From an uncultured Aquimarina sp. (GTDB lineage: Bacteria > Bacteroidota > Bacteroidia > Flavobacteriales > Flavobacteriaceae), in contig CANLYR010000004.1 in the NCBI GenBank assembly GCA_947495425.1, positions 111,013-175,012 on the forward strand: 64,000 nt of DNA, in the 5' to 3' direction. Both the position numbers and the translations under genes were made by a program. Shown here piece after piece: positions 1 through 64,000 of this stretch (positions within the stretch are counted from its first letter, which is position 1; each line of letters opens with the position of its first letter). The notes beneath the pieces are model-generated. The model did not search any database. It worked only from the letters and a program-made list of their open reading frames with translations, and was not told where the DNA came from.

Positions 1-414
1 AACGGCTGCTTGAGTTCCTGTTCCTTCTGTCCAGCTATCATCACTAACAAAATAGGCTGAGTAGGTATCACCTGTACCATTTTCTTCTGCTACTTTTACT
101 TTTAGCGTAGCAGTACCAACGGTTTCGGTAATTGAAGACAAATCGAATTTGAAATATGCTCTTCTAGTAGCCTGTTCAGCTCCTCCTATTTTTACGAATA
201 ATAAAGGATCAGCACCAAAATTATTAAATGCATTTCCAGGAATTGGTGGGTCTAAAGGAGGGTTATTCAACGTTTGTCCTCCACGCACAAATGCATCAGC
301 AGTAGCTGGTAACATCGTTTGAGAAAATGATGTCACAGGGATCATCATTAACCATAGTAGCACCATAAAAAACAGGTAATACTTAGTAGGTATTTTAAAG
401 TCATTTTTTTTCAT
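1..414 (-). CDS. Secreted DNRLRE-domain protein (partial, runs off the window)
   Basis: The first 138 codons are present and the 3' end lies outside the window. The N-terminus (MKKNDFK, then a long hydrophobic stretch ending VTSFSQ) is a signal peptide with an SFSQ-type cleavage site. The mature part has the pattern ATADAFVRGG, then YFKFDLSSI and VKVAEENGTG, which is how DNRLRE/CBM96-like beta-sandwich domains begin. Such domains sit in large secreted polysaccharide-binding or lyase proteins of marine Bacteroidota. It follows susD in the same direction after about 190 bases, so it is probably the surface or secreted partner of the SusC/SusD pair. The enzymatic part, if any, cannot be judged because the gene is cut. 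Domain assignment is from pattern recognition. Confidence 0.7.
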   Translation of the reverse strand, partial: MKKNDFKIPTKYYLFFMVLLWLMMIPVTSFSQTMLPATADAFVRGGQTLNNPPLDPPIPGNAFNNFGADPLLFVKIGGAEQATRRAYFKFDLSSITETVGTATLKVKVAEENGTGDTYSAYFVSDDSWTEGTGTQAAV

Positions 415-601
415 AATATTAATACTTTACTGTAGAGAAAAAGCAATTCTCTTGATTTAAAAGCTGTTAGATTTTCCCTTGACACTAAGCAGCTTTGTTA
501 ATTGAGTGTCTCATCAAAACAAAAATGTGTGATGTGTGAATTGTATATGGTTCTTGATTATAGTATTGAAACAAATGTTCATCAAAAATTAACCTTCGAC
601 C

Positions 602-2269
602 TTAGTATCCTGGATTTTGGCGCATTTCTCTAGTTAAGTTTGCATCAATTACCGTTTGCGGAATAGGAAATATCGTATCTCTTGGTATAATTACACCACC
701 AGTTACTGCATTATGTAACTGCGTTCTTTCTAAGAATTTACTATTTCTTACTAAGCAATACCGTCGTTGTTCTTCGCATAAAAACTCTCTAGATCGTTCA
801 TCAAGAATAAAATCTATAGTGACATCGAGTGCTGTAATCTCACTTGCATTAGATCTACGTCTGACTACATTAAGTGACTCTGCTGCGTCTCCTGTTCTTC
901 CTAGCTTGAACTGCGCTTCTGCTAAAAGCAAATAGGTATCTGCTAATCGTACATAAGGTTGATCTCCAAACTGTTCATTTAGGTTTAGGTTGTTTGAATC
1001 TGCCCACTCCCATTTTCTACTGTGCGGATAGGTATCTCTAACCGCAGGCGGTAGATTTTCACTCTCAGTTACAATTACTGTGGGCACGAAGTCACCTAAT
1101 GTCGCTGGAGGTTCTGCAAGACTTGGATCGTCATCTCCGCTTTCACCATAGGTATATCCTTTAGAGATAGCAAACTCAGAATTACGCTCATCTGTGGGTT
1201 CATATATGTCTAATGCCCATTTGGTCATAGAGATTCTACCGATACCGCGCCCTCCTCGCTGTGCAGACAATGCAATTCCCGGTATATTCCTATAGGTACT
1301 TACAAAATAACGTCTCATGATGTTTCGCCCCTGATCTGGATTATCTACTCCATTTTCTTGAAGAATAGCCCATAATACCTCAGTATTTCCTTGTGATCTT
1401 AGCACATTGCCATCATAGAACTGATCCATAAAAGGAACTCCTGGTTGATTTGCATTTATACCATATCGTTCTGTTATTAAAGAATAGGGACCAGCAATTA
1501 CTACTTCAGCTTTTGCAATCGCTAGTTCGGGCTGATTCATACGTATATACAACTCTGCTAAATAGTGTTGCGCTACTGCTCTCGATACTCTTCCAGAGTT
1601 TTCGGGTTCTACAGGAAGCCATTGTTCTGCAAATAGTAAATCATCTTCCATTACTTTATATACTTCAGAAAGAGGCTCTCTTTCCCAATCAGTACGAATA
1701 TTTATACCTTGTGATTCCACTAAGTTAATTGGGACGTCTCCCCATAGATAGGTAAGATGCCGATATGCCCAAGCTCTTATAGTTCTTGCTTCTGCAATAA
1801 TCCTGTTTTTCTCTTCTTCGGTCCAATCGACCTCAGTAGTTTTAGCTCTATCTACAATGGTATTTGCGATATTAATAGCCTTATATTGCCAGTCAAAAAT
1901 TCTTCTTACAAATCCATTCCTAGGATTATTTAATGATCCAAGCCTATTGGTTAATCGTTCTGAAGGCCCAGGGTTTATACCGAACACATTATCAGTACCA
2001 TTAACCATTAACGAAAATCTAACATCGCCAGCATTCGTCTCGTCTGCTCCTGTACTACCCATACGTTCTTTACGTACTTCATGATATAATCCATTAAGCA
2101 CAGATTGAAATCCTGCTGCATCTACAAATAATTGTTCTGCTATCACTATATTCGGTGGATTCTCGGTTAAATCTTCCTCTGAGCATGCTGTTACGCAAAG
2201 TACCAGTACAGCTACAAGGGATCTCTGGATAGTATTTTTTATTCTGATAATATTATCTAATTTTCTCAT
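602..2269 (-). CDS. susD: SusD/RagB family nutrient-binding outer-membrane lipoprotein
   Basis: A 555-residue protein if started at the ATG at 2269 (MRKLDNII). An upstream in-frame extension reaches 2305 but overlaps the end of susC, so I prefer 2269, 13 bases after the susC stop. A hydrophobic leader ends in a lipobox (VTAC) followed by acidic SEED, a typical surface-lipoprotein signal in Bacteroidota. The body has the helical TPR-like layout of SusD, including AEARTIRAWAYRHLTYLWGD and YVRLADTYLLLAEA near the C-terminus, and ends with the usual PIPQ and NPGY motifs. SusD forms a lid over the SusC channel and captures oligosaccharides. The glycan cannot be read from the sequence. Pairing with susC directly upstream makes the call very secure. 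Confidence 0.95.
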   Translation of the reverse strand: MRKLDNIIRIKNTIQRSLVAVLVLCVTACSEEDLTENPPNIVIAEQLFVDAAGFQSVLNGLYHEVRKERMGSTGADETNAGDVRFSLMVNGTDNVFGINPGPSERLTNRLGSLNNPRNGFVRRIFDWQYKAINIANTIVDRAKTTEVDWTEEEKNRIIAEARTIRAWAYRHLTYLWGDVPINLVESQGINIRTDWEREPLSEVYKVMEDDLLFAEQWLPVEPENSGRVSRAVAQHYLAELYIRMNQPELAIAKAEVVIAGPYSLITERYGINANQPGVPFMDQFYDGNVLRSQGNTEVLWAILQENGVDNPDQGRNIMRRYFVSTYRNIPGIALSAQRGGRGIGRISMTKWALDIYEPTDERNSEFAISKGYTYGESGDDDPSLAEPPATLGDFVPTVIVTESENLPPAVRDTYPHSRKWEWADSNNLNLNEQFGDQPYVRLADTYLLLAEAQFKLGRTGDAAESLNVVRRRSNASEITALDVTIDFILDERSREFLCEEQRRYCLVRNSKFLERTQLHNAVTGGVIIPRDTIFPIPQTVIDANLTREMRQNPGY

Positions 2270-2282
2270 AGTATGTATTGAT

Positions 2283-5200
2283 TTAAAGGGAAACATTGAT
2301 ACCAAAAATAAAGGTGCGATTTAAGGGTATGGTAAATTGTCTGTTCTGAGCAAAAATATCATTGTTTTGTTGCTGAGAAGTAGGTATAGACCCTTGAAAT
2401 TCTGGATCTGAACCCGTCCAATCGGTAATGGTGAATACGTTTCTTACTGTGCCGTAAATACGGAAATTACTGAGCCCAAACGATTCTAAGGCATCGTTCG
2501 AAAATGTATAGGATAGTGTAATATCCCTCATCCTAATAAAACTTGCATCTTCGACAAATTGGATATTTTCTGGATTACTGTTTTCACTATTGCTTGGATA
2601 AATGTCAATTGGATTATCCGGACTCCAGAACTCTCTTGCGATTCCATTTCTTCTCGCTCCTGTAAAAAACACACGTTCATTCGATTCTAGTAAAAGGTTA
2701 GGGCGCTCTACACCTTGTTCTGTATAGATAAAAAAGTTGAGTCCCCAGTTTTTATAGGTAAATGTACTTCCTAGTCCTGCAATAAAATCAGGTTGTAGGT
2801 TTCCATAGATTTCTTCATCTTCATCATTAATTACTCCATCTTCGTTTACATCTTTGATTCGCACATCTCCCGGAACTGCATCAAAAGCTACAGCTTCATC
2901 GGCTTCATCTTCTTGCCAGATCCCATCAAATACCAATCCATAATTTACATTAATCGGTTGCCCAATAAATAATCTACTTCGCGTGTCATCTAGTCCATCG
3001 ATACCAAATAAATCAACAATCTCGTTACGGTTGAAGGAGAAGTTAAAGTCTGCAGACCATTTAAAATTGCCTCTATTAATTACATCTGCGGATAACAAAA
3101 ACTCAACTCCTTTATTTTCTGTCTCCCCTATATTTTGAAAAATTCTTTGTATCCCTTGAACTGATGATATTCTTCTATTGAATAATAAATCTTTTGTTTT
3201 GGATTGATAATATTCTACGGATCCTCGTATACGACCATCAAAAAACCCGTAATCAATTGCTATGTTAGCTGAAGTTGTTGTTTCCCATCCCAGACTTGCA
3301 TCTCCAAGCGTAGCAGGTACAAAACCAGGAGCTAGAGTGCTACCATCTCCACCCAAATAATTTTGAAATTCAAATTGCTGTAATGTATTGTATGGACGTA
3401 TTGCCTGGTTACCTATCTGACCAAAAGATAGTCTTAACTTTAAATTACTAATTGTAGCAGAGTTACTAAGAAAGTTTTCCCTACCAATGTTCCAAGCAAT
3501 TGCGGCAGAGGGGAAAAAACCATATTTATCATCGGTTCCAAATCCGGAGTAACCATCTCTTCTTGCTGTTAGCGTTAATAAATACTTACTATCGAATCCA
3601 TAATTAATACGCCCCATTTGAGAAAGTAGTGTACTTTCTCTAAATACATTTGAAGGTCTAATTTGATTTGCAACTTCTGCTTGATAAAAGGTTAATACAT
3701 CACTAGGAAAATCTTGAGCTTCTAGGTCAAATCGTCTGAAATCTTCTACTTGTCTACTGTATAGTGCTGTAACCCCTATACTATGTGGCCCAAAAGTTCG
3801 TTTATAATCAAGAATATTTTCTATTAGTAAGCTTCTTGTTCTATTCTGTCTATTAGTCGATAATCCATTAGCTTCAAGACCTCTTTTAGTGTCTCTCCCC
3901 CTGTAGGTTAGGATATCTCGATTAGAATATTCAACCCCAGTATTCAACTTATATGACAATCCTTCTACGAATGGTAAATCAATATTCATGTACATATTAG
4001 AAAAAATAGAATATTCTTCATCTTCGTTCTCAAATAAAGAATTTGCGAGCGGGTTTCCGAAAAATTCTTCCTCTTCCCAAGGGTAAATTGTTAATGTTCC
4101 ATCTTCTTCAAAGGGAGTGGTAAGTGGGTTTTGATAAAATGCAGAGGCTACGTCTAGTGCTACACCACTTCTATCAATAAAATTTAAACGTGTATTGGTT
4201 CCTATTTTTAACCAATCGTTTATTTTTTGATCCAAATTCAGTTGTAAATTATAGCGTTGAAATTGATCGCCTAACGCAATTCCTTCTACGTCAATAAAAG
4301 TACCGGATACATATATTTTTGTTTTTTCTGTACCTGCGCTTACTGATAACTGGTGCTCTTGCTGTATAGACGTCCTAGTCGATAAATCTAACCAATCCGT
4401 AAAATTACCTGCATTATAATTCTCTAACTCTGATTCTGTAAATACTGTAGAAGGGTCATTTGGATCTCCGTTTAATCGCTCTAACTTAAAATCATAGAAC
4501 TCCTGCCCTGTCATTAACCTTGGTACATTGGTTGGGGATTGAAATCCTACATATGTATTGTAGTTTACAGAAACTTTACCAGTCTTTCCCTTTTTGGTCG
4601 TTATTAAAATGACTCCATTAGCTCCTCTAGAACCATAAATAGCAGCAGAAGAAACATCTTTAAGTACGTCTAAAGATTCTATATCATTCGGATTAATTTG
4701 AGACAAATTACCGCTAAACGGAACTCCATCTAGCACAATAAGTGGATTATTATCTGCTGTAACTGAGTTTTGACCTCGAATTCTAATATTAACATCACTT
4801 TGTTCTGCTCCAGCACCATTATTAGTTATATATACCCCGGAAACAGATCCCTGTAATGCTTGTGAAAAATTTGTATTAGGAACATTCTCAAGCCTGTAGG
4901 ATTCTAAAGTAGATACAGAACCTGTAATATCTAGTTTTCTTTGTGTACCATATCCAACAACTACCACTGCATCTAACGCAGCTGCATCAGGAGTAAATTC
5001 ATGATTGATTACACGTTTACCGTTGACCGGGATTTCTGTAGTGATATAACCTACATAAGAAAAAACCAGAATAGCATTTTCATCGGGAACATCTATACTG
5101 TAGTTACCATCAAAATCGGTTGATGCTCCGATCGATGTTCCTTTTACAAGTACATTAGCTCCTGGTAAGGGTTGCCCTGAATCATCATTGACCACTCCTG

Positions 5201-5606
5201 TAACTATTTTTTGTACAATTGTAGGTTGCTCTTGTAAACCATCATCGTTTCTTACATCAATACTGTTATTTACTTGTCTGAAGCGTAATGAAGTGTTCTC
5301 AGAAACAATTTGTAAGATTTTTTGTACAGAAAGTGATGATTTGGGTATTTCTAAGATCACTTCATTATCGATATCATTAGCATCATAGAGAAATACAAAA
5401 TCTGTTTTATTTTCTATAGAAGTAAGCACCTTCTTGATGCTGGATTTGCTAGCTCCTATAGCAATATAAACATCTTTAACACTTTTGTATTTTTGTGCTT
5501 TTCCGTGATTAGCAATTAATAGGTTGACAAAAAACAATGTAATTGTTAAAGTTCGTAACATAAGCTTAGAAATCGTATAGTTTGATCGCAGTAGTTTTTT
5601 TTTCAT
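2283..5606 (-). CDS. susC: SusC/RagA family TonB-dependent receptor with STN domain
   Basis: About 1107 residues from the ATG at 5606 (MKKKLLRSN); the longer reading from 5642 adds 12 residues without a signal peptide. In order it has a signal peptide, an STN domain (about residues 45-120, KKVLTSIENKTDFVFLYD), a carboxypeptidase-like regulatory domain (GVVNDDSGQPLPGANVLVKG), a TonB plug (VVVGYGTQRKLDITGSVS, NPLIVLDGVPF, IYGSRGANGVILITTKKG) and a long beta-barrel. It imports oligosaccharides across the outer membrane using TonB energy. The STN domain normally touches a FecR anti-sigma factor, so this receptor probably both transports and signals through the FecR and ECF sigma genes just upstream. 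The last residues (NRTFIFGINVSL) give a barrel end with a C-terminal hydrophobic residue. Confidence 0.96.
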   Translation of the reverse strand: MKKKLLRSNYTISKLMLRTLTITLFFVNLLIANHGKAQKYKSVKDVYIAIGASKSSIKKVLTSIENKTDFVFLYDANDIDNEVILEIPKSSLSVQKILQIVSENTSLRFRQVNNSIDVRNDDGLQEQPTIVQKIVTGVVNDDSGQPLPGANVLVKGTSIGASTDFDGNYSIDVPDENAILVFSYVGYITTEIPVNGKRVINHEFTPDAAALDAVVVVGYGTQRKLDITGSVSTLESYRLENVPNTNFSQALQGSVSGVYITNNGAGAEQSDVNIRIRGQNSVTADNNPLIVLDGVPFSGNLSQINPNDIESLDVLKDVSSAAIYGSRGANGVILITTKKGKTGKVSVNYNTYVGFQSPTNVPRLMTGQEFYDFKLERLNGDPNDPSTVFTESELENYNAGNFTDWLDLSTRTSIQQEHQLSVSAGTEKTKIYVSGTFIDVEGIALGDQFQRYNLQLNLDQKINDWLKIGTNTRLNFIDRSGVALDVASAFYQNPLTTPFEEDGTLTIYPWEEEEFFGNPLANSLFENEDEEYSIFSNMYMNIDLPFVEGLSYKLNTGVEYSNRDILTYRGRDTKRGLEANGLSTNRQNRTRSLLIENILDYKRTFGPHSIGVTALYSRQVEDFRRFDLEAQDFPSDVLTFYQAEVANQIRPSNVFRESTLLSQMGRINYGFDSKYLLTLTARRDGYSGFGTDDKYGFFPSAAIAWNIGRENFLSNSATISNLKLRLSFGQIGNQAIRPYNTLQQFEFQNYLGGDGSTLAPGFVPATLGDASLGWETTTSANIAIDYGFFDGRIRGSVEYYQSKTKDLLFNRRISSVQGIQRIFQNIGETENKGVEFLLSADVINRGNFKWSADFNFSFNRNEIVDLFGIDGLDDTRSRLFIGQPINVNYGLVFDGIWQEDEADEAVAFDAVPGDVRIKDVNEDGVINDEDEEIYGNLQPDFIAGLGSTFTYKNWGLNFFIYTEQGVERPNLLLESNERVFFTGARRNGIAREFWSPDNPIDIYPSNSENSNPENIQFVEDASFIRMRDITLSYTFSNDALESFGLSNFRIYGTVRNVFTITDWTGSDPEFQGSIPTSQQQNNDIFAQNRQFTIPLNRTFIFGINVSL

Positions 5607-5613
5607 AATTTTG
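5581..5613 (+). promoter_or_regulatory. Candidate antisense promoter opposite the susC start
   Basis: The plus strand has TTTG at 5581-5584 and TAATTTTG at 5606-5613, 21 bases apart. They match the -33 and -7 boxes of Bacteroidota promoters (TTTG and TAnnTTTG). Transcription would start near 5620 and run away from susC, opposite its leader. The match is seen in the sequence; activity is inferred. Confidence 0.45.
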
Positions 5614-5619
5614 TAATGT

Positions 5620-5728
5620 TTATTGATCAATTCACTAAACAAGCCAAGAGTATTACTCTGTTTCTCAATATTGTGTATACTCTGGCTCTTTATAAGGGCA
5701 GTCTATTGGTAGTAGACTGCTCTTTTTT
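5620..5728 (+). ncRNA. Candidate cis-antisense sRNA of the susC leader
   Basis: Between a plus-strand promoter match and a plus-strand intrinsic terminator lie about 108 bases with no ORF, lying opposite the susC 5' leader in the fecR-susC gap. In Bacteroides some utilization loci carry a small antisense RNA at the susC start (DonS is the known example), and this geometry fits that pattern. Nothing else would explain a terminator pointing plus in a region where every gene is minus. Confidence 0.4.
5694..5728 (+). terminator. Intrinsic terminator, plus orientation, in the fecR-susC gap
   Basis: Arms 5694-5705 and 5713-5724 form a 12-bp stem with one G-U pair and a 7-base loop, followed by a T-rich tract on the plus strand. 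On the minus strand no T tract follows (CCCTTATAAAG), so it is not the fecR terminator. Confidence 0.6.
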
Positions 5729-5755
5729 ATTTATCAGGTATTATGTAGCATGCTT

Positions 5756-6793
5756 CTAAAATTTAAATTCAACTTTTTTTCCCTTTATTGAATATCTAAA
5801 GTTTTCGGTAAACGATAGTCTCTCTAATACACGCTGCAGGCTCTGTTTTTTAAACTCTCCTGTAAGGTTCCAGTTCTTTTGGGGTGCATTTTTTAGTTTA
5901 ATATCAACTCCATACCACCTTTCTAATCGGAGAATTACATCAGCGAGTGATGCATTTTTAAAATATAAAATCTTGTCTTTCCAGGCTACTACTTCTTTTA
6001 GGTCGAAAGATTTTATTACACTTTTTTGCTTTTTTATAGAGTATATAAGTTGTTCGCCTGGTAGTGTAACATTATTTGTTTTTAGTGATTTATTTTCAAT
6101 ACTAATTTTTCCACTAACTAATGATATTTTAATTTCATTATTTTGTTCGCTATACGAATTAATATCGAAAGATGTACCCAATGCTGTGGTCACAAGACCT
6201 GATGAGTTTACTCTAAACGGTCGTAAGGTATCTCTCTTTACCTCAAAAAATGCTTGCCCATCTAAATTAACTACGCGTTCATTATTTGTAAATTTTGAGG
6301 GGTAGCTAAGCGTACTTCCAGAATTAAGCCATACGATTGTACCGTCTGGCAATTGAATCTTAGATTTTCTCCCGTTTGGATTATTTTTTACGATATTAGA
6401 TATTGCAACTTGCTGTTTTGGCAATGGTTTTATAGAAGAAGACAAATATTCATTTACAAAATAAGTGGTCGCCAATAGCCCCGTAAAAATCGCCGCTACC
6501 TTTAGGAAAATATAGAATTTTGATGTTCTTTGAGTGCTCTTCACAATCGTATTAGAAGGAGTTTCTGAAAGAATATAATCCAAAGACCTCTCTTGAACTT
6601 CTCTACTTGCCTTATGGCTATTAACATTCATTGCAATGATAATTTCACGAGACTTCATTAACATCTCTCTTTTTTCAGGATAAAGTTGTAACCATTTAGA
6701 CCAGAAAATATCTAATTCTGGATCCGTATCTTTTACCCATCTAACAAACTCTTCGTCAGTTAAAAAATCTTCTATATTATTTTTAATATTCAT
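5756..6793 (-). CDS. FecR family anti-sigma factor
   Basis: 345 residues. A cytoplasmic N-terminal part (about 1-95) is followed by one membrane segment (residues about 98-118, FLKVAAIFTGLLATTYFV). The periplasmic part has the FecR core (SKIQLPDGTIVWLNSGSTL, then VRFFEVKRDTLRPFRV-like spacing) and a C-terminal DUF4974-like domain (ADVILRLERWYGVDIKL, LTGEFKKQSLQRVLERL). FecR proteins hold an ECF sigma factor at the membrane and release it when the STN domain of a loaded SusC touches them. It precedes susC by about 150 bases. Its expected sigma partner is not adjacent: a hydrolase gene lies between. Family call is firm; the partner is inferred from location. Confidence 0.93.
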   Translation of the reverse strand: MNIKNNIEDFLTDEEFVRWVKDTDPELDIFWSKWLQLYPEKREMLMKSREIIIAMNVNSHKASREVQERSLDYILSETPSNTIVKSTQRTSKFYIFLKVAAIFTGLLATTYFVNEYLSSSIKPLPKQQVAISNIVKNNPNGRKSKIQLPDGTIVWLNSGSTLSYPSKFTNNERVVNLDGQAFFEVKRDTLRPFRVNSSGLVTTALGTSFDINSYSEQNNEIKISLVSGKISIENKSLKTNNVTLPGEQLIYSIKKQKSVIKSFDLKEVVAWKDKILYFKNASLADVILRLERWYGVDIKLKNAPQKNWNLTGEFKKQSLQRVLERLSFTENFRYSIKGKKVEFKF

Positions 6794-6962
6794 CTTTAAT
6801 TTGGGTTACTTATTATACATAAGACAAAAATAGGTCGAATAACACCGCGTTTTCATATTTTTTTTCTTAATATAATTCTAATACTATTACCTCTTTGAAT
6901 CTGTCATTATAAAATGTTTTTCCACCTCAGCTATAGAATAAAGTAAACTTAGTCTGAAATGA

Positions 6963-9056
6963 TTAATCATTCTTGTATGGCAGTCTAGGAAAAATAGTAA
7001 TCCTGAGTTTAGCACTCCCATAGGGAATTAATGTGATCATTTCTTTTTCGTTATCATTTTCTTGAATATCATCATTTGTCGGTAATGGAGGAGTAAAAGA
7101 AAAATTACCGTTCTTTTTAAAATCGCTTCGCTCTCTCCAAACTGTCTTACCATTATCTTGTATGGGCACATTCATTGCATAGAAAACTGTGTCCTTATTA
7201 ATAATCTTCCAATTATTTATTTTCTTAGCAGGAATTTTGATCGTTATCGGTGCTGTATTGGTACTCCAGGGGTTACTATTCCATTTTTCTTGTATTACTT
7301 CTATTTGATTTTCGAGTTCATCATCTTGGAGTGCTAAAGCATAGTTCCAGTCACTTTTTGCTGTAACGTGATATGCTGGAAAAGATGTTGTAGATCTTGG
7401 ATTAATTTTATCGGGCTCTAAAGCTTTCCATTCTTCATCTATTTTAAGGGCATACACCAAAGGTCCTCTTTCTATCGCCACGCCCCCGTTGGGCCAATTG
7501 CTTAATTGAGCTTTTTGAGGTAGTGATAGTGTTATTTTATCGCCATCAATAAAATTTCTTTTAATCGAATAATAACTGCCTGGCTCGAATGTATCTTCAG
7601 ACACGACCCCATTTATTTTGACTTGTGGTGATTTACACCATCCCGGTATTCTGAATGTGAATGAAAAATCAATTGGTGTATCTGGAACAAATTCAAAGGT
7701 AATTTCATCAGAAAATGGATATCGAGTACGTTCTTTTATTGTAACTCTTGTATCCTTAATTTCGCCACTCCATTCTGAAGGACCAAACATAACAGCTGCG
7801 ATACCGCCTTTGTTATCTTTCATCCACAATCGTGAGATATAATTCGGCATAATACGATTCACATTTGCCGGACAGCATTCTGTAAATTGATTAGGCCCAA
7901 ACATCATAGCTGTGTTTGCTTTAAAAAACTTGTTGTGATTAGATGTTGAATCCAAAATTACCTGATTAGGACCCGATAAATATTGTAGCGCCTTAAAGTC
8001 TGATGTTACTGCACCAGGTGCAGCATTAAACATGGCTTTTTCTATTTTATCTGCATAAGAGACATCTCCAGTTGCCATAAGCAGATACCCCAAACTCCAT
8101 GAAAAATCTGCGATATCACAAGTTTCATGAGTTTGTAATGCATGTACAGGTGTACGTAAATGTTCTGATGAGACATTAACACCATCAACCATCATATAGT
8201 ATTTATCAATTTTTTGGTATGCAGCTATCGATGGTTCGAGATATTTACGATCTCCATTATTAAGATACATAATTGCTCCTAGTTTGGCGGCTTCATTATA
8301 CGTCACTCCATGCTCATATATGGGCATGGTATCCAGAAAACTTTCTGCTGTAACCGGACGGTCAATAAAGTTCTGATAATTCATTTTATCATAGATGGAA
8401 GTCGCTAAGTTATACAGCAACGAATCCTGAGTCCTTTGATATAACCAAAGAATATTTTCAATATTTAGCTGATCTCTGATTTCATGAAAATTTTCTTCAT
8501 TTTGATGAAGGTAAAAACTCTTCATTTTATCTAAAATCATTGGATTTTTGGTTGCGGTATATTCTCGCATTAAGGCTCTAAAATATACTGTGTGGACCCA
8601 CCTGTGTTTGTTCTTTTTTTTCTTTAGATATGAAGGCCCAATAAAATGATCAGCGTCAGTTTTTTCTAACACAGGATAAATCTTAGATTTAGCTTTGTCT
8701 ATTAAAAAATCGTCATTGAGCAAGTAGCCTGTAGTAAGCATTCCATCAATCCAATATCCTGTTTGCTCATAGGGCCACCAACTTGAACTGTCTTTTACTT
8801 TTTTGCCCCAGCCAGCTTCGTTAAATGGATATCCAGCTTCTTCGAGATTTCCGGTTAATCCATTGCGCTGATTAATCAAATACTGTTTAAGCCAACCCTT
8901 AGGCTTTATTTCACGAAGTGGTACTTGATGAAACTTACCATAATATGGTACTTGCGCAGCTCTAACAACATTATCTTCTTTTGTATTGCAAGTCAAAAAG
9001 ATCAAAGATCCAATCATTATTATGGATCTCATATATTGAATACTATTTTTTTTCAT
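6963..9056 (-). CDS. GH127-like (DUF1680) glycoside hydrolase, secreted
   Basis: 697 residues beginning with a hydrophobic leader that may be a lipoprotein signal (IFLTC), though the T before Cys is not ideal. The body is an alpha/alpha barrel of the DUF1680 type (WWPYEQTGYWIDGM, VHALQTHETCDIADFSW, GPNQFTECCPANVNR). E311-x-C313 and C394-C395 match the glutamate and three cysteines that bind zinc in the GH127 beta-L-arabinofuranosidase HypBA1, where the first of the paired Cys is the nucleophile. Related marine enzymes act on 3,6-anhydro-D-galactose ends of carrageenan oligosaccharides, so the sugar could be either. The neighbouring sulfatase favours a sulfated glycan. The gene sits between the sigma and fecR genes, an unusual place for an enzyme. 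Confidence 0.85.
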   Translation of the reverse strand: MKKNSIQYMRSIIMIGSLIFLTCNTKEDNVVRAAQVPYYGKFHQVPLREIKPKGWLKQYLINQRNGLTGNLEEAGYPFNEAGWGKKVKDSSSWWPYEQTGYWIDGMLTTGYLLNDDFLIDKAKSKIYPVLEKTDADHFIGPSYLKKKKNKHRWVHTVYFRALMREYTATKNPMILDKMKSFYLHQNEENFHEIRDQLNIENILWLYQRTQDSLLYNLATSIYDKMNYQNFIDRPVTAESFLDTMPIYEHGVTYNEAAKLGAIMYLNNGDRKYLEPSIAAYQKIDKYYMMVDGVNVSSEHLRTPVHALQTHETCDIADFSWSLGYLLMATGDVSYADKIEKAMFNAAPGAVTSDFKALQYLSGPNQVILDSTSNHNKFFKANTAMMFGPNQFTECCPANVNRIMPNYISRLWMKDNKGGIAAVMFGPSEWSGEIKDTRVTIKERTRYPFSDEITFEFVPDTPIDFSFTFRIPGWCKSPQVKINGVVSEDTFEPGSYYSIKRNFIDGDKITLSLPQKAQLSNWPNGGVAIERGPLVYALKIDEEWKALEPDKINPRSTTSFPAYHVTAKSDWNYALALQDDELENQIEVIQEKWNSNPWSTNTAPITIKIPAKKINNWKIINKDTVFYAMNVPIQDNGKTVWRERSDFKKNGNFSFTPPLPTNDDIQENDNEKEMITLIPYGSAKLRITIFPRLPYKND

Positions 9057-9220
9057 GTAAACAGGTTTAAGATATGAAGTAACTCATAAGAAACTAAGCA
9101 TTCTAACTATTAGTTAAGAATAGTTTCATACAGTCATCTATATATAAAAGAAATTTTTATAACAAATGACACCTGTTTTTTTAGTGAATTTTGAATCAAA
9201 TGCAAATACGACAGAAGTAT

Positions 9221-9841
9221 TTACTCGCAACTTTTTCTTAAGGTTTTTAAGGCGATATAAGCTTTATTTCTTACGCTTTTTATGTTTGCGAAGTCCATTA
9301 TCTCTTTAATCTCTTGATACCCGAGCTGTTCGTAAAAAAAATAATAAATCACCTCTCTTTGTCTTTGTGGGAGTTCAGCTAGAGCTCGATTCAAACGTTT
9401 TACTTTTTCATCTGTTAATTGCTTAGCAATTAGATGATACTCGTGCGAAAATGTAAAATGAAAATTATATCCTTCATCTATAGACCCGCTCCAAAATCGT
9501 TTTCTTGAAGATTTCACATATTGCAATACTTTTCTACGTATTGATTTGTATAGGTATAGCTTGATTGAGGTAGTATCTGATAATCTTTCTCGTGTTCTTC
9601 GTATGTCAATAAATAAATCCTGAATACAATCTTCGACCATACTCGTATCTTTTGAAAACTGCAACCCATAGTTATAAAGATTCTGAAAATTGGTCTTATA
9701 TATATGTATAAATGCAGATTCGTTTCCTAGTTTAAACTGTTTCCAAATATCGATATCAGCCATGTTCTTAAATGAAGATGACTCTTCTTTTTTTGGATAA
9801 CTATTGTGGCCATCTTTTAGGGGTAATTTTTTATGTATCAT
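9221..9841 (-). CDS. RNA polymerase ECF sigma factor (FecI-like)
   Basis: 206 residues. It has a sigma region 2 (FIHIYKTNFQNLYNYGLQFS, then MVEDCIQDLFIDIR) and region 4 (LPQRQREVIYYFFYEQLGYQ, followed by a helix-turn-helix with SVRNKAYIALKTLRK). There is no region 3, as expected for extracytoplasmic-function sigma factors. The first 26 residues are extra and the start could instead be the Met at 9763 (MADIDIWKQF). It probably turns on this polysaccharide locus when FecR releases it. It is separated from fecR by the GH127-like gene. Confidence 0.93.
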   Translation of the reverse strand: MIHKKLPLKDGHNSYPKKEESSSFKNMADIDIWKQFKLGNESAFIHIYKTNFQNLYNYGLQFSKDTSMVEDCIQDLFIDIRRTRERLSDTTSIKLYLYKSIRRKVLQYVKSSRKRFWSGSIDEGYNFHFTFSHEYHLIAKQLTDEKVKRLNRALAELPQRQREVIYYFFYEQLGYQEIKEIMDFANIKSVRNKAYIALKTLRKSCE

Positions 9842-9927
9842 AAGAAATGACAGTTAATCAATTATCAATATAGTAATTACTTTTTCAATATGTTAATATT
9901 TTACTAAAAACATATTTAAATACACGC

Positions 9928-10815
9928 TTAATTTCTTTTTTGAGTGGCACTCTTACATAATTTCAGAAATGCATTAGCATATCTCTCTCCCATGATCTGA
10001 ACTGATTTATGATCGAAATGATACCCATCATGTGTTGTAAGATCCTGCATATGTATTAAACTCATATTTTTATCTTCCTGAGCCGCTTCATTAAGAAGTG
10101 TATTAATTTTAGTTCTATTAATTTGATCTTGTGTATTATTCATATTTTTTCCTAATTCACCTATGATAATTGGGAGCGATTGATCTTGAATATCATTCCT
10201 AAAAGATTGCATTAGCATTGTCAATTGTTTTTTATAATCAACAACATTACCATGTTTTGCATCGTTCTCACCTTGATGCCAAAGCACTCCTTTTATTGTA
10301 CCATATTCACTCGCTAATTTTATTTTATGCTTTGTATTGGAATACAATCGTATGTTTTTTCGAATTGAATCTCCCAGCCATTGTTTTATCGATGTACCAC
10401 CGAAAGCGCAAGGTACCAAAGCAATATGGATAGAGTCACTTACATTTTTTAAGACTTCTTTTGCAAAAGATCTTGCACACCCCAATCCCATTAGTTTAGG
10501 TTGATAGTAGTGAAGTGGTGATTTTGCCATAACCAATTGATCGTCTTTTGTTATTGTTAAAATTCTTGGATTCGGAATTGTATCTTCAGGCATTACAAAA
10601 GCTCTGCCAGCCATATTGGATTGTCCTGCCAATATAAAAACCCAAAGATTATCTTTTGATGGAATCGAGTTAACGATTTCAACTTTTTTAGGAAAATTAA
10701 TTTGGTGTGGTATAGTTTTATCTATTTTAGCATGTTTTTCTTGAGACAAAACGGTGTTGGGTTGAAACATAATCAACAATAACAAACACAAATTAAAAAC
10801 TACCTTATTTTTCAT
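9928..10815 (-). CDS. SASA-domain (sialate O-acetylesterase-like) carbohydrate esterase, secreted
   Basis: 295 residues with a signal peptide (hydrophobic LCLLLLIMFQ, then VLSQE). The SGNH-type esterase motifs are clear: FILAGQSNMAG holds the nucleophile Ser, GVLWHQGEND is the third block, and DGYHFDHKS near the end supplies the Asp-His pair. This is the DUF303/SASA fold, also used by CE6 acetylxylan esterases. It probably removes O-acetyl groups from the glycan taken by the SusC/SusD pair. Its start overlaps the end of the sulfatase gene by 11 bases, so the two are translated together. Confidence 0.85.
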   Translation of the reverse strand: MKNKVVFNLCLLLLIMFQPNTVLSQEKHAKIDKTIPHQINFPKKVEIVNSIPSKDNLWVFILAGQSNMAGRAFVMPEDTIPNPRILTITKDDQLVMAKSPLHYYQPKLMGLGCARSFAKEVLKNVSDSIHIALVPCAFGGTSIKQWLGDSIRKNIRLYSNTKHKIKLASEYGTIKGVLWHQGENDAKHGNVVDYKKQLTMLMQSFRNDIQDQSLPIIIGELGKNMNNTQDQINRTKINTLLNEAAQEDKNMSLIHMQDLTTHDGYHFDHKSVQIMGERYANAFLKLCKSATQKRN

Positions 10816-12349
10816 TTATAATTGTATTCAATGATTTTTCCATTTCAACAAGTATCTCTTTTTGTTGTATCGCTAAATTTATAGATTCAGTAGGATCAGT
10901 TTCCAAATTATAAAGCTGCGGAATTGTATCAATTCCTGATTCTATTTTCTTGTCATTCTTAACCCAACTGTAGTCCTTTGTAGAAGGCATGATGTATTTC
11001 CATTTTCCATCGCGCAATCCGAAGGTATACGATTCTTCTAGCATCACCTCTCTACCTACATCTGATTTTCCTAAAATAACATCAATCATATTTTGACTAT
11101 CTAGTGAAGACATGGTATCTAAATTCAGTTTTAAAAGAGAGGCTATAGAGGTATAAATATCAACCTGACTCCAAAGTGCATGGCTTTCTTTTGGCTTTAT
11201 TTTACCGGGCCAATATGAAATAGTTGGGACTCTTGTTCCGGCTTCATAAGCGCTATATTTACCTCCACGAAAAATCCCAGATGGCTTATGTTCACCTAAT
11301 TTTTCTATGGCTTGATCTTCGTAACCATCATTAAGCACCGGACCATTATCACTCGTAAAAATAATGAGTGTATTCTTTTCAATATCTAGTGTTTTCAGTG
11401 TATTCATAATTTCTCCCACTACCCAATCCATTTGTGCAATAGCATCTCCTCTGGGGCCCATAGCACTTTTTCCTCTGAACTTAGGATTCGGCACACGCGG
11501 CACATGAATATCGTGGAAAGAAAAATAAAGGAAAAAGGGATTGCTCTTATTTTGAGCTATGAAGTGTGTTGCTTTCTCTAAAATAGTTTTACTAAGATCT
11601 TCGTCTACAATTTCAGCACGTTTACCACCACCCATAAAGCCTATTCTACTAATTCCATTAACAATAGAGCCACTATGCTGATTATCGGCTTTTTGTTTCA
11701 GTATTTCTGGGTGTGTAATCCCTGTGGGACGCTGATAAGGATTTGGCTCATTTGGATGATCTGTGAATGAAATTTCTAATGGGTCATTGATATCTAAATC
11801 TACCACCGTATGATTTTCTAGATACACGCTTGGAACTCTATCACCTGTAGAAGGAAGTAAAAAACTATAGTCAAAACCTATTTCTAATGGTCCCGGTTTT
11901 ACTTCTTCATTCCAATTCACTTGACCAGTACCTAAACCTAAATGCCATTTTCCTACTACAGCTGTAGTATAACCATTCTTTTGAAGTAGTGAAGGTAGTG
12001 TTTCTGTTCCTGGTTTAATTAATAGTGGTGCATCTCCGGGAAGTACTCTTGCATTTCTTCTGAACGCATAATTACCTGTAAGCAGAGAATATCGAGAAGG
12101 AGTACATGTGGCGGCAGTGCTATGCGCATCAGTAAATTTTACACCATTTCTTGATAAGAAATCTATATTAGGCGTCTTAACTCCTTCGGCTCCGTTAACA
12201 CCAATATCACCATATCCTAAATCATCTGCGTATAGGATAATAACATTAGGTTTTGCAAGGGTGTCAGTCCCCTTACTAGAGGTGCACGAAAAACAAACTG
12301 CGATCAAAATAATCGCAATATACATTCTTAAAACCACAGTATTTATCAT
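10805..12349 (-). CDS. Sulfatase (S1 family, formylglycine-dependent), lipoprotein
   Basis: 514 residues from the ATG at 12349; a GTG at 12367 gives a longer reading (520 residues), and another Met lies at 12325. The leader ends AVCFSC, a plausible lipobox. The catalytic signature C-T-P-S-R follows STAAT, with the Cys (residue 88 of the long reading) to be converted to formylglycine, and the metal-binding N-terminal YADDLGYGD is present. Later blocks are GKWHLG, FSFHDIHVPR and FTSDNGP. This is the type I sulfatase family. It would desulfate oligosaccharides in the periplasm or at the cell surface. It starts the locus, divergent from the S9 peptidase gene. The subfamily and linkage cannot be read from motifs alone. 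Confidence 0.93.
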   Translation of the reverse strand: MINTVVLRMYIAIILIAVCFSCTSSKGTDTLAKPNVIILYADDLGYGDIGVNGAEGVKTPNIDFLSRNGVKFTDAHSTAATCTPSRYSLLTGNYAFRRNARVLPGDAPLLIKPGTETLPSLLQKNGYTTAVVGKWHLGLGTGQVNWNEEVKPGPLEIGFDYSFLLPSTGDRVPSVYLENHTVVDLDINDPLEISFTDHPNEPNPYQRPTGITHPEILKQKADNQHSGSIVNGISRIGFMGGGKRAEIVDEDLSKTILEKATHFIAQNKSNPFFLYFSFHDIHVPRVPNPKFRGKSAMGPRGDAIAQMDWVVGEIMNTLKTLDIEKNTLIIFTSDNGPVLNDGYEDQAIEKLGEHKPSGIFRGGKYSAYEAGTRVPTISYWPGKIKPKESHALWSQVDIYTSIASLLKLNLDTMSSLDSQNMIDVILGKSDVGREVMLEESYTFGLRDGKWKYIMPSTKDYSWVKNDKKIESGIDTIPQLYNLETDPTESINLAIQQKEILVEMEKSLNTIINEK

Positions 12350-12786
12350 GTTTTTATAAAAGGTCACTAATAATACAAGATAAATCTTATGAATATGACA
12401 TCGCTATTTATAAAATATTTTAATTTTATATGTATTTTATGAAAGTACTACAGATTAAGTGGTACTTAATAGGGAATCTTACTTCAAAACTTATAAAATT
12501 AAGCCCATATCCATAAGATTCTAACTAAAAACATTAAATATAGCTTTAGTATAGATATTTCAAAACAAACCACCCCATAACACATCAGAAAGAACAACTG
12601 CATGATAGTTGATTGAAATTTTGCTGTTATAATCATTAAGAATTTAATCTTCATGTTGTACAACCAAAATAGTATACTTTATTAGTATAAAAACTACAAT
12701 TCCTAAAGCTGTTAATCTCTTCTTAAGAATATATTCCTTATTTGAGTTTATTAGTACCTTCAACAGCTTTAAAAAGGAATTTATAC
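12350..12786. other. 437-bp divergent intergenic region, no gene seen
   Basis: This AT-rich gap lies between the sulfatase (minus) and the S9 peptidase (plus). I find no convincing TAnnTTTG box on either strand, no hairpin with a T tract and no RNA gene. It should contain promoters for both directions, and the minus promoter might be read by the ECF sigma factor, whose box I cannot recognise. Confidence 0.5.
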
Positions 12787-14820
12787 ATGAAAAAAACACT
12801 CATTTTTATCTTTTCATTACTCATATATGTAGGAAAAGTAACAGCTCAGGAACAAAAGACAACATTCAAAGACCTTGACGTATTCAAACTTCAATATGCG
12901 CTAGATCCACAGATTTCTCCTAATGGAGATCAAGTTATATATCGCCGAACTAAGTTTGATATCATGCGTGATAAAAGCCAGGGAGACCTTTGGATATTAA
13001 AGGCAGATGGTTCATCTCATCGCAAACTTACTTCTCGAGAAGCTAATGAATCAGCAGCAAGATGGTCACCCAACGGAGATCGTATCGTTTTTTCGAGTAG
13101 CACAAGTGAAGGAACAGAAATCTATATGTATTGGACACAAACCGGGCAATTTGCAAAGGTATCTCAATTAGATCGTTCTCCATCGTCTATTACTTGGTCT
13201 CCCGATGGGAAACATATAGCATTCTCAATGTTGGTTCCTCAAAAATCACCTGTAATCGCTAAGTTACCTCCTAAACCAAAAGGGGCAAAATGGGCAGAGA
13301 AACCCCGTATTACAGATCGCTTAAAACACGAGGCGGATGGGCAAGGGTATCTCGAACCTGGCTTCAGTCATCTCTTTGTCATTCCTGCAGATGGAGGGGC
13401 ACCCAGACAAATTACGAAAGGTAATTTCAATCATAAAGGTAAGCTCTCTTGGTCACCAGATGGGAAGTATATTATCTTTTCAACAAATCGTAATAATGAT
13501 TGGGAACATAACTTCGTAAATAGTGAAATATATAAAGTAGACGTTTCAAAGGGAAATATAACTGCACTAACAGATCGCAATGGACCAGATTATTCGCCTA
13601 TCTTTTCTCCAGACGGCAGCAAAATCGCATTTATTAGTTATGAGGATAAAATACAAACCTACCAATTACGGCAATTGCACGTTATGAACAAAGATGGTAG
13701 CAATAAAAAATTAATAACAAGCAATTTAGATCGAAGTATAAGCAATCCAATATGGGATACCAAAGGAACCGGATTATATTTCACATATGATGATAAAGGC
13801 AATACAAAGATTGGATATACGACACTAAGCGGAAAAATCACCAAAATATCCGATAATGTAGGCGGCACATCTATTGGTAGACCATATGCAGGTGGATCGT
13901 TTAGTACCTCAAAAAATGGAACAATTGTATACACACATTCTCGCCCTGATTATCCGGCAAACATAGCCATACAAAAACCCAAAGAAAAGACACCTACACT
14001 ACTAACGCGTCTTAACAAAAATTGGCTTAGTTATAGAGAACTTGGAAAGGTTGAAGAAGTATGGTACAAATCATCGATAGACCAAAGAGATATCCAAGGA
14101 TGGATTGTGAAACCACCAAAATATGATTCCTCTAAAAAGTATCCATTATTGGTAGAAAATCACGGAGGCCCAATTTTAAACTATGGGGATCGCTTTTCTG
14201 CTGAAATGCAACTTTATGCAGCTGCCGGTTATGTAGTATTTTACCCAAACCCAAGAGGAAGCACTAGCTATGGTGAAGAATTCGGAAATTTACTCTATAA
14301 TAATTATCCGGGACAAGATTATAATGATGTGATGGATGGTGTTGATCATCTCATTAAAAAAAGCATGATTGATGAAAATCAACTCTATGTGACAGGTGGT
14401 AGCGCCGGTGGAATCATGACTGCATGGATGATAGGAAAAAACAATCGCTTCAAAGCTGCTGTAGTTGCCAAACCAGTCATGAATTGGATTAGTAAAACAC
14501 TAGTTGCCGATAATTATTATGGGTATGCTAATTATCGCTATCCCGGACAACCGTGGGAAAACATGGAAACCTATTGGAAATTTTCCCCAATCTCACTAGT
14601 AGGCAATATACAAACACCTACAATGGTTATGGTGGGTATGAATGATTTGCGCACTCCCCCATCAGAAGCTAAGCAGTTATACCATGCCCTGAAAATTAGA
14701 AAAATCGAGACTGTATTAGTAGAGATCCCAGGAGCTTACCACGGTATAGCTAAAAGACCTAGCCAATTGATAACAAAAATTGCACATACATTAGCATGGT
14801 TTGAAAAATATCGTAAATAA
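12787..14820 (+). CDS. S9 family serine peptidase (prolyl oligopeptidase-like), secreted
   Basis: 677 residues from the ATG at 12787 (MKKTLIFIFSLL); an in-frame reading from 12742 lacks a signal at its start. A signal peptide ending KVTAQE precedes a beta-propeller built of PD40 repeats (WSPNGDRIVFSSS, WSPDGKHIAFS, WSPDGKYIIFST, FSPDGSKIAFIS). A C-terminal alpha/beta hydrolase domain follows, with S539 in GGSAGG, D620 in GMNDLRTP and H652 in AYHG. These enzymes cut short peptides, often after Pro or Ala; substrate preference is not visible. It is a single transcription unit, divergent from the sulfatase. Confidence 0.94.
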   Translation: MKKTLIFIFSLLIYVGKVTAQEQKTTFKDLDVFKLQYALDPQISPNGDQVIYRRTKFDIMRDKSQGDLWILKADGSSHRKLTSREANESAARWSPNGDRIVFSSSTSEGTEIYMYWTQTGQFAKVSQLDRSPSSITWSPDGKHIAFSMLVPQKSPVIAKLPPKPKGAKWAEKPRITDRLKHEADGQGYLEPGFSHLFVIPADGGAPRQITKGNFNHKGKLSWSPDGKYIIFSTNRNNDWEHNFVNSEIYKVDVSKGNITALTDRNGPDYSPIFSPDGSKIAFISYEDKIQTYQLRQLHVMNKDGSNKKLITSNLDRSISNPIWDTKGTGLYFTYDDKGNTKIGYTTLSGKITKISDNVGGTSIGRPYAGGSFSTSKNGTIVYTHSRPDYPANIAIQKPKEKTPTLLTRLNKNWLSYRELGKVEEVWYKSSIDQRDIQGWIVKPPKYDSSKKYPLLVENHGGPILNYGDRFSAEMQLYAAAGYVVFYPNPRGSTSYGEEFGNLLYNNYPGQDYNDVMDGVDHLIKKSMIDENQLYVTGGSAGGIMTAWMIGKNNRFKAAVVAKPVMNWISKTLVADNYYGYANYRYPGQPWENMETYWKFSPISLVGNIQTPTMVMVGMNDLRTPPSEAKQLYHALKIRKIETVLVEIPGAYHGIAKRPSQLITKIAHTLAWFEKYRK

Positions 14821-14844
14821 CTTTGGTTCAAACCCTAGAGGAAT

Positions 14845-14884
14845 TTTATAAGAAAAAGCTTTAAGTTTTCGAGGCTAGTCTTGG
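14845..14884. repeat. Dispersed repeat, copy A
   Basis: This stretch (TTTATAAG through TTTTCGAGGC) resembles 63878-63918 near the right end of the window over about 40 bases, sharing an A-rich start, a TTTAAG/CTTAAG core and a TTTCGAGGC block. Both copies sit just after a stop codon. Similarity was judged by eye, with gaps. Confidence 0.4.
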
Positions 14885-14955
14885 AGTATTCAAATTTTGA
14901 TTATCGAACAATATGATCAATTTCTGTTTTAATAAGAGATACAGTCTTTAGAAAA

Positions 14956-14987
14956 GCCAAGGCAGAATCTTGAGATTCTGCCTTGGC
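14956..14987. terminator. Bidirectional terminator between convergent genes
   Basis: Arms 14956-14969 and 14974-14987 form a perfect 14-bp stem with a TTGA loop. The sequence after it is AT-rich on the plus strand (ATTATATTC), and on the minus strand it continues TTTTCTAAAG, so it can serve the S9 peptidase and the rhodanese genes that converge here. Confidence 0.75.
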
Positions 14988-15024
14988 ATTATATTCTAAC
15001 ATGTTATTATTTAAAATGATCTCA

Positions 15025-15423
15025 TCATCTTATAACTTGTTTTCCTTTAAACTTCCATTCGGTAATTCCACCATCAAGGTCATAGATCTTTTTAAATCCT
15101 GCCTCTTTCATATACGCAGAACATTTTCCGCTTCTTCCGCCTTTACCGCAATATACTGCTACCGGTTTTGATTTATCTACTTTAGCAATAAGGGCTTCAA
15201 AATTTTCATCGCTAAAATCAATATTTACTGCCCCTTCAAGATGCCCTTCAGCATATTCCTTAGGAGTTCTTACGTCAATTAATTTAACCTTACCAATAGC
15301 TAGCAATGAATCCATTTCCTCAACGGTAATGAGTTCGACTGTAGAAGAATTGCTTTCTGCCTCTTTACAACTAAATGTGGTTAAAAAAAGAAAAGCAACA
15401 AATAAAAATGATCTAAATTTCAT
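15025..15423 (-). CDS. Rhodanese-like lipoprotein
   Basis: 132 residues with a lipoprotein signal (VAFLFLTTFSC). One rhodanese domain follows, with LIDVRTPKEYAEGHLEGAVN and the catalytic Cys92 in YCGKGGRSGK. Rhodaneses pass a sulfane sulfur to a thiol acceptor such as cyanide or another protein; the physiological acceptor here is unknown. It ends the minus-strand group of rhodanese, rhodanese, redoxin and thioredoxin genes and starts 9 bases after its rhodanese neighbour, so the two are probably one transcript. A lipid anchor would put it in the periplasm. Confidence 0.9.
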   Translation of the reverse strand: MKFRSFLFVAFLFLTTFSCKEAESNSSTVELITVEEMDSLLAIGKVKLIDVRTPKEYAEGHLEGAVNIDFSDENFEALIAKVDKSKPVAVYCGKGGRSGKCSAYMKEAGFKKIYDLDGGITEWKFKGKQVIR

Positions 15424-15432
15424 ATTAAAAAA

Positions 15433-15747
15433 TTATTCCGCAGTTTCACCATCCCAATTCATGAAACCACCTATCAAATTGTATGTGGTATTAAACCCCA
15501 TTTGATTCATTAAAGTGCATGCCTGAGCACTGCGTGCACCAGAACGACAATATACATAATAATTCTTATCTTTATCTAATTTCTCTACTTCATCTAAAAA
15601 TCCTTGCCCCAAGCGAATATCGATATTTAGCATATTGGGGATGAAACCATCCTCTACTTCTTCTTCTGTTCTAACATCTAAAATTACTGCATTATGATCT
15701 TTATTGATAAGCTCTTGCCATTCTTCTTGTGTGATATCTTCTGCCAT
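15433..15747 (-). CDS. Cytoplasmic single-domain rhodanese
   Basis: 104 residues without a signal peptide. It has VILDVRTEEEVEDGFIPNML and the active-site loop VYCRSGARSA with Cys67, then NLIGGFMNWDGE near the end, matching single-domain rhodaneses that look like PspE or GlpE. It carries sulfur from thiosulfate or persulfide donors. It lies 9 bases upstream of the lipoprotein rhodanese and its own promoter would be in the 120-base gap after the redoxin gene. Confidence 0.9.
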   Translation of the reverse strand: MAEDITQEEWQELINKDHNAVILDVRTEEEVEDGFIPNMLNIDIRLGQGFLDEVEKLDKDKNYYVYCRSGARSAQACTLMNQMGFNTTYNLIGGFMNWDGETAE

Positions 15748-15870
15748 CTATACAGTGCTTTTTATTTAAATTTATACTCAATTATACTAATCTCTTTACA
15801 AATATAAGAGTCTTTTATCGATAGTGTAAAACTATCCAATCATTTATTTGTACAAAGAAAAATTTAAAAA

Positions 15871-16497
15871 TTAAGCTTTAATACTACAACCAATAGCTTT
15901 TGTAACTTCTACTGGAACTTTTTCTCCTTTCAATAGTGCGTTTACAGCATCTTCAACATATTTATTATCTGCAGCAGCAGCGTCTTTGTAGTTATTATCA
16001 ATTGCTCCAATGTATCTAACTATATTTCCTTCTTTTGTTTTTTCTAAAACATATACATGTGGAGTTTTAGTTGCTCCATATTGAGGGTATATCAATTGCC
16101 CTTCATCGAATAAATAAGGAAAAGTAAATCCTTTTTCTTTTGATCTAACCTTCATATTATCAAAACTATCATCTGGATATGCTTTTGGGTTGTTAGGGTT
16201 AATAGCAATAACAGGATAACCTTCATTCTTGAACATTTTATCTAATGCTATAATTCTATCTTCATATGCAACCGAGTACGGACAGTGATTACAAGTAAAA
16301 ATCACAATAAATCCTTTTGCATCTGTATAGTCTGATAATGAAACCAAAGTATTGTCTACATTTTTTAACTTAAAGTCCGTAGCTGCATTCCCTACGGCAT
16401 ATCCTCCTTTAGTTTCAGAAATAGAAACCTTATCAATTGCAAAAGCACTAACAGCGATCACAAGAGCTATTCCAACAAGAAATTTTAAAGTTTTCAT
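15871..16497 (-). CDS. Thioredoxin-fold redoxin with CNHC motif, exported
   Basis: 208 residues. The N-terminus (MKTLKFLVGIALVIAVSAFA) is a signal peptide. The domain starts GNAATDFKLKNVDNTLVSLSD as in AhpC/TSA redoxins and carries C69 and C72 in TCNHCPY, a thioredoxin-like active site. Later blocks (FPYLFDEGQLIYPQYGATKTPHVYV with the cis-Pro) complete the fold. It belongs to a family often annotated as thioredoxin family protein; the substrate is not known. It is part of the exported redox group with the TlpA-like gene upstream. Confidence 0.88.
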   Translation of the reverse strand: MKTLKFLVGIALVIAVSAFAIDKVSISETKGGYAVGNAATDFKLKNVDNTLVSLSDYTDAKGFIVIFTCNHCPYSVAYEDRIIALDKMFKNEGYPVIAINPNNPKAYPDDSFDNMKVRSKEKGFTFPYLFDEGQLIYPQYGATKTPHVYVLEKTKEGNIVRYIGAIDNNYKDAAAADNKYVEDAVNALLKGEKVPVEVTKAIGCSIKA

Positions 16498-16531
16498 AAA
16501 TAATAATATTATTTGTTATCCGATTTTAATT

Positions 16532-17053
16532 TTAAAGCATTTTTTTTAACTCTTTCTCTAATTCATTATAAGTAAATGATCGTTCATAGAACTTGCTCGT
16601 ATTTCCCTTATATATTATGGTAGCTGGGATAGAACCAGACCAATCCTTACTTACTTTTGGAATCCAACTATTAGCATCTGGATCATCTAGCAAAATCACC
16701 CTACTTTGTATTTTTTGTTTTCTTATAAATGGAATTAATTTACCCTCAACATGTTTTGGCAGATCTAAACTAACCAATATTACTTCTACTTCATTATCAG
16801 GATACCTACTATTTATTAATTCAAAATAAGGGAGCTCAGCAATACAAGGTTTACACCAGGTTGCCCAAAAGTTGATCACCCTAATTTTACCATCATCTAA
16901 GGCTAGTAAGGGCTCAAAATTCTCGAAATCGTATCTGGGTATTTCTACACCATTACTCTCAAAAACATCATTAGCACTGAGTGCCACTTTCTGTTCTCCT
17001 TTACAATTTGCAAGAAATAGTATAAAACCGGTGTATAAAATTAATCTCAACAT
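16532..17053 (-). CDS. TlpA-like thiol-disulfide oxidoreductase lipoprotein
   Basis: 173 residues with a lipobox (FLANC, Cys17). The thioredoxin core is INFWATWCKPCIAELPYF with C67 and C70 in CKPC, followed by VILVSLDLP and the cis-Pro block GSIPATIIY. TlpA/ResA-type proteins reduce disulfides in periplasmic proteins, for example during cytochrome c assembly. It precedes the redoxin gene by about 34 bases in the same direction, suggesting shared expression. It points away from marR. Confidence 0.9.
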   Translation of the reverse strand: MLRLILYTGFILFLANCKGEQKVALSANDVFESNGVEIPRYDFENFEPLLALDDGKIRVINFWATWCKPCIAELPYFELINSRYPDNEVEVILVSLDLPKHVEGKLIPFIRKQKIQSRVILLDDPDANSWIPKVSKDWSGSIPATIIYKGNTSKFYERSFTYNELEKELKKML

Positions 17054-17260
17054 ATTACTAAATTACCACAATCGTTAAGCAAGCAAAAGAAAATTAACAA
17101 GGTTTCTGTTTTTTTCTCAATTATTTATGGATTATTTCACAAATGTTTAGCCTAACTATATTACTTTTTCCCGGGGCAATATTACTATTTAACACCACTC
17201 AATAATCAACTTTAACAAAGAATTAATATCTATTTCAAATCAACAAAGCCTAAACTAATT

Positions 17261-17281
17261 TATATTTGTATATACAAATAT
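17261..17281 (+). promoter_or_regulatory. marR promoter overlapped by a 20-bp palindromic operator
   Basis: A TATATTTG box at 17261-17268 matches TAnnTTTG. It lies in the left half of the perfect 20-bp palindrome ATATTTGTATATACAAATAT at 17262-17281. Transcription would begin near 17275. A dimeric repressor bound here would cover the promoter, so MarR autoregulation of marR-yceI is a natural inference. No clear -33 box is seen. Confidence 0.6.
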
Positions 17282-17292
17282 TGTACAAACAA

Positions 17293-17751
17293 TTGAATAT
17301 AGAAGAAATCATAAAGACCGAAGTTGAACTCCCTCTTTCTCGCAAAGCAATAGTAAATCTTTTGTATACCGAAAATTGGGTAATGGATAAAATTAATGCC
17401 GAATTGAAGGAATTTGATATCTCTTTGCAACAATTTAATGTGCTTCGGATTCTAAAAGGTCAAAAAGGAAAACCTGCTAATCTTTCTACGATACAAGAAA
17501 GAATGGTAAACAAAATGAGTAACACCACTCGATTGGTTGATAAATTAATAAAAAAGAGGTATGTAAAAAGAGTGATTTGTCCTACGAACCGAAGAAAAGT
17601 TGAAATTACTATTACTCAGCAAGGAACAGCATTTCTAGACAAAATAAGCGACTTGATGGATACTTTTGAAAACGAAATCACATCAAACTTATCAGAAAAA
17701 GATTTGATACATCTCAATGAATTATTAAACAAATTAAGAACCACAAATTAA
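17293..17751 (+). CDS. MarR family transcriptional regulator
   Basis: About 152 residues from TTG at 17293 (Asn-Ile-Glu-Glu follows). TTG codons at 17266 and 17281 open the same frame earlier, but the first lies upstream of the predicted transcription start, so I prefer 17293. No ATG occurs until residue 40 of the longest reading, after the first helix. The winged helix is intact (QFNVLRILKGQ, NLSTIQERMVNKMSNTTRLV, CPTNRRKVEITITQQG). MarR proteins bind palindromes as dimers and usually respond to phenolic or redox signals. yceI follows after 28 bases. The palindrome at its promoter suggests self-repression. Confidence 0.85.
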   Translation: MNIEEIIKTEVELPLSRKAIVNLLYTENWVMDKINAELKEFDISLQQFNVLRILKGQKGKPANLSTIQERMVNKMSNTTRLVDKLIKKRYVKRVICPTNRRKVEITITQQGTAFLDKISDLMDTFENEITSNLSEKDLIHLNELLNKLRTTN

Positions 17752-17779
17752 TCATTAACTATTAAAATTTTCTAAAATC

Positions 17780-18346
17780 ATGAAAACTAAGCTTAAATCA
17801 TTAATCCTAGCCCTAGCAATTATAGCTACGACATCAACTTTTGCACAGAAAAAAGAAATCAAAGCATCAGAGAGTAGTATAAACTGGACAGGTAAAAAAG
17901 TTACAGGGCAACATACCGGAACACTAAATCTATCTGATGGATTTCTTGTTTTTGATGGTGAAAATATTACTGGAGGAGAATTTACTGTAGATATGACTTC
18001 ACTTCAAGTAACAGATTTAAAAACCGGAGAAGGAAAAGAAAAACTCGAAGGACATCTTAATTCTGATGATTTCTTTGGTGTAACAAATCATAACACTGCA
18101 AAACTAGTAGTTACAAAAGCCAAAAAAGAAGGTGACACCTATAAAGTCGCAGGTGATCTTACTATAAAAGGAAAAACAAACCCAATTACTTTTGATTTAG
18201 TAGTGAATGGTGACGCTGCTTCTACTACCCTAAAAGTAGATAGAACCAAGTATGACATTAAATATGGGTCAGGTAGTTTCTTTGATAATTTAGGAGATAA
18301 AGCGATTTACGACGAGTTTGAATTAGCTGTAGATCTAAAAATGTAA
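17780..18346 (+). CDS. YceI family exported protein
   Basis: 188 residues with a signal peptide (LILALAIIATTSTFAQ). The lipocalin-like YceI domain is clear: INWTGKKVTGQHTGTLNLSD, FTVDMTSLQVTDL, HLNSDDFFGV, VAGDLTIKGKTNPITF and DRTKYDIKYGSGSF. YceI proteins bind long isoprenoid or lipid ligands in the periplasm, but the ligand is unknown here. It follows marR by 28 bases and is probably the main target of that regulator. The gene ends just before the trp leader. Confidence 0.92.
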   Translation: MKTKLKSLILALAIIATTSTFAQKKEIKASESSINWTGKKVTGQHTGTLNLSDGFLVFDGENITGGEFTVDMTSLQVTDLKTGEGKEKLEGHLNSDDFFGVTNHNTAKLVVTKAKKEGDTYKVAGDLTIKGKTNPITFDLVVNGDAASTTLKVDRTKYDIKYGSGSFFDNLGDKAIYDEFELAVDLKM

Positions 18347-18377
18347 ATATTTATGTTCTCAAATTATAATTAATTTA

Positions 18378-18385
18378 TATATTTG
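18378..18385 (+). promoter_or_regulatory. Candidate trp operon promoter (-7 box)
   Basis: TATATTTG at 18378-18385 matches the Bacteroidota -7 box TAnnTTTG. Transcription would begin near 18392, about ten bases before the leader peptide ATG. No exact -33 box is visible. Confidence 0.5.
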
Positions 18386-18401
18386 ACATAACAATAAACA
18401 G

Positions 18402-18464
18402 ATGAAAATAATCTTAACAAATAATTGGTGGTGGTCTTCTCTAAACGAAAGTGTCGTGAGATAG
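18402..18464 (+). CDS. trpL: trp operon leader peptide
   Basis: A 20-codon ORF starts with ATG at 18402 and ends at TAG 18462-18464. It reads MKIILTNN, then three consecutive Trp codons (18426-18434), then SSLNESVVR. Three Trp codons in a short ORF just upstream of trpE and followed by an intrinsic terminator is the defining picture of a ribosome-mediated trp attenuator. Gene symbol is by analogy with the proteobacterial leader. Confidence 0.9.
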   Translation: MKIILTNNWWWSSLNESVVR

Positions 18465-18515
18465 CTCCTACAATTATGTTAAGTAAACATATCAAAGGCT
18501 TGTCAAATCACGACA
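18452..18515 (+). promoter_or_regulatory. trp antiterminator pairing
   Basis: TGTCGTGA at 18452-18459, the last codons of the leader peptide, is exactly complementary to TCACGACA at 18508-18515, the loop and 3' arm of the terminator. When a ribosome stalls on the Trp codons these 8 bp can form and block the terminator. When it reaches the stop codon it covers 18452-18459 and the terminator folds. The pairing is seen; the mechanism is inferred. Confidence 0.75.
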
Positions 18516-18528
18516 AGCCTTTTTTTTA
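18494..18528 (+). terminator. trp attenuator terminator
   Basis: Arms 18494-18504 and 18512-18522 form an 11-bp stem (AAAGGCTTGTC) with a 7-base loop and a run of T to 18527. It lies about 50 bases before the trpE start, 30 bases after the leader stop codon. Confidence 0.92.
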
Positions 18529-18576
18529 TTGTTGATAAGCAAAGCGTTGAAAAAATTATAATTATTACAATGTAAC

Positions 18577-19974
18577 ATGAGCTATACATTAACCACACAT
18601 TTCAAACAAATTCTAGCAGATACTTTTACTCCAGTAAGTGTATACTTAAAAATCCGAGATCGTTTTTCTAATAGTCTTCTATTAGAAAATAACGATTACA
18701 GAGGGAGCGAGAATAGCTTCTCATACATCTGCTGCAATCCGATTGCTACAATCAAAATAGAAAACGAAACTATCTATCAATCTTTTCCGGATCACAGCCT
18801 CAAAGAGACATCAATCACAGAACACACAAATGTTCCAGAAATCATTGAGCAGTTTGGCAAACAATTCAAAACTTCAAAAAGTGATTTCAAGTTTATTAAT
18901 AATGGGCTTTTTGGATATATAGGATATGATGCTGTTCGCTATTTTGAAGATATTTCTATTTCAAAAAAAGAAGGGACACTCGACATACCAGATATGCAAT
19001 ATACAGTGTATCAAAACATTATTGCGATCAGTAATTTCACCAATGAAGCCTTTATTTTTGCACACTGCTACAGATCAGAAAGTAATATTGCCGAAATAGA
19101 ATCCCTGCTCAAAGTCAAAAATTTTGCATCGTATAGCTTTGCTACTGTAGACGAAACAACCTCTAATCTAAATGATGATCAATACAAGGAGCACGTTGCA
19201 CTCGCCAAAAAACACTGTCAGCGTGGCGATGTATTTCAGCTAGTGCTATCCAAACGTTTTTCACAGAAATTTAAAGGTGATGAGTTTAATGTATACCGCG
19301 CCTTGCGTAGCATCAATCCATCCCCATATCTTTTTTATTTCGATTATGGTGATTTTAAGATATTCGGTAGTTCTCCAGAAGCCCAATTGGTAGTAAAAGA
19401 TGAAATGGCAGAAATCCATCCTATAGCAGGCACCTTCAAACGAACCGGAAATGATGAACAAGATGCAGAACTGGCAAAGAAACTAGCTGTAGATGAAAAA
19501 GAAAACGCAGAACATGTAATGCTGGTTGATTTAGCTCGTAATGACCTGAGTCGTAATGGCAGTAATGTTACCGTAGAAACCTATAGAGAAGTTCAATTTT
19601 ACTCACACGTAATTCATTTAGTCAGTAAGGTAACTGGCAAAAAACACGCAGATACTACTACCATGCAGGTGGTGGCCGATACATTTCCGGCAGGTACATT
19701 AAGTGGAGCACCAAAGCATATGGCCATGCAGCTTATCGAAAAATATGAAAACGTAAATCGAGATTTCTATGGAGGAGCCATTGGTTTTATGGATTTCTCA
19801 GGAAACTTTAACCACGCCATCATGATTCGCACATTCCTTAGCAAAAATCATCAGTTGCATTGGCAAGCTGGAGCAGGGCTTGTAAATGAATCCAATGAGG
19901 AAAATGAGTTACAAGAAGTGTACAACAAATTGGGAGCACTAACAAAAGCATTACAATTAGCTGAAGAAATATAA
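18577..19974 (+). CDS. trpE: Anthranilate synthase component I
   Basis: 465 residues. It converts chorismate to anthranilate with the ammonia made by TrpG. The N-terminal part has the Trp feedback element LLENNDYRGSENSFSYIC, matching the LLES-type site. The C-terminal chorismate-binding domain has KHCQRGDVFQLVLSKRF, HPIAGTFKRTGNDEQDAEL, NAEHVMLVDLARNDLSRNG, FPAGTLSGAPKHMAMQLIE and GGAIGFMDFSGNFNHAIMI. Length is normal for the family. It is the first structural gene, controlled by the attenuator upstream. A 155-base gap with palindromes separates it from trpG. Confidence 0.98.
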   Translation: MSYTLTTHFKQILADTFTPVSVYLKIRDRFSNSLLLENNDYRGSENSFSYICCNPIATIKIENETIYQSFPDHSLKETSITEHTNVPEIIEQFGKQFKTSKSDFKFINNGLFGYIGYDAVRYFEDISISKKEGTLDIPDMQYTVYQNIIAISNFTNEAFIFAHCYRSESNIAEIESLLKVKNFASYSFATVDETTSNLNDDQYKEHVALAKKHCQRGDVFQLVLSKRFSQKFKGDEFNVYRALRSINPSPYLFYFDYGDFKIFGSSPEAQLVVKDEMAEIHPIAGTFKRTGNDEQDAELAKKLAVDEKENAEHVMLVDLARNDLSRNGSNVTVETYREVQFYSHVIHLVSKVTGKKHADTTTMQVVADTFPAGTLSGAPKHMAMQLIEKYENVNRDFYGGAIGFMDFSGNFNHAIMIRTFLSKNHQLHWQAGAGLVNESNEENELQEVYNKLGALTKALQLAEEI

Positions 19975-19982
19975 GGGTGTTC

Positions 19983-20026
19983 CCCGCCGGAGGCGGGTCA
20001 GGCTATCCGCGCTACTAGGTAGCCTG
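19983..20026. repeat. REP-like palindromes between trpE and trpG
   Basis: CCCGCC at 19983-19988 pairs with GGCGGG at 19992-19997 around a 3-base loop. CAGGCTA at 19999-20005 pairs with TAGCCTG at 20020-20026. The GC-rich block stands out from the surrounding AT-rich DNA and looks like a mobile palindromic repeat. A further TCAGAG/CTCTGA pair lies at 20085-20090 and 20100-20105. Confidence 0.65.
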
Positions 20027-20128
20027 CTCCTATCCTTAACACGAGTTACGAAGTAGCAAAGAATCAAAGTCAAATAAAGAAAACTCAGAGCCTTTAGACC
20101 TCTGAAGCTTTGAAACTAAAAAAAGAAG

Positions 20129-20701
20129 ATGAACAAAAAAATATTAGTCATAGACAACTACGATTCATTCGTTTACAACTTAGTCCACTATCTGGAAGAT
20201 CTAGGATGTGACGTAACTGTTAAGCGTAATGATCAATTGCGATTAGAGGATGTAGCGCCTTTTCATAAAATTCTGCTCTCACCTGGCCCCGGAATACCCG
20301 ATGAGGCAGGATTATTAAAAGATATTATCAATACTTATGCTTCTACAAAAAGCATTTTTGGAGTATGTCTGGGGCAACAAGCTATTGGTGAAGTTTTTGG
20401 TGGCCGTATAATTAATTTAGATGAGGTATATCATGGCGTAGCAACCCATGTAAAACTATCGGTAACCGATGAACCTCTTTTTGACGGATTAGATACTAGT
20501 TTTAATGTAGGTAGATACCACTCTTGGGTTGTGGCAGATGAAGATCTTCCAAACTGTCTTGAAGTCACCTCATACGATGAAAACGGTCAAATCATGTCCT
20601 TACGTCACAAAGAGTTAGACGTACGAGGAGTACAATTTCATCCAGAATCTGTATTGACTCCAGATGGAAAAAAAATATTAGAGAATTGGGTCAAGGCATA
20701 G
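20129..20701 (+). CDS. trpG: Anthranilate synthase component II (glutamine amidotransferase)
   Basis: 190 residues. A class I amidotransferase releasing ammonia from glutamine for TrpE. It begins ILVIDNYDSFVYNLVHYLE and has the oxyanion block LLSPGPGIPDEAG. The catalytic triad is C80 in FGVCLGQQAIGEVFGG, H171 and E173 in VQFHPESV. Length is standard. The start at 20129 follows a purine-rich AAAAAAAGAAG. Clean and complete. Confidence 0.97.
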   Translation: MNKKILVIDNYDSFVYNLVHYLEDLGCDVTVKRNDQLRLEDVAPFHKILLSPGPGIPDEAGLLKDIINTYASTKSIFGVCLGQQAIGEVFGGRIINLDEVYHGVATHVKLSVTDEPLFDGLDTSFNVGRYHSWVVADEDLPNCLEVTSYDENGQIMSLRHKELDVRGVQFHPESVLTPDGKKILENWVKA

Positions 20702-20818
20702 CATAATTGTAAACTTGTTTCAGAATCTTTTAAAACAAAAAAATAAAAAGATGCTGATCATAATTTCAAGATTAATAATGATAACTAATAATAACTTTAA
20801 AAATATCCTATATAAGCT

Positions 20819-20857
20819 CCCTCTCTATTATGGGGAGAGGGCTGGGGTGAGGGGCTT
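20819..20857. repeat. REP-like palindrome abutting the trpD start codon
   Basis: CCCTCTC at 20819-20825 pairs with GAGAGGG at 20835-20841, and a G-rich GCTGGGGTGAGGGG tail ends just before the ATG of trpD at 20858. The block resembles the widespread palindromic repeats CCCTCTCnnGGAGAGGG. It supplies the purine-rich stretch where a ribosome-binding site is expected. Confidence 0.6.
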
Positions 20858-21853
20858 ATGAAAAATATACTCAATAGATTAATTAATCACGAAACCATCT
20901 CTAAAGAGGAAGCCAAAAGCGTTTTGGTTAATATTTCAAAAGGAGAATATAACCAAAGCCAAATTGCATCGTTCCTAACGGTGTATATGATGCGTAGTAT
21001 CACCGTAGAAGAACTCGAAGGTTTTAGAGATGCTTTATTAGAATTATGCATAGCCATTGATCTTAGCGAATACAATCCTATCGATCTTTGTGGTACTGGT
21101 GGTGACGGAAAAGACACGTTTAATATTTCTACGCTTTCATCCTTTGTATCTGCCGGAGCAGGGATAAAAGTAACAAAACATGGTAATTATGGAGTATCGT
21201 CTAAATGCGGAAGCTCGAATGTAATGGAACATCTAGGCATCAAATTTAGTAACGATAAAGATTTTTTAAAACGTAGTATAGATGAAGCTGGCATATGCGT
21301 ATTACATGCCCCTCTATTCCATCCAGCTATGAAAAATGTAGCTCCCATTCGTCGAGAATTAGGTGTAAAAACTTTTTTTAATATGCTTGGACCGATGGTA
21401 AATCCAGCATTTCCAAAAAATCAAATCGTTGGTGTTTTTAATCTCGAATTAGCACGAATGTATGGATATCTATATCAAAACACTGATAAGAAGTTCACCA
21501 TTATTCATGCGCTAGATGGATATGACGAAATTTCACTTACGGGAAACACCAAAACAATTTCTAACCATACAGAAGGAATGTTATCACCTCATGATTTTGG
21601 AGTATCTGTTTTGAAACAAGAAGAAATTGTAGGTGGTGATTCTATTTCAGCATCTGCCGAAATATTTATGAATATCCTTAGCGGAAAAGGAACTCAGGCA
21701 CAGAATAATGTAGTTTGCGCCAATGCAGGAATGGCAATCGCAACAGTAGAAGGGTTACAACCAAAACAAGGATTTGAAAAGGCAAAAGAGTCATTACGCT
21801 CTGGTAAAGGATTAAAAGCTTTGAAAAAAATACAGGAGTTGAGTAGAAATTAA
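20858..21853 (+). CDS. trpD: Anthranilate phosphoribosyltransferase
   Basis: 331 residues. It joins anthranilate and phosphoribosyl pyrophosphate. The PRPP-binding motif DLCGTGGDGKDTFNIST, then KHGNYGVSSKCGSSNVME, HPAMKNVAPIRRELGVKTFFN and GYDEISLTGNT are all in place. Length is normal for the enzyme. Start and end are clear; the ATG at 20858 lies 3 bases after a palindromic repeat. Confidence 0.97.
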   Translation: MKNILNRLINHETISKEEAKSVLVNISKGEYNQSQIASFLTVYMMRSITVEELEGFRDALLELCIAIDLSEYNPIDLCGTGGDGKDTFNISTLSSFVSAGAGIKVTKHGNYGVSSKCGSSNVMEHLGIKFSNDKDFLKRSIDEAGICVLHAPLFHPAMKNVAPIRRELGVKTFFNMLGPMVNPAFPKNQIVGVFNLELARMYGYLYQNTDKKFTIIHALDGYDEISLTGNTKTISNHTEGMLSPHDFGVSVLKQEEIVGGDSISASAEIFMNILSGKGTQAQNNVVCANAGMAIATVEGLQPKQGFEKAKESLRSGKGLKALKKIQELSRN

Positions 21854-21869
21854 TATAAACCATATTGCC

Positions 21870-21933
21870 ATTCCAGCGAAGGCTGGAATCCATAAATATA
21901 CTAAAATTTAAAAGATCCCAGCCTACGTTGGGA
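21870..21933. repeat. Two palindromes between trpD and trpC
   Basis: ATTCCAGC (21870-21877) pairs with GCTGGAAT (21882-21889) with a GAAG loop. TCCCAGC (21916-21922) pairs with GTTGGGA (21927-21933) with one G-U, and the trpC start codon follows 7-10 bases later. The two stems share a C-C-A-G-C core in alternating orientation, as in paired REP elements. Confidence 0.65.
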
Positions 21934-21942
21934 CGACAGATG

Positions 21943-22725
21943 ATGAATATACTAGACAAAATTGTAGCAGATAAGCATGAAGAAGTAGCCCTTAAAAAAA
22001 GCTTAATTCCTATTTCACAATTAGAACATTCTGTATTATTTAATCGTAATACAAATTCTCTTGCAGATGCATTACGCAACAGCAATACCGGAATTATTGC
22101 CGAACATAAACGTAGATCGCCTTCTAAAGCTGTAATCAATCAAAAAGTGAGTATATACGATGTAGCACAAGGATATCAAGCTGCCGGAGTGTGTGGAATG
22201 TCTGTACTTACCGATGGCAAATACTTTGGAGGTTCATTAGATGATTTAGTACTGGCCAGATCCTCATCAACAATGCCACTGTTACGAAAAGAATTTATTA
22301 TTGATGAATACCAAATCGTAGAAGCAAAAGCGCATGGCGCAGATGCTATTCTATTAATCGCAGCCATATTAACTAAAGACGAGATTAAGGCATTATCAGA
22401 ATTAGCAAAGAGTTTGGCTCTTGATGTTCTTTTAGAAGTACACAATCAAGAAGAGTTAGAAAAATCCATCATGCCCTCTCTGGATATGTTGGGTGTAAAT
22501 AATCGAAATCTAAAAACCTTCGAAGTCAGTACAGCTATTAGCAAAGAATTAAGCACACTAATTCCAAACAACTTTGTCAAGGTATCTGAAAGTGGAATTA
22601 GCAGTATTGAAGCTATCAAGGATTTGAAATCGTATGGATATAAAGGGTTTCTAATAGGAGAAAACTTTATGAAAACCGAAAATCCAGGAGCTAGTGCTGT
22701 AGAATTTATAAAACAATTAAAATGA
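21943..22725 (+). CDS. trpC: Indole-3-glycerol phosphate synthase
   Basis: 260 residues from ATG at 21943 (MNILDKIVADK); an ATG 3 bases upstream adds one Met, and an in-frame extension to 21865 crosses the palindromes and is not likely. TIM-barrel motifs include GIIAEHKRRSPSKAVI, YQAAGVCGMSVLTDGKYFGG, VDLLRKEFI-type LLRKEFIIDEYQ, ADAILLIAAIL and VGVNNRNLKTFEV, ending GFLIGENFM. It closes the indole ring from the anthranilate deoxyribulotide. Its TGA overlaps the next ATG (ATGA), coupling it to the reductase-like gene. Confidence 0.96.
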   Translation: MNILDKIVADKHEEVALKKSLIPISQLEHSVLFNRNTNSLADALRNSNTGIIAEHKRRSPSKAVINQKVSIYDVAQGYQAAGVCGMSVLTDGKYFGGSLDDLVLARSSSTMPLLRKEFIIDEYQIVEAKAHGADAILLIAAILTKDEIKALSELAKSLALDVLLEVHNQEELEKSIMPSLDMLGVNNRNLKTFEVSTAISKELSTLIPNNFVKVSESGISSIEAIKDLKSYGYKGFLIGENFMKTENPGASAVEFIKQLK

Positions 22726-23855
22726 ATACAATAGTTATAACAGGAGTAACAGGAAATATCGGATCGCACGTATTATTTGAACTCCTATTCGATTTATATT
22801 CAAAAAATAAAGAGGCAACTATCTATGTCCTGATACGCAAACAACAAGCTAAATCTGGTAGACAACGTTTGCTAGATGAAGTTTTTACAGAACAGCTTAT
22901 CCCCAACAAAATACTGCCATTTTATAAAACCTATTTAGAAAAGTACATCCATGTCATCAAGGGTGAAATCAATAATTTTTCACTTCCCGAGGCAGCCGGA
23001 AATGATTTGATCGTATATCATTTGGCAGCCTCAGTAAATCTAAGTAATACCGAAAAAGCTAAAAATGAAATTGCACATGTAAACTACACCAATACACAGG
23101 CATTTTTTGAAACCATCAAATCACGAACAAAAAAATTAGTTTTTGTGAGTACTGCATTTTCTAGAGGTGAAATCGAAGGTGAAATTACCGATGACTATCA
23201 CTCAGTTACCGATTTTGAGTTCAGAAACTTCTATGAGGCATATAAGATGAAGGTTGAAAAATTGATCTTACAAATTGCCAAAGAAAATAATTTCAGTTGT
23301 ACTATTGCCAGACCGAGTGTAGTTTCTGGAAGGCTTATTGATTACCCAAAATTTGTGAGTAGTCGATATATTGTATTCTACGCCATCGGAGAATTCTTTA
23401 AAAAAATAAAAAAGACAACTCCCAACATAGGAAAAGTAAGAATGGTATTGAACATGGAGGGAGGGCTCAATATTGTTCCCGTAGATTATGTAGCCAAAGC
23501 AATCATTCGTGCAACAGATATTAAAGAGGATCAATTAAATATTACCTTAACTCAAAGTGTGCCAATCCAGCATATCATCAAAAGTATATTACAAAAATGT
23601 GATGTAGATATTGAATTGGTTGATGAAGAACCAAAAAACAAGACAACTATTGAAAAACTGTTTTATAAAACCATTGGCAGCCAATTAGTTAAATATTCAA
23701 CATCCAAAAAACATAATTTTGAATCTAAATTAATACGAAAATTATTGGCAGATATCGATGAACCTGATATGATCGAAAATTTTAGTGACATGTATACTTT
23801 TGCACACGATATTAGTTTTAATAATGCTAATATCAAATTAGAAGCCAATCTTTAA
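22722..23855 (+). CDS. NAD-binding reductase-like protein (extended SDR, NAD_binding_4-like) embedded in the trp operon
   Basis: 377 residues. The N-terminal Rossmann motif is TGVTGNIGSH. Later blocks LIVYHLAASVNLSN, LVFVSTAFSRG and Y171/K175 in FYEAYKMKVEKL give the extended SDR catalytic pattern (S143, Y171, K175), and VVSGRLIDYPKF and NIVPVDYVAKAII fit the fatty acyl reductase/thioester reductase group. That group reduces acyl thioesters or acts on sugars; the substrate here is unknown. The ATG overlaps the trpC stop (ATGA) and trpF starts 10 bases after its stop, so it is translated as part of the operon. No known Trp step needs it. It is not a recognised part of the tryptophan pathway. 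Confidence 0.85.
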   Translation: MNTIVITGVTGNIGSHVLFELLFDLYSKNKEATIYVLIRKQQAKSGRQRLLDEVFTEQLIPNKILPFYKTYLEKYIHVIKGEINNFSLPEAAGNDLIVYHLAASVNLSNTEKAKNEIAHVNYTNTQAFFETIKSRTKKLVFVSTAFSRGEIEGEITDDYHSVTDFEFRNFYEAYKMKVEKLILQIAKENNFSCTIARPSVVSGRLIDYPKFVSSRYIVFYAIGEFFKKIKKTTPNIGKVRMVLNMEGGLNIVPVDYVAKAIIRATDIKEDQLNITLTQSVPIQHIIKSILQKCDVDIELVDEEPKNKTTIEKLFYKTIGSQLVKYSTSKKHNFESKLIRKLLADIDEPDMIENFSDMYTFAHDISFNNANIKLEANL

Positions 23856-23865
23856 TGCCAAACCT

Positions 23866-24591
23866 ATGAAATTGAAAGTATGCGGAATGAGAGATAGAGA
23901 GAACATTAAAGCCTTAGCAAGGCTAAATCCAGACTATTTGGGCTTTATTTTCTATGAGAAATCTCCTAGAAACTTTGAAGGAGATATTCCTACTATACCA
24001 AATACAATCAAAAAGACAGCAGTTTTTGTTGATGCATCGATTGATTTTATACTTGAAAAAGTAAGACAATATAATTTTAAGGCTATTCAATTACATGGTA
24101 ATGAAACACCCGCATTTTGTAAGAATTTACAATCACAATTAGAACACTATAATCAACAAATCAAGCAAAATACGGAGCTTAATGGAGAAAACACCGAGCC
24201 TGCCGAGTGGAACACTGAGCCTGTCGAAGTGTGGAAAGTATTTTCGATCAAAGATGAATTTGATTTTGACACCTTAGGCCCTTATGAAAGCAGTGTTGAT
24301 TACTTTCTATTTGATACCAAAGGAAAAGAAAAAGGCGGTAACGGGTATACCTTTGATTGGAGTGTTTTAGAAGATTACCCATCCTCTACTCGCTTTGTAT
24401 TAAGTGGTGGTATAGGACTAAACGAAGTGGAGAAAATAAAGGCAATACTAAAAACCGATCTTCCTATTCATGCTGTTGATGTTAATAGTCGGTTTGAGAC
24501 TACTCCCGGATTAAAAAATATTGAAGAATTAGAAAAGTTTATAAAACAACTATTCCCTAATCAAAAAAGGAATAAAAAAATTGCATTATGA
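23866..24591 (+). CDS. trpF: Phosphoribosylanthranilate isomerase with an in-frame repeat insertion
   Basis: 241 residues, against about 200-215 for compact enzymes. It performs the Amadori isomerization between TrpD and TrpC. Cys5 in KVCGMRD and Asp150 in FLFDTKG are the catalytic pair; Asp126 is the equivalent in Thermotoga maritima, so about 24 residues are extra. The excess lies between CKNLQSQLE and VWKVFSI, where three copies of a 7-residue unit occur (NTELNGE, NTEPAEW, NTEPVEVW). The DNA there contains a REP-type element. All other blocks (GFIFYEKSPR, AIQLHGNET, RFVLSGGIG, AVDVNSRFE) are intact, so the protein is probably active. Its TGA overlaps trpB. Confidence 0.94.
   Translation: MKLKVCGMRDRENIKALARLNPDYLGFIFYEKSPRNFEGDIPTIPNTIKKTAVFVDASIDFILEKVRQYNFKAIQLHGNETPAFCKNLQSQLEHYNQQIKQNTELNGENTEPAEWNTEPVEVWKVFSIKDEFDFDTLGPYESSVDYFLFDTKGKEKGGNGYTFDWSVLEDYPSSTRFVLSGGIGLNEVEKIKAILKTDLPIHAVDVNSRFETTPGLKNIEELEKFIKQLFPNQKRNKKIAL
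24169..24231 (+). repeat. Three 21-bp tandem copies of a REP-type element inside trpF
   Basis: Copies begin near 24169, 24190 and 24211, each encoding Asn-Thr-Glu. The last contains CACTGAGCCTGTCGAAGTG at 24213-24231, the complement of the widespread repeat core CTTCGACAGGCTCAG. The middle copy (24192-24210) differs at a few bases and the first is more worn. A period divisible by three keeps trpF open. Confidence 0.8.
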
Positions 24592-25769
24592 ATTATCAAG
24601 TAAATGAAAAAGGATATTATGGAGATTTTGGAGGTGCATATATCCCCGAAATGCTCTACCCTAATGTAGAAGAGTTACGCACTACGTATCTTGAGATTAT
24701 GAATGAACCTTCATTCAAAAAAGAATTCGATCAACTACTCAAAGATTATGTTGGTCGACCATCTCCTCTATATCATGCCAAGCGACTTTCAGAAAAGTAT
24801 AATACCAAAGTATATTTAAAACGTGAAGACTTAAATCATACCGGGGCACATAAAGTAAATAATACAATAGGACAAATCCTTGTTGCCAAGCGACTTGGTA
24901 AAAACAGGATCATTGCTGAAACTGGCGCCGGGCAACATGGCGTAGCCACAGCTACAGTTTGTGCCTTGATGGGTATTGACTGTATTGTGTATATGGGAGA
25001 AATCGACATTACCCGACAGGCACCTAATGTAGCCCGTATGAAAATGCTGGGAGCAGAAGTAAGACCTGCAAAATCAGGCAGTAAAACCCTAAAAGATGCA
25101 ACCAATGAAGCCATTCGTGATTGGATCAACAATCCTGTCGACACACATTATATTATTGGTTCTGCCATAGGACCACACCCCTATCCTGATATGGTAACAC
25201 GTTTTCAGTCAATTATTTCAGAGGAAATCAAATGGCAACTCAAAGAAAAGGAAGGAAGAGAACACCCAGACTATGTAGTCGCTTGTATTGGTGGCGGTAG
25301 TAATGCCGCAGGAACATATTATCATTTTCTCGAAGAACCCAGCGTTGGTATCATTGCCGTCGAAGCAGCGGGTAAAGGCGTGAATAGTGGAGAAAGTGCT
25401 GCAACCTCTCAATTAGGTAAAGAAGGGATTATACATGGTTGCAAAACCCTTTTAATGCAAACCCCTGATGGGCAAATTACAGAACCTTACTCTATTTCTG
25501 CTGGCTTGGATTACCCAGGTGTTGGACCATTACACTCGCATTTGTATAAAACGGGGCGAGGAGAATTTTATTCAGTGACCGATGAAGATGCTATGACTGC
25601 AGGATTAGAATTATCACAGCTAGAAGGCATTATCCCCGCCATAGAAACCTCGCACGCACTAGCGATTTTTAATGATAAAAAATTTAAACCCGATGATATT
25701 GTGGTGATTAGCCTCTCTGGCCGCGGAGACAAAGATTTGAATACATATATTGATTATTTTAAATTGTAA
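24588..25769 (+). CDS. trpB: Tryptophan synthase beta subunit
   Basis: 393 residues. It joins indole and serine using pyridoxal phosphate. The PLP lysine is K89 in HTGAHKVNNTIGQ. Other blocks are YYGDFGGAYIPEML, GAGQHGVATATVCALMG, VARMKMLGAEV, the phosphate-binding CIGGGSNAAGT, EAAGKGV and LSGRGDKDL. Length is standard. The ATG overlaps the trpF stop by 4 bases, so the two are coupled. Confidence 0.98.
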   Translation: MNYQVNEKGYYGDFGGAYIPEMLYPNVEELRTTYLEIMNEPSFKKEFDQLLKDYVGRPSPLYHAKRLSEKYNTKVYLKREDLNHTGAHKVNNTIGQILVAKRLGKNRIIAETGAGQHGVATATVCALMGIDCIVYMGEIDITRQAPNVARMKMLGAEVRPAKSGSKTLKDATNEAIRDWINNPVDTHYIIGSAIGPHPYPDMVTRFQSIISEEIKWQLKEKEGREHPDYVVACIGGGSNAAGTYYHFLEEPSVGIIAVEAAGKGVNSGESAATSQLGKEGIIHGCKTLLMQTPDGQITEPYSISAGLDYPGVGPLHSHLYKTGRGEFYSVTDEDAMTAGLELSQLEGIIPAIETSHALAIFNDKKFKPDDIVVISLSGRGDKDLNTYIDYFKL

Positions 25770-25812
25770 AAACTAGTATTAAGTATTGAGTACAAGGTAA
25801 TAAGTAATCTCA

Positions 25813-25854
25813 ATACTTTATACTTAATACTTTATACTTAATACTCAATACTCA
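25813..25854. repeat. Six 7-bp tandem units between trpB and trpA
   Basis: The gap holds six copies of ATACTNA/ATACTTT in a row (25813-25854). The complementary pattern AGTATTAAGTATTGAG occurs at 25775-25790, so a long imperfect stem can form. It is a simple microsatellite-like repeat that also acts as an inverted repeat. Confidence 0.7.
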
Positions 25855-25864
25855 AGACTAAAAC

Positions 25865-26626
25865 ATGAACAGAATAAATCAAAAATTAGCAGAAGATAAA
25901 AAACTATTGTCCATATATTTTACCGCAGGATATCCTGCACTACAGGATACGGTAAAAGTAATTCAGGATCTCGAAAAGAATGGTGTAGATATGATCGAGA
26001 TCGGATTGCCATTCAGTGATCCTCTGGCAGATGGACCAACTATACAAGAAAGCTCTACAGCTGCTCTCAAAAATGGTATGACCACCACTGTTTTATTTGA
26101 TCAATTAAAAGATATTCGTAAATCTGTAACCATTCCTTTGATCATTATGGGATATTTTAACCCGATGATGCAATATGGTATAGAAGAATTTTGTGCTAAA
26201 TGCCAAGAAATTGGTATTGATGGTCTTATTATTCCGGATTTGCCTGTAGCAGTATATCATGAGTATTATCAGGAAACCTTTGAGAGATATGGATTAATCA
26301 ATGTTTTTCTAATCACTCCACAAACATCAGAAGAAAGAATTCGATTTATCGATAGTGTATCAAACGGATTTATCTATATGGTTAGTTCTGCAAGTGTAAC
26401 AGGATCTACATCTGGGTTTGGTGATACGCAAGAATCCTATTTCGATCGTATTTCAAATATGAATCTTAAAGCGCCACAAATTGTAGGTTTTGGAATTAGT
26501 AATAATGAAACATTCTCAAAAGCTACCAAAACAGCAAAAGGGGCTATTATAGGTTCTGCTTTTATAAAACATATTACTAATAATGGTATTGATTGTATTG
26601 GTGATTTTATAAGAGGTATACAATAA
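25865..26626 (+). CDS. trpA: Tryptophan synthase alpha subunit
   Basis: 253 residues. It splits indole glycerol phosphate to give indole to TrpB. Catalytic E45 and D56 lie in MIEIGLPFSDPLADGP. Later blocks are GYFNPMMQYG, DGLIIPDLP, LITPQTSEERI, GFIYMVSSASVTGSTSG and VGFGISN. It is the last gene of the operon. I see no clear terminator before bTHX. Confidence 0.98.
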   Translation: MNRINQKLAEDKKLLSIYFTAGYPALQDTVKVIQDLEKNGVDMIEIGLPFSDPLADGPTIQESSTAALKNGMTTTVLFDQLKDIRKSVTIPLIIMGYFNPMMQYGIEEFCAKCQEIGIDGLIIPDLPVAVYHEYYQETFERYGLINVFLITPQTSEERIRFIDSVSNGFIYMVSSASVTGSTSGFGDTQESYFDRISNMNLKAPQIVGFGISNNETFSKATKTAKGAIIGSAFIKHITNNGIDCIGDFIRGIQ

Positions 26627-26767
26627 AAATTTTAGCTCATATTTTGAAATATCCAATACAGCACAATAAGATGAAGTAAAACTGTAAAAAATGATAGATT
26701 TCTTTTTTCACTTCTAATTCCTTACATTAGTAATTCACACTAAATCAATAAATTTAAAAATCAATGT

Positions 26768-26986
26768 ATGGGCAAAGGAGATAAAAAAACTCGTCGTGGT
26801 AAAATCGGCATAGGAACTTTTGGCAGATTAAGACCCCGTAAAAAATCTAAAGCAGCTGCAACTCTGGTTACGCCAAAAGCTAAAGCAACAACCAAAGCTA
26901 AAGTCGCAGCACCCAAGGCCAAACCAGTTGCAAAAAAAACAACTGCAAAAAAACCAGTAGAAAATAAAGTTGAAGAGGAAGAATAA
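26768..26986 (+). CDS. 30S ribosomal protein bTHX with a basic tail
   Basis: 72 residues. The first 28 (MGKGDKKTRRGKIGIGTFGR, then LRPRKKSK) match the small ribosomal protein bTHX known from Thermus and Bacteroidota, which sits in the head of the 30S subunit. The rest is an Ala/Lys/Pro-rich tail (TPKAKATTKAKVAAPKAKP-type) ending in acidic VEEEE, like a histone H1 tail. Start at ATG 26768; another ATG at 26764 is out of frame. It lies alone, convergent with the next gene by 1 base. Identification is by N-terminal match. Confidence 0.85.
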   Translation: MGKGDKKTRRGKIGIGTFGRLRPRKKSKAAATLVTPKAKATTKAKVAAPKAKPVAKKTTAKKPVENKVEEEE

Positions 26987-26987
26987 A

Positions 26988-27695
26988 CTAAAAGTACTTC
27001 TTATACTGCATCACCCTAAAATCAATAGTATTGAACTTAGGGTTTTTGTCTTTTAGAGACTTATATTCTTGCATGCTACCAATGGCTCGGTTAGCTGCTC
27101 CAGACGGTGCAGTGAGTGAAATCGTTCTAATCACTCTTATCGTAGATTTTTCTTTGATGCTATCATTGCTAAGCTTACCGAAGTGCTCAGGATGAAAAAT
27201 TGAAAATTGGTGTATTCTCGGGATTTCATTTGACACTACTTCTAATTTCATATCATATGATTTAAGATGTTTTCTAAAAAAATACTCAGGACCATTTTTA
27301 CTGTTACCACCGGTAAAAATCAAGGTGTCTATTTTTGGATATTCCTGTAAATAGCCAATCAAATCTCTAAGTTTTATATTCGACATTCCCAAATCTGAAG
27401 CATCAATCTTCTCTCGCTGACAGCTATGTACAATATCACATACGCCTATCCCTCGAGAAGTAAGAAAGTTTTTTCGTTGATTTACTGCTTTTTGAGTGTT
27501 TTCATATACTAAATTCAGATCAAAAATTCGATCCAAAACCTGCCACAGTAAACCATTACTACTACCATAACAAAAATCTACATCTTTCGCATTAAGCTCA
27601 CGAGTAGTAAACCTTGGTGGTGGTAACGTGCCTACAATTAATTTTGTAGCGCCTTCAGGAAAAAAGGGTTCATATGGATGTGTATGTAGAAACAA
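26988..27695 (-). CDS. Uracil-DNA glycosylase superfamily-like protein
   Basis: 235 residues. It begins at TTG 27695 (Phe-Leu-His-Thr-His-Pro follows) with no ATG near. Blocks LIVGTLPPPRF, FCYGSSNGLLWQVLDRIF, GIGVCDIVHSCQRE, TLIFTGGNS and SLTAPSGAANRAI follow the order of the UDG superfamily, with the last resembling the motif II region. It may remove a damaged base such as hypoxanthine or uracil. The catalytic residue cannot be named with confidence. It converges on bTHX. Confidence 0.6.
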   Translation of the reverse strand: MFLHTHPYEPFFPEGATKLIVGTLPPPRFTTRELNAKDVDFCYGSSNGLLWQVLDRIFDLNLVYENTQKAVNQRKNFLTSRGIGVCDIVHSCQREKIDASDLGMSNIKLRDLIGYLQEYPKIDTLIFTGGNSKNGPEYFFRKHLKSYDMKLEVVSNEIPRIHQFSIFHPEHFGKLSNDSIKEKSTIRVIRTISLTAPSGAANRAIGSMQEYKSLKDKNPKFNTIDFRVMQYKKYF

Positions 27696-27798
27696 GGTAA
27701 TACGTTGTGAATTATAGTTTACGAAGGTAGATGTATTATTTTAAATTATATATAAAAAATCTCAAGGAGACAAGATTTGCTATATGCATACAAATACC

Positions 27799-27882
27799 TT
27801 CTCGCAGGGGTGCAGGAGCTATTTACATTTTGTAAAGACCTCTTGTAGGGGTGCAGTTGCTATTTTCAGGTTTATGAAGACT
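27799..27882. repeat. Imperfect tandem repeat, about 42-bp unit
   Basis: Copies at 27799-27840 and 27841-27882 share AGGGGTGCAG, GCTATTT and a GAAGAC/AAAGAC end. Identity is about 70 percent by eye, so the duplication is old. Confidence 0.6.
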
Positions 27883-27912
27883 TATATAATGTTATTGCGT
27901 GGTGGATAATAA

Positions 27913-27931
27913 CTCTTCGATAAGCTCAGGG
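27913..27931. repeat. REP-type fragment
   Basis: CTTCGATAAGCTCAG at 27915-27929 matches the REP core found inverted inside trpF (CTTCGACAGGCTCAG) at 12 of 15 positions or better. It is a second copy of the same element family in the window. Confidence 0.5.
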
Positions 27932-28096
27932 CAAAGCATGTAACAATAGATTGTTGAATTCTGAGATAATTGGATTTCTAAATGATTGACTATTAGAGTA
28001 CATGATTTTGATTTATAACTAAAATAACGTACTCGAAGACTAATCCATTTAAAGACTCGCAAACCCGAAAACTCATCCACTCAAAGATTCACTCCA

Positions 28097-29755
28097 TTAA
28101 AACTGAAAATATATAAACGGCTGGAAATCGGCTGCATAGGTTTGATAACAAAGTATCGCAACTACTACAGCTATCAAGGCCTTGATAATACTATTACTTT
28201 TAATAAATACATCTAATGCCCAATCTTTGGTTTTATAAGGCAACCAGTGTGTAATATACCCTATCAGCATTACGATAAACACCACTCTATATTCCCAAAG
28301 CACAGCAAGTGCATTTTGCCAATCCATATTGGTCATGATCTGTTGATAAAAGCGATCGATATGATCCATACTGTTTCCTCTAAAGTAGATACGGGTAAAT
28401 GTAATAAATACAAAAGTGAGTGCAATACGCCAAAGGATGGTATACCATGCTTTTGAGCTTTCATAAGGACTAATCAAACGCCAATATTTATACGTAACGA
28501 TTCCAATCCCATTAAGACCACCCCATATTACAAATTTCCATGAGGCACCGTGCCATAATCCACCTACTAGCATTGTAATCATGATATTAACATTTCTATT
28601 AAAATGCCATGCTAGTTTTGAAGAAAACAACGTAATGATCAACATAAAACCTATTGCTGATGCTGCTACTAGTGCAATTCCGTAATCAGATACGGCAAAA
28701 ACACCCAAAAATGTAAATACCAAAATAAAAGCATATGAAAATATACTCCCATTACGATTACCGCCAATTGGGATATATAAATAATCCTTGAGCCAACTTG
28801 ATAATGATATATGCCAACGCCTCCAGAAATCACCACAATGTATTGCTTTATATGGTGAATTGAAGTTAACGGGTAGTTTGTATCCCATTAATAATGCTAA
28901 TCCGATTGCAATGTCTGTATAGCCAGAAAAATCACCATAAATCTGTAATGAATATCCAAACATTGCCATGATATTGGTGAATCCAGAAAACATCTCGGGT
29001 ACATCGAATACGCGATCCAGAAAATTGGCAGCAATATAATCTGCAAATATCATTTTTTTGATCAACCCCTTGAGAATCATAAACGAAGCGCTACCAAATT
29101 CTTGTTTGGTGATATGAATTTCTTTTCTAATTTGCGGTACAAAATCTGAAGCTCTTACAATAGGCCCGGCAACTAATTGTGGAAAGAAACTTACAAAAAA
29201 TCCAAAATCAATAATCGAAGGAAGTGGTTTGATTTGTTTTCTATAAATGTCTACACTATAACTAATCGTCTGGAAAGTGTAAAACGAAATTCCTACCGGT
29301 AATATGATTTTATCGACCGTAAAATAGTCTACCTCACCCCAGGTATTAGCCCATTGTGCCAAATAATTAATAACCTCATAATTGGTTTGAAAAAGATAGT
29401 TATATGAATCAGTGAAGAAATATGCATATTTAAAATAGCAAAGTGTTCCTAAGTTAATGAGTACACTAAGGGCTACTAATGATTTCTTAAGCACAACAGA
29501 TCTACTGTTATAAATAGCTTTACCAAGAAAGAAGTCGTTAACAGTACTAAACAGTAAGATCCCTATAAAAAGACCACTAGTTTTATAATAAAAAAGAAGG
29601 CTAATAGCAAACAGATAGGCACTACGCAAGTTTTTTTTACTATACAGTATCGCATACAGAAAATAGATAACGGCAAAGAATATCCAAAAATCTGCCTGTG
29701 TAAAGATTAGAGGAGCATCCTCTGAAAAAGAAAATATGTCAACTAGTCTATTCAT
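28097..29755 (-). CDS. MBOAT family membrane O-acyltransferase (AlgI-like)
   Basis: 552 residues with many membrane segments. The MBOAT core has GDFSGYTDIAIG, then FWRRWHISLSSWL with H315 and LVGGLWHGASW with H402. Both His are conserved in AlgI and DltB-type proteins, H402 being the likely catalytic residue. The family moves acyl groups, often acetyl, across the membrane to extracellular polysaccharide or peptidoglycan. It overlaps the SGNH gene upstream by 8 bases, giving an acyl carrier plus transferase set. The polymer is unknown; no alginate synthesis genes are near. Confidence 0.93.
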   Translation of the reverse strand: MNRLVDIFSFSEDAPLIFTQADFWIFFAVIYFLYAILYSKKNLRSAYLFAISLLFYYKTSGLFIGILLFSTVNDFFLGKAIYNSRSVVLKKSLVALSVLINLGTLCYFKYAYFFTDSYNYLFQTNYEVINYLAQWANTWGEVDYFTVDKIILPVGISFYTFQTISYSVDIYRKQIKPLPSIIDFGFFVSFFPQLVAGPIVRASDFVPQIRKEIHITKQEFGSASFMILKGLIKKMIFADYIAANFLDRVFDVPEMFSGFTNIMAMFGYSLQIYGDFSGYTDIAIGLALLMGYKLPVNFNSPYKAIHCGDFWRRWHISLSSWLKDYLYIPIGGNRNGSIFSYAFILVFTFLGVFAVSDYGIALVAASAIGFMLIITLFSSKLAWHFNRNVNIMITMLVGGLWHGASWKFVIWGGLNGIGIVTYKYWRLISPYESSKAWYTILWRIALTFVFITFTRIYFRGNSMDHIDRFYQQIMTNMDWQNALAVLWEYRVVFIVMLIGYITHWLPYKTKDWALDVFIKSNSIIKALIAVVVAILCYQTYAADFQPFIYFQF

Positions 29756-31028
29756 TAATAATTTGGTTCAATATAGCGTTTGGCGGTAACTGTAATTCTT
29801 TTTCCCATGAATTTGCCAGCGCTTGCAACAAAAGGTCTGCTTTTATACGATACCCTTTTACCGTGAAATGAATACGATCTCGAGGCATCAGTTTATTAGT
29901 ATACCAACTCTGAGAAGAATTAAACCCGCCCATAATTTCATAAAAATCCCAAACTGCCATGTTTTGATCTTTTGCAACTTCATAAATAATTTTCTGAGCA
30001 ATTCGTGTTCTTGGATTTGGTATTTTCTTTTGATAATAAGAATCGTTAGGCACCGTGAGCAATACCGCACAATCTGGATTTGCTTTTTGAATGAGTTTAA
30101 TAAGATCGGTATAGTACTGTTTGTATTCTTTGGGATTAAAATCAGGGTGATATGCATCATTTGTCCCTACAGATACAATAAATAAATCGGGCGTATAGAG
30201 CAGCAATTGCTCATCAAAATAACGGCAACGATCGTAGTAAGAAAAGCTCCCTCCGTTGACTCCTATAGAAGTATATTGTATTCCGGTATTATCATTCATT
30301 AATTCTATACCCATCATCAAAAATTCAGATTGATCGCTATGTTCTGTTTTACGAATACAAAATTCAACTTCTTCAACAGTTTTAGCTAAGGTATACTCTA
30401 CAAAATGTGCTTTTTTATTTTCTTTTATGTCAGATACTAGAGCGTCATCTTTGAACGAAATCTCATAATCCGAACTCCAATTATCATAAAAAATCCTGAT
30501 TGTATTAAAATCATACATATTCTCATGATAATTATTACCATTCACCTTTACTTTTACATGAGCTAAACTGTCTTTAAAAACGGCAGTAACTCCTGCTAAT
30601 CCCCAAGCTACACTATCTTTTCTTACCGAACAACGATATCCTGTCCATTCCCCATCATACGATATTTTATAATTTCCCGGGTTGTTGGTTTTGGCAATGC
30701 TAAAAGGATAAATAAATCCACGTTGCCCTTTTGCAGAAAGACTCATCGTTTGTAAATACGACCTCAATCGATTCGAATAAATATCTGCCTGAATGTGCGA
30801 TCCACCGATATGAAATATATGCAGATCTTTTTTCCCTCCATTGGCAATCGTATCCAGCTTGTGAAAAAGTTTTTTGAAAGCAGGAGAATTTTCGGCCATT
30901 TTTATGGTATTCGCTTTCCAATTGACAAAAGGGTATTCATCTTTCGCAGAATCTAAAATATACGTTTGTGCCATCATCGGTACAGCAAAAAGCCATACAC
31001 AAAAAAATAAAGATTTAGGTGTCATCAT
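29748..31028 (-). CDS. Exported SGNH/GDSL-like hydrolase, partner of MBOAT
   Basis: 426 residues with a signal peptide (LFFCVWLFAVPMMAQT). The first block is FHIGGSHIQAD, where S77 takes the GDS Ser place but the usual Asp is Gly. The block with Asn is FIVSVGTNDAYH, and D384/H387 are in PRDRIHFTVKG. The pattern fits SGNH proteins of the AlgX/AlgJ or PatB type, which transfer acyl groups to sugar. It overlaps the 502-residue SGNH gene by 14 bases and the MBOAT gene by 8. I infer transferase rather than hydrolase activity from context. Confidence 0.82.
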   Translation of the reverse strand: MMTPKSLFFCVWLFAVPMMAQTYILDSAKDEYPFVNWKANTIKMAENSPAFKKLFHKLDTIANGGKKDLHIFHIGGSHIQADIYSNRLRSYLQTMSLSAKGQRGFIYPFSIAKTNNPGNYKISYDGEWTGYRCSVRKDSVAWGLAGVTAVFKDSLAHVKVKVNGNNYHENMYDFNTIRIFYDNWSSDYEISFKDDALVSDIKENKKAHFVEYTLAKTVEEVEFCIRKTEHSDQSEFLMMGIELMNDNTGIQYTSIGVNGGSFSYYDRCRYFDEQLLLYTPDLFIVSVGTNDAYHPDFNPKEYKQYYTDLIKLIQKANPDCAVLLTVPNDSYYQKKIPNPRTRIAQKIIYEVAKDQNMAVWDFYEIMGGFNSSQSWYTNKLMPRDRIHFTVKGYRIKADLLLQALANSWEKELQLPPNAILNQIINE

Positions 31029-32523
31029 GGTTATCAGGTTCTTTTAGGTCAAGGTATAGGGCTGTAAAAAATAATTCTGAAATAATTTTTGTGCCTTTCC
31101 AGGTAAAGTGCATGTAATCTTTTGCGGTGAGTTTTTCATCTACCCATAGTGTCATAGAACCCTTGCCACCCATAGCATCATACATACTCCAATACGCTAC
31201 ATCATTTTCAAGACAAGTTTCCTTCAATTTTGTGTTAAGATAAGGCAGATAAGGATAGGTTTCCATTTTGCCATTTACCGGAAGACACATATCTGTGGGA
31301 CCGATAAAGATAAAACTGGTATTTTTTGCTCGTTTCTTAATCCAATTGATCTGGCTAGCGATACGTTTTACGTACTTATTAACATCTGTAGAATCTTTGA
31401 GATACGGCATTGTATTTCCTCCATACTGCATAATCACGATTTTTGGTTTTAACTGTCTCACCATTCTGCTATATGTTGTAGCACTTGAACTTGCAAAAAT
31501 AGTACCCGATGCTCCTCGCATAGCTACATTATCAATTTGCACACCAGAGTTTCCGTCAAGTGTAAGTCCATAAAAATCTGCACTAACTTTACCTTCGAGT
31601 TCGATCTTGAGATCTGTAGGAGTTGTTGCTGTTCTAATCTTATAGTGATGATATCTCCCATCGGTAATCAAACTATCTTGCTGTATTAATTCTCCATCAT
31701 TATATACCGATATCTTAATTGGATACTTACAATTACCATAATGTAGCCCTATTTTGTTGAATCTTCTGAACTTAACATATGTTTTCTGAGATTTGCTAAT
31801 GACTACGGAAGCACTAACCAAAGGTAAAGAATCGATTGTGGTGCTATCTGGAAGTACTTTCTGATACGGAGTAAAACGAGAAACAGATAAGTATGTCCCA
31901 TATTTTCTATGCGGAAATTTTTTCTTTGTAGGATCAAAAAATGCATACCGCTCCCAATTTTCACTTGGTGCTACAATGGCACTGATCTGTCTATAAATTG
32001 GTTTCACCGGAATAAAACCAGGACCATTACCGCCATACATACGCTGAAGCCTGTTCCTCAAATAAGCCGTGATACGATCGCCTTCGATTTGTGAGTCGCC
32101 ATAATGTATAATTCTACAGGATCTTGAAGAAAGTTTACGTCTCAAATCATTGACAAAATCAGGATTGGTCTTAGGATATTGTATTCTAGTAAGACGTGTG
32201 GTATCGATTTTAGAAAAATCCGGAAGTTGTTTTATTTCTTCTGTTGAAGAAATAGTTGTCGTAGCTTCCTCATTTTCAATTTCTAAGGGAGTTACAATTT
32301 CTGTAACTTCAATAATATCATTTCTGGTTAATGATGAATCTTTTTCTAACCCAAGAAAAGTAGTATATGTAGGGTATTTTACTGAAATATCTTCATATGA
32401 AAAACCATCATCTTCGGTTTGAGATTTTTGTACTCCTCCCTTTTTACTTAAAAACATAAGTCCAAATAATGTTCCTAATACGAATAGAATGAATACTGAT
32501 ATTTGAATAGGTCTGATTCTCAA
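31015..32523 (-). CDS. Membrane-anchored SGNH/GDSL-like protein, partner of MBOAT
   Basis: 502 residues. The start is TTG at 32523, preceded by GGGAG 3-5 bases away, a strong Shine-Dalgarno for Bacteroidota; no nearer ATG keeps the hydrophobic segment (residues about 8-26). A loose region of about 100 residues follows, rich in Glu and Thr. The catalytic part has S144 in HYGDSQIEGD, VIMQYGGN, and D469/H472 in KDYMHFTWKG. It is the first gene of the SGNH-SGNH-MBOAT set. The Ser, Asp and His are all present, unlike its neighbour in which the first Asp is lost. Confidence 0.82.
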   Translation of the reverse strand: MRIRPIQISVFILFVLGTLFGLMFLSKKGGVQKSQTEDDGFSYEDISVKYPTYTTFLGLEKDSSLTRNDIIEVTEIVTPLEIENEEATTTISSTEEIKQLPDFSKIDTTRLTRIQYPKTNPDFVNDLRRKLSSRSCRIIHYGDSQIEGDRITAYLRNRLQRMYGGNGPGFIPVKPIYRQISAIVAPSENWERYAFFDPTKKKFPHRKYGTYLSVSRFTPYQKVLPDSTTIDSLPLVSASVVISKSQKTYVKFRRFNKIGLHYGNCKYPIKISVYNDGELIQQDSLITDGRYHHYKIRTATTPTDLKIELEGKVSADFYGLTLDGNSGVQIDNVAMRGASGTIFASSSATTYSRMVRQLKPKIVIMQYGGNTMPYLKDSTDVNKYVKRIASQINWIKKRAKNTSFIFIGPTDMCLPVNGKMETYPYLPYLNTKLKETCLENDVAYWSMYDAMGGKGSMTLWVDEKLTAKDYMHFTWKGTKIISELFFTALYLDLKEPDNHDDT

Positions 32524-32608
32524 CTGCTCCCGGAAATGTTAATATATTGTAAAAATAGAAAGATTTTCTAAACTACAAAGGGGTTTAGCGGGTAGTTTGA
32601 CTTAGTTT

Positions 32609-32641
32609 AAACCTGTCGGATTTCGAAATACAGACAGGTTT
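32609..32641. repeat. Inverted repeat after the pyruvate carboxylase gene
   Basis: AAACCTGTC (32609-32617) and GACAGGTTT (32633-32641) are perfectly complementary with a 15-base loop. It may be a terminator on the minus strand for pyruvate carboxylase, although no long T run follows, or a REP-like element, since a CCTGTC/GGCAGG motif also occurs at 63488. Confidence 0.5.
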
Positions 32642-32715
32642 ATCGCTTAACATGAGTTTATAATTGTAAATCACACGCTATATATGTACTGTATATATGC
32701 ATTGCATTGCTATAA

Positions 32716-35700
32716 TTATTTCAGCGTAATGACCAAATCATCAGCATTAACCATGGTTCCTGGCTTTAGTACAATTTTTTTGATCGTTGCACTATCAGTA
32801 GCCGTAATCGTCGTTTCCATTTTCATGGCTTCAATAATAAACAAAGGTTCATTTTTTTTGACTGCCTGTCCGGTTTTTACCAAAACAGAAGACAACGAAC
32901 CTTGAAGTGGCGCGCCAATCTGTTTTGTATCTGCTTTATCTACTTTGGTATGAATAACCTTATCTACTGTAATTGAACTGTCTTGCACCTCAACATTACG
33001 TGTTTGACCATTAACCTTGAAAAACACGGTAACTTTACCTTCTTCATTTGGGTCTCCAACTGAAATCAATTGTACTAATAATGTTTTTCCCTGGTCTAAT
33101 GTTACTATGATTTCCTCCTCAGGGACCATTCCGTAAAAGAAATTTTTAGAAGGGATATTCATTACATTACCATATTTCAGGTGATGATTGTACGCTCCTG
33201 TAAATACTTTAGGGTATAATTTATAGGACAGAAAATCGGTTATATCCAATGTTCTACCCATTCCTTTTTTGAATACTTTCTCAAAATCTTTAAACTCAGC
33301 ATCAAAATCTACAGGTTCTAAATGTGCATTAGGTCGATCGGTAAAAGGTTTTTGATCTTTTAATACTGATTTCTGAACTGCTTTAGGAAATCCACCAACG
33401 GGTTGTCCTAACTCTCCCTTGAAGAAGCTCATTACAGATTGTGGAAAGGAAATGGTCTCACCTCGTTCTTTTACATCTTCTATAGTTAAATTATTACTCA
33501 CGAGATATTGCGCCATATCCCCTACTACTTTAGAACTAGGCGTTACTTTTACTACATCTCCAAACAAATCGTTTACCTCTCCGTACATTTTTGTTATTTC
33601 GTGAAAACGATCAGATAATCCCAGCGCTTGTGCTTGTGGCTTAAGGTTTGAATATTGTCCCCCAGGAATTTCATGTTGGTATACTTCGCCTGTGCCAGCT
33701 TTAAGGCCAGACTCAAATGCATAATAATATTCTCGCACGGTCTCCCAATAATTTGAATATTCATTCAACTTAGGAATGTTTAATGTATTTTCTCTTTCAT
33801 GAAATTTCAACATTTCTACAACGGCATTAAAATTGGGTTGTGATGTTAATCCAGAGAGTCCTCCCAGAGCAACATCAACCACGTCTACTCCTGCTTCGAT
33901 AGCCTTGAGGTAGGTCGCAGATTGCACTGATGATGTATCATGCGTATGCAAATGAATCGGAATATTAATTTCAGATTTTAATGCTGAAACGAGTTCGTAA
34001 GCTGCATATGGTTTCAATAATCCGGCCATGTCTTTGATTCCAAGAATATGTGCTCCAGCATTTTCTATATCCTTTGCTAATTGGATGTAATACGCCATGG
34101 TATATTTTGTTCGCTTTGGATCCAAAATATCGCCTGTATAGCATAATGATCCTTCTGCGAGCCCATTTGTTCTTGTGCGAACATGTTCGATACAAGGGGC
34201 AATAGATTTCATCCAATTTAATGAATCGAAAATTCGAAATACATCGACACCATTCTCCCAGGATTGCTCTACAAATTTACTGATCAGGTTATCAGGGTAT
34301 GCTGTATATCCTACTCCGTTTGATCCTCTAATTAACATTTGTAGCAAGAGGTTAGGCATTGCTTTTCGTAATTCTCTAAGTCGCTCCCATGGATTTTCTC
34401 TTAGAAATCTAAGGCAGACATCAAAAGTAGCGCCTCCCCAAACTTCCATACTAAATACTTCGGGATGGTTTTTGGCAAAGCCTTCTGCTACTTTTAGCAT
34501 ATCGTACGTACGCATTCTTGTTGCCAATAAACTTTGATGTGCATCCCGCATTGTTGTATCAGTAAAGTGTATCTTCTTCTCATTCTTTAACCAATCTGCA
34601 AACTTTTCTGGTCCTAATTCTGTTAAAAGATCTTTAGTTCCTTTCGGAAACGATGCACTTTCATCAAATTTTGGCAGTATTGGTGTCACGAATGTTTTGG
34701 TATGATCAATTTTCTTTACATCAGAGTTACCATTAACAATAACATCCCCCAAAAAATTCACCAACTTAGTCGCTCGGTTTCGAGGTTCTCTAATCTCAAA
34801 TAGCGATTTGGTATTCTGTATAAAATTAACCGTTACCTCCCCTTTTCTGAAGGTATCATGTTTAAGAATGTTATCCAGGAACGGCATATTCGTTTTTACA
34901 CCTCGTATTCTAAATTCTGAGAGTGCTCTACGCATTTTTCTACAGGCCCCATCGAGTGTTCTGCTATTGGCAGAGATTTTTACTAGCATAGAATCAAAGA
35001 AGGGTGAAATCGTTACTCCTTGATATACACTACCTGCATCGAGGCGAATACCAAATCCCGATGCACTTCTATACGTAGTTATCGTACCATAATCAGGTTT
35101 AAAATCATTTTCGGGATCTTCTGTTGTTATTCTACATTGCAAAGCGAAACCATTCGTCTTAATAGCTTCCTGGCTCTCGATCTTAATCTGCTTGTCTGAT
35201 AATTTATAACCGCCAGCAATAAATATTTGTGCTTTGATTAAATCTATACCCGTAACAATTTCGGTAACCGTATGCTCTACCTGTACACGTGGATTTACTT
35301 CGATAAAATAAATACTTTCTTCATCATCTACCAAAAATTCAACTGTGCCAATATTATTATAATCTACGGCTTTACATATGTTAAGCGCATAAGTATACAG
35401 ATCTTTTTTTATTTGTTCTGAAACTCCAAATGAAGGTGCATACTCGATAACTTTTTGATAGCGTCGTTGTACCGAACAGTCGCGTTCAAAAAGATGTACC
35501 ATATTACCATGGTGATCGGCTACAATTTGTATCTCTATGTGCTTAGGATTTTCTACAAATTTTTCTAAAAATACGGTATCATCTCCAAAAGCATTCAAAG
35601 CCTCTCTGCGAGATTCGGGATATGCTTTTTCGAGTTCTTCTTCATTTCGTATCACACGCATACCTCGCCCTCCACCACCAGAAGCAGCTTTGAGCATCAC

Positions 35701-36168
35701 AGGAAAACCAATACGCTTGGCTTCTTTTAACGCTATTTTTATGGTATTCAGATCTTCTTTATTGCTCTGAATAATCGGAATATCATTATCAATTGCTACT
35801 TTTTTAGCCGTTATTTTATCTCCTAAAGAACGAAGTACAGAGACCTTTGGTCCTATAAAAATAATATCATTCTCTTCGCATTGTTTTGCAAAGTCTGCAT
35901 TTTCAGAAAGAAAACCATAGCCAGGGTGTATCGCATCAACATTATTTTTTTTAGCTACTTTAATGATAGCATCAATATTCAAATACGGTTTTAGCGGCTC
36001 ATGATTTCCTCCAATCTGATAGGCTTCATCAGCCTTATAGCGGTGTAAGGAATATCTGTCTTCATAAGTATAAACTCCTACCGTCTGAAGCCCAATCTCT
36101 GTACAAGCTCTGAAAATTCTGATTGCTATCTCACCTCGATTGGCGACTAAAACCTTTTTGATTTGCAT
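32716..36168 (-). CDS. pyc: Pyruvate carboxylase
   Basis: 1150 residues in the expected order: biotin carboxylase (KKVLVANRGEIAIRIFRA at the start, then KAASGGGGRGMRV and FIEVNPRVQVEHTVTE), carboxyltransferase (DTTMRDAHQSLLATRMRT, MEVWGGATFDVCLRF, HLHTHDTSSVQ) and biotin carrier domain. The biotinylated lysine is K1116 in EAMKMETT, 35 residues from the end, as usual. It makes oxaloacetate from pyruvate to refill the TCA cycle. BirA, at 58 kb, would attach the biotin. The gene is monocistronic and minus; the divergent lipoprotein gene lies 224 bases away. Confidence 0.98.
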   Translation of the reverse strand: MQIKKVLVANRGEIAIRIFRACTEIGLQTVGVYTYEDRYSLHRYKADEAYQIGGNHEPLKPYLNIDAIIKVAKKNNVDAIHPGYGFLSENADFAKQCEENDIIFIGPKVSVLRSLGDKITAKKVAIDNDIPIIQSNKEDLNTIKIALKEAKRIGFPVMLKAASGGGGRGMRVIRNEEELEKAYPESRREALNAFGDDTVFLEKFVENPKHIEIQIVADHHGNMVHLFERDCSVQRRYQKVIEYAPSFGVSEQIKKDLYTYALNICKAVDYNNIGTVEFLVDDEESIYFIEVNPRVQVEHTVTEIVTGIDLIKAQIFIAGGYKLSDKQIKIESQEAIKTNGFALQCRITTEDPENDFKPDYGTITTYRSASGFGIRLDAGSVYQGVTISPFFDSMLVKISANSRTLDGACRKMRRALSEFRIRGVKTNMPFLDNILKHDTFRKGEVTVNFIQNTKSLFEIREPRNRATKLVNFLGDVIVNGNSDVKKIDHTKTFVTPILPKFDESASFPKGTKDLLTELGPEKFADWLKNEKKIHFTDTTMRDAHQSLLATRMRTYDMLKVAEGFAKNHPEVFSMEVWGGATFDVCLRFLRENPWERLRELRKAMPNLLLQMLIRGSNGVGYTAYPDNLISKFVEQSWENGVDVFRIFDSLNWMKSIAPCIEHVRTRTNGLAEGSLCYTGDILDPKRTKYTMAYYIQLAKDIENAGAHILGIKDMAGLLKPYAAYELVSALKSEINIPIHLHTHDTSSVQSATYLKAIEAGVDVVDVALGGLSGLTSQPNFNAVVEMLKFHERENTLNIPKLNEYSNYWETVREYYYAFESGLKAGTGEVYQHEIPGGQYSNLKPQAQALGLSDRFHEITKMYGEVNDLFGDVVKVTPSSKVVGDMAQYLVSNNLTIEDVKERGETISFPQSVMSFFKGELGQPVGGFPKAVQKSVLKDQKPFTDRPNAHLEPVDFDAEFKDFEKVFKKGMGRTLDITDFLSYKLYPKVFTGAYNHHLKYGNVMNIPSKNFFYGMVPEEEIIVTLDQGKTLLVQLISVGDPNEEGKVTVFFKVNGQTRNVEVQDSSITVDKVIHTKVDKADTKQIGAPLQGSLSSVLVKTGQAVKKNEPLFIIEAMKMETTITATDSATIKKIVLKPGTMVNADDLVITLK

Positions 36169-36273
36169 ATTATAAATTTTGAATTTAAATTGTTTTTAGC
36201 GAACATTCGCTACGAAGATATCGATAAGAAATATTCTTTGCAATAGAATGTTTAAAATACTCTGTGATACTAT

Positions 36274-36281
36274 TATCTTTG
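36274..36281 (+). promoter_or_regulatory. Candidate promoter (-7 box) of the 36.4-kb lipoprotein gene
   Basis: TATCTTTG matches TAnnTTTG, giving a start near 36288 and a leader of about 105 bases. The -33 region is poor (GTTTA). Confidence 0.45.
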
Positions 36282-36392
36282 ATATGTAATCATATAAACT
36301 TTATAAATTTAACATTAATTAACTACAATACACATAAGATGATGATTTACATATCGTTGTAGTAAAAAAACTTTATTTTAAACTTTTGGATT

Positions 36393-37232
36393 ATGAATAA
36401 TAAATTGCATGTTTTCTTAAGCGCAATATGTATAGTTAGTATTTTTTTCACTAGTTGTAATGACGATGATAAGGATACAAATGAAGTTCCTACCGGAGCT
36501 GTCACCACAGCAGATCAATTTGCTGAATTTGAAAATGCTACAAGAGAAATTAATACTTTGATGCAAGAATCATTTAGCGCACAATTTGCTGCTAATAGAA
36601 CTTCAAAGTCAAGTGCCAAAACAACCAATTGTGGCACCGTTATCCAACAAGATACAGGAGCAAACACAATTATTACTATTGATTTTGATGCAAATTGCAC
36701 CTTAGATAGTAACGATAAGATTTCTGGCATCATGCGTATAAGTTTTAATCTTGATGCATTCGCAAATAACAATTTAGAGATTAATTACACACTAGAAGAC
36801 TTCAAATTTAATGACATCACGGTTAATGGTACTGCCGTTTCTAAGTTTTCTACCGACGAGACTAATTCAAATTTTAGTTTTGTTACAGATTCTAAGTATA
36901 CTTTTACATGGAATACTACGATTAGTGCAACAACAGAAACTAGTCTAATCACCGAGCTCGTATTTGAAAATAACACGAACGATCCAGCAGGTTTTGAATC
37001 TTATACGCAAATTTCTGGTACTAGCGCTGCAACTTTTAGTAATAACGATCGATACACTACTGCGATCACAACACCATTACGAATTAACAGTGGTTGTGAA
37101 TATGTCGTGAGTGGTGTAGTTGTTACCAACTCAAACAGTCAAAACACCACGTTGGATTATGGCAATGGAGATTGTGACAACAAGGCTACTTTAACTGATA
37201 ATGATGGTAATGAAACTATAATTGAACTGTAG
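36393..37232 (+). CDS. Hypothetical lipoprotein
   Basis: 279 residues. A lipoprotein signal (SIFFTSC, then NDDDKD) is clear. I do not recognise the family. The body is beta-rich, with the repeated phrase pattern of NNxxxTFSV, and has two Cys pairs near residues 80 and 98 and near 240 and 255, suggesting disulfides. Short acidic and Asn/Thr runs are common. It is monocistronic, flanked by a strong bidirectional terminator. Many Flavobacteriia carry such lipoproteins; function unknown. Confidence 0.8.
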   Translation: MNNKLHVFLSAICIVSIFFTSCNDDDKDTNEVPTGAVTTADQFAEFENATREINTLMQESFSAQFAANRTSKSSAKTTNCGTVIQQDTGANTIITIDFDANCTLDSNDKISGIMRISFNLDAFANNNLEINYTLEDFKFNDITVNGTAVSKFSTDETNSNFSFVTDSKYTFTWNTTISATTETSLITELVFENNTNDPAGFESYTQISGTSAATFSNNDRYTTAITTPLRINSGCEYVVSGVVVTNSNSQNTTLDYGNGDCDNKATLTDNDGNETIIEL

Positions 37233-37251
37233 TTATTTATATATCTTATAC

Positions 37252-37286
37252 AAGCCGTTTTTAGTAGCTACTAAAAACGGCTTTTT
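37252..37286. terminator. Bidirectional terminator (16-bp perfect inverted repeat)
   Basis: 37252-37267 and 37268-37283 are exact complements with no loop beyond the hairpin tip, and a T tract follows on the plus strand. It ends the lipoprotein gene and, on the other strand, the TRAP operon, whose last stop codon is 6 bases away. Confidence 0.85.
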
Positions 37287-37288
37287 AA

Positions 37289-38401
37289 TTACTTTTGTAT
37301 TTTATTATAATAAGCCTTCTCAGTCACTTCAGACCATTTAGATACTTTGTTTTGAAATTTAGAATAGCTTTCATACACTTCTTTGGATAACGGATCATTT
37401 CCTATTAATTCTTGTATTGCTTCATCTGTGTATGTTCGCAACACATCAAGCGTCTCTTTAGAAAATTCTCTAACCTGTACTCCTTCTTCATTGACCAATT
37501 TGTCTAAGTAGATACCATTCTGCTTATCAAATTCTGCAAGCATCCAAACTTGTACTCGTTTAGAAGCTGCTTGTAGTATTGCTTGCAAATGAGGAGGTAA
37601 TTCGTCGTGTACTTTTTTATTAACAAAGAATTCCATTTGAGATCCTGGCTCATGCCATCCCGGAGTATAGTAATATTTAGCAATTTTATGAAATCCCATT
37701 TTATAATCATGGTAGGGGCCTATCCACTCTGTAGCATCAATAACGCCTCGTTCTAAACTTGTATAAATTTCACCACCGGCAACAAGTACTGCTGCACCTC
37801 CTGCTTTTTCTAAAACTTTACCAGCAATACCAGGTAAACGCATCTTTAACCCTTTTAGATCTTCTACAGTATTAATTTCTCTATTGAACCATCCGCCCAT
37901 TTGCACCCCGGTATTTCCGCCTAAAAAAGGAACCAGGTTAAACTTGGCATATGTTTTTTTCCAAAGCTCATACCCCCCACCGGTTTCTATCCAAGAAGTT
38001 AATTGCTGACTATTCATCCCAAAAGGGACTGCACAAAAGAATTGAGCAGCTGGTGTTTTACCTGCCCAATAATAAGAAGCTCCAGATCCCATTTCTATCG
38101 TTCCGTTGGAAACCGCATCAAATGCTTCTAAAGCCGGCACTAATTCTCCGCCTCCATATACTTTAATTTTAATTTGGCCATTAGACAATTCTTCGACCCA
38201 TTCTGAATACTTATTCGCAGCTTCACCTAATACCGGAAAATTGGGCGGCCAGGTCGTTGTCATTTTCCAAGTATACTTTTTAGTGGGTGTAACTGAATCG
38301 CCAGTAGCAGCATTACTTGTTGTATTTTCGCCTCCGCAAGCGATTAATAGTAATACCGACAGGACTGCTGCGATTTTTGTAATGTGATGAACTATTTTCA
38401 T
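37289..38401 (-). CDS. TRAP transporter substrate-binding protein (DctP family), lipoprotein
   Basis: 370 residues. A lipobox (LLLIACGG) ends a signal; in this family a soluble periplasmic form is also common. Domain features include WPPNFPVLGEAANKYSEWVEE, PFGMNSQQLTSW, GGWFNREINTVEDLKGLKMRLPG with the carboxylate-binding Arg, and WIGPYHDYKMGFHKIAKYYY, YTPGWHEPGSQMEFFVN. The last blocks look like TakP, which binds 2-oxoacids, so an organic acid is likely. It is the last gene of the TRAP operon; the order DctQ-DctM-DctP is seen on the transcript. Confidence 0.93.
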   Translation of the reverse strand: MKIVHHITKIAAVLSVLLLIACGGENTTSNAATGDSVTPTKKYTWKMTTTWPPNFPVLGEAANKYSEWVEELSNGQIKIKVYGGGELVPALEAFDAVSNGTIEMGSGASYYWAGKTPAAQFFCAVPFGMNSQQLTSWIETGGGYELWKKTYAKFNLVPFLGGNTGVQMGGWFNREINTVEDLKGLKMRLPGIAGKVLEKAGGAAVLVAGGEIYTSLERGVIDATEWIGPYHDYKMGFHKIAKYYYTPGWHEPGSQMEFFVNKKVHDELPPHLQAILQAASKRVQVWMLAEFDKQNGIYLDKLVNEEGVQVREFSKETLDVLRTYTDEAIQELIGNDPLSKEVYESYSKFQNKVSKWSEVTEKAYYNKIQK

Positions 38402-38421
38402 TTTTTTAGTTTTTTAAAGTT

Positions 38422-39768
38422 TTATTTTGAAAGAAAGATGACTTCAGGAAAGAATACTACTAATCCAACGATACATAATTGAATGATAATGAAAGGTACA
38501 ATTCCTTTATAAATTTGACTTGTTTTAACTTCGGGAGGTGCTACTCCCTTGAGATAAAATAATGCGAACCCGAAAGGGGGTGTTAAAAATGAGGTTTGAA
38601 GATTTAATGCTATCAGTATTCCTACCCAAAGCATGTTCATGTCGAGTGCATTAAAAATGGGTGTTACCACAGGTACAATGATAAAAACGATTTCAATAAA
38701 ATCAATAAAGAATCCTGCAATAAAAATTACGACCATGACTAGCAATAAGAACATGACAGGAGATAAATTAGAGGATAAGATTAACTCTTGCAAATAATCA
38801 TCACCTCCTAATGTTCTAAACACCAATGTAAAGGTTGTAGCTCCTAGTAGTATAAAGAAAACCATGGTTGTGAGTTTGGTCGTCTCTCTTGCTACTTCTT
38901 TTAGTATTTTGAGATTAAATTTACCTTGCACAATGGTAAGTATAGTTGCTCCCAAAGCTCCAATAGCCGATGCTTCTGTTGGTGAAGCTATGCCAGTAAA
39001 AATAGAGCCTAATACAATTACGATTAACAAAATTGGTAAGATCAAAACTTTGATAATCTTTGACGTAAAATTATCACCCCTGAATTCTTTTATTTCAGCG
39101 GCAGGAATAGCTGGAGCTTCTTTTTTATTTATAAGAGAGCGCACTAAAATATATACAATGTATAAGGCTACCAATAATAATCCTGGAAGCATTGCTGCAG
39201 AAAACAAAGAGCCTACATCAACAGAGGCTCCTCCTCGTGACGAGCTATTAATGGTATCTGCTAGCAATACCAAAACAATAGAGGGCGGAATAATCTGCCC
39301 TAATGTACCCGAAGATGCAATTACGCCTGTGGCTAACTCTGTTTTATAACCTCTTTTGAGCATCGTTGGTAAACTTATTAACCCCATGGTGACCACTGTA
39401 GCACCAACAATTCCTGTAGAAGCAGCTAACAAAGCACCAACAATTACCACAGATATGGCTAGACCTCCTCGTACGGTACCAAACATCATTGCCATAGTTT
39501 CTAATAAACTTTGTGCTAAACCTGATTTCTCTAGCATAATCCCCATAAAAATAAATAAGGGGACTGCCATTAATACATAATTATTGACTACTCCCATAAT
39601 TCTAGATGGCAGTATATTAAATGTTGACATTGAGAAATACTCAGGAGCAAAAATGGATACCCCAAAGGCAAACAAAACGGAAAGTCCGCCTAAAGTGAAA
39701 GCTACCGGATACCCTTTTAGGATTAGGATAAAAATTACTACAAATAATATTATTGCTAGAACCTCCAT
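38422..39768 (-). CDS. dctM: TRAP transporter large permease (DctM)
   Basis: 448 residues with about 12-13 membrane segments. Blocks VVIFILILKGYPVAFTLGGL, FIFMGIMLEKSGLAQSLLE, TGIVGATVVTMGLISLPTML and IGALGATI are typical of the large subunit. It moves an organic acid with sodium. The start ATG abuts the stop of dctQ (TAAATG). Confidence 0.95.
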   Translation of the reverse strand: MEVLAIILFVVIFILILKGYPVAFTLGGLSVLFAFGVSIFAPEYFSMSTFNILPSRIMGVVNNYVLMAVPLFIFMGIMLEKSGLAQSLLETMAMMFGTVRGGLAISVVIVGALLAASTGIVGATVVTMGLISLPTMLKRGYKTELATGVIASSGTLGQIIPPSIVLVLLADTINSSSRGGASVDVGSLFSAAMLPGLLLVALYIVYILVRSLINKKEAPAIPAAEIKEFRGDNFTSKIIKVLILPILLIVIVLGSIFTGIASPTEASAIGALGATILTIVQGKFNLKILKEVARETTKLTTMVFFILLGATTFTLVFRTLGGDDYLQELILSSNLSPVMFLLLVMVVIFIAGFFIDFIEIVFIIVPVVTPIFNALDMNMLWVGILIALNLQTSFLTPPFGFALFYLKGVAPPEVKTSQIYKGIVPFIIIQLCIVGLVVFFPEVIFLSK

Positions 39769-40272
39769 TTACTTCTTTTTAATAAAAATTATCTGAATTG
39801 ACTTAAGAATACTAGCTAATCCTTGCAAAAGAAGAAAAGCAAAACCTAACGTTATACAAAATTTAAGAATGTATAATGCTGGCAATCCTCCTGGTTGTGG
39901 AGAACTCTCTCCCATTAAGAAAGACGAATACGCATATCGCCATGATGCAGAAACAACAACATAACTCCATGGTAAAAGAAAAAACAAACCCCCTATTAGA
40001 TCTATCCAAGCCCTGCCTTTTTCAGAAAATTTTGCATAGAATACATCTACTCGTACATGCTTACCATACTTAAATGTATACCCTGAGGCTAATAAAAACA
40101 TAATACCGAATAAGTAGATTTCTATCTCAACAATCCAAATAAATGTAAATTGAAACAAATAGCGAATGATTACATCTAGACTTATTACGATCACCATTAA
40201 TATGGCTACCCAACTTACTAAGTCTCCGGTCTTCTCGTTTATCTTTTCTAAAAGGGAAATTGCTTTTTTCAC
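39769..40272 (-). CDS. dctQ: TRAP transporter small permease (DctQ)
   Basis: 167 residues. The start is GTG at 40272 (GTG AAA AAA GCA). Four membrane segments, WVAILMVIVISLDVIIRYLF, IVEIEIYLFGIMFLLASGY and GQ-rich loop EKGRAW then FFLLPWSYVVV, fit the small subunit. It is the first gene; its stop meets the dctM ATG directly. Confidence 0.9.
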   Translation of the reverse strand: MKKAISLLEKINEKTGDLVSWVAILMVIVISLDVIIRYLFQFTFIWIVEIEIYLFGIMFLLASGYTFKYGKHVRVDVFYAKFSEKGRAWIDLIGGLFFLLPWSYVVVSASWRYAYSSFLMGESSPQPGGLPALYILKFCITLGFAFLLLQGLASILKSIQIIFIKKK

Positions 40273-40437
40273 GAGTACGTATTTTGCGATTAAACACTTT
40301 TATATAAAAATAGTCATTTCTATATAAAAGTATCAACCACAAACAAAATTCATTCATGTTGTAATCACATAAAGTTATTTTAAACTTGTCTATGAAAAAT
40401 CTTAATGTAAGAAGACTTAAATTGTACTCCAGTAGTA

Positions 40438-41199
40438 TTATCTCACAAATACTAATTCGTTTGGTTTGGTCGTATATTCATCACTAAAACCATATCCATC
40501 GTAATTAAAGCCCTTAAGGTCTTCTATAGTTTTAGCACCTGTATCGATGACATAACGTACCATCATACCTCTGGCCTTTTTTGCAAAAAAGCTAATTATT
40601 TTAAGTTTATCACCCTTCCAGTCTTTAAACTGCGGAGTGATTACAGGAACTTTTAATGTTTTTACATCTATTGCACTAAAATATTCATTACTGGCAAGGT
40701 TAATGAATAACTCATTATTATCTAACTCTTCATTAAGTTTCTGAGTTATGGCTTCTTTCCAAAACTCATATAAATTATTTTTACTACTGATTTTGAGCTT
40801 TGTTCCCATCTCTAAACGGTAAGGCTGAATTAAATCTAATGGTTTTAATATTCCGTATAATCCAGAAAGAATTCTTAATGTATCTTGCAATACTTCTATT
40901 TTTTCTTCTGGTATGGTATATGCATCTAGCCCTGTATAAACATCGCCATTAAACGCATAGACAGCAGGTCTTGCATTGTCTGTAGTAAATGGAACACTAA
41001 ACTCCTGATTACGCTGCCAATTGAGTTGAGCTAGTTTGTCGCTAATTGACATTAAATCGGATAGCTTTTTTGGTGATTTATTTTTAAGAATAGCGTTTAA
41101 CTTTTCACTTTCTGATAGAAAAACAGGTTCTGTAAAATTTTGTGTAGGCAATTTAGTTTCAAAATCCAACGATTTGGCTGGTGATACGACAATTTTCAT
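40438..41199 (-). CDS. yaaA: YaaA family peroxide stress protein (DUF328)
   Basis: 253 residues, the usual length. It begins [18 protein letters not shown] and has [25 protein letters not shown] [32 protein letters not shown] and the C-terminal [16 protein letters not shown]. YaaA lowers free iron and protects DNA under peroxide stress in E. coli; here that role is inferred. It lies alone between the TRAP operon and the nitroreductase gene. Confidence 0.93.
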
Positions 41200-41386
41200 A
41201 TATTCATTTTTTCTATATTCAAAAATACAATAGTGTGTCGATAATTAAAATCTACACATGTATTTCTTCTCTATTAGAGTATTAGAAAGATTTATACCCT
41301 TCAAAATTACTGTGAGCTTTTAAGTAAGGTACTTAATTTTTTATTTTGATATTTGGCAACTTTGTTCTTGGTTATTTATTTGATCA

Positions 41387-42112
41387 TTACTCATAAAAAA
41401 CACAAACTTCATCTAATTTTTTTCGATCCAGATCGGGAACATACACCGGCTCTTTTGGATACCCTACCGGCAATAATAAATATGCTCTTTCATTACTGGG
41501 CCTATTCAAAACCTGAGTTAAAAAATTCATAGGGCTTGGTGTATGGGTTAATGTAACCAATCCTGCATGATGAATTGCAGTGATCAACATCCCACTGGCA
41601 ATTCCTATAGATTCGTTAACATAGTAATTATTATGCTTTATACCCTCCTCATATTCATATACTCTTTTGAAAGCAACAATGATCCAGGGTGCATCTTCTA
41701 TAAAAGGTTTATTAGCATCTGTACCTAATGAGGAGAGATCATTTTTCCATCGATCACTCATTCGGTTGGTATAGGTTTCTATTTCTTCTTTTTCTGCAGC
41801 TGCTCTAATTTTGGTTTTCAAATCTTTACTAGCAATAGCACAAAATGTCCATGGTTGTTTATGGGCTCCAGAGGGTGCTGTAGAAGCGGTTTTGATGATG
41901 TTTTCAATGACTTCCTTTGGAACCGCTCTATCTGAATATTCTCGTACTGAACGCCGAGCATCCATTTTTTCAAAAAAAGCAGCACTTCTATGTATCATTT
42001 CGTTACTCGGATATGAATTTTGATTATAAAGAATGTGAGTATGTCCATTAACTAATACTTGATCTGGTTTTTCCATTTTATTATTCATTGAATATTGATA
42101 CCTGAAGGTCAT
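41387..42112 (-). CDS. Iodotyrosine-deiodinase-like nitroreductase
   Basis: 241 residues (a Met at 42088 is an alternative start). A flavin nitroreductase core starts RRSVREYSDRAVPKEVI and has STAPSGAHKQPW and LLPVGYPKEP. The active-site lid of iodotyrosine deiodinase is conserved: E110, Y114 and K135 fall at the same spacing as E157, Y161 and K182 of human IYD, with RWKNDLSSLGT between. This is stronger than a general nitroreductase call and matches bacterial IYD homologues in Bacteroidota. It likely removes halogen from halotyrosines with FMN. The natural substrate in bacteria is uncertain. Confidence 0.82.
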   Translation of the reverse strand: MTFRYQYSMNNKMEKPDQVLVNGHTHILYNQNSYPSNEMIHRSAAFFEKMDARRSVREYSDRAVPKEVIENIIKTASTAPSGAHKQPWTFCAIASKDLKTKIRAAAEKEEIETYTNRMSDRWKNDLSSLGTDANKPFIEDAPWIIVAFKRVYEYEEGIKHNNYYVNESIGIASGMLITAIHHAGLVTLTHTPSPMNFLTQVLNRPSNERAYLLLPVGYPKEPVYVPDLDRKKLDEVCVFYE

Positions 42113-42160
42113 TACACACCAGGTATGCGTTAGATAAAAGTAATCGCAATAGTAAGTTAC

Positions 42161-42193
42161 AAAAATAAAAAAAGCCTATCAAAATTGATAGGC
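42161..42193 (-). terminator. Terminator of the cold shock gene
   Basis: GCCTATCAA (42174-42182) pairs with TTGATAGGC (42185-42193) around two bases. On the minus strand a T-rich run (complement of 42161-42173) follows, ending about 28 bases after the csp stop codon. Confidence 0.85.
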
Positions 42194-42220
42194 ATGTGTT
42201 TTAAAAAAGTCAAATGTATA

Positions 42221-42412
42221 TTATAATACCTTCACGTTTACCGCGTTGAGCCCTTTTTTACCTTCTTTAAGTTCAAACTCTACTTCGTCACCTTCACGAA
42301 CTTCGTCGATTAAGCCTGAAATGTGTACAAAATGATCTTTGTTTGATCCTTCTTCTGTGATGAATCCAAATCCTTTGGAGTCATTAAAAAATTTTACTGT
42401 TCCTTTATTCAT
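42221..42412 (-). CDS. CspA family cold shock protein
   Basis: 63 residues. It has RNP1 KGFGFITEE and RNP2 HFVHISG and begins MNKGTVKFFNDS, matching CspA. It binds single-stranded RNA and DNA to melt structure in the cold. A long AT-rich leader of about 140 bases is present upstream, which could hold the thermosensor typical of csp genes, but no fold was tested. A strong terminator follows. Confidence 0.95.
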   Translation of the reverse strand: MNKGTVKFFNDSKGFGFITEEGSNKDHFVHISGLIDEVREGDEVEFELKEGKKGLNAVNVKVL

Positions 42413-42557
42413 TATAAAATATTAAAGTGCGAAGGTACTATAATTTCGCAAGTATTTGCTATTTATTTCAAAATAAAGTTTTTAGTAACACTAATTTAAT
42501 ATTTCTTAAATACCTTATTAACAATGAATAGGGGATGATATGAAACACATAAATCTA

Positions 42558-43607
42558 TTACTCACTAGTCAATTGATTCTTTGCATAATTCTGCCATCTT
42601 GCTATGCATTGTTGCATATCATCAGGGATTGATGTTTCAAAGTTCATTTTTTCTCCGGTAACCGGATGTTCAAAACCAAGCGTTCTGGCATGTAATGCTT
42701 GTCTTGGTAGAATTTTAAAACAATTATCTACAAACTGCTTGTATTTTGTAAAGGTAGTTCCTTTTAATATTTTTTCTCCGCCATAACGTTCATCATTAAA
42801 TAAAGTATGGCCAATGTATTTCATATGCACCCTTATCTGATGTGTTCTTCCGGTCTCTAGCCTACATGACACCAAGGTTACATATCCTAATCGCTCGATA
42901 ACCTTGTAATGCGTAATTGCTGGCTTTCCTTTTTCGGCCTCTTCGCCTTCAAAAACAGTATTTTGCAATCTATTTTTAGGATGACGACCTATATTACCTT
43001 CTATTGTTCCTTCATCTTCTTCAATATTACCCCACACTATAGCCACATATTCTCGCTCACTGGTCTTATCAAAAAACTGTTTTGCCAAATGTGTCATTGC
43101 CTCTTCAGTTTTGGCAACTACTAATAAGCCACTTGTATCTTTATCTATGCGATGCACTAATCCTGGGCGCTCACTACTATTGTTTGGTAAATTATCAAAA
43201 TGATAAATCAAGGCATTAATCAATGTGCCCGAATAATTGCCATGCCCTGGGTGAACTACCATTCCTGGTGGTTTGTTTACGACTAATAATGAATCGTCTT
43301 CATAAATAATATCCAAAGGAATATTTTCGGGAGTCAAAAGGTTCTCATAAGGTGGATGCGAGAATAATACACGCACTACATCATTTGGTTTTACCTTGTA
43401 ATTGGATTTTACCGCTATATCATTAACGTATACACTACCTTCTTTTGCTGCTTGCTGTATTTTATTTCGAGTAGCATTCTCTACAAAATTCATTAAAAAC
43501 TTATCTACTCGCAACGGAACCTGACCTGCACCAGCCTCAAAACGATGGTGTTCGTATAGATCGTCTTCGTTGGCATCAAAATCTCCTGTATCTACATGTT
43601 TATCCAA
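42558..43607 (-). CDS. RluD family RNA pseudouridine synthase
   Basis: 349 residues. The frame opens with TTG at 43607 (Asp-Lys-His follows); no ATG is near. An S4 RNA-binding domain (RVDKFLMNFVENATRNKIQQ, then GSVYVNDIAVKSNYKVKPND) precedes the catalytic domain with D155 in VHRIDKDTSGLLVVAK, and RTHQIRVHMKYIGHT and QALHARTLGFEHPVTGE later. It makes pseudouridine in rRNA, likely in helix 69 of 23S if it is RluD proper. It follows the PASTA gene in the same direction. Confidence 0.93.
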   Translation of the reverse strand: MDKHVDTGDFDANEDDLYEHHRFEAGAGQVPLRVDKFLMNFVENATRNKIQQAAKEGSVYVNDIAVKSNYKVKPNDVVRVLFSHPPYENLLTPENIPLDIIYEDDSLLVVNKPPGMVVHPGHGNYSGTLINALIYHFDNLPNNSSERPGLVHRIDKDTSGLLVVAKTEEAMTHLAKQFFDKTSEREYVAIVWGNIEEDEGTIEGNIGRHPKNRLQNTVFEGEEAEKGKPAITHYKVIERLGYVTLVSCRLETGRTHQIRVHMKYIGHTLFNDERYGGEKILKGTTFTKYKQFVDNCFKILPRQALHARTLGFEHPVTGEKMNFETSIPDDMQQCIARWQNYAKNQLTSE

Positions 43608-43699
43608 AATAATTTAGTTTAGTTCTCATTCTGCAAAAAGACAAGTTCAATGTACTATTTTGAAAATTCTGTGAAGGCTGTCTAAAAACAAAGTTATAC

Positions 43700-44308
43700 T
43701 TAGTTAGAAAGGTTTATTGATCCTGTTTTACCATCTCCCAAAACAAGATCCACTGTAGAGGTTTTCATAAGTCTTGTCCCTGGTTTTAATCGTTTACCTT
43801 TATGCCTTAATTCTAGTACCATATCCCTTGCTATATTGGGTTTATAGGTAACAGAGCCAATTTCAAAACCTAAGGCTATTAATTTTGGTTTGGCTTGTCT
43901 TATCGTTTGCTGAACAACATCCGGAACTTCAATTTTTCTGTATCCTGATGGATTTAGTGTAACATATATTTTACGATTTTCTTTTACCTCACTTCCTGAG
44001 ACAGGGTTTTGCTCTATAACAGAATATCTCGGGAAATCAGGGTTAAAACTAGCAGAATCCTGCACTTCATATCGCAATTCTTTTTCTTGCAAAATTTTCT
44101 CTACCTCATCCAAAGTCTTCTTACTAAGGTTTGGCACCACGATACGTTGGTGATGATTTGTTGTACTTTCTAGCCATTGCAACGCAACATAAGAAAGTAT
44201 GACAATCATAGCTACAGCAATAACGAGTTGAATCAGAAATATTTTGCTGTACACAAACTTAAAAAGATCCTTGAAGAATTTAATAACTACATTCATAAAT
44301 ACATGCAT
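43700..44308 (-). CDS. PASTA-domain membrane protein
   Basis: 202 residues. One membrane segment (KIFLIQLVIAVAMIVILSYV, residues about 20-39) is followed by two to three PASTA domains (VVPNLSKKTLDEVEKILQEKEL, then VPDVVQQTIRQAKPKLIALGFEIG). PASTA modules bind the stem peptide or muropeptides of peptidoglycan. It is divergent from ddl, 82 bases apart, a neighbourhood common in Flavobacteriia, and lies next to the RluD gene. A Met at 44296 is another possible start. It lacks a kinase domain, so it is not a PknB-like protein. Confidence 0.88.
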   Translation of the reverse strand: MHVFMNVVIKFFKDLFKFVYSKIFLIQLVIAVAMIVILSYVALQWLESTTNHHQRIVVPNLSKKTLDEVEKILQEKELRYEVQDSASFNPDFPRYSVIEQNPVSGSEVKENRKIYVTLNPSGYRKIEVPDVVQQTIRQAKPKLIALGFEIGSVTYKPNIARDMVLELRHKGKRLKPGTRLMKTSTVDLVLGDGKTGSINLSN

Positions 44309-44365
44309 AATTTGGACAAATATATAAAAACGGAAAGTTTTACGCTTTTCTTATTAGATAAATGA

Positions 44366-44373
44366 TATTTTTG
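44366..44373 (+). promoter_or_regulatory. Candidate ddl promoter (-7 box)
   Basis: TATTTTTG matches TAnnTTTG. Start of transcription would be near 44380, about 11 bases before the ddl ATG, so the leader would be very short. Confidence 0.45.
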
Positions 44374-44390
44374 TTTTTAAAAGTTATTCA

Positions 44391-45371
44391 ATGAAGAAAA
44401 GCATTGCCATTTTGATGGGAGGGTATTCTAGTGAGTTTGACATATCTATACAAAGCGGAAATGTAGTATATAAACACTTAGATAAAACCCAATTTGAACC
44501 TTATAGAATTCATATCACCAAAAACAATTGGTTTTACGTCGATGATCAAGATCAAAAATATCCCATTGATAAAAGTGATTTCTCATTAACCTTACATGGG
44601 AAAAAAATCATTTTTGATGCGGCTTTTAATATTGTTCATGGTACTCCGGGAGAAGATGGTTTGCTTCAGGCGTATTTTGAATTGATCGGTATCCCGCAAA
44701 CCGCTTGTGATTTTTATCCGGCAGCACTTACCTTTAATAAACGAGATTGCATCAGTGTCCTGAAACCTTACGGAATACCAACTGCTACTAACTATTTCCT
44801 AAATAAAGGCGATCAAGTAAATACCGAAGCTATACTGGATACAGTTGGCCTGCCATGTTTTGTAAAAGCAAATAAAGCCGGAAGTAGTTATGGCGTATCT
44901 AAAGTTAAGACTAAAGCAGAATTATTACCCGCAATAGACATCGCATATAAAGAAGATGATGAGATTATTATTGAGTCTTTTTTAAGCGGTACTGAAGTTT
45001 CTGTTGGTGTAATAACGTATCAAGGAAAAGACATCGTATTACCAATCACAGAAATCGTATCAGAAAACGATTTTTTTGATTATGAAGCTAAGTATCTTGG
45101 GAAATCTCAAGAAATCACACCAGCGAGATTGTCTAAAGAAAATACCAAAAAAGTTCAGGATCTCGCATTAAAAATATATCAACTACTGAAAATGAAAGGG
45201 TTTTCGCGAAGCGAATTTATCTTCCATAATGGAGAACCTCATTTTGTTGAAATGAATACAAATCCAGGATTTAGCGAAGCCAGTATTTTACCCCAACAAG
45301 CCCTAAAGGCTGGAATTAGCCTAACAGAACTATTATCAAACACCATCGAAGAAGCTATAAAAAGTGAGTAA
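44391..45371 (+). CDS. ddl: D-alanine-D-alanine ligase
   Basis: 326 residues with ATP-grasp fold. It starts MKKSIAILMGGYSSEFDISI, and has NIVHGTPGEDGLLQAYFE, LPCFVKANKAGSSYGVSKV and FSRSEFIFHNGEPHFVEMNTNPGFSEASI. It joins two D-Ala for peptidoglycan precursor. Length is standard. Divergent from the PASTA gene; coaD follows. Confidence 0.97.
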   Translation: MKKSIAILMGGYSSEFDISIQSGNVVYKHLDKTQFEPYRIHITKNNWFYVDDQDQKYPIDKSDFSLTLHGKKIIFDAAFNIVHGTPGEDGLLQAYFELIGIPQTACDFYPAALTFNKRDCISVLKPYGIPTATNYFLNKGDQVNTEAILDTVGLPCFVKANKAGSSYGVSKVKTKAELLPAIDIAYKEDDEIIIESFLSGTEVSVGVITYQGKDIVLPITEIVSENDFFDYEAKYLGKSQEITPARLSKENTKKVQDLALKIYQLLKMKGFSRSEFIFHNGEPHFVEMNTNPGFSEASILPQQALKAGISLTELLSNTIEEAIKSE

Positions 45372-45409
45372 TTGATATAAAATCTTAATCTCGAATTCGT
45401 AATTTCTAA

Positions 45410-45417
45410 TATCTTTG
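45410..45417 (+). promoter_or_regulatory. Candidate coaD promoter (-7 box)
   Basis: TATCTTTG between ddl and coaD matches TAnnTTTG, with a start near 45424, 19 bases before the ATG. It may give coaD its own transcript besides read-through from ddl. Confidence 0.45.
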
Positions 45418-45442
45418 TAATCACACCAATCCATAATCACAT

Positions 45443-45898
45443 ATGAGAAGAGCAGTTTTCCCAGGATCATTTGACCCCATTACCTTAGGACATTACGATA
45501 TTATAGAAAGAGGATTGACTTTGTTTGATGAAGTTATTATTGCTATCGGGATTAATGCTGATAAAAAATATATGTTTTCTCTGGAGGAGCGAAAGCAATT
45601 TATAAAAGAATCATTCAAAAATGAATCCAAGATTAAGGTCATGACATATAAAGGGCTAACCGTAGAGTTTTGTAAACAACAAAATGCCCAATTCATTTTG
45701 AGAGGTCTTCGAAACCCCGCTGATTTTGAGTTTGAAAAAGCAATTGCCCATACCAATAGAAAAATGTCTGAAATTGAAACCGTTTTCTTATTGACGTCTT
45801 CTGGAAAAAGTTACATATCCTCTTCAATCGTACGCGATGTAATTCGTAATGGTGGAGACGTGTCAGGACTTGTTCCAGATACGGTTCTTGTGAAGTGA
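45443..45898 (+). CDS. coaD: Phosphopantetheine adenylyltransferase
   Basis: 151 residues. It starts RRAVFPGSFDPITLGHYDII with the nucleotidyltransferase motif, has NADKKYMFSLEERKQFIKE, YKGLTVEFCKQQNAQFILRGLRN and the ISSSIVRDV block. It makes dephospho-CoA from phosphopantetheine and ATP in CoA synthesis. Length is standard. Confidence 0.97.
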   Translation: MRRAVFPGSFDPITLGHYDIIERGLTLFDEVIIAIGINADKKYMFSLEERKQFIKESFKNESKIKVMTYKGLTVEFCKQQNAQFILRGLRNPADFEFEKAIAHTNRKMSEIETVFLLTSSGKSYISSSIVRDVIRNGGDVSGLVPDTVLVK

Positions 45899-46091
45899 TT
45901 TTTTCATTCATAAACAACAGGAATCCTCGTATTAGTCACAAAAGAATATGACGAAGCTATATGGTTTTATGCTGAAAAGCTTACTCATCTTTTCTATTCA
46001 TCATAAAAATATAGTCACAAATCACTACTGACATACGTTTGTCATTCTCCCATCATATTTTTGTTATGATATTAATTCTATAACAACAATC

Positions 46092-46553
46092 ATGAATATA
46101 AAAACAAAACTTGATCCCTTTTGGGTCATCGGAATTTCGGTACGAACCACCAAAGAAAATGATCAATTCGCTAACGATATTCCTGCTTTATGGAATACGT
46201 TTATGACAGAAGGCATACTACATAAAATTCCTAATAAAATTGAAGATACCATTTATGCTTTATATACAGATTACGAGAGTGATCATACTGGAGCATACAC
46301 TACAATTTTAGGATGTAAAGTAGCGCATGTAGACGTAATTCCTGATGGGATGACTAGCTTGCAAATAGAAGCAAGTACCTATTCTCGGTATACAGCAAAG
46401 GGAGATCTAACAAAATCTGCTGTTTATAATACTTGGTACGAAATCTGGGAAACAGATCTAAACAGAACATATACAACAGATTTTGAAGTGTATGGTGAAG
46501 AAGCTAAAAACCCTAAACAGGCAGAAGTAGATATTTTTGTTGCCATTACTTAA
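46092..46553 (+). CDS. GyrI-like small-molecule-binding protein
   Basis: 153 residues with no DNA-binding domain. The blocks FWVIGISVRTTKENDQFAND, PALWNTFM, YALYTDYESDHTGAYTTILG and YNTWYEIWETDLNRTYTTDF fit the effector-binding domain seen in GyrI, BmrR and integron Cass2 proteins. These bind hydrophobic or cationic ligands. A conserved Glu in DVEIF-type position is present (EVDIFVAI). It precedes a Crp/Fnr gene with a hairpin between. Substrate unknown. Confidence 0.78.
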   Translation: MNIKTKLDPFWVIGISVRTTKENDQFANDIPALWNTFMTEGILHKIPNKIEDTIYALYTDYESDHTGAYTTILGCKVAHVDVIPDGMTSLQIEASTYSRYTAKGDLTKSAVYNTWYEIWETDLNRTYTTDFEVYGEEAKNPKQAEVDIFVAIT

Positions 46554-46570
46554 GTTTGATAACAACAAAA

Positions 46571-46612
46571 GAAAATTTCGTAGGCTTATTAAATCTGCGA
46601 AATTTTCTCTTT
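46571..46612 (+). terminator. Terminator after the GyrI-like gene
   Basis: GAAAATTTCG (46571-46580) pairs with CGAAATTTTC (46598-46607); a 17-base loop and a T-rich end (TCTTTTGT) follow. The arms extend by ACAAAAG/CTTTTGT with a 2-base bulge. It lies 18 bases after the stop, within a false 5' extension of the next ORF. Confidence 0.75.
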
Positions 46613-46660
46613 TGTAAGATCACCTATTACCTGTATCTTAACGCATTAAAAAACAGGGTC

Positions 46661-47230
46661 ATGAATGAACTTCAGCAATATATCAAGTCTTACTTTGGAG
46701 TTACAAGTAATGATATGGAGGTCATTTCCAGATTATTTAAAGAAACTTCACTCAAAAAAGGAGCATATTTTTTGAAAAAAGATCAGTATTGTAACCAGTT
46801 AAGTTTTTTACGCACCGGTTATTTAAGGGTTTTTGCTGCTACCGAACATAAAGAAATTACCCAGTGGATTTCTAATAAAGGACATTTTGTAACTGATTTA
46901 TCGAGTCTCATTTTTAATACAACTGCTCGATTTGATATACAGGCATTAACAGATTGTGAATTATATACAATACAAAAAACAGAGTATCTAAATCTTGGAA
47001 ATGTTATTAACAACTGGGATAAACTCGAAAAATTATTTATCGCTAAATGTTTTATAGCTCTAGAAAATCGTGTATTCAACCATTTATCTCTTTCTGCAGA
47101 AGAACGCTATGATCAACTTTTTAATGAAAATCCTAGTCTTTTTAATCAAATCCCATTGCATTATCTTGCCTCGATGCTAGGCATGACACCCGAAACTTTA
47201 AGTAGAATTCGAAAAAAATCAATTTCTTGA
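46661..47230 (+). CDS. Crp/Fnr family transcriptional regulator
   Basis: 189 residues from ATG 46661 (MNELQQYIKSYFG); a TTG-opened frame to 46556 crosses the terminator and is not used. A cyclic-nucleotide-like sensor domain has KKGAYFLKKDQYCNQLSFLRTGYLRVF and FVTDLSSLIFN, and a short helix-turn-helix ends the protein (PLHYLASMLGMTPETLSRIRKK). No Fnr cysteines are seen at the N-terminus, so it senses something other than Fe-S or oxygen that way. It may control the nearby SRPBCC gene. Confidence 0.88.
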   Translation: MNELQQYIKSYFGVTSNDMEVISRLFKETSLKKGAYFLKKDQYCNQLSFLRTGYLRVFAATEHKEITQWISNKGHFVTDLSSLIFNTTARFDIQALTDCELYTIQKTEYLNLGNVINNWDKLEKLFIAKCFIALENRVFNHLSLSAEERYDQLFNENPSLFNQIPLHYLASMLGMTPETLSRIRKKSIS

Positions 47231-47296
47231 TCTAAATCAAGACATCCAGCATATAATACGCTGTAATTTGTAGTAAACTATCTGAAAAGTACTACA

Positions 47297-47743
47297 ATGG
47301 AAATAAAAACAGTAATCAAAATTAACGCCAAAGCAGAACAAGTATGGCAAACACTTATCAATTTTAAAGACTATAAAAAATGGAATCCTTTTATAACATC
47401 TATAATTGGTGAACCTAAAGAAGGAAATACAATTAAAGTATCTCTTCCTGAAATGTCATTTTCTCCCAAGATACGGTTAGTTAATAAAAATAAAGAACTG
47501 CGATGGGTAGGACATTTTATGTTCAAAGGGTTGTTTGACGGAGAACATCGTTTTAAAATTCAAGACAATAATGACGGTACAATCACCTTTTATCATCAAG
47601 AAAAATTCAGTGGTATTTTGATACCTATATTTAGAAAAAAACTTGAATCTCAAACCGTGCAAGGTTTTAATGCAATGAATAAAAAGCTAAAAGAAGTGGT
47701 AGAAAAAAAATATAACTCCTCGAAAATCATAAAATTAACATAA
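47297..47743 (+). CDS. SRPBCC family (polyketide cyclase-like) protein
   Basis: 148 residues. It starts MEIKTVIKINAKAEQVWQTL, then NFKDYKKWNPFITSIIGEPK, matching the helix-grip SRPBCC fold that binds hydrophobic ligands. It has YHQEKFSGILIPIFRK near the end. It lies 66 bases after the Crp/Fnr gene, so the two may be co-transcribed. Function is unknown. Confidence 0.82.
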   Translation: MEIKTVIKINAKAEQVWQTLINFKDYKKWNPFITSIIGEPKEGNTIKVSLPEMSFSPKIRLVNKNKELRWVGHFMFKGLFDGEHRFKIQDNNDGTITFYHQEKFSGILIPIFRKKLESQTVQGFNAMNKKLKEVVEKKYNSSKIIKLT

Positions 47744-47827
47744 AACTTACTTCGCAGATCACTAATGACAACTACAAGATCTACTTTTTTAATATTTTTA
47801 ACTATCTGAATCCATATCATAGTTATC

Positions 47828-48649
47828 ATGAAAATTCATGAAACCGCTTTTATAGTATCTACTTACAGGTCTCATTATAAAGAAGTAAGCAAAGATTGCT
47901 ATGCACAATTATGGAATAATTCGGACACAGATGCATTAATAGCTGATATTTTGAAAAGTGTTTCTGCGCATGAAGCTATTTTGCATAGCATAAGAAACCG
48001 TTTCTTCTATGAAAAAATGAATGCTTTTTTTGGTAAAAACAATGGGGGTACATTGATCAATTTTGGATCTGGGTTTAGCATGTACCAATTTTCTTTTAGC
48101 AATAACGTTTCAACAATAGAAATAGATAAAAAAGGTATCATATCCTACAAAAAAGAAAAAGTTGATCATTGGATAAAAACAGGTGAATTACCTCATCGTG
48201 ATATTCAATACACGGCAATCGATTTTAATGCAAATACCGCTGCTGAAATTGTGGTAATGCTACAGCCTATGATTACGAAACAACCCACATTTATTTTAAT
48301 AGAAGGTGTTTTATTTTTTCTAAATAGAGAAATTACAAATACGCTATTCTCTGTTTTTAATCAACTACAAAAATCAAGGGATTTGCTAGGTGCAGTAACG
48401 TATTTACCAGAAGTTGAGCAAACCCCAGTTTATAAGCGATTATTGCATTATTTTGACAGTAATAATGATACTAATGACTCTTTTTTACATCAAACTCTGC
48501 CAAATTCTTATTTATCTAAGGTAAAAGGATATAAAGTAAAGGAAAACACCGACGAATTTGAGTTATCAAAAATATATGCTCCAAAACATAAAATCAGAAA
48601 TAAACTAGATATTCTTAACGAAACCATGTACATTTTAGAAAAAACCTAA
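47828..48649 (+). CDS. Class I SAM-dependent methyltransferase (LCM-like)
   Basis: 273 residues. The start is MKIHETAFIVSTYRSHYKEV, and it has LINFGSGFSMYQFSF with a loose SAM-binding Gly block, TIEIDKKGIISYKKEKV, and FILIEGVLFFLNREITNTLF, a hallmark of leucine carboxyl methyltransferase-like proteins. These methylate carboxyls or small molecules. It converges on a gene 3 bases inside its end (opposite strand). No partner is visible. Confidence 0.72.
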   Translation: MKIHETAFIVSTYRSHYKEVSKDCYAQLWNNSDTDALIADILKSVSAHEAILHSIRNRFFYEKMNAFFGKNNGGTLINFGSGFSMYQFSFSNNVSTIEIDKKGIISYKKEKVDHWIKTGELPHRDIQYTAIDFNANTAAEIVVMLQPMITKQPTFILIEGVLFFLNREITNTLFSVFNQLQKSRDLLGAVTYLPEVEQTPVYKRLLHYFDSNNDTNDSFLHQTLPNSYLSKVKGYKVKENTDEFELSKIYAPKHKIRNKLDILNETMYILEKT

Positions 48650-48864
48650 AATCCAGACAACAATGCCCCACAAATCCCCAAACCAACCACAAGGTAGACT
48701 CCTGCAAGAATAAAAAAAACTTTTCCAGCCTTTCGACTAGCACTACGAAATAGAATGAAACCAATAATTGCCAGAAAAATTGGAGGTCCGAGAAGAATTA
48801 ACAGAATAACATAAACTATCCCATCTAGATTGCCCGGCTCGAGTATAATTAAGTTTGATATCAT
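48646..48864 (-). CDS. Small two-helix membrane protein of the Lgt-like/radical SAM operon
   Basis: 72 residues with two membrane segments (VYVILLILLGPPIFLAIIGF, VFFILAGVYLVVGLGICG) and a basic loop RSASRKAGK. Its ATG overlaps the stop of the radical SAM gene (ATGA) so it is translationally coupled to it. Without the operon context it would be a plain hypothetical protein. No domain is recognised. It may hold the enzyme at the membrane; inferred from coupling only. Confidence 0.75.
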   Translation of the reverse strand: MISNLIILEPGNLDGIVYVILLILLGPPIFLAIIGFILFRSASRKAGKVFFILAGVYLVVGLGICGALLSGF

Positions 48865-50255
48865 AAGACTTCGGTTCTTAAGTGTTCTAAATATGCTTGC
48901 TTATCATCCCTATAAAATAAATTCATAGTTTCAAAAGGAATGATTTTATAATCTTTATTTACAATATGCACACAAGATTTTTTAATAGCTCGCACATCAA
49001 AGTTATAGGCATCAATAAATTGCATGATAATAATGCGAAACAAATTATCATACCCCAAATCAGGTGCATCAATTTCGGGAAGACAACACATGATAGATTT
49101 CAAATTTTCTGAAGCTGTTTCTACAGAATTTCCAGTACTAAACAATTCAAGGACTTTACCATGCAACTCAGCATCCTGTTCATAAACAATAGTATTTTTA
49201 CCATTATCCAATAAATCAGACGGATTAATATAACGTGTTAGCGGCATAATACCCGCTTCATTTTTTAATGCATACCCCATCACCAACGCATCAGGGTTAC
49301 AGGGTACCGGAATTAGATCATCGGCTTCAAAAACCGGAAATTGCTCTACTATTTTTCTACGCACTTCTGTGAGTGTGATCCTATTGGTTTGCGTATCAAA
49401 ATCTTCTAATCTTCCTGCTATTTGTGTGGGCTGAAACGTGACTCCTCTAACACACTTTTGCTGAGTAGCAAACGAAATTATATCCCCCATCTCCTCATCA
49501 TTAAGTCCTTTCTCTAGAGTTACAACCAACGTTGTCGATAAATTAAATTGATTGAGATGCGCTATCGCTTGTTTTCTGACTTTGGTAAGGTCTTCTCCTC
49601 GTAATTTTTCTAGCACTTCTGCTTTTAAAGAATCGAATTGCAGATAAATTTCAAAATCTGGCATATAACTCGCCAATCGCTCTACAAATTTAATATCCTT
49701 TGCGATACGCACACCATTAGTATTGACCATTAGATGTCGAATCGGTAGTTGCTTGGCATACTCTAAGATTTCAAAAAACTGAGGATGTATTGTGGGTTCT
49801 CCTCCACTAATTTGAACCACGTCTGGTTCTTTCTCATTTTCTACAATCGTATCCAACATCTTTTTAATTTCATCTAACGTGCGATGTCTTCCATAGTGCG
49901 GAGACGAAGAAGCATAACAGGTCGGGCAAGTAAGATTACATCGATCAGTAACTTCTATAATCGTCAAACAAGAATGCTGCTCATGATCAGGGCATAATCC
50001 ACAATCATACGGGCATCCATAATCTGTAGTCGTATTAAACTTATAGGGAAACTCTGAGGGTTTATTGTAATTTCTAATATTTTTATAATATTCAATATCA
50101 TCGGCGATAAGTACTTTTGATCTGCCGTGATCAGGACATCGCTTCAGCATAAATACTTTATCGTCTTCAAAAACGATTTTAGCATCAATTCTTTTTAAAC
50201 AGGTTGGACATAAACTGAGTGTAAAATCGTAATACGTATAGTTTCTAACGGGCAT
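48861..50255 (-). CDS. Radical SAM protein with extra Cys clusters (MJ0619/Tes-like)
   Basis: 464 residues. The radical SAM cluster is C106-x3-C110-x2-C113 in DRCNLTCPTCY, then QISGGEPTIHPQF. Before it lie a rubredoxin-like set (C16, C19, C40 in CPTC and KRCPDHG) and a second CX3CX2C, C81-C85-C88, in GCPYDCGLCPDHEQHSC. That layout matches class D radical SAM methylase MJ0619 and tetraether synthase Tes, which carries several clusters and a rubredoxin-type iron. A pair of Cys (MCCLPEIDAP) sits near the C-terminus. The gene overlaps an Lgt-like gene by 11 bases. I infer action on a lipid. Substrate unknown. Confidence 0.85.
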   Translation of the reverse strand: MPVRNYTYYDFTLSLCPTCLKRIDAKIVFEDDKVFMLKRCPDHGRSKVLIADDIEYYKNIRNYNKPSEFPYKFNTTTDYGCPYDCGLCPDHEQHSCLTIIEVTDRCNLTCPTCYASSSPHYGRHRTLDEIKKMLDTIVENEKEPDVVQISGGEPTIHPQFFEILEYAKQLPIRHLMVNTNGVRIAKDIKFVERLASYMPDFEIYLQFDSLKAEVLEKLRGEDLTKVRKQAIAHLNQFNLSTTLVVTLEKGLNDEEMGDIISFATQQKCVRGVTFQPTQIAGRLEDFDTQTNRITLTEVRRKIVEQFPVFEADDLIPVPCNPDALVMGYALKNEAGIMPLTRYINPSDLLDNGKNTIVYEQDAELHGKVLELFSTGNSVETASENLKSIMCCLPEIDAPDLGYDNLFRIIIMQFIDAYNFDVRAIKKSCVHIVNKDYKIIPFETMNLFYRDDKQAYLEHLRTEVL

Positions 50256-50985
50256 AAAAGAGTTTTCGAATAGTTTTTTGATAGTAAATTAAGCATAAGA
50301 TACATAAATACTGAATACTACTTAATCCAAAAATTAAAAAAACATTGGGTTTTAAAAATTCTATTATAAAACGAAACGAAAAATATGAGATCATAAAGTA
50401 CTGAAACAGGCGCCCGCTTTCAAGTACATTTTTCTTTAGGAAATGTTTCAGAAATATCCACAAAACAATCAAAAAAACAATTTCGAATAAAGCCAATGGG
50501 TACCGTAATACTCCATCTCCCAAATCCATTCCTAAAAATGAGGTTGTAATTTTTCCATATGTAAATTCATTAATTCCGGCCAAAAAACACCCAACCCTAC
50601 CTACTATAATTCCCAAAATGATTGGAAACGTAAATAAGTCGCCAGAAGAATGCTTTTCGTTAATAATTTTCTTAGCAATCTCTACCCCAAGAAGACCTCC
50701 AAAAAGACCACCCATAATAGTTTTGGCATTTAGCACTTGCAGCAAATATTCTGGAGTGAAAGAGAATACAGGATTTTCTAAAAAACCAACCCATCGAGAC
50801 CCAAAAAAAGCACCAAAAACTGCTCCTATAATGATGGATAATCGATTACCTGAAGAAATCAGATCCTGTGTATTCTTCTTGAGATACACATAATATCGAA
50901 ATCCAATAAAAAATGCGGCATACTCTAAAACCAAATGGATATTCACTTTTATACCAAAAACAATAGGTTCAAAAGGAATATCCAT
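50245..50985 (-). CDS. Lgt-like (prolipoprotein diacylglyceryl transferase family) membrane protein
   Basis: 246 residues with about seven membrane segments. The Lgt signature is seen as GRVGCFLAGINEFTYGKIT, then GMDLGDGVLRYPLALFE. However the essential His of E. coli Lgt (H103, in HGG) is Met here (IMGGLFGGLLGVE). So it is unlikely to be the true lipoprotein Lgt, which should exist elsewhere. Lgt binds phosphatidylglycerol, so this relative may handle a phospholipid. It starts the operon with the radical SAM gene overlapping its end. Confidence 0.82.
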   Translation of the reverse strand: MDIPFEPIVFGIKVNIHLVLEYAAFFIGFRYYVYLKKNTQDLISSGNRLSIIIGAVFGAFFGSRWVGFLENPVFSFTPEYLLQVLNAKTIMGGLFGGLLGVEIAKKIINEKHSSGDLFTFPIILGIIVGRVGCFLAGINEFTYGKITTSFLGMDLGDGVLRYPLALFEIVFLIVLWIFLKHFLKKNVLESGRLFQYFMISYFSFRFIIEFLKPNVFLIFGLSSIQYLCILCLIYYQKTIRKLFYAR

Positions 50986-51026
50986 CTCTTATTTAATTCG
51001 ATTTAGGATCGAAATATACGTTTTAT

Positions 51027-52880
51027 TTACTGCATTGCTTTTGCCATCACATGATAACGTGGATCATCTACATCATGTTCTATTACATTAGCTAACCTAG
51101 GCGAAGCTTTGATCATTAGGGCCTGGCATTCTTCGCTAAGGTGTTTAATCCTTACCTTTTTGCCTGCTTCTTCATACCTACCTACCAAATTGAAGATCGC
51201 TTCTAGTGCAGAATGATCGCTAACGCGGGATTCTATAAAATCGATCTCTACAGACTCCGGATCATTAGCCACATCAAATTTATTATTGAAAGCCTGTATA
51301 CTTCCGAAGAAAAGAGGTCCCCATATCTCGTATACTTTGGTTCCATCATCTTTGATATGTTTTCGTGCTCGTATTTTTTTAGCATTTTCCCAGGCAAACG
51401 CTAGTGCCGACATAATTACTCCGGCAATTACCGCCACTGCGAGGTCAAAAAATACTGTTAATGAAGATACTGCTATTAATACAATAGCATCGGTACGTGG
51501 TATTTTATTTAAAATTCTAAAACTCGACCATGCAAAGGTTCCGATCACTACCATAAACATTACACCAACCAGAGCCGCAATAGGCACTTGTTCTATTAAT
51601 CCAGAGGCAAATAAGATAAATAGCAATAGTGTTACTGCTGCTACAATACCTGATAATCGTGTACGACCACCTCCCTTGATGTTAATAATAGATTGCCCGA
51701 TCATGGCACAACCACCCATACCCCCAAAAAGACCTGTAACTATATTGGCGCCTCCTTGTGCTAAACATTCTCTATTAGAATTACCTCTCGTCTCAGTTAA
51801 CTCATCAATAAGGTTTAATGTCATCAACGATTCTATTAATCCGATGGCAGCCAATATTAATGCATAAGGTGCTATAAATGTGAAGGTCGCCCATGTGAAG
51901 GGTACTTTATTAAAAATATCGAATTGAAATTGAGGTAATCCTCCCTTTAGCCCTTCTCCACCGCCATCTCTAATAAAACTACCTACGGTGGCAACGTCTA
52001 GTTTACCAAGAATCACTATAGCAGATACAACCACAATTCCTATCAATGCCTCTGGTAATTTGGCAGTAGCTTTAAGCTTAGGTAATCCCCACATGATCGC
52101 CATGGTTAGTAGTACCAAACCTAACATCAATAATAACTGAGTAGTAGAAATCCACCTTTTGACCTTTCCTTTCTTTTGAATGCTATAAATCGCCTTCTCT
52201 TTATCATTATAATTAAAAAGCAACTCCTGAGATATCAAATCAAAAACCTGACCATCATGAATGATATATTTTCCCTCTTCAGAAGTTAAATCTTCTATTC
52301 TATTGTCTGCAAAATTGAATAAGGCAACGCCTGTTGTAGCATCGTAGACTTTGTTATCCTCTCTTATTTCGAATTTTTTATCTATTGAGGTTGTCACATA
52401 TTTATCGTTACCAAATACATCTTTAACCCCTTCTTTAAACATCCCTAATTGAGAAAGAAAAATTACAATGGCTAGTCCATTTACGAACCCCATCATTACT
52501 GGATGTGGGATCAAGCGCACAAATTTACCAAGCTTGAATACCCCGGCCAGCATTTGAATTACTCCCATAAAAATAACCGTTGCAAAAAGATAATACAATC
52601 CAAGTTCTTCTCCTGGAGCACCCATAGCATTTCCTTCTGCTACAAGGCTTACCATGACCACGGCTAATGCTCCTGTTGCACCAGAAATCATTCCCGGACG
52701 TCCTCCAAAAACAGAAGTAATCAATCCAATCATAAACGCAGCATACAATCCAACTAATGGATCCACACCCGCTACAAAAGCAAAGGCAACAGCCTCAGGA
52801 ACTAAAGCCAACGCAACCGTCAACCCGGATAAAATATCATTTTTGGCATTTGCCACTCTTTTTCTTACAAACTCCGTCAT
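51027..52880 (-). CDS. SulP family anion transporter with a large soluble insertion
   Basis: 617 residues. The SulP core begins NDILSGLTVALALVPEAVAFAFVAG, and the STAS domain (GPLFFGSIQAFNNKF, DFIESRVSDHSALEAIFNL) ends it. Between about residues 149 and 242 a hydrophilic region with no clear membrane helix interrupts the barrel after FLSQLGM. It repeats the pattern VYD.TTGVALFNF and VFD.ISQELLFNY, suggesting two small beta units. SulP proteins carry sulfate, bicarbonate or dicarboxylates; the substrate is not known. The gene is alone. Confidence 0.93.
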   Translation of the reverse strand: MTEFVRKRVANAKNDILSGLTVALALVPEAVAFAFVAGVDPLVGLYAAFMIGLITSVFGGRPGMISGATGALAVVMVSLVAEGNAMGAPGEELGLYYLFATVIFMGVIQMLAGVFKLGKFVRLIPHPVMMGFVNGLAIVIFLSQLGMFKEGVKDVFGNDKYVTTSIDKKFEIREDNKVYDATTGVALFNFADNRIEDLTSEEGKYIIHDGQVFDLISQELLFNYNDKEKAIYSIQKKGKVKRWISTTQLLLMLGLVLLTMAIMWGLPKLKATAKLPEALIGIVVVSAIVILGKLDVATVGSFIRDGGGEGLKGGLPQFQFDIFNKVPFTWATFTFIAPYALILAAIGLIESLMTLNLIDELTETRGNSNRECLAQGGANIVTGLFGGMGGCAMIGQSIINIKGGGRTRLSGIVAAVTLLLFILFASGLIEQVPIAALVGVMFMVVIGTFAWSSFRILNKIPRTDAIVLIAVSSLTVFFDLAVAVIAGVIMSALAFAWENAKKIRARKHIKDDGTKVYEIWGPLFFGSIQAFNNKFDVANDPESVEIDFIESRVSDHSALEAIFNLVGRYEEAGKKVRIKHLSEECQALMIKASPRLANVIEHDVDDPRYHVMAKAMQ

Positions 52881-53030
52881 AGTTGTGATATTTGAGGGTG
52901 CAAAAATACATTTATTTTGTAGTAAGACAAGTAAAATGAGTAGCTATATGATTTCAACTCAAAACTAAAACATTGTAGAAGATTGCTAATTTTTAAAACT
53001 TAGTATATTTGGTCATTATATTCATCAGTC

Positions 53031-54776
53031 ATGCAAAAAATCATACCTATTTTGGGCTTTCTACTTACTTTTTCTTGTACAACTTCAGAAAAAAGAACTA
53101 GCACAACATTCGATTTCACCACAGTTTTTGAAAAAAGTAATGGAACCGAAACCCCGACATATCCCAAAGTAATTGAATATTATCAAAACCTTGCAAAGAC
53201 TTATTCAGAAATTAATATTCAGGAGATTGGAATGACAGACAGTGGAAATCCTTTACATATGGTAACGCTAAATCCGGATCAAGAATTTAATTTCAAAAAA
53301 ATACGAGCAACCAAACGAGTTTTACTTATAAACAACGGTATTCATCCAGGAGAGAGTGATGGTATTGATGCTACTATGTTATTATTTAAAGATATCATTC
53401 AAGGCACGATTGAGAAACCAAAAAATACGGTTTTAGTCACTATTCCTGTATATAATATTGGTGGAGCGCTTCATCGAAACTCGGATACAAGAACGAATCA
53501 AAATGGACCCAAGGAATATGGTTTTAGAGGAAATGCCCGAAACTATGATCTCAATCGTGATTTTATTAAGAATGACACAAAAAATGCAAGAGCTTTTGCT
53601 GAAGTATTTCATCATGTACAGCCGGATATTTTTATCGATAACCATGTGAGTAATGGTGCCGATTACCAGTATACGCTGACACATCTTTTTACCCAGCATA
53701 ATAAATTAAATGGAGAATTAGGGGAATATTTGCATCAAGAAATGCAACCCAAATTAGAAGCTTCGCTTACTTCTAAAGAATGGGACATTACACCCTATGT
53801 TAACGTATGGGGAACGACACCAGACAAAGGTTGGGCGCAATTCATGGATTCTCCCAGATACTCTACGGGCTATACCACCCTTTGGAATACCCTAGGGATG
53901 ATGGTTGAAACTCATATGCTTAAACCTTACAAACAAAGAGTTGAGGGTACTTATGAAATAATGCGTTCTATGATAGACATTACTGAGAAAGATGGGGTAA
54001 CCATACGATCACTCAGAGAAAAAGCATTTTCTAGTTACCCAAAGCAAGAAACCTATCCGGTTCATTGGAAAATTGACACATCACTAGTAACTACCTTTAC
54101 TTTTAAAGGATATGAAGGCGAGTTTATTAATAGTGAAATTACTGGTGCAAGACGATTAAAATATTCCCGAAATAAGCCTTATGCTAAAAAGGTTGAATAT
54201 CAAAATTATTTTATTCCCAGCACTGAAATTACAATTCCTGAAGCCTATATAATTCCGCAAGGATGGTGGAGGGTAATTGACCTTTTAACGCTGAATCAAA
54301 TTGAATTGAATACATTGACTCAAGATTCAACTATTATAGCAGAAACATACCGTATTGCAGCGTATAAAACCAGAGAAATGCCGTACGAAGGTCATTATCT
54401 ACATTATGACACTTCTGTAAAAAAAAGCAAAGAAACTATTACTTTTAAAAAAGGAGATGTTGTAGTTCCTACAGATCAAAAAGGATTTAGGTACTTAATA
54501 GAAACGCTAGAACCAGAAGCTCCTGATTCATTTTTTAACTGGAATTTTTTTGATACCATCCTACAGCAGAAAGAAGGATTTTCTCCCTACGTTTGGGAGG
54601 ATAAAGCTATGTCATTATTAAAGAGTAATAAACAATTAAAAGTGAAATTCGAAGAAAAGAAAAAAGACACTGCTTTTGCTAACAATTGGTATACACAATT
54701 AGATTGGATACATAAACAATCCGACCATTATGAAAAAGCGCATATGAAATATCCCGTATATCGGATTAAGAACTAA
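53031..54776 (+). CDS. M14 family zinc carboxypeptidase-like lipoprotein
   Basis: 581 residues. A lipoprotein signal (LLTFSC) is clear. The zinc ligands are H105 and E108 in INNGIHPGESDG, and H205 in FIDNHVSNGADYQY, with DLNRDFIKND between. Later MVETHMLKPY supplies the general-base region. It removes amino acids from peptide ends, possibly peptidoglycan peptides. The protein is longer than basic M14 enzymes, with a C-terminal part of about 200 residues of unknown function. It is monocistronic and converges on an ABC transporter gene. Confidence 0.9.
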   Translation: MQKIIPILGFLLTFSCTTSEKRTSTTFDFTTVFEKSNGTETPTYPKVIEYYQNLAKTYSEINIQEIGMTDSGNPLHMVTLNPDQEFNFKKIRATKRVLLINNGIHPGESDGIDATMLLFKDIIQGTIEKPKNTVLVTIPVYNIGGALHRNSDTRTNQNGPKEYGFRGNARNYDLNRDFIKNDTKNARAFAEVFHHVQPDIFIDNHVSNGADYQYTLTHLFTQHNKLNGELGEYLHQEMQPKLEASLTSKEWDITPYVNVWGTTPDKGWAQFMDSPRYSTGYTTLWNTLGMMVETHMLKPYKQRVEGTYEIMRSMIDITEKDGVTIRSLREKAFSSYPKQETYPVHWKIDTSLVTTFTFKGYEGEFINSEITGARRLKYSRNKPYAKKVEYQNYFIPSTEITIPEAYIIPQGWWRVIDLLTLNQIELNTLTQDSTIIAETYRIAAYKTREMPYEGHYLHYDTSVKKSKETITFKKGDVVVPTDQKGFRYLIETLEPEAPDSFFNWNFFDTILQQKEGFSPYVWEDKAMSLLKSNKQLKVKFEEKKKDTAFANNWYTQLDWIHKQSDHYEKAHMKYPVYRIKN

Positions 54777-54782
54777 ATCATA

Positions 54783-55460
54783 TCATAAGTTTAATTTATC
54801 TATTTTAGCTTCGATACCAATAGACTTCATTTCTTGCTCAACATAATCAAATTTAGCTTTATCCACGCTTTTTTTAATCATTCCGTTTTTTAAGTAATGT
54901 AAATAGTCACAGGTTTCATGTAATGTTGAAAAAATATGAGACGAAAGGATTATGATCTTGTTACGCTCTTTTAATTTAGACAAGACTTGATTAATTATTA
55001 TATTACTGTGAACATCAACTCCATTGAAAGGCTCATCAAGAATAAAAACATCATTATTCTGCAATAAAATTCCTGTAAGAGCTAGTTTTTTTTTCATACC
55101 TGTTGAATATGTTTCAGCATACTTTTTAAGAGGTAAATCAAAGATGTTTTTTTCATTGAAATCACTAACATTAATATTTCTAGCGTTGCATAATAATTGT
55201 AAATATTCTTTTCCAGTAATCTTAGAAATGAAATAAGGGTTTGTAGGCAAAAATCCAACCGAGTTTTTGATTGCACCTTTATTATAGCTAATCGTTCCTT
55301 TAAAACTTTCTATCCCTGAAACACATCGAAACAATGTCGTTTTACCTGCGCCATTTTCTCCTACAATACCATGAATCTCTCCTGATCTGAAAGATAAATT
55401 TATATTATGCAATACCTGATTGGTACCATATGCCTTATGTACTGAAGTGATTTTGATCAT
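54783..55460 (-). CDS. ABC transporter ATP-binding protein
   Basis: 225 residues. Walker A is GENGAGKTTLFR, the signature YSTGMKKKLALTG has S-T-G-M where S-G-G-Q is usual (common in exporter-type proteins), and Walker B is DVFILDEPFNGVD. It powers the membrane protein encoded just upstream, whose stop overlaps its ATG (ATGA). Substrate unknown. Confidence 0.95.
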   Translation of the reverse strand: MIKITSVHKAYGTNQVLHNINLSFRSGEIHGIVGENGAGKTTLFRCVSGIESFKGTISYNKGAIKNSVGFLPTNPYFISKITGKEYLQLLCNARNINVSDFNEKNIFDLPLKKYAETYSTGMKKKLALTGILLQNNDVFILDEPFNGVDVHSNIIINQVLSKLKERNKIIILSSHIFSTLHETCDYLHYLKNGMIKKSVDKAKFDYVEQEMKSIGIEAKIDKLNL

Positions 55461-56374
55461 TTCAAAAGTTTATTAAGATTGTTTATCGCTCGTGAGTAAT
55501 AGTATGGAATGATAAGTAATAATGCCGGAGGAAATAAAAGGCACAACACTCCTATCACTCCTTGTAACATACTAACACCAGAACTATTAAAAGCATATTT
55601 CATTATGATATACATAACCATATAAAGAAATCCTAACAATTCAAAAATAAAAGCAATATGAATCTGATCAGCATAAAAAATAAATAAAATTACAAGAATA
55701 GGCAGCGATAAAAAAAAACTGTATGTGCCTGCTATACGGATTTTATTTTTCAAAAAGCCTTGAGGGCTCTCAGCATGTACCCAAATATAAAACTGCGGTT
55801 CTAATTTTGAATAATAAAAAGAACAAAGAAAAAAAATAGATAGTATTGCAAAAACACCTAAATTAAAATTATCAACATAAATAGATAGTATTGAAATTCC
55901 ATAGGAAAATAAAAATACTAAATACGTTTTTCTAAATCCAACAGTAAATTCATATGGCCACCTGTAGAAAGGCGTAGGTATTACAAAATTAATTTTATTA
56001 GGCTTCTTTACATAAGAAAGTAAAACAGTTAACACCACAACTATCAAAACCTCAAAATAACACAACTTAAATAACAAAAAACACACAAACGGCAGTACTA
56101 AAAGTAAATGATTTATGATTTTGATACTTCTATACGTGTTTGGCGAAAATTGTTGTTTGATAAAATCATCATGCTCAGGAAAACTAATGACAAAAACAAT
56201 TAAAATGGTTATAAATGAGTAAAGATAATTCGCATATATAAATTTGTCAAAAAAACTCAAGGATACCCAATAAAACAAACAAGGAAATATGATACTAGCA
56301 ATTAATGGTTCAATTCCTAAATCTTTTAATTGTCGATTCAGTCGCTTAAAAAGCAACGAAAAATAAAATTTCAT
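55457..56374 (-). CDS. ABC-type membrane protein (putative permease)
   Basis: 305 residues with about eight membrane segments and few charged residues. I recognise no named family. It directly precedes an ABC ATPase and overlaps it by 4 bases, so I infer it is the permease. It follows the Nudix gene by 3 bases, so all three may share a transcript. The middle loop (NFVIPTPFYRWPYEF) is the most conserved-looking part. Confidence 0.7.
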   Translation of the reverse strand: MKFYFSLLFKRLNRQLKDLGIEPLIASIIFPCLFYWVSLSFFDKFIYANYLYSFITILIVFVISFPEHDDFIKQQFSPNTYRSIKIINHLLLVLPFVCFLLFKLCYFEVLIVVVLTVLLSYVKKPNKINFVIPTPFYRWPYEFTVGFRKTYLVFLFSYGISILSIYVDNFNLGVFAILSIFFLCSFYYSKLEPQFYIWVHAESPQGFLKNKIRIAGTYSFFLSLPILVILFIFYADQIHIAFIFELLGFLYMVMYIIMKYAFNSSGVSMLQGVIGVLCLLFPPALLLIIPYYYSRAINNLNKLLK

Positions 56375-56377
56375 AGG

Positions 56378-56986
56378 TTAGGATAAATAATCATGCGAAA
56401 AGAGTTTTTTGATATTTGCATACGAATTTGTTAATGCTTTCTTTGCTTTCTTCTTGTTTTTCCATTTTACTTTAGTGATCCCTTCATTGGTTTGTGGCAC
56501 AAGTTCTCCATCAAATTCAGTTTTCATCTCGAACCAATATGTAACCTTCAGTCTGAATTCCCCATTTCTTTTAAAGATATGAAAAGTTTTATATAAAAAC
56601 TTAGTGATCTCAAGCCCCGTGACACCAGTCTCCTCTTCTACCTCTCGTATTGCGGCGGTTTCGATATGTTCATTTTTTTCGATTTTACCTTTAGGCAAAT
56701 CCCACTTCCCGTTACGCTTAATGAAGAGAATGTCCATATTAGTATTGTATGCTTTCCCACCTCCAGCAATTACAACAGGTAACTTTGTATACAGATGGTC
56801 TATTAGCTTGTCTTCTTTTTTATGGTGAAGATGATATTTTACCTGCACTTTTGAAGACTCCTTATTAAGGATGTCTCTTATAATCGTTTGAAGATTTGCC
56901 TTTTTTATAGGAATCATTTCATACCCCTGAATAGCCTTTTTTGTAGATAGAATAATAGGCGTATTATTCACAAAAACTTTATACAT
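56378..56986 (-). CDS. Nudix hydrolase
   Basis: 202 residues from ATG 56986 (MYKVFVNN); a TTG six bases upstream is less likely. The Nudix box (GKIEKNEHIETAAIREVEEE with T-G-V after it) is intact, preceded by RNGKWDLPKG. An extra N-terminal segment of about 75 residues (NNTPIILSTKKAIQGYEMI) has no clear family. These enzymes cut a pyrophosphate bond, substrate unknown. It is divergent from pyrE, whose ATG is only 9 bases away. Confidence 0.93.
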   Translation of the reverse strand: MYKVFVNNTPIILSTKKAIQGYEMIPIKKANLQTIIRDILNKESSKVQVKYHLHHKKEDKLIDHLYTKLPVVIAGGGKAYNTNMDILFIKRNGKWDLPKGKIEKNEHIETAAIREVEEETGVTGLEITKFLYKTFHIFKRNGEFRLKVTYWFEMKTEFDGELVPQTNEGITKVKWKNKKKAKKALTNSYANIKKLFSHDYLS

Positions 56987-56989
56987 TTG
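56982..56989 (+). promoter_or_regulatory. Candidate pyrE promoter (-7 box)
   Basis: TACATTTG matches TAnnTTTG and ends 5 bases before the pyrE ATG. Transcription would begin near 56996, at the start codon itself, implying a leaderless or nearly leaderless pyrE transcript. The box overlaps the Nudix start codon on the other strand. Confidence 0.5.
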
Positions 56990-56994
56990 CAACT

Positions 56995-57636
56995 ATGATT
57001 TTTGATAAAGATACAGCAAAAAAAACTGCCGAATTATTACTGCAAATTAATGCAATTAAATTACAACCGCAAGCACCTTTTACTTGGGCATCCGGTTGGA
57101 AATCTCCCATCTATTGTGATAATCGTATCACATTGTCTTATCCAGAAATACGTAATTTTCTCAAGGAGCATCTTGCCAAATTTATTGAGACAACCTATGG
57201 TAAGCCTGATGTAATAGCAGGTGTTGCGACTGGTGCCATTGGCATAGGCATGTTGGTTGCTGATACATTAGATCTTCCATTTATCTATGTGAGACCCGAA
57301 GCAAAAAAACATGGCAGAAAGAATCAAATTGAAGGTATTGTGCCTACAGGTAAAAAAGTAGTCGTAGTCGAAGACTTAATTAGTACAGGAAAGAGTAGCC
57401 TCAATGCTGTTAAAGCGCTAAAAGAAGTAAACGCCAATGTACAAGGAATGGTAGCCATATTTAATTATGGATTCCACATCGCTGTACAGAATTTTGAAGA
57501 AGCGGCATTGTCTTTGCATACGTTGAGTGATTATGAAAATTTATTAGAACAAGCATTAGACACAGACTACATTACACAACAACAAGAAGAAACATTACAA
57601 AGCTGGCGAACAAATCCAGCAGAGTGGAACCTATAA
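56995..57636 (+). CDS. pyrE: Orotate phosphoribosyltransferase
   Basis: 213 residues. It has FTWASGWKSPIYCDNRITLSYP-type WASGWKSPIYCDNR, the PRPP motif VVVVEDLISTGKSS and YVRPEAKKHGRKNQIEG, all typical of PyrE. It makes OMP from orotate and PRPP in pyrimidine synthesis. The start ATG may be the transcript start. It is followed after 15 bases by an SRPBCC gene, a neighbourhood seen in Flavobacteriia. Confidence 0.96.
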   Translation: MIFDKDTAKKTAELLLQINAIKLQPQAPFTWASGWKSPIYCDNRITLSYPEIRNFLKEHLAKFIETTYGKPDVIAGVATGAIGIGMLVADTLDLPFIYVRPEAKKHGRKNQIEGIVPTGKKVVVVEDLISTGKSSLNAVKALKEVNANVQGMVAIFNYGFHIAVQNFEEAALSLHTLSDYENLLEQALDTDYITQQQEETLQSWRTNPAEWNL

Positions 57637-57651
57637 AAATTAGATTGCATC

Positions 57652-58044
57652 ATGAACTTAGAAAGCCCTACGGTACACGTAAATAAAACCGCAGAAGAAG
57701 TATTTGAATTTCTTACAAAAGTTGAGAACTTTGAACAACTTATGCCAGAAAGCAAGCAAAAATTTGAAAAAATAAGTGACTCAAGGTTTCTTTTTCAATT
57801 AAAAGGAATGCCCGAATTAGTATTAGATCAAAAAGAAAGCACACCATCAAGTCAAGTTGTGCTTGGCGCAGCGAGTGATAAGCTTCCTTTTACACTAAAA
57901 GCAGACATAGGAGATACCGAAGATGGAAAAAGCACCACTAAACTTACATTTGATGGCGAGTTTAATGCTATGATGGCCATGATGATCAAAAACCCAATCC
58001 AAAACTTCATTAATACCCTTAGTGAAAATATTGGAAAATTATAA
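57652..58044 (+). CDS. SRPBCC-like protein downstream of pyrE
   Basis: 130 residues. It starts MNLESPTVHVNKTAEEVFEF and has LTKVENFEQLMPESKQKFEK, LFQLKGMPELVLDQKES and DGEFNAMMAMMIKNPIQNFI, matching a helix-grip SRPBCC protein. It is on the same transcript as pyrE (15-base gap). Function is unknown; lipid or other hydrophobic binding is possible. Confidence 0.8.
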   Translation: MNLESPTVHVNKTAEEVFEFLTKVENFEQLMPESKQKFEKISDSRFLFQLKGMPELVLDQKESTPSSQVVLGAASDKLPFTLKADIGDTEDGKSTTKLTFDGEFNAMMAMMIKNPIQNFINTLSENIGKL

Positions 58045-58124
58045 TTGAGAGTCTTTTGGTATTTTGATATTTGAAATTTTTAATAAATATGCTTTCACTT
58101 ATCAAACACTAAGATACGCTTATA

Positions 58125-58856
58125 TTAATACAGTAGTTTAATTTCTTTAAGTCCAAACTCAGAAACAATTTCATCTTCTAACAAGATCTGAAGTTTACCC
58201 TGATCAGTAATCGACTTGATGATTCCCACAAAAGAATCACCCTCTACATTCAAAAATGTTGAGGGTTTGTTTTTTCTAAAAAGAATAGACTCATATTCCT
58301 TTTTTAGAGCTGCAAAAATAGAAACATTCAATACAGAAAAACGTTTCTCTAGTGTAGCGACTAACATATGTAAAATCTCTTCAATGTTAAAACTTTTACC
58401 TAGAATTTGTATTAAAGATCCTGCCTGGGGGAGGTTATCAAATGCTACTTGATTGATATTAATCCCTATACCAATTATCGCGCCAGTTAATCTGCCATTC
58501 TTAACCACGTTTTCTATCAAAACGCCACAAATCTTTAATCGATCTGACAGAATGTCGTTAGGCCATTTTATAGATAATTTTGGCACCATGATATTACTCA
58601 ACATATCACAAATAGCTAATGATGTGCTTATAGAAATATAAAATTGATCTACCAGCTTTAATCCTGAGACAGGCATAAACACACTACACGTAAGATTTTC
58701 CCCCGCGTTACTTTGCCATACAGTACCCATCTGTCCCTTACCAGCAAGTTGCTCTGTTGCCGTAACACAAACTGGATCGATTAGTTGTTTTTCACGATTT
58801 AATTCTCTAAGAAAAGTATTTGTAGACGCAATGGCATCAACTTTGATTATATCCAT
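58125..58856 (-). CDS. birA: Biotin protein ligase (BirA type, no DNA-binding domain)
   Basis: 243 residues. It begins with SPANTSTFLR-type ASTNTFLRELN, and has AGKGQMGTVWQSNAGENL, SIKWPNDILSDRLKICGVLIEN and GIGININQVAF. There is no N-terminal helix-turn-helix, so it is the mono-functional kind. It attaches biotin to pyruvate carboxylase (in this window) and other carriers. It is divergent from rsfS by 89 bases. Confidence 0.93.
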   Translation of the reverse strand: MDIIKVDAIASTNTFLRELNREKQLIDPVCVTATEQLAGKGQMGTVWQSNAGENLTCSVFMPVSGLKLVDQFYISISTSLAICDMLSNIMVPKLSIKWPNDILSDRLKICGVLIENVVKNGRLTGAIIGIGININQVAFDNLPQAGSLIQILGKSFNIEEILHMLVATLEKRFSVLNVSIFAALKKEYESILFRKNKPSTFLNVEGDSFVGIIKSITDQGKLQILLEDEIVSEFGLKEIKLLY

Positions 58857-58945
58857 ATAAAAGGTGTAAAAGTTTCATAAATGTCAGAATAATAAAGGTA
58901 TTAAAATGATAAAAAGTAATAACTTTACACAAATTAAAAAAATGC

Positions 58946-59317
58946 ATGACAAAAAAAGAAATTGGTACTGATCAATTAATCACTCAAATATTAAAAGGTA
59001 TTGAAGAAGTTAAAGGTAAAGACATTAATATTTTAGATCTCAGAGATATCGAAAATACAGTATGTGATTACTTTATAATCTGCAATGGAACTTCTAATAC
59101 TCAGGTAAATGCAATTGTAAATTCCATCCAAAAAACAGTAAGTAAACAACTTAAAGACAAACCTTGGCATGTAGAAGGTAGTGAAAATTCTGAATGGGTA
59201 TTGATTGATTACGTAAATATCGTAGTTCACGTTTTCCAAAAACATATAAGAGAATTCTATGATATTGAAGGTCTTTGGGGAGATGCCAAAACTACCATTA
59301 TTGAAACAAATTATTAA
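58946..59317 (+). CDS. rsfS: Ribosome silencing factor
   Basis: 123 residues. It has ILDLRDIENTVCDYFIICNGTSNTQ-type motifs and WHVEGSENSEWVLIDYVNIVVHVF, characteristic of RsfS/Iojap. It binds uL14 to stop the subunits joining when nutrients are low. It precedes ftsH by 13 bases, a fixed neighbour in Flavobacteriia. Start ATG at 58946 is the only sensible choice. Confidence 0.95.
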   Translation: MTKKEIGTDQLITQILKGIEEVKGKDINILDLRDIENTVCDYFIICNGTSNTQVNAIVNSIQKTVSKQLKDKPWHVEGSENSEWVLIDYVNIVVHVFQKHIREFYDIEGLWGDAKTTIIETNY

Positions 59318-59330
59318 AAGAAAACCGTAA

Positions 59331-61280
59331 ATGGCGAAAGACAATAAAAAAACAGAACCAAATAAAAAACCAAAATTTAGTGCATACTGGATTTATGCGA
59401 TTATTATCGTTGGTTTTTTAGTATTAAACTTTGTCGGCGGAAGCGGACTAGGATCAGCTCCTACCACATCACCTTCTGATTTTCAAGACTTTTTAAGTAA
59501 CGGCGAAGTAGAAAAAGTGGTGATTATAAATCGCCGACAAGCTAAAGTATATCTTACAAACGAAGCGAAATCTTTAGATAAGCATCAAAAAAATAAAGGT
59601 AACTCTCTGTTACCAGCTAGTCCTAGTGATCCGGACTACCAGTTTGAATTTGGAGACTTACAAAATTTTGAAAATGAAATTGCAGATGTAAAAAGTAAAA
59701 ATGGATTATCTACTCAGGTAACTTATGATACAGAAAGCAACGTATGGGGAGAAATTTTTATCACATTGTTGCCATTCGCCCTAATTATAGGCGTATGGAT
59801 ATTCATAATGCGCAGAATGAGTGGAGGTGCCGGCGGCGGCGGCGGACAGATTTTTAATATTGGAAAATCTAAGGCTAAGCTTTTTGATCAAAACACCGAG
59901 GTGAAAGTCTCTTTTGAAAACGTAGCTGGTCTTGAAGGAGCTAAGGAAGAAGTACAAGAAATTGTTGATTTCCTTAAAAATCCAGAGAAATATACCTCAC
60001 TAGGTGGAAAAATTCCGAAAGGAGCATTATTAGTTGGTCCTCCTGGAACTGGTAAAACCTTATTAGCCAAAGCAGTTGCCGGAGAAGCAAAAGTACCTTT
60101 CTTCTCGCTATCTGGATCTGATTTTGTTGAAATGTTTGTTGGTGTTGGAGCCTCTAGAGTAAGAGACCTTTTCAAACAAGCCAAAGAAAAATCCCCAGCT
60201 ATCATATTTATTGATGAAATTGATGCTGTAGGTAGAGCCAGAGGTAAAAGTAATTTCTCAGGATCTAATGACGAAAGAGAAAATACACTAAATCAACTGT
60301 TGACAGAAATGGATGGTTTTGGCACAAATACCAATGTGATTGTAATTGCTGCAACAAATAGAGCAGACGTGCTTGATAAAGCCTTACTTCGTGCTGGTCG
60401 CTTTGATCGTCAAATTTATGTAGACCTTCCGGATGTTCGTGAGCGTAAAGAAATATTCGATGTTCATTTAAAGCCATTAAAGAAAGTTGAAAATGAATTA
60501 GATACCGAATTCATGGCAAAACAAACTCCGGGATTCTCTGGCGCTGATATTGCAAATGTATGTAACGAAGCTGCTTTAATTGCTGCAAGAAAAGGTAATA
60601 AAGCAGTGGGAAAACAAGATTTTCTGGATGCAGTAGATAGAATTGTTGGAGGATTAGAGAAAAAGAATAAAATTATTACTCCAGAAGAAAAACGAGCTAT
60701 TGCTTTTCACGAAGCAGGTCACGCAACTGTGAGTTGGATGCTAGAACACGCTGCTCCCTTAGTAAAAGTTACTATTGTACCCAGAGGGCAATCTCTCGGG
60801 GCTGCTTGGTATTTACCTGAAGAAAGGTTAATTGTACGACCAAATCAAATGCTTGATGAAATGTGTGCTGCATTAGGAGGTCGCGCCGCAGAACAAGTAA
60901 TATTTAATGAAATTTCTACAGGAGCTCTAAGTGACTTAGAAAAAGTAACTAAGCAAGCGAGAGCTATGGTTACAGTATATGGATTAAATGACAAAGTAGG
61001 AAACCTTACCTACTATGATTCTTCGGGACAAAGTGAGTATAATTTCACAAAACCATATAGTGAACAAACTAGTGAGCTTATTGATAAAGAAATTTCAAAT
61101 ATAATTGAAGAGCAGTATCAACGTGCAATTAAATTATTAGAAAAAAATAAAGATAAGCTAACAGAACTTGCTGAAGTATTATTAGAAAAGGAAGTTATTT
61201 TTAAAGATAACCTAGAAAAAATATTTGGAGAGCGACCTTTTGACAAAAAAGAAGAAGAAATCGTTAAAGAACCTTCATAA
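59331..61280 (+). CDS. ftsH: ATP-dependent zinc metalloprotease FtsH
   Basis: 649 residues. A first membrane helix ([18 protein letters not shown]), a periplasmic part and a second helix ([18 protein letters not shown]) are followed by AAA+ (Walker A GPPGTGKT at 236-243, Walker [11 protein letters not shown]) and the peptidase domain with H460, E461, H464 in FHEAGHA. It digests membrane and regulatory proteins. Length is standard. A strong terminator follows. Confidence 0.98.
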
Positions 61281-61305
61281 ATACGATATTTTTACTTGTA
61301 AAATG

Positions 61306-61347
61306 AAAAATCTTAACCTAACAGAATATTAGGTTAAGATTTTTTTT
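61306..61347 (+). terminator. ftsH terminator
   Basis: Arms 61306-61321 and 61329-61344 are exact 16-bp complements with a 7-base loop (CAGAATA), followed by T to 61347. The T run flows into the -7 box of the next gene. Confidence 0.92.
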
Positions 61348-61354
61348 ATCTTTG
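61347..61354 (+). promoter_or_regulatory. Candidate LUD/cdsA/psd promoter (-7 box)
   Basis: TATCTTTG matches TAnnTTTG and begins at the last T of the ftsH terminator. Transcription would start near 61361, 35 bases before the LUD gene ATG. No -33 box is seen. Confidence 0.5.
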
Positions 61355-61395
61355 AAAGTATTGTATAATCCTAATTTCCCAATCATAAATCAAAA

Positions 61396-62007
61396 ATGAG
61401 TCTATTTAGAAGAATATTTTCCTCAAAATCTAAATCAGACCAAAAGAGTAAGGAGCGGCATATAGATGATCGCAGTAAATATATGCCCGAAATCGATCTT
61501 CCGATTGATGAAAGCTTTATGATGAATTTCAAAAGAAATGGAGGCAAATTTCTATATTGTGATGATGATGCAGAAGTTCTTGATTCTTTTGATAAAATTC
61601 TCTTAGAGAATGATTGGTATGAGAAAGATGTATGTTCTTTTGATATTGGTTTAGAACATAAATTCTCAGGTTTCAACTTGAATTTTGTCAAAAATTCTTC
61701 TGCTTCTTTCTTTTTTACTACGTGTGAATATTTAATAGCCGATACTGGAGCAATCTTAGTATCTTCAAATCAACTCAGAGAAAAAAAACTCACCGAGTTG
61801 TCTGATAATTTTGTAATCCTAGCCTCTACAAGTCAGCTAGTTAAAAGTATAAGCGAAGGCCTTAAGGGAATCAAAGAAAAAAATAAAAATTCGATACCCT
61901 CTAACATTACTACAATAAAAGACTTTGAACCACAAAAAGAAAAGGATTTCTTAAGCTATGGAAATAGTTCAAAAAATCTATATTTGCTGCTGCTGGAAGA
62001 TTTATAA
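61396..62007 (+). CDS. LUD domain protein (LutC-like)
   Basis: 203 residues. It has KFLYCDDDAEVLDSFDKILLEN, FFFTTCEYLIADTGAILVSS and FVILASTSQLVKSISEGLKG, the order of the LUD domain, named for lactate utilization. It is unlike LutC in its N-terminal half, so the role is uncertain. It ends 1 base before cdsA and shares its transcript. Confidence 0.82.
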   Translation: MSLFRRIFSSKSKSDQKSKERHIDDRSKYMPEIDLPIDESFMMNFKRNGGKFLYCDDDAEVLDSFDKILLENDWYEKDVCSFDIGLEHKFSGFNLNFVKNSSASFFFTTCEYLIADTGAILVSSNQLREKKLTELSDNFVILASTSQLVKSISEGLKGIKEKNKNSIPSNITTIKDFEPQKEKDFLSYGNSSKNLYLLLLEDL

Positions 62008-62008
62008 T

Positions 62009-62812
62009 ATGAAAGAACTATTAACAAGGTCTTTATCGGGATTTTTATATGTCTCGATTTTATTAGTATCAATATTTGTATCTAAATATACATTTATTGG
62101 CGTATTTTTTGTCTTTGGAATGATTTCTATTTTTGAATTCCAAAAATTAGTTCATCTCAAAAATAAAGGGCTGTATATTATATTTATAGTGCTTTTAACC
62201 CTACTAAACATATTTCAAAATCAATCCTATCTGATAATTCCAATTTTAGCACTCACCATTATTACAGAATTGTTTTTAGTAAAAGACCTGGTAACGATTC
62301 GAATAATTCCAATGTATGAAAAACGTAAATACAGAACCAGTATCTTTTATTTAATTACTTCGATTATTTTTCTAACACTTGTTCCCAACTATTCTGGTGA
62401 GTATCAACCCCTCATTATTGCAGGAGCTTTTTTAATCACATGGACTAATGACTCTTTTGCTTATCTCGTAGGAAAAAACCTGGGCAAGCACAAGCTATTG
62501 CAACGTATATCTCCTAAAAAAACTATCGAAGGTTTTATTGGTGGTTTTGTCTTCTCAATATTAGCGGGTTATTTAATTGCCATTTTTTCTAATACCTTAA
62601 CAATAAGCATTTGGTTGATTATAAGTATAATTATGAGTATTTTTGGGACATTAGGTGATTTAATACAATCAAAATTTAAAAGACAGGCAGGAGTTAAAGA
62701 TAGCGGAACTATAATGCCTGGACATGGTGGTATTTATGATCGTTTAGATAGCGTTATATTTGCTAGCCCATTTTTATACGGATTTTTACAAATTTTAGAG
62801 CATGTTTCATAA
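62009..62812 (+). CDS. cdsA: Phosphatidate cytidylyltransferase
   Basis: 267 residues from ATG 62009 (MKELLTRSLSG); an in-frame reading from 61958 overlaps the LUD gene and lacks a membrane start. Multiple membrane segments are followed by the CdsA signature SPKKTIEGFIGGFVFSI and, at the end, SKFKRQAGVKDSGTIMPGHG with DRLDS. It makes CDP-diacylglycerol for phospholipids. Overlaps psd by 11 bases. Confidence 0.97.
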   Translation: MKELLTRSLSGFLYVSILLVSIFVSKYTFIGVFFVFGMISIFEFQKLVHLKNKGLYIIFIVLLTLLNIFQNQSYLIIPILALTIITELFLVKDLVTIRIIPMYEKRKYRTSIFYLITSIIFLTLVPNYSGEYQPLIIAGAFLITWTNDSFAYLVGKNLGKHKLLQRISPKKTIEGFIGGFVFSILAGYLIAIFSNTLTISIWLIISIIMSIFGTLGDLIQSKFKRQAGVKDSGTIMPGHGGIYDRLDSVIFASPFLYGFLQILEHVS

Positions 62813-63449
62813 AGAAGGATATAAAATAATTTCAGTTGCAATTGTATTATTTTTAGGAATCAATGTTGCATCATATGTTGCTATTCAGATTAAAGAATGG
62901 CAAATCGCAATATTTATAGTAACTCTAGCTTTTTTGATTTTGATATTACAGTTTTTTAGAAATCCTAAAAGAAATACTACGATTGATGACAATACAGTAA
63001 TAGCACCTGTTGATGGTAAAGTTGTAGTGATTGAGGAGGTGTTTGAAAAAGAACATTTTAATGATAATAGATTACAAGTTTCAATCTTTATGTCTCCGAT
63101 TAATGTTCATGTAACCAGACATCCTATAAACGGAGATGTTGTCTTAAGCAAATATCATCCCGGAAAATATTTGGTCGCCTGGCACCCTAAAGCTTCTGAA
63201 GAAAATGAAAGAACCACGGTTGTGGTTAAAAACAATCTCATAGAAGTCTTATACAGACAGATTGCAGGCGCGCTAGCGAAAAGAATTGTAAATTATGTCG
63301 TAGAGGGAGAAAAAGTAATTCAAGGTTCTGATAGTGGATTTATTAAATTTGGCTCTAGAGTAGATGTATTCTTACCTATAGGAACCAAAATCAATGTTAC
63401 TTTGGATCAAAAAGTAAGAGGAGGAGAAAGTGTTATCGCTTCACTATAA
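62802..63449 (+). CDS. psd: Phosphatidylserine decarboxylase (short form)
   Basis: 215 residues. It has a membrane start, VIAPVDGKVVVIEEVFEKEH, FMSPINVHVTRHPINGDVV, KYHPGKYLVAWHPKASEENERT and FIKFGSRVDVFLP, where the Gly-Ser in FGSR is the likely self-cleavage site giving the pyruvoyl group. It makes phosphatidylethanolamine. The start overlaps the cdsA end by 11 bases, so both are translated together. Length fits the short family. Confidence 0.95.
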   Translation: MFHKEGYKIISVAIVLFLGINVASYVAIQIKEWQIAIFIVTLAFLILILQFFRNPKRNTTIDDNTVIAPVDGKVVVIEEVFEKEHFNDNRLQVSIFMSPINVHVTRHPINGDVVLSKYHPGKYLVAWHPKASEENERTTVVVKNNLIEVLYRQIAGALAKRIVNYVVEGEKVIQGSDSGFIKFGSRVDVFLPIGTKINVTLDQKVRGGESVIASL

Positions 63450-63485
63450 AAATGAATAGAAATAGCTCCTGCGCTTCAGTTGGAT

Positions 63486-63512
63486 AAACCTGTCTGCCGG
63501 CAAAGGCAGGTT
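63486..63512. repeat. REP-like palindrome after psd
   Basis: CTGCC (63494-63498) pairs with GGCAG (63505-63509), and an imperfect CCTG/CAGG flank lengthens it. It is GC-rich compared with the surroundings. It lies in the 122-base gap before ACBP and resembles the repeat at 32609. Confidence 0.5.
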
Positions 63513-63571
63513 CAGCTAACTTTGTGAATATAAATTGATAATTAAACAATGTTAAACGTTGTTTCACTAAC

Positions 63572-63844
63572 ATGACCGAAGAAGAATTAAATATTGCTTT
63601 TAACGAAGCATATCAGCGTGCTAGTCGTACAAAAATACAATTACCACCTGATGTTATGCTTCACTTCTACGCCTATTACAAACAAGCAATACATACAGAA
63701 GGTTCTGGATTTTATAATCCATCTGGTGATAGCGAGCTTAGAAATGCATTTAAATTGAATGCCCTTTTTCAGGTAAAAAATTTAACCCCAAATGAAGCCA
63801 AATTAAAATATATTGAATTGGTTAATATTCATATTGTAGATTAA
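63572..63844 (+). CDS. Acyl-CoA-binding protein
   Basis: 90 residues. It has FNEAYQRASRTKIQLPPDVMLHF-type start, YAYYKQAIHTEGSGFYNP and the end LTPNEAKLKYIELVNIH, matching ACBP. It carries long-chain acyl-CoA in the cytoplasm. It follows psd in Flavobacteriia and may supply acyl groups for phospholipid synthesis. The gap to psd holds a palindrome. Confidence 0.92.
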   Translation: MTEEELNIAFNEAYQRASRTKIQLPPDVMLHFYAYYKQAIHTEGSGFYNPSGDSELRNAFKLNALFQVKNLTPNEAKLKYIELVNIHIVD

Positions 63845-63877
63845 ATAAACAACCTCTAGGTGTAAGTTTCCAAAGGT

Positions 63878-63918
63878 ATTATAAAAGAAAAGACCTTAAG
63901 GTTTCGAGGCAAGGCTCT
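63878..63918. repeat. Dispersed repeat, copy B
   Basis: This resembles 14845-14884 (copy A) and carries the palindrome CCTTAAGG at 63894-63901. It begins 34 bases after the ACBP stop. Function unknown. Confidence 0.4.
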
Positions 63919-63961
63919 AAAACGGCACCTTCATAAAACACGAAAACTCTTGTAAATATGA

Positions 63962-63995
63962 GGGTTTTGTTGTATATTTAAGTATAATAAAACCC
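63962..63995. other. Inverted repeat at the right end
   Basis: GGGTTTT (63962-63968) pairs with AAAACCC (63989-63995) around a 20-base AT-rich loop. The sequence looks like the edge of a mobile element or a regulatory repeat but is cut by the window. Confidence 0.3.
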
Positions 63996-64000
63996 CGAAA

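Follow-up and report, generated by a model that had tools for sequence, protein, structure and literature searches.

Results

The window analysed here is a 64,000-nucleotide stretch of DNA from an uncultured Aquimarina sp., a marine flavobacterium. Its minus strand carries three genes in direct succession, which code for an Lgt-like membrane protein, a Tes-like radical SAM protein (rSAM) and a small membrane partner protein (Table 1). The initial annotation had described an overlapping operon, and the ORF coordinates bear this out, with overlaps of 11 and 4 bases. The upstream SulP permease (51027-52880) and the convergent methyltransferase (47828-48649) were rejected as members of the cassette; neither recurred when the genes of 29 loci were clustered into families. 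The same clustering recovered the rSAM in 24 loci, the Lgt-like protein in 23 and, at a crude threshold, the small partner in 6. An EF4/LepA-like GTPase gene (8 flavobacterial loci), a short-chain dehydrogenase (8 loci) and a dihydrouridine synthase-like gene (5 loci), all named from their sequences, were taken for mere chromosomal neighbours. A role in anti-phage defence was also rejected, as only viperin models matched, via the common rSAM core (56.8 bits).

Table 1. Features of the three-gene cassette (window positions).
Feature	Position	Strand	Remarks
Lgt-like membrane protein	50245..50985	minus	246 aa; divergent PF01790 subfamily
His17 codon	50935..50937	minus	His in 85/96 Lgt-likes, Tyr in 10/96
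Met91 codon	50713..50715	minus	E. coli Lgt His103 position
Arg130 codon	50596..50598	minus	E. coli R143, phospholipid site; 96/96
Cys133 codon	50587..50589	minus	E. coli N146 position; Cys in 96/96
Arg205 codon	50371..50373	minus	E. coli R239, phospholipid site; 96/96
Tes-like radical SAM protein (rSAM)	48861..50255	minus	464 aa; no membrane helix
Rubredoxin-like site C16-x2-C19-x20-C40-x2-H43	50127..50210	minus	spacing as in Tes
N-terminal auxiliary cluster site C81-x3-C85-x2-C88 + H91	49983..50015	minus	each 102/103, remaining one a gap
Radical SAM cluster CX3CX2C (C106, C110, C113)	49917..49940	minus	PF04055; each 102/103, remaining one a gap
C-terminal Cys set C319, C390-C391, C428	48972..49301 (ends are C428 and C319)	minus	differs from Tes
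Small membrane partner protein	48646..48864	minus	72 aa; basic loop flanked by two hydrophobic stretches
Cys65 codon	48670..48672	minus	invariant C-terminal cysteine, 8th residue from end

The Lgt-like protein scores 67.3 bits against Pfam LGT (PF01790; gathering cut-off 24.9) and 39.2 bits against the TIGR00544 equivalog model (cut-off 118.9). Its AF2 model has a pLDDT of 93.9, and E. coli Lgt (5azb, TMq 0.58) was the sole PDB match that Foldseek returned at E<=0.001. The GRVGCF motif reported earlier occupies residues 129-134, and Met91, flagged as a replacement of the usual His, does align with E. coli Lgt His103. Across 96 Lgt-likes this position is Val in 71, Met in 18, Leu in 3, Thr in 2, Ala and Ile in 1 each and never His. 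The Lgt fold is shared, and the equivalents of G142 and of the essential R143, G154 and R239 are kept in 96/96 sequences and that of Y235 in 95/96. The essential Y26 is absent in both alignments used: in one His17 takes its position, in the other His17 lies two residues off and Val19 stands there. E. coli Lgt mutants in the essential residues H103 and N146 fail to complement (PMC4728403, PMC13251419), so the window's protein, with M91 and C133 instead, is perhaps not a classic transferase. Natural Lgt variants with Y, W or F at 103 and C at 146 are described in PMC13251419, along with MSMEG_5408 (Y26H plus N146C, presumed weakly active) and a reported N146C in L. interrogans Lgt.

The rSAM matches Tes with an E-value of 4.6e-70 at ~30% identity. 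The likeness to Tes that had been suggested holds for the shared fold and for three of four metal sites. The rubredoxin-like site of Tes reads C9x2C12x20C33x2H36 and its N-terminal auxiliary site C73/C77/C80 plus a conserved His (PMC9433317); the ligands of both and of the SAM cluster all have counterparts in the window's protein. The cysteines originally assigned to these sites (C16/C19/C40, C81/C85/C88, C106/C110/C113) were confirmed in position and are nearly invariant in 103 aligned rSAMs; at the rubredoxin-like site C16 is kept in 101, C19 in 101, C40 in 102 and H43 in 98. The C-terminal domain differs. S427, I431 and E442 stand at the positions of a Tes Cys, Tes Tyr459 and another Tes Cys, as read from the alignment with Tes numbers shifted by 20 for extra chain residues. 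The protein has C319, C390, C391 and C96 of its own; C319 is conserved in 103, C391 in 92 and C428 in 102 of the 103 sequences, and C390 was seen in alignment A2. Because the C-terminal Cys set departs from that of Tes, the reaction may differ as well.

Against the NCBIfam model for Tes (NF045702, cut-off 450 bits) the window's rSAM reaches 295.0 bits. Its relatives of the main clade, L058, L076, L101 and L143, score 305.7, 298.8, 276.4 and 273.0 bits, the far relative L060 scores 148.9, and L061, a homologue that lacks Lgt-like and partner neighbours, passes with 493.8. The top NCBIfam score of the window's rSAM belongs to TrsS, a radical SAM (seleno)protein (NF045646), yet at 335.7 bits it falls below the cut-off of 490; the same model gives 368.5 (L058), 336.7 (L076), 316.6 (L101), 310.2 (L143) and 193 bits (L060). 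The cluster layout had been ascribed to MJ0619-type methylases and to Tes. The likeness to Tes stands, but these are not two separate proteins: the MJ0619 'methylase' is Tes, and its annotation as a pterin methylase could not be corroborated (PMC9433317).

The partner was described before as a two-helix membrane protein. Its two hydrophobic stretches (residues about 11-43 and 45-72) agree with this, but it is no generic protein; its sequence varies while a Cys near the C-terminus stays fixed. Pfam and NCBIfam gave no match at E 0.001, and a homologue search found 554 sequences at E<=1e-3. The C-terminal Cys is present in 120/120 among the homologues listed, the window's protein included, and Cys65 is invariant in alignments A3 (25 rows), A5 (16), A6 (18) and A7 (16). 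Across the broad set (A3) the start Met and this Cys are the sole invariant residues. The initial annotation had overlooked this conservation. Partner genes stand in tandem in some loci, in up to four copies, and their N-terminal parts vary (zinc-ribbon, B-box, EF-hand-like) while the one Cys stays. Among control ORFs the Cys share was 10/24 for those below 100 aa vs 8/56 for longer ones.

The strict lipobox pattern used was [LVI][ASTVI][GAS]C. It occurs in 1/113 partner proteins and a relaxed form in 21/113, and a lipobox was rejected as the explanation of the Cys. Mean net charge is +2.1 before the last helix and +0.15 after the Cys, which is not the MYXO-CTERM-type order of Cys, helix and basic tail. 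None of eight partner proteins matched a CTERM model at E 0.05 (L117 hit one calcium-binding model weakly, the other seven nothing), nor did the window's partner at E 0.001. From the charge pattern alone, the order basic loop, helix, Cys is predicted to place the Cys at the outer face. Lipoprotein signal peptides share this predicted orientation, though they occupy the opposite end of the protein and carry a lipobox, which is missing here. Elsewhere in the window's genome no partner copy was found (best other hit E 0.6). In twelve further genomes every hit was either a cassette copy or no better than E 0.004, two of these genomes had no hit at all, and in 9 Hymenobacter genomes all 13 partner hits lie at the cassette.

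The cassette is a real unit, as had been proposed: its three genes are widely conserved together, and it recurs in bacteria from many phyla. A close rSAM (E<1e-100) occurs in 24/296 genomes, and 24/24 of these carry a close Lgt-like gene (hypergeometric 2e-34), so the grouping is not due to chance. The initial annotation would have fallen had the rSAM occurred mostly without the Lgt-like gene; since it mostly co-occurs with it, the opposite is seen. In the same set G017 has an Lgt-like gene and no rSAM, and G034 and G272 carry the two on separate contigs. At L111 and L102 an rSAM is present and no Lgt-like gene was found within 8 kb or 5 kb upstream. A strict scan detected the partner in 68/102 loci vs 0.014 expected. 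We quote a looser scan, picked after the strict one proved to miss visible partners, which detected it in 90/102 loci with ~10 chance hits expected; a 421-aa hit (L121) and a 339-aa hit (L075) among the 90 are doubtful. L123 and L124 were missed by the looser scan, yet a partner was seen on separate inspection, and in five loci with room for one (L048, L089, L091, L127, L135) none was found. L069 (no complete rSAM ORF found) and L059 (identical in sequence to L073) were left out before the loci were counted, and the 102-locus census likewise omits the far relatives L060 and L061. L042 and L109, which share one sequence, were both kept in all counts; L059 and L073 both figure among the 96 Lgt-likes and the 103 rSAMs.

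Discussion

The initial annotation inferred an enzyme system that modifies a phospholipid or lipid tail. The conserved unit, the likeness of the rSAM to Tes and the missing His of the Lgt-like protein were borne out. A free lipid as the product was not supported: the partner, variable except for its fixed C-terminal Cys, speaks for a lipid linked to protein. Our preferred reading, whose chance of being right we put a little under even, is that the rSAM remodels lipid tails and the Lgt-like protein attaches the lipid to the partner's C-terminal Cys. In a first step the rSAM, lacking a membrane helix, would, like Tes, work on the tails of phospholipids from the inner side of the membrane and join them or modify them in another way. 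The modified lipid would then reach the outer face; it would have to cross the membrane, given a cytosolic rSAM and a partner Cys predicted on the outer side. Transfer of the glyceride to this Cys would there fall to the Lgt-like protein, with its lipid site (R130/R205) and an altered pocket in which H17, E21 and C133 are conserved. The result would be a protein lipidated at its C-terminal end, the lipid perhaps spanning the membrane. Against this pathway we count its purely predicted chemistry, the loss of H103 and N146 in the Lgt-like protein, the departure of the rSAM's C-terminal Cys set from that of Tes, the required membrane crossing, a topology read from charge, the non-lipobox partner motif, the high Cys share in short control ORFs, the partner-less loci, L111/L102, G017 and G034/G272.

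The partner might instead only tether the rSAM and the Lgt-like protein to each other, as an adaptor or subunit in the membrane, while both enzymes act on free phospholipids; its Cys would then bind a metal or form a disulfide bridge, perhaps to C133 in the Lgt-like protein. Free lipids are the substrates of Tes and, as is assumed, of its bacterial analogue Mss (PMC9433317, PMC13274423), C133 is invariant in 96/96 Lgt-likes, and neither the window's genome nor the 12 and 9 further ones showed a close partner copy outside the cassette. An adaptor, however, need not be encoded by as many as four tandem genes, nor exchange its N-terminal part (zinc-ribbon, B-box, EF-hand-like) around a Cys that is, start Met aside, the only invariant residue in the broad set. 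We consider this explanation rather unlikely. That the rSAM is a RiPP-like maturase making a bond at the partner Cys, for instance a thioether, with the Lgt-like protein binding or carrying the product, appears decidedly improbable. Very unlikely, finally, is a brGDGT-type bacterial synthase of membrane-spanning lipids with incidental neighbours: Zeng et al. proposed such a role for 456 bacterial Tes homologues (PMC8941075) and the match to Tes is strong in E-value, but co-occurrence across genomes and loci shows that the neighbours are not incidental, and 5/5 main-clade cassette rSAMs scored (window, L058, L076, L101, L143) reach 273-306 bits where Tes requires 450, the far relative even less, while L061, without the neighbours, passes.

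Known systems resemble the cassette in part. Tes, or GDGT-MAS (MJ0619), shares the whole fold, the rubredoxin-like site and the N-terminal auxiliary and SAM cluster motifs; the cassette rSAM, in contrast, is encoded next to an Lgt-like protein and a partner whose tail carries the Cys. MYXO-CTERM, the myxosortase tag, likewise has an invariant C-terminal Cys, for which lipidation by a relative of Lgt has been put forward as a speculation (PMC11980579). Its Cys, however, comes before the helix, the protein ends in an arginine-rich tail, and the excerpted text mentions no rSAM in connection with it. DybA-type RiPP-lipoprotein hybrids combine a small ribosomal peptide, a dedicated modifying enzyme and Lgt lipidation on a Cys (PMC12636315), but with an N-terminal signal peptide, a canonical lipobox, an ordinary Lgt and an MNIO (multinuclear iron enzyme) in place of an rSAM. 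Mss, the bacterial membrane-spanning lipid synthase, is proposed to join lipids tail to tail (PMC13274423); the comparison is by description only, and the word Lgt is absent from the text of that paper.

A search of the open-licence literature found no account of the cassette, nor of rSAM, Lgt and tetraether together, and the excerpts it offered tied no conserved gene set to C-terminal-Cys lipidation. The idea is directly testable, since the enzyme, a likely lipid-making partner and a likely protein substrate adjoin in many phyla. A bolder form of the preferred pathway, which we regard as unlikely, is that the rSAM builds a tail-joined membrane-spanning lipid and the Lgt-like protein welds it to the C-terminal Cys as a covalent membrane-crossing anchor, in a widespread pathway. 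Published work treats bacterial Tes homologues as potential producers of membrane-spanning lipids (PMC8941075, PMC11868695). The present clade (~30% identity to Tes, E far below 1e-50) would likely pass the cut-offs applied there despite its protein-linked cassette context, which matters for geochemistry. Were the anchoring pathway true, the 'Tes homologues' that this clade comprises in bacteria and in marine group II archaea would have the anchoring of proteins as their role, rather than tetraether membranes.

Conservation and genomic setting of the cassette

The three overlapping minus-strand ORFs of the initial annotation, coding for an Lgt-like protein, a Tes-like radical SAM protein (rSAM) and a small membrane protein (the partner), are confirmed by the window sequence, in which successive genes share 11 and 4 bases. 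Their reading as one system gains from a neighbourhood search, in which the trio proved conserved. Among 296 genomes of the window's phylum, a close rSAM (E<1e-100) was found in 24 and a close Lgt-like protein (E<1e-27) in 25; all 24 rSAM genomes have both. In 22 of these the two genes lie at most 1.3 kb apart on one strand; the other two, G034 and G272, carry them on separate contigs. The single genome with a close Lgt-like gene only, G017, carries a member of the cassette subfamily (L063, 49% identical); no Cys-tailed partner was found beside it, and no rSAM of the cassette kind in the genome.

More distant rSAM genes occur in two genomes, G096 (Lgt-like gene adjoining) and G066 (none beside the rSAM). 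The G096 protein (L060) lacks the Cys of the N-terminal auxiliary cluster and keeps C96 and C319; a candidate Cys-ended membrane ORF overlaps both its rSAM and Lgt-like genes. At L061 of G066, a genome of the window's phylum, a protein passes the cut-off for the archaeal tetraether lipid synthase Tes (NF045702, 450 bits), and no Lgt-like or Cys-tailed neighbour was found at this locus.

In a scan of named genomes, headed by a relative of Chlorobaculum, the best 80 of 567 loci were kept. These come from Bacilli, Cyanobacteria, Bacteroidota, Chlorobi, Ignavibacteria, Clostridia, Elusimicrobia, Coriobacteriia, Spirochaetia, Planctomycetes, Proteobacteria and others, and include two MAGs labelled marine group II (MG-II) archaea. 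In 70 of the 80, the rSAM has an Lgt-like gene no more than 3.3 kb away in the same orientation. At eight of the other ten the contig ends on the expected side (L066, L069, L074, L079, L083, L104, L136, L138); L102 and L111, with 5 kb and 8 kb of upstream sequence present, are real misses.

Archaea are without Lgt according to a statement in PMC13251419. Both MG-II-labelled contigs (L143, L117) carry a PF01790 Lgt-like gene in the cassette; misbinning is possible, and the flanking genes tested give no clear indication of where the contigs come from. A passage in Zeng et al. (PMC8941075) gives one Tes homologue across 231 MG-II MAGs, which, we would guess, belongs to the cassette rSAM clade.

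The closest named relatives of the window's rSAM are Aquimarina proteins (identity at most 93%), and, judged by sequence, its genome is Aquimarina-like. A SulP-family permease upstream may share a transcript with the cassette; no SulP relatives recur among 29 clustered loci.

Features flanking the cassette in the window, and loci of layout II
Feature	Position or loci	Strand	Relation to cassette
SulP-family permease	51027-52880	-	41 bases upstream, same strand
Leucine-carboxyl-methyltransferase-like gene (PF04072)	47828-48649	+	convergent; 4-base overlap with small gene
Layout II with isoprenylcysteine-methyltransferase-like (ICMT-like) and DUF4395 genes	L065, L067, L068, L070-L073, L075

Two layouts were seen. 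Layout I runs Lgt-like, rSAM, small protein, with variants in which the small gene is the middle one of the three (L050-L053) or the partner gene precedes that of the Lgt-like protein (L114, L115, L141). Layout II runs rSAM, ICMT-like, DUF4395, Lgt-like, small protein; ICMT-like and DUF4395 genes occur in 8 of the best 80 of 567 loci, every one of layout II. In eukaryotes, ICMT acts on lipidated cysteines, so the ICMT-like gene fits the cysteine theme. A gene named from its sequence as an EF4/LepA-like GTPase is close to the cassette in eight flavobacterial loci (L036-L043), perhaps merely a common chromosomal site.

The partner and its C-terminal cysteine

Membrane ORFs immediately downstream of the rSAM or Lgt-like gene were collected with no Cys required, giving 84 non-redundant ORFs. 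Nine end without a helix, including ICMT genes and ORFs outside the cassette. A Cys 2-20 residues from the C-terminus is present in 73 of the 75 helix-ending ORFs versus 18 of 80 helix-ending controls from other parts of those loci (10/24 under 100 aa, 8/56 longer). An automatic scan of 102 loci detected a Cys-tailed membrane protein at 90 of them, where chance would give 0.10 per scan window; five of the 12 misses are incomplete loci and two more show a partner in other analyses. One partner is present at 75 loci, two at nine, three at four and four at two.

Cys and the start Met are the sole invariant residues of a 25-row partner alignment, and the Cys is invariant in three family alignments. 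The window's partner has 554 homologues; the 120 listed all keep this Cys, and 114 of the 120 have no second one. The usual sequence is [IL]-G-[FL]-[GS]-x-C, not a lipobox. Mean net charge is +2.1 before the last helix and +0.15 after the Cys; with the basic charge preceding the helix, an outer-face position is predicted for the Cys. Some partners carry additional domains: a zinc ribbon in L070, with a DUF7577 match of lower strength in L144, or a B-box in L115, whose N-terminus has similar counterparts in L114 and L141. The two archaeal-labelled partners measure 303 aa (EF-hand matches just below cut-off) and 360 aa.

The Lgt-like protein

The AF2 model (pLDDT 93.9) has E. coli Lgt as its sole PDB match at E<=0.001. 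Equivalents of G142, R143, G154 and R239 are invariant in 96 Lgt-like sequences. The loss of the essential His, initially noticed in the window's protein, extends to the whole alignment: the His103 position is never His (0/96), and the Asn146 position is always Cys (96/96). Two more Lgt genes in the window's genome align with His103, Asn146 and Tyr26 equivalents all present. A first-helix pair is conserved (His17 in 85/96, Glu21 in 84/96), the correspondence of His17 to E. coli Tyr26 varying with the alignment used. As described in parts of PMC4728403, R143 and R239 line the lipid site of E. coli Lgt, and its HGGL motif is a proposed lipobox-peptide binder. The residue pattern fits an enzyme with its phospholipid donor kept and its acceptor changed.

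Related systems and proposed mechanism

Our literature searches found no paper describing this cassette. The closest known ideas, as far as the cited passages go, are MYXO-CTERM Cys-tag lipidation and RiPP-lipoproteins. MYXO-CTERM likewise pairs a Cys tag with speculative lipidation by Lgt, but its order, Cys-helix-basic, is the reverse of the partner's (PMC11980579); the RiPP-lipoproteins of PMC12636315 have ordinary N-terminal lipoboxes, unlike the partner's C-terminal Cys.

The window's rSAM has no hydrophobic stretch and is taken as cytosolic; because the partner Cys is predicted outside, we prefer an order with the rSAM first and transfer second. The rSAM would remodel lipid tails, and the Lgt-like protein would then move the glyceride onto the partner Cys.
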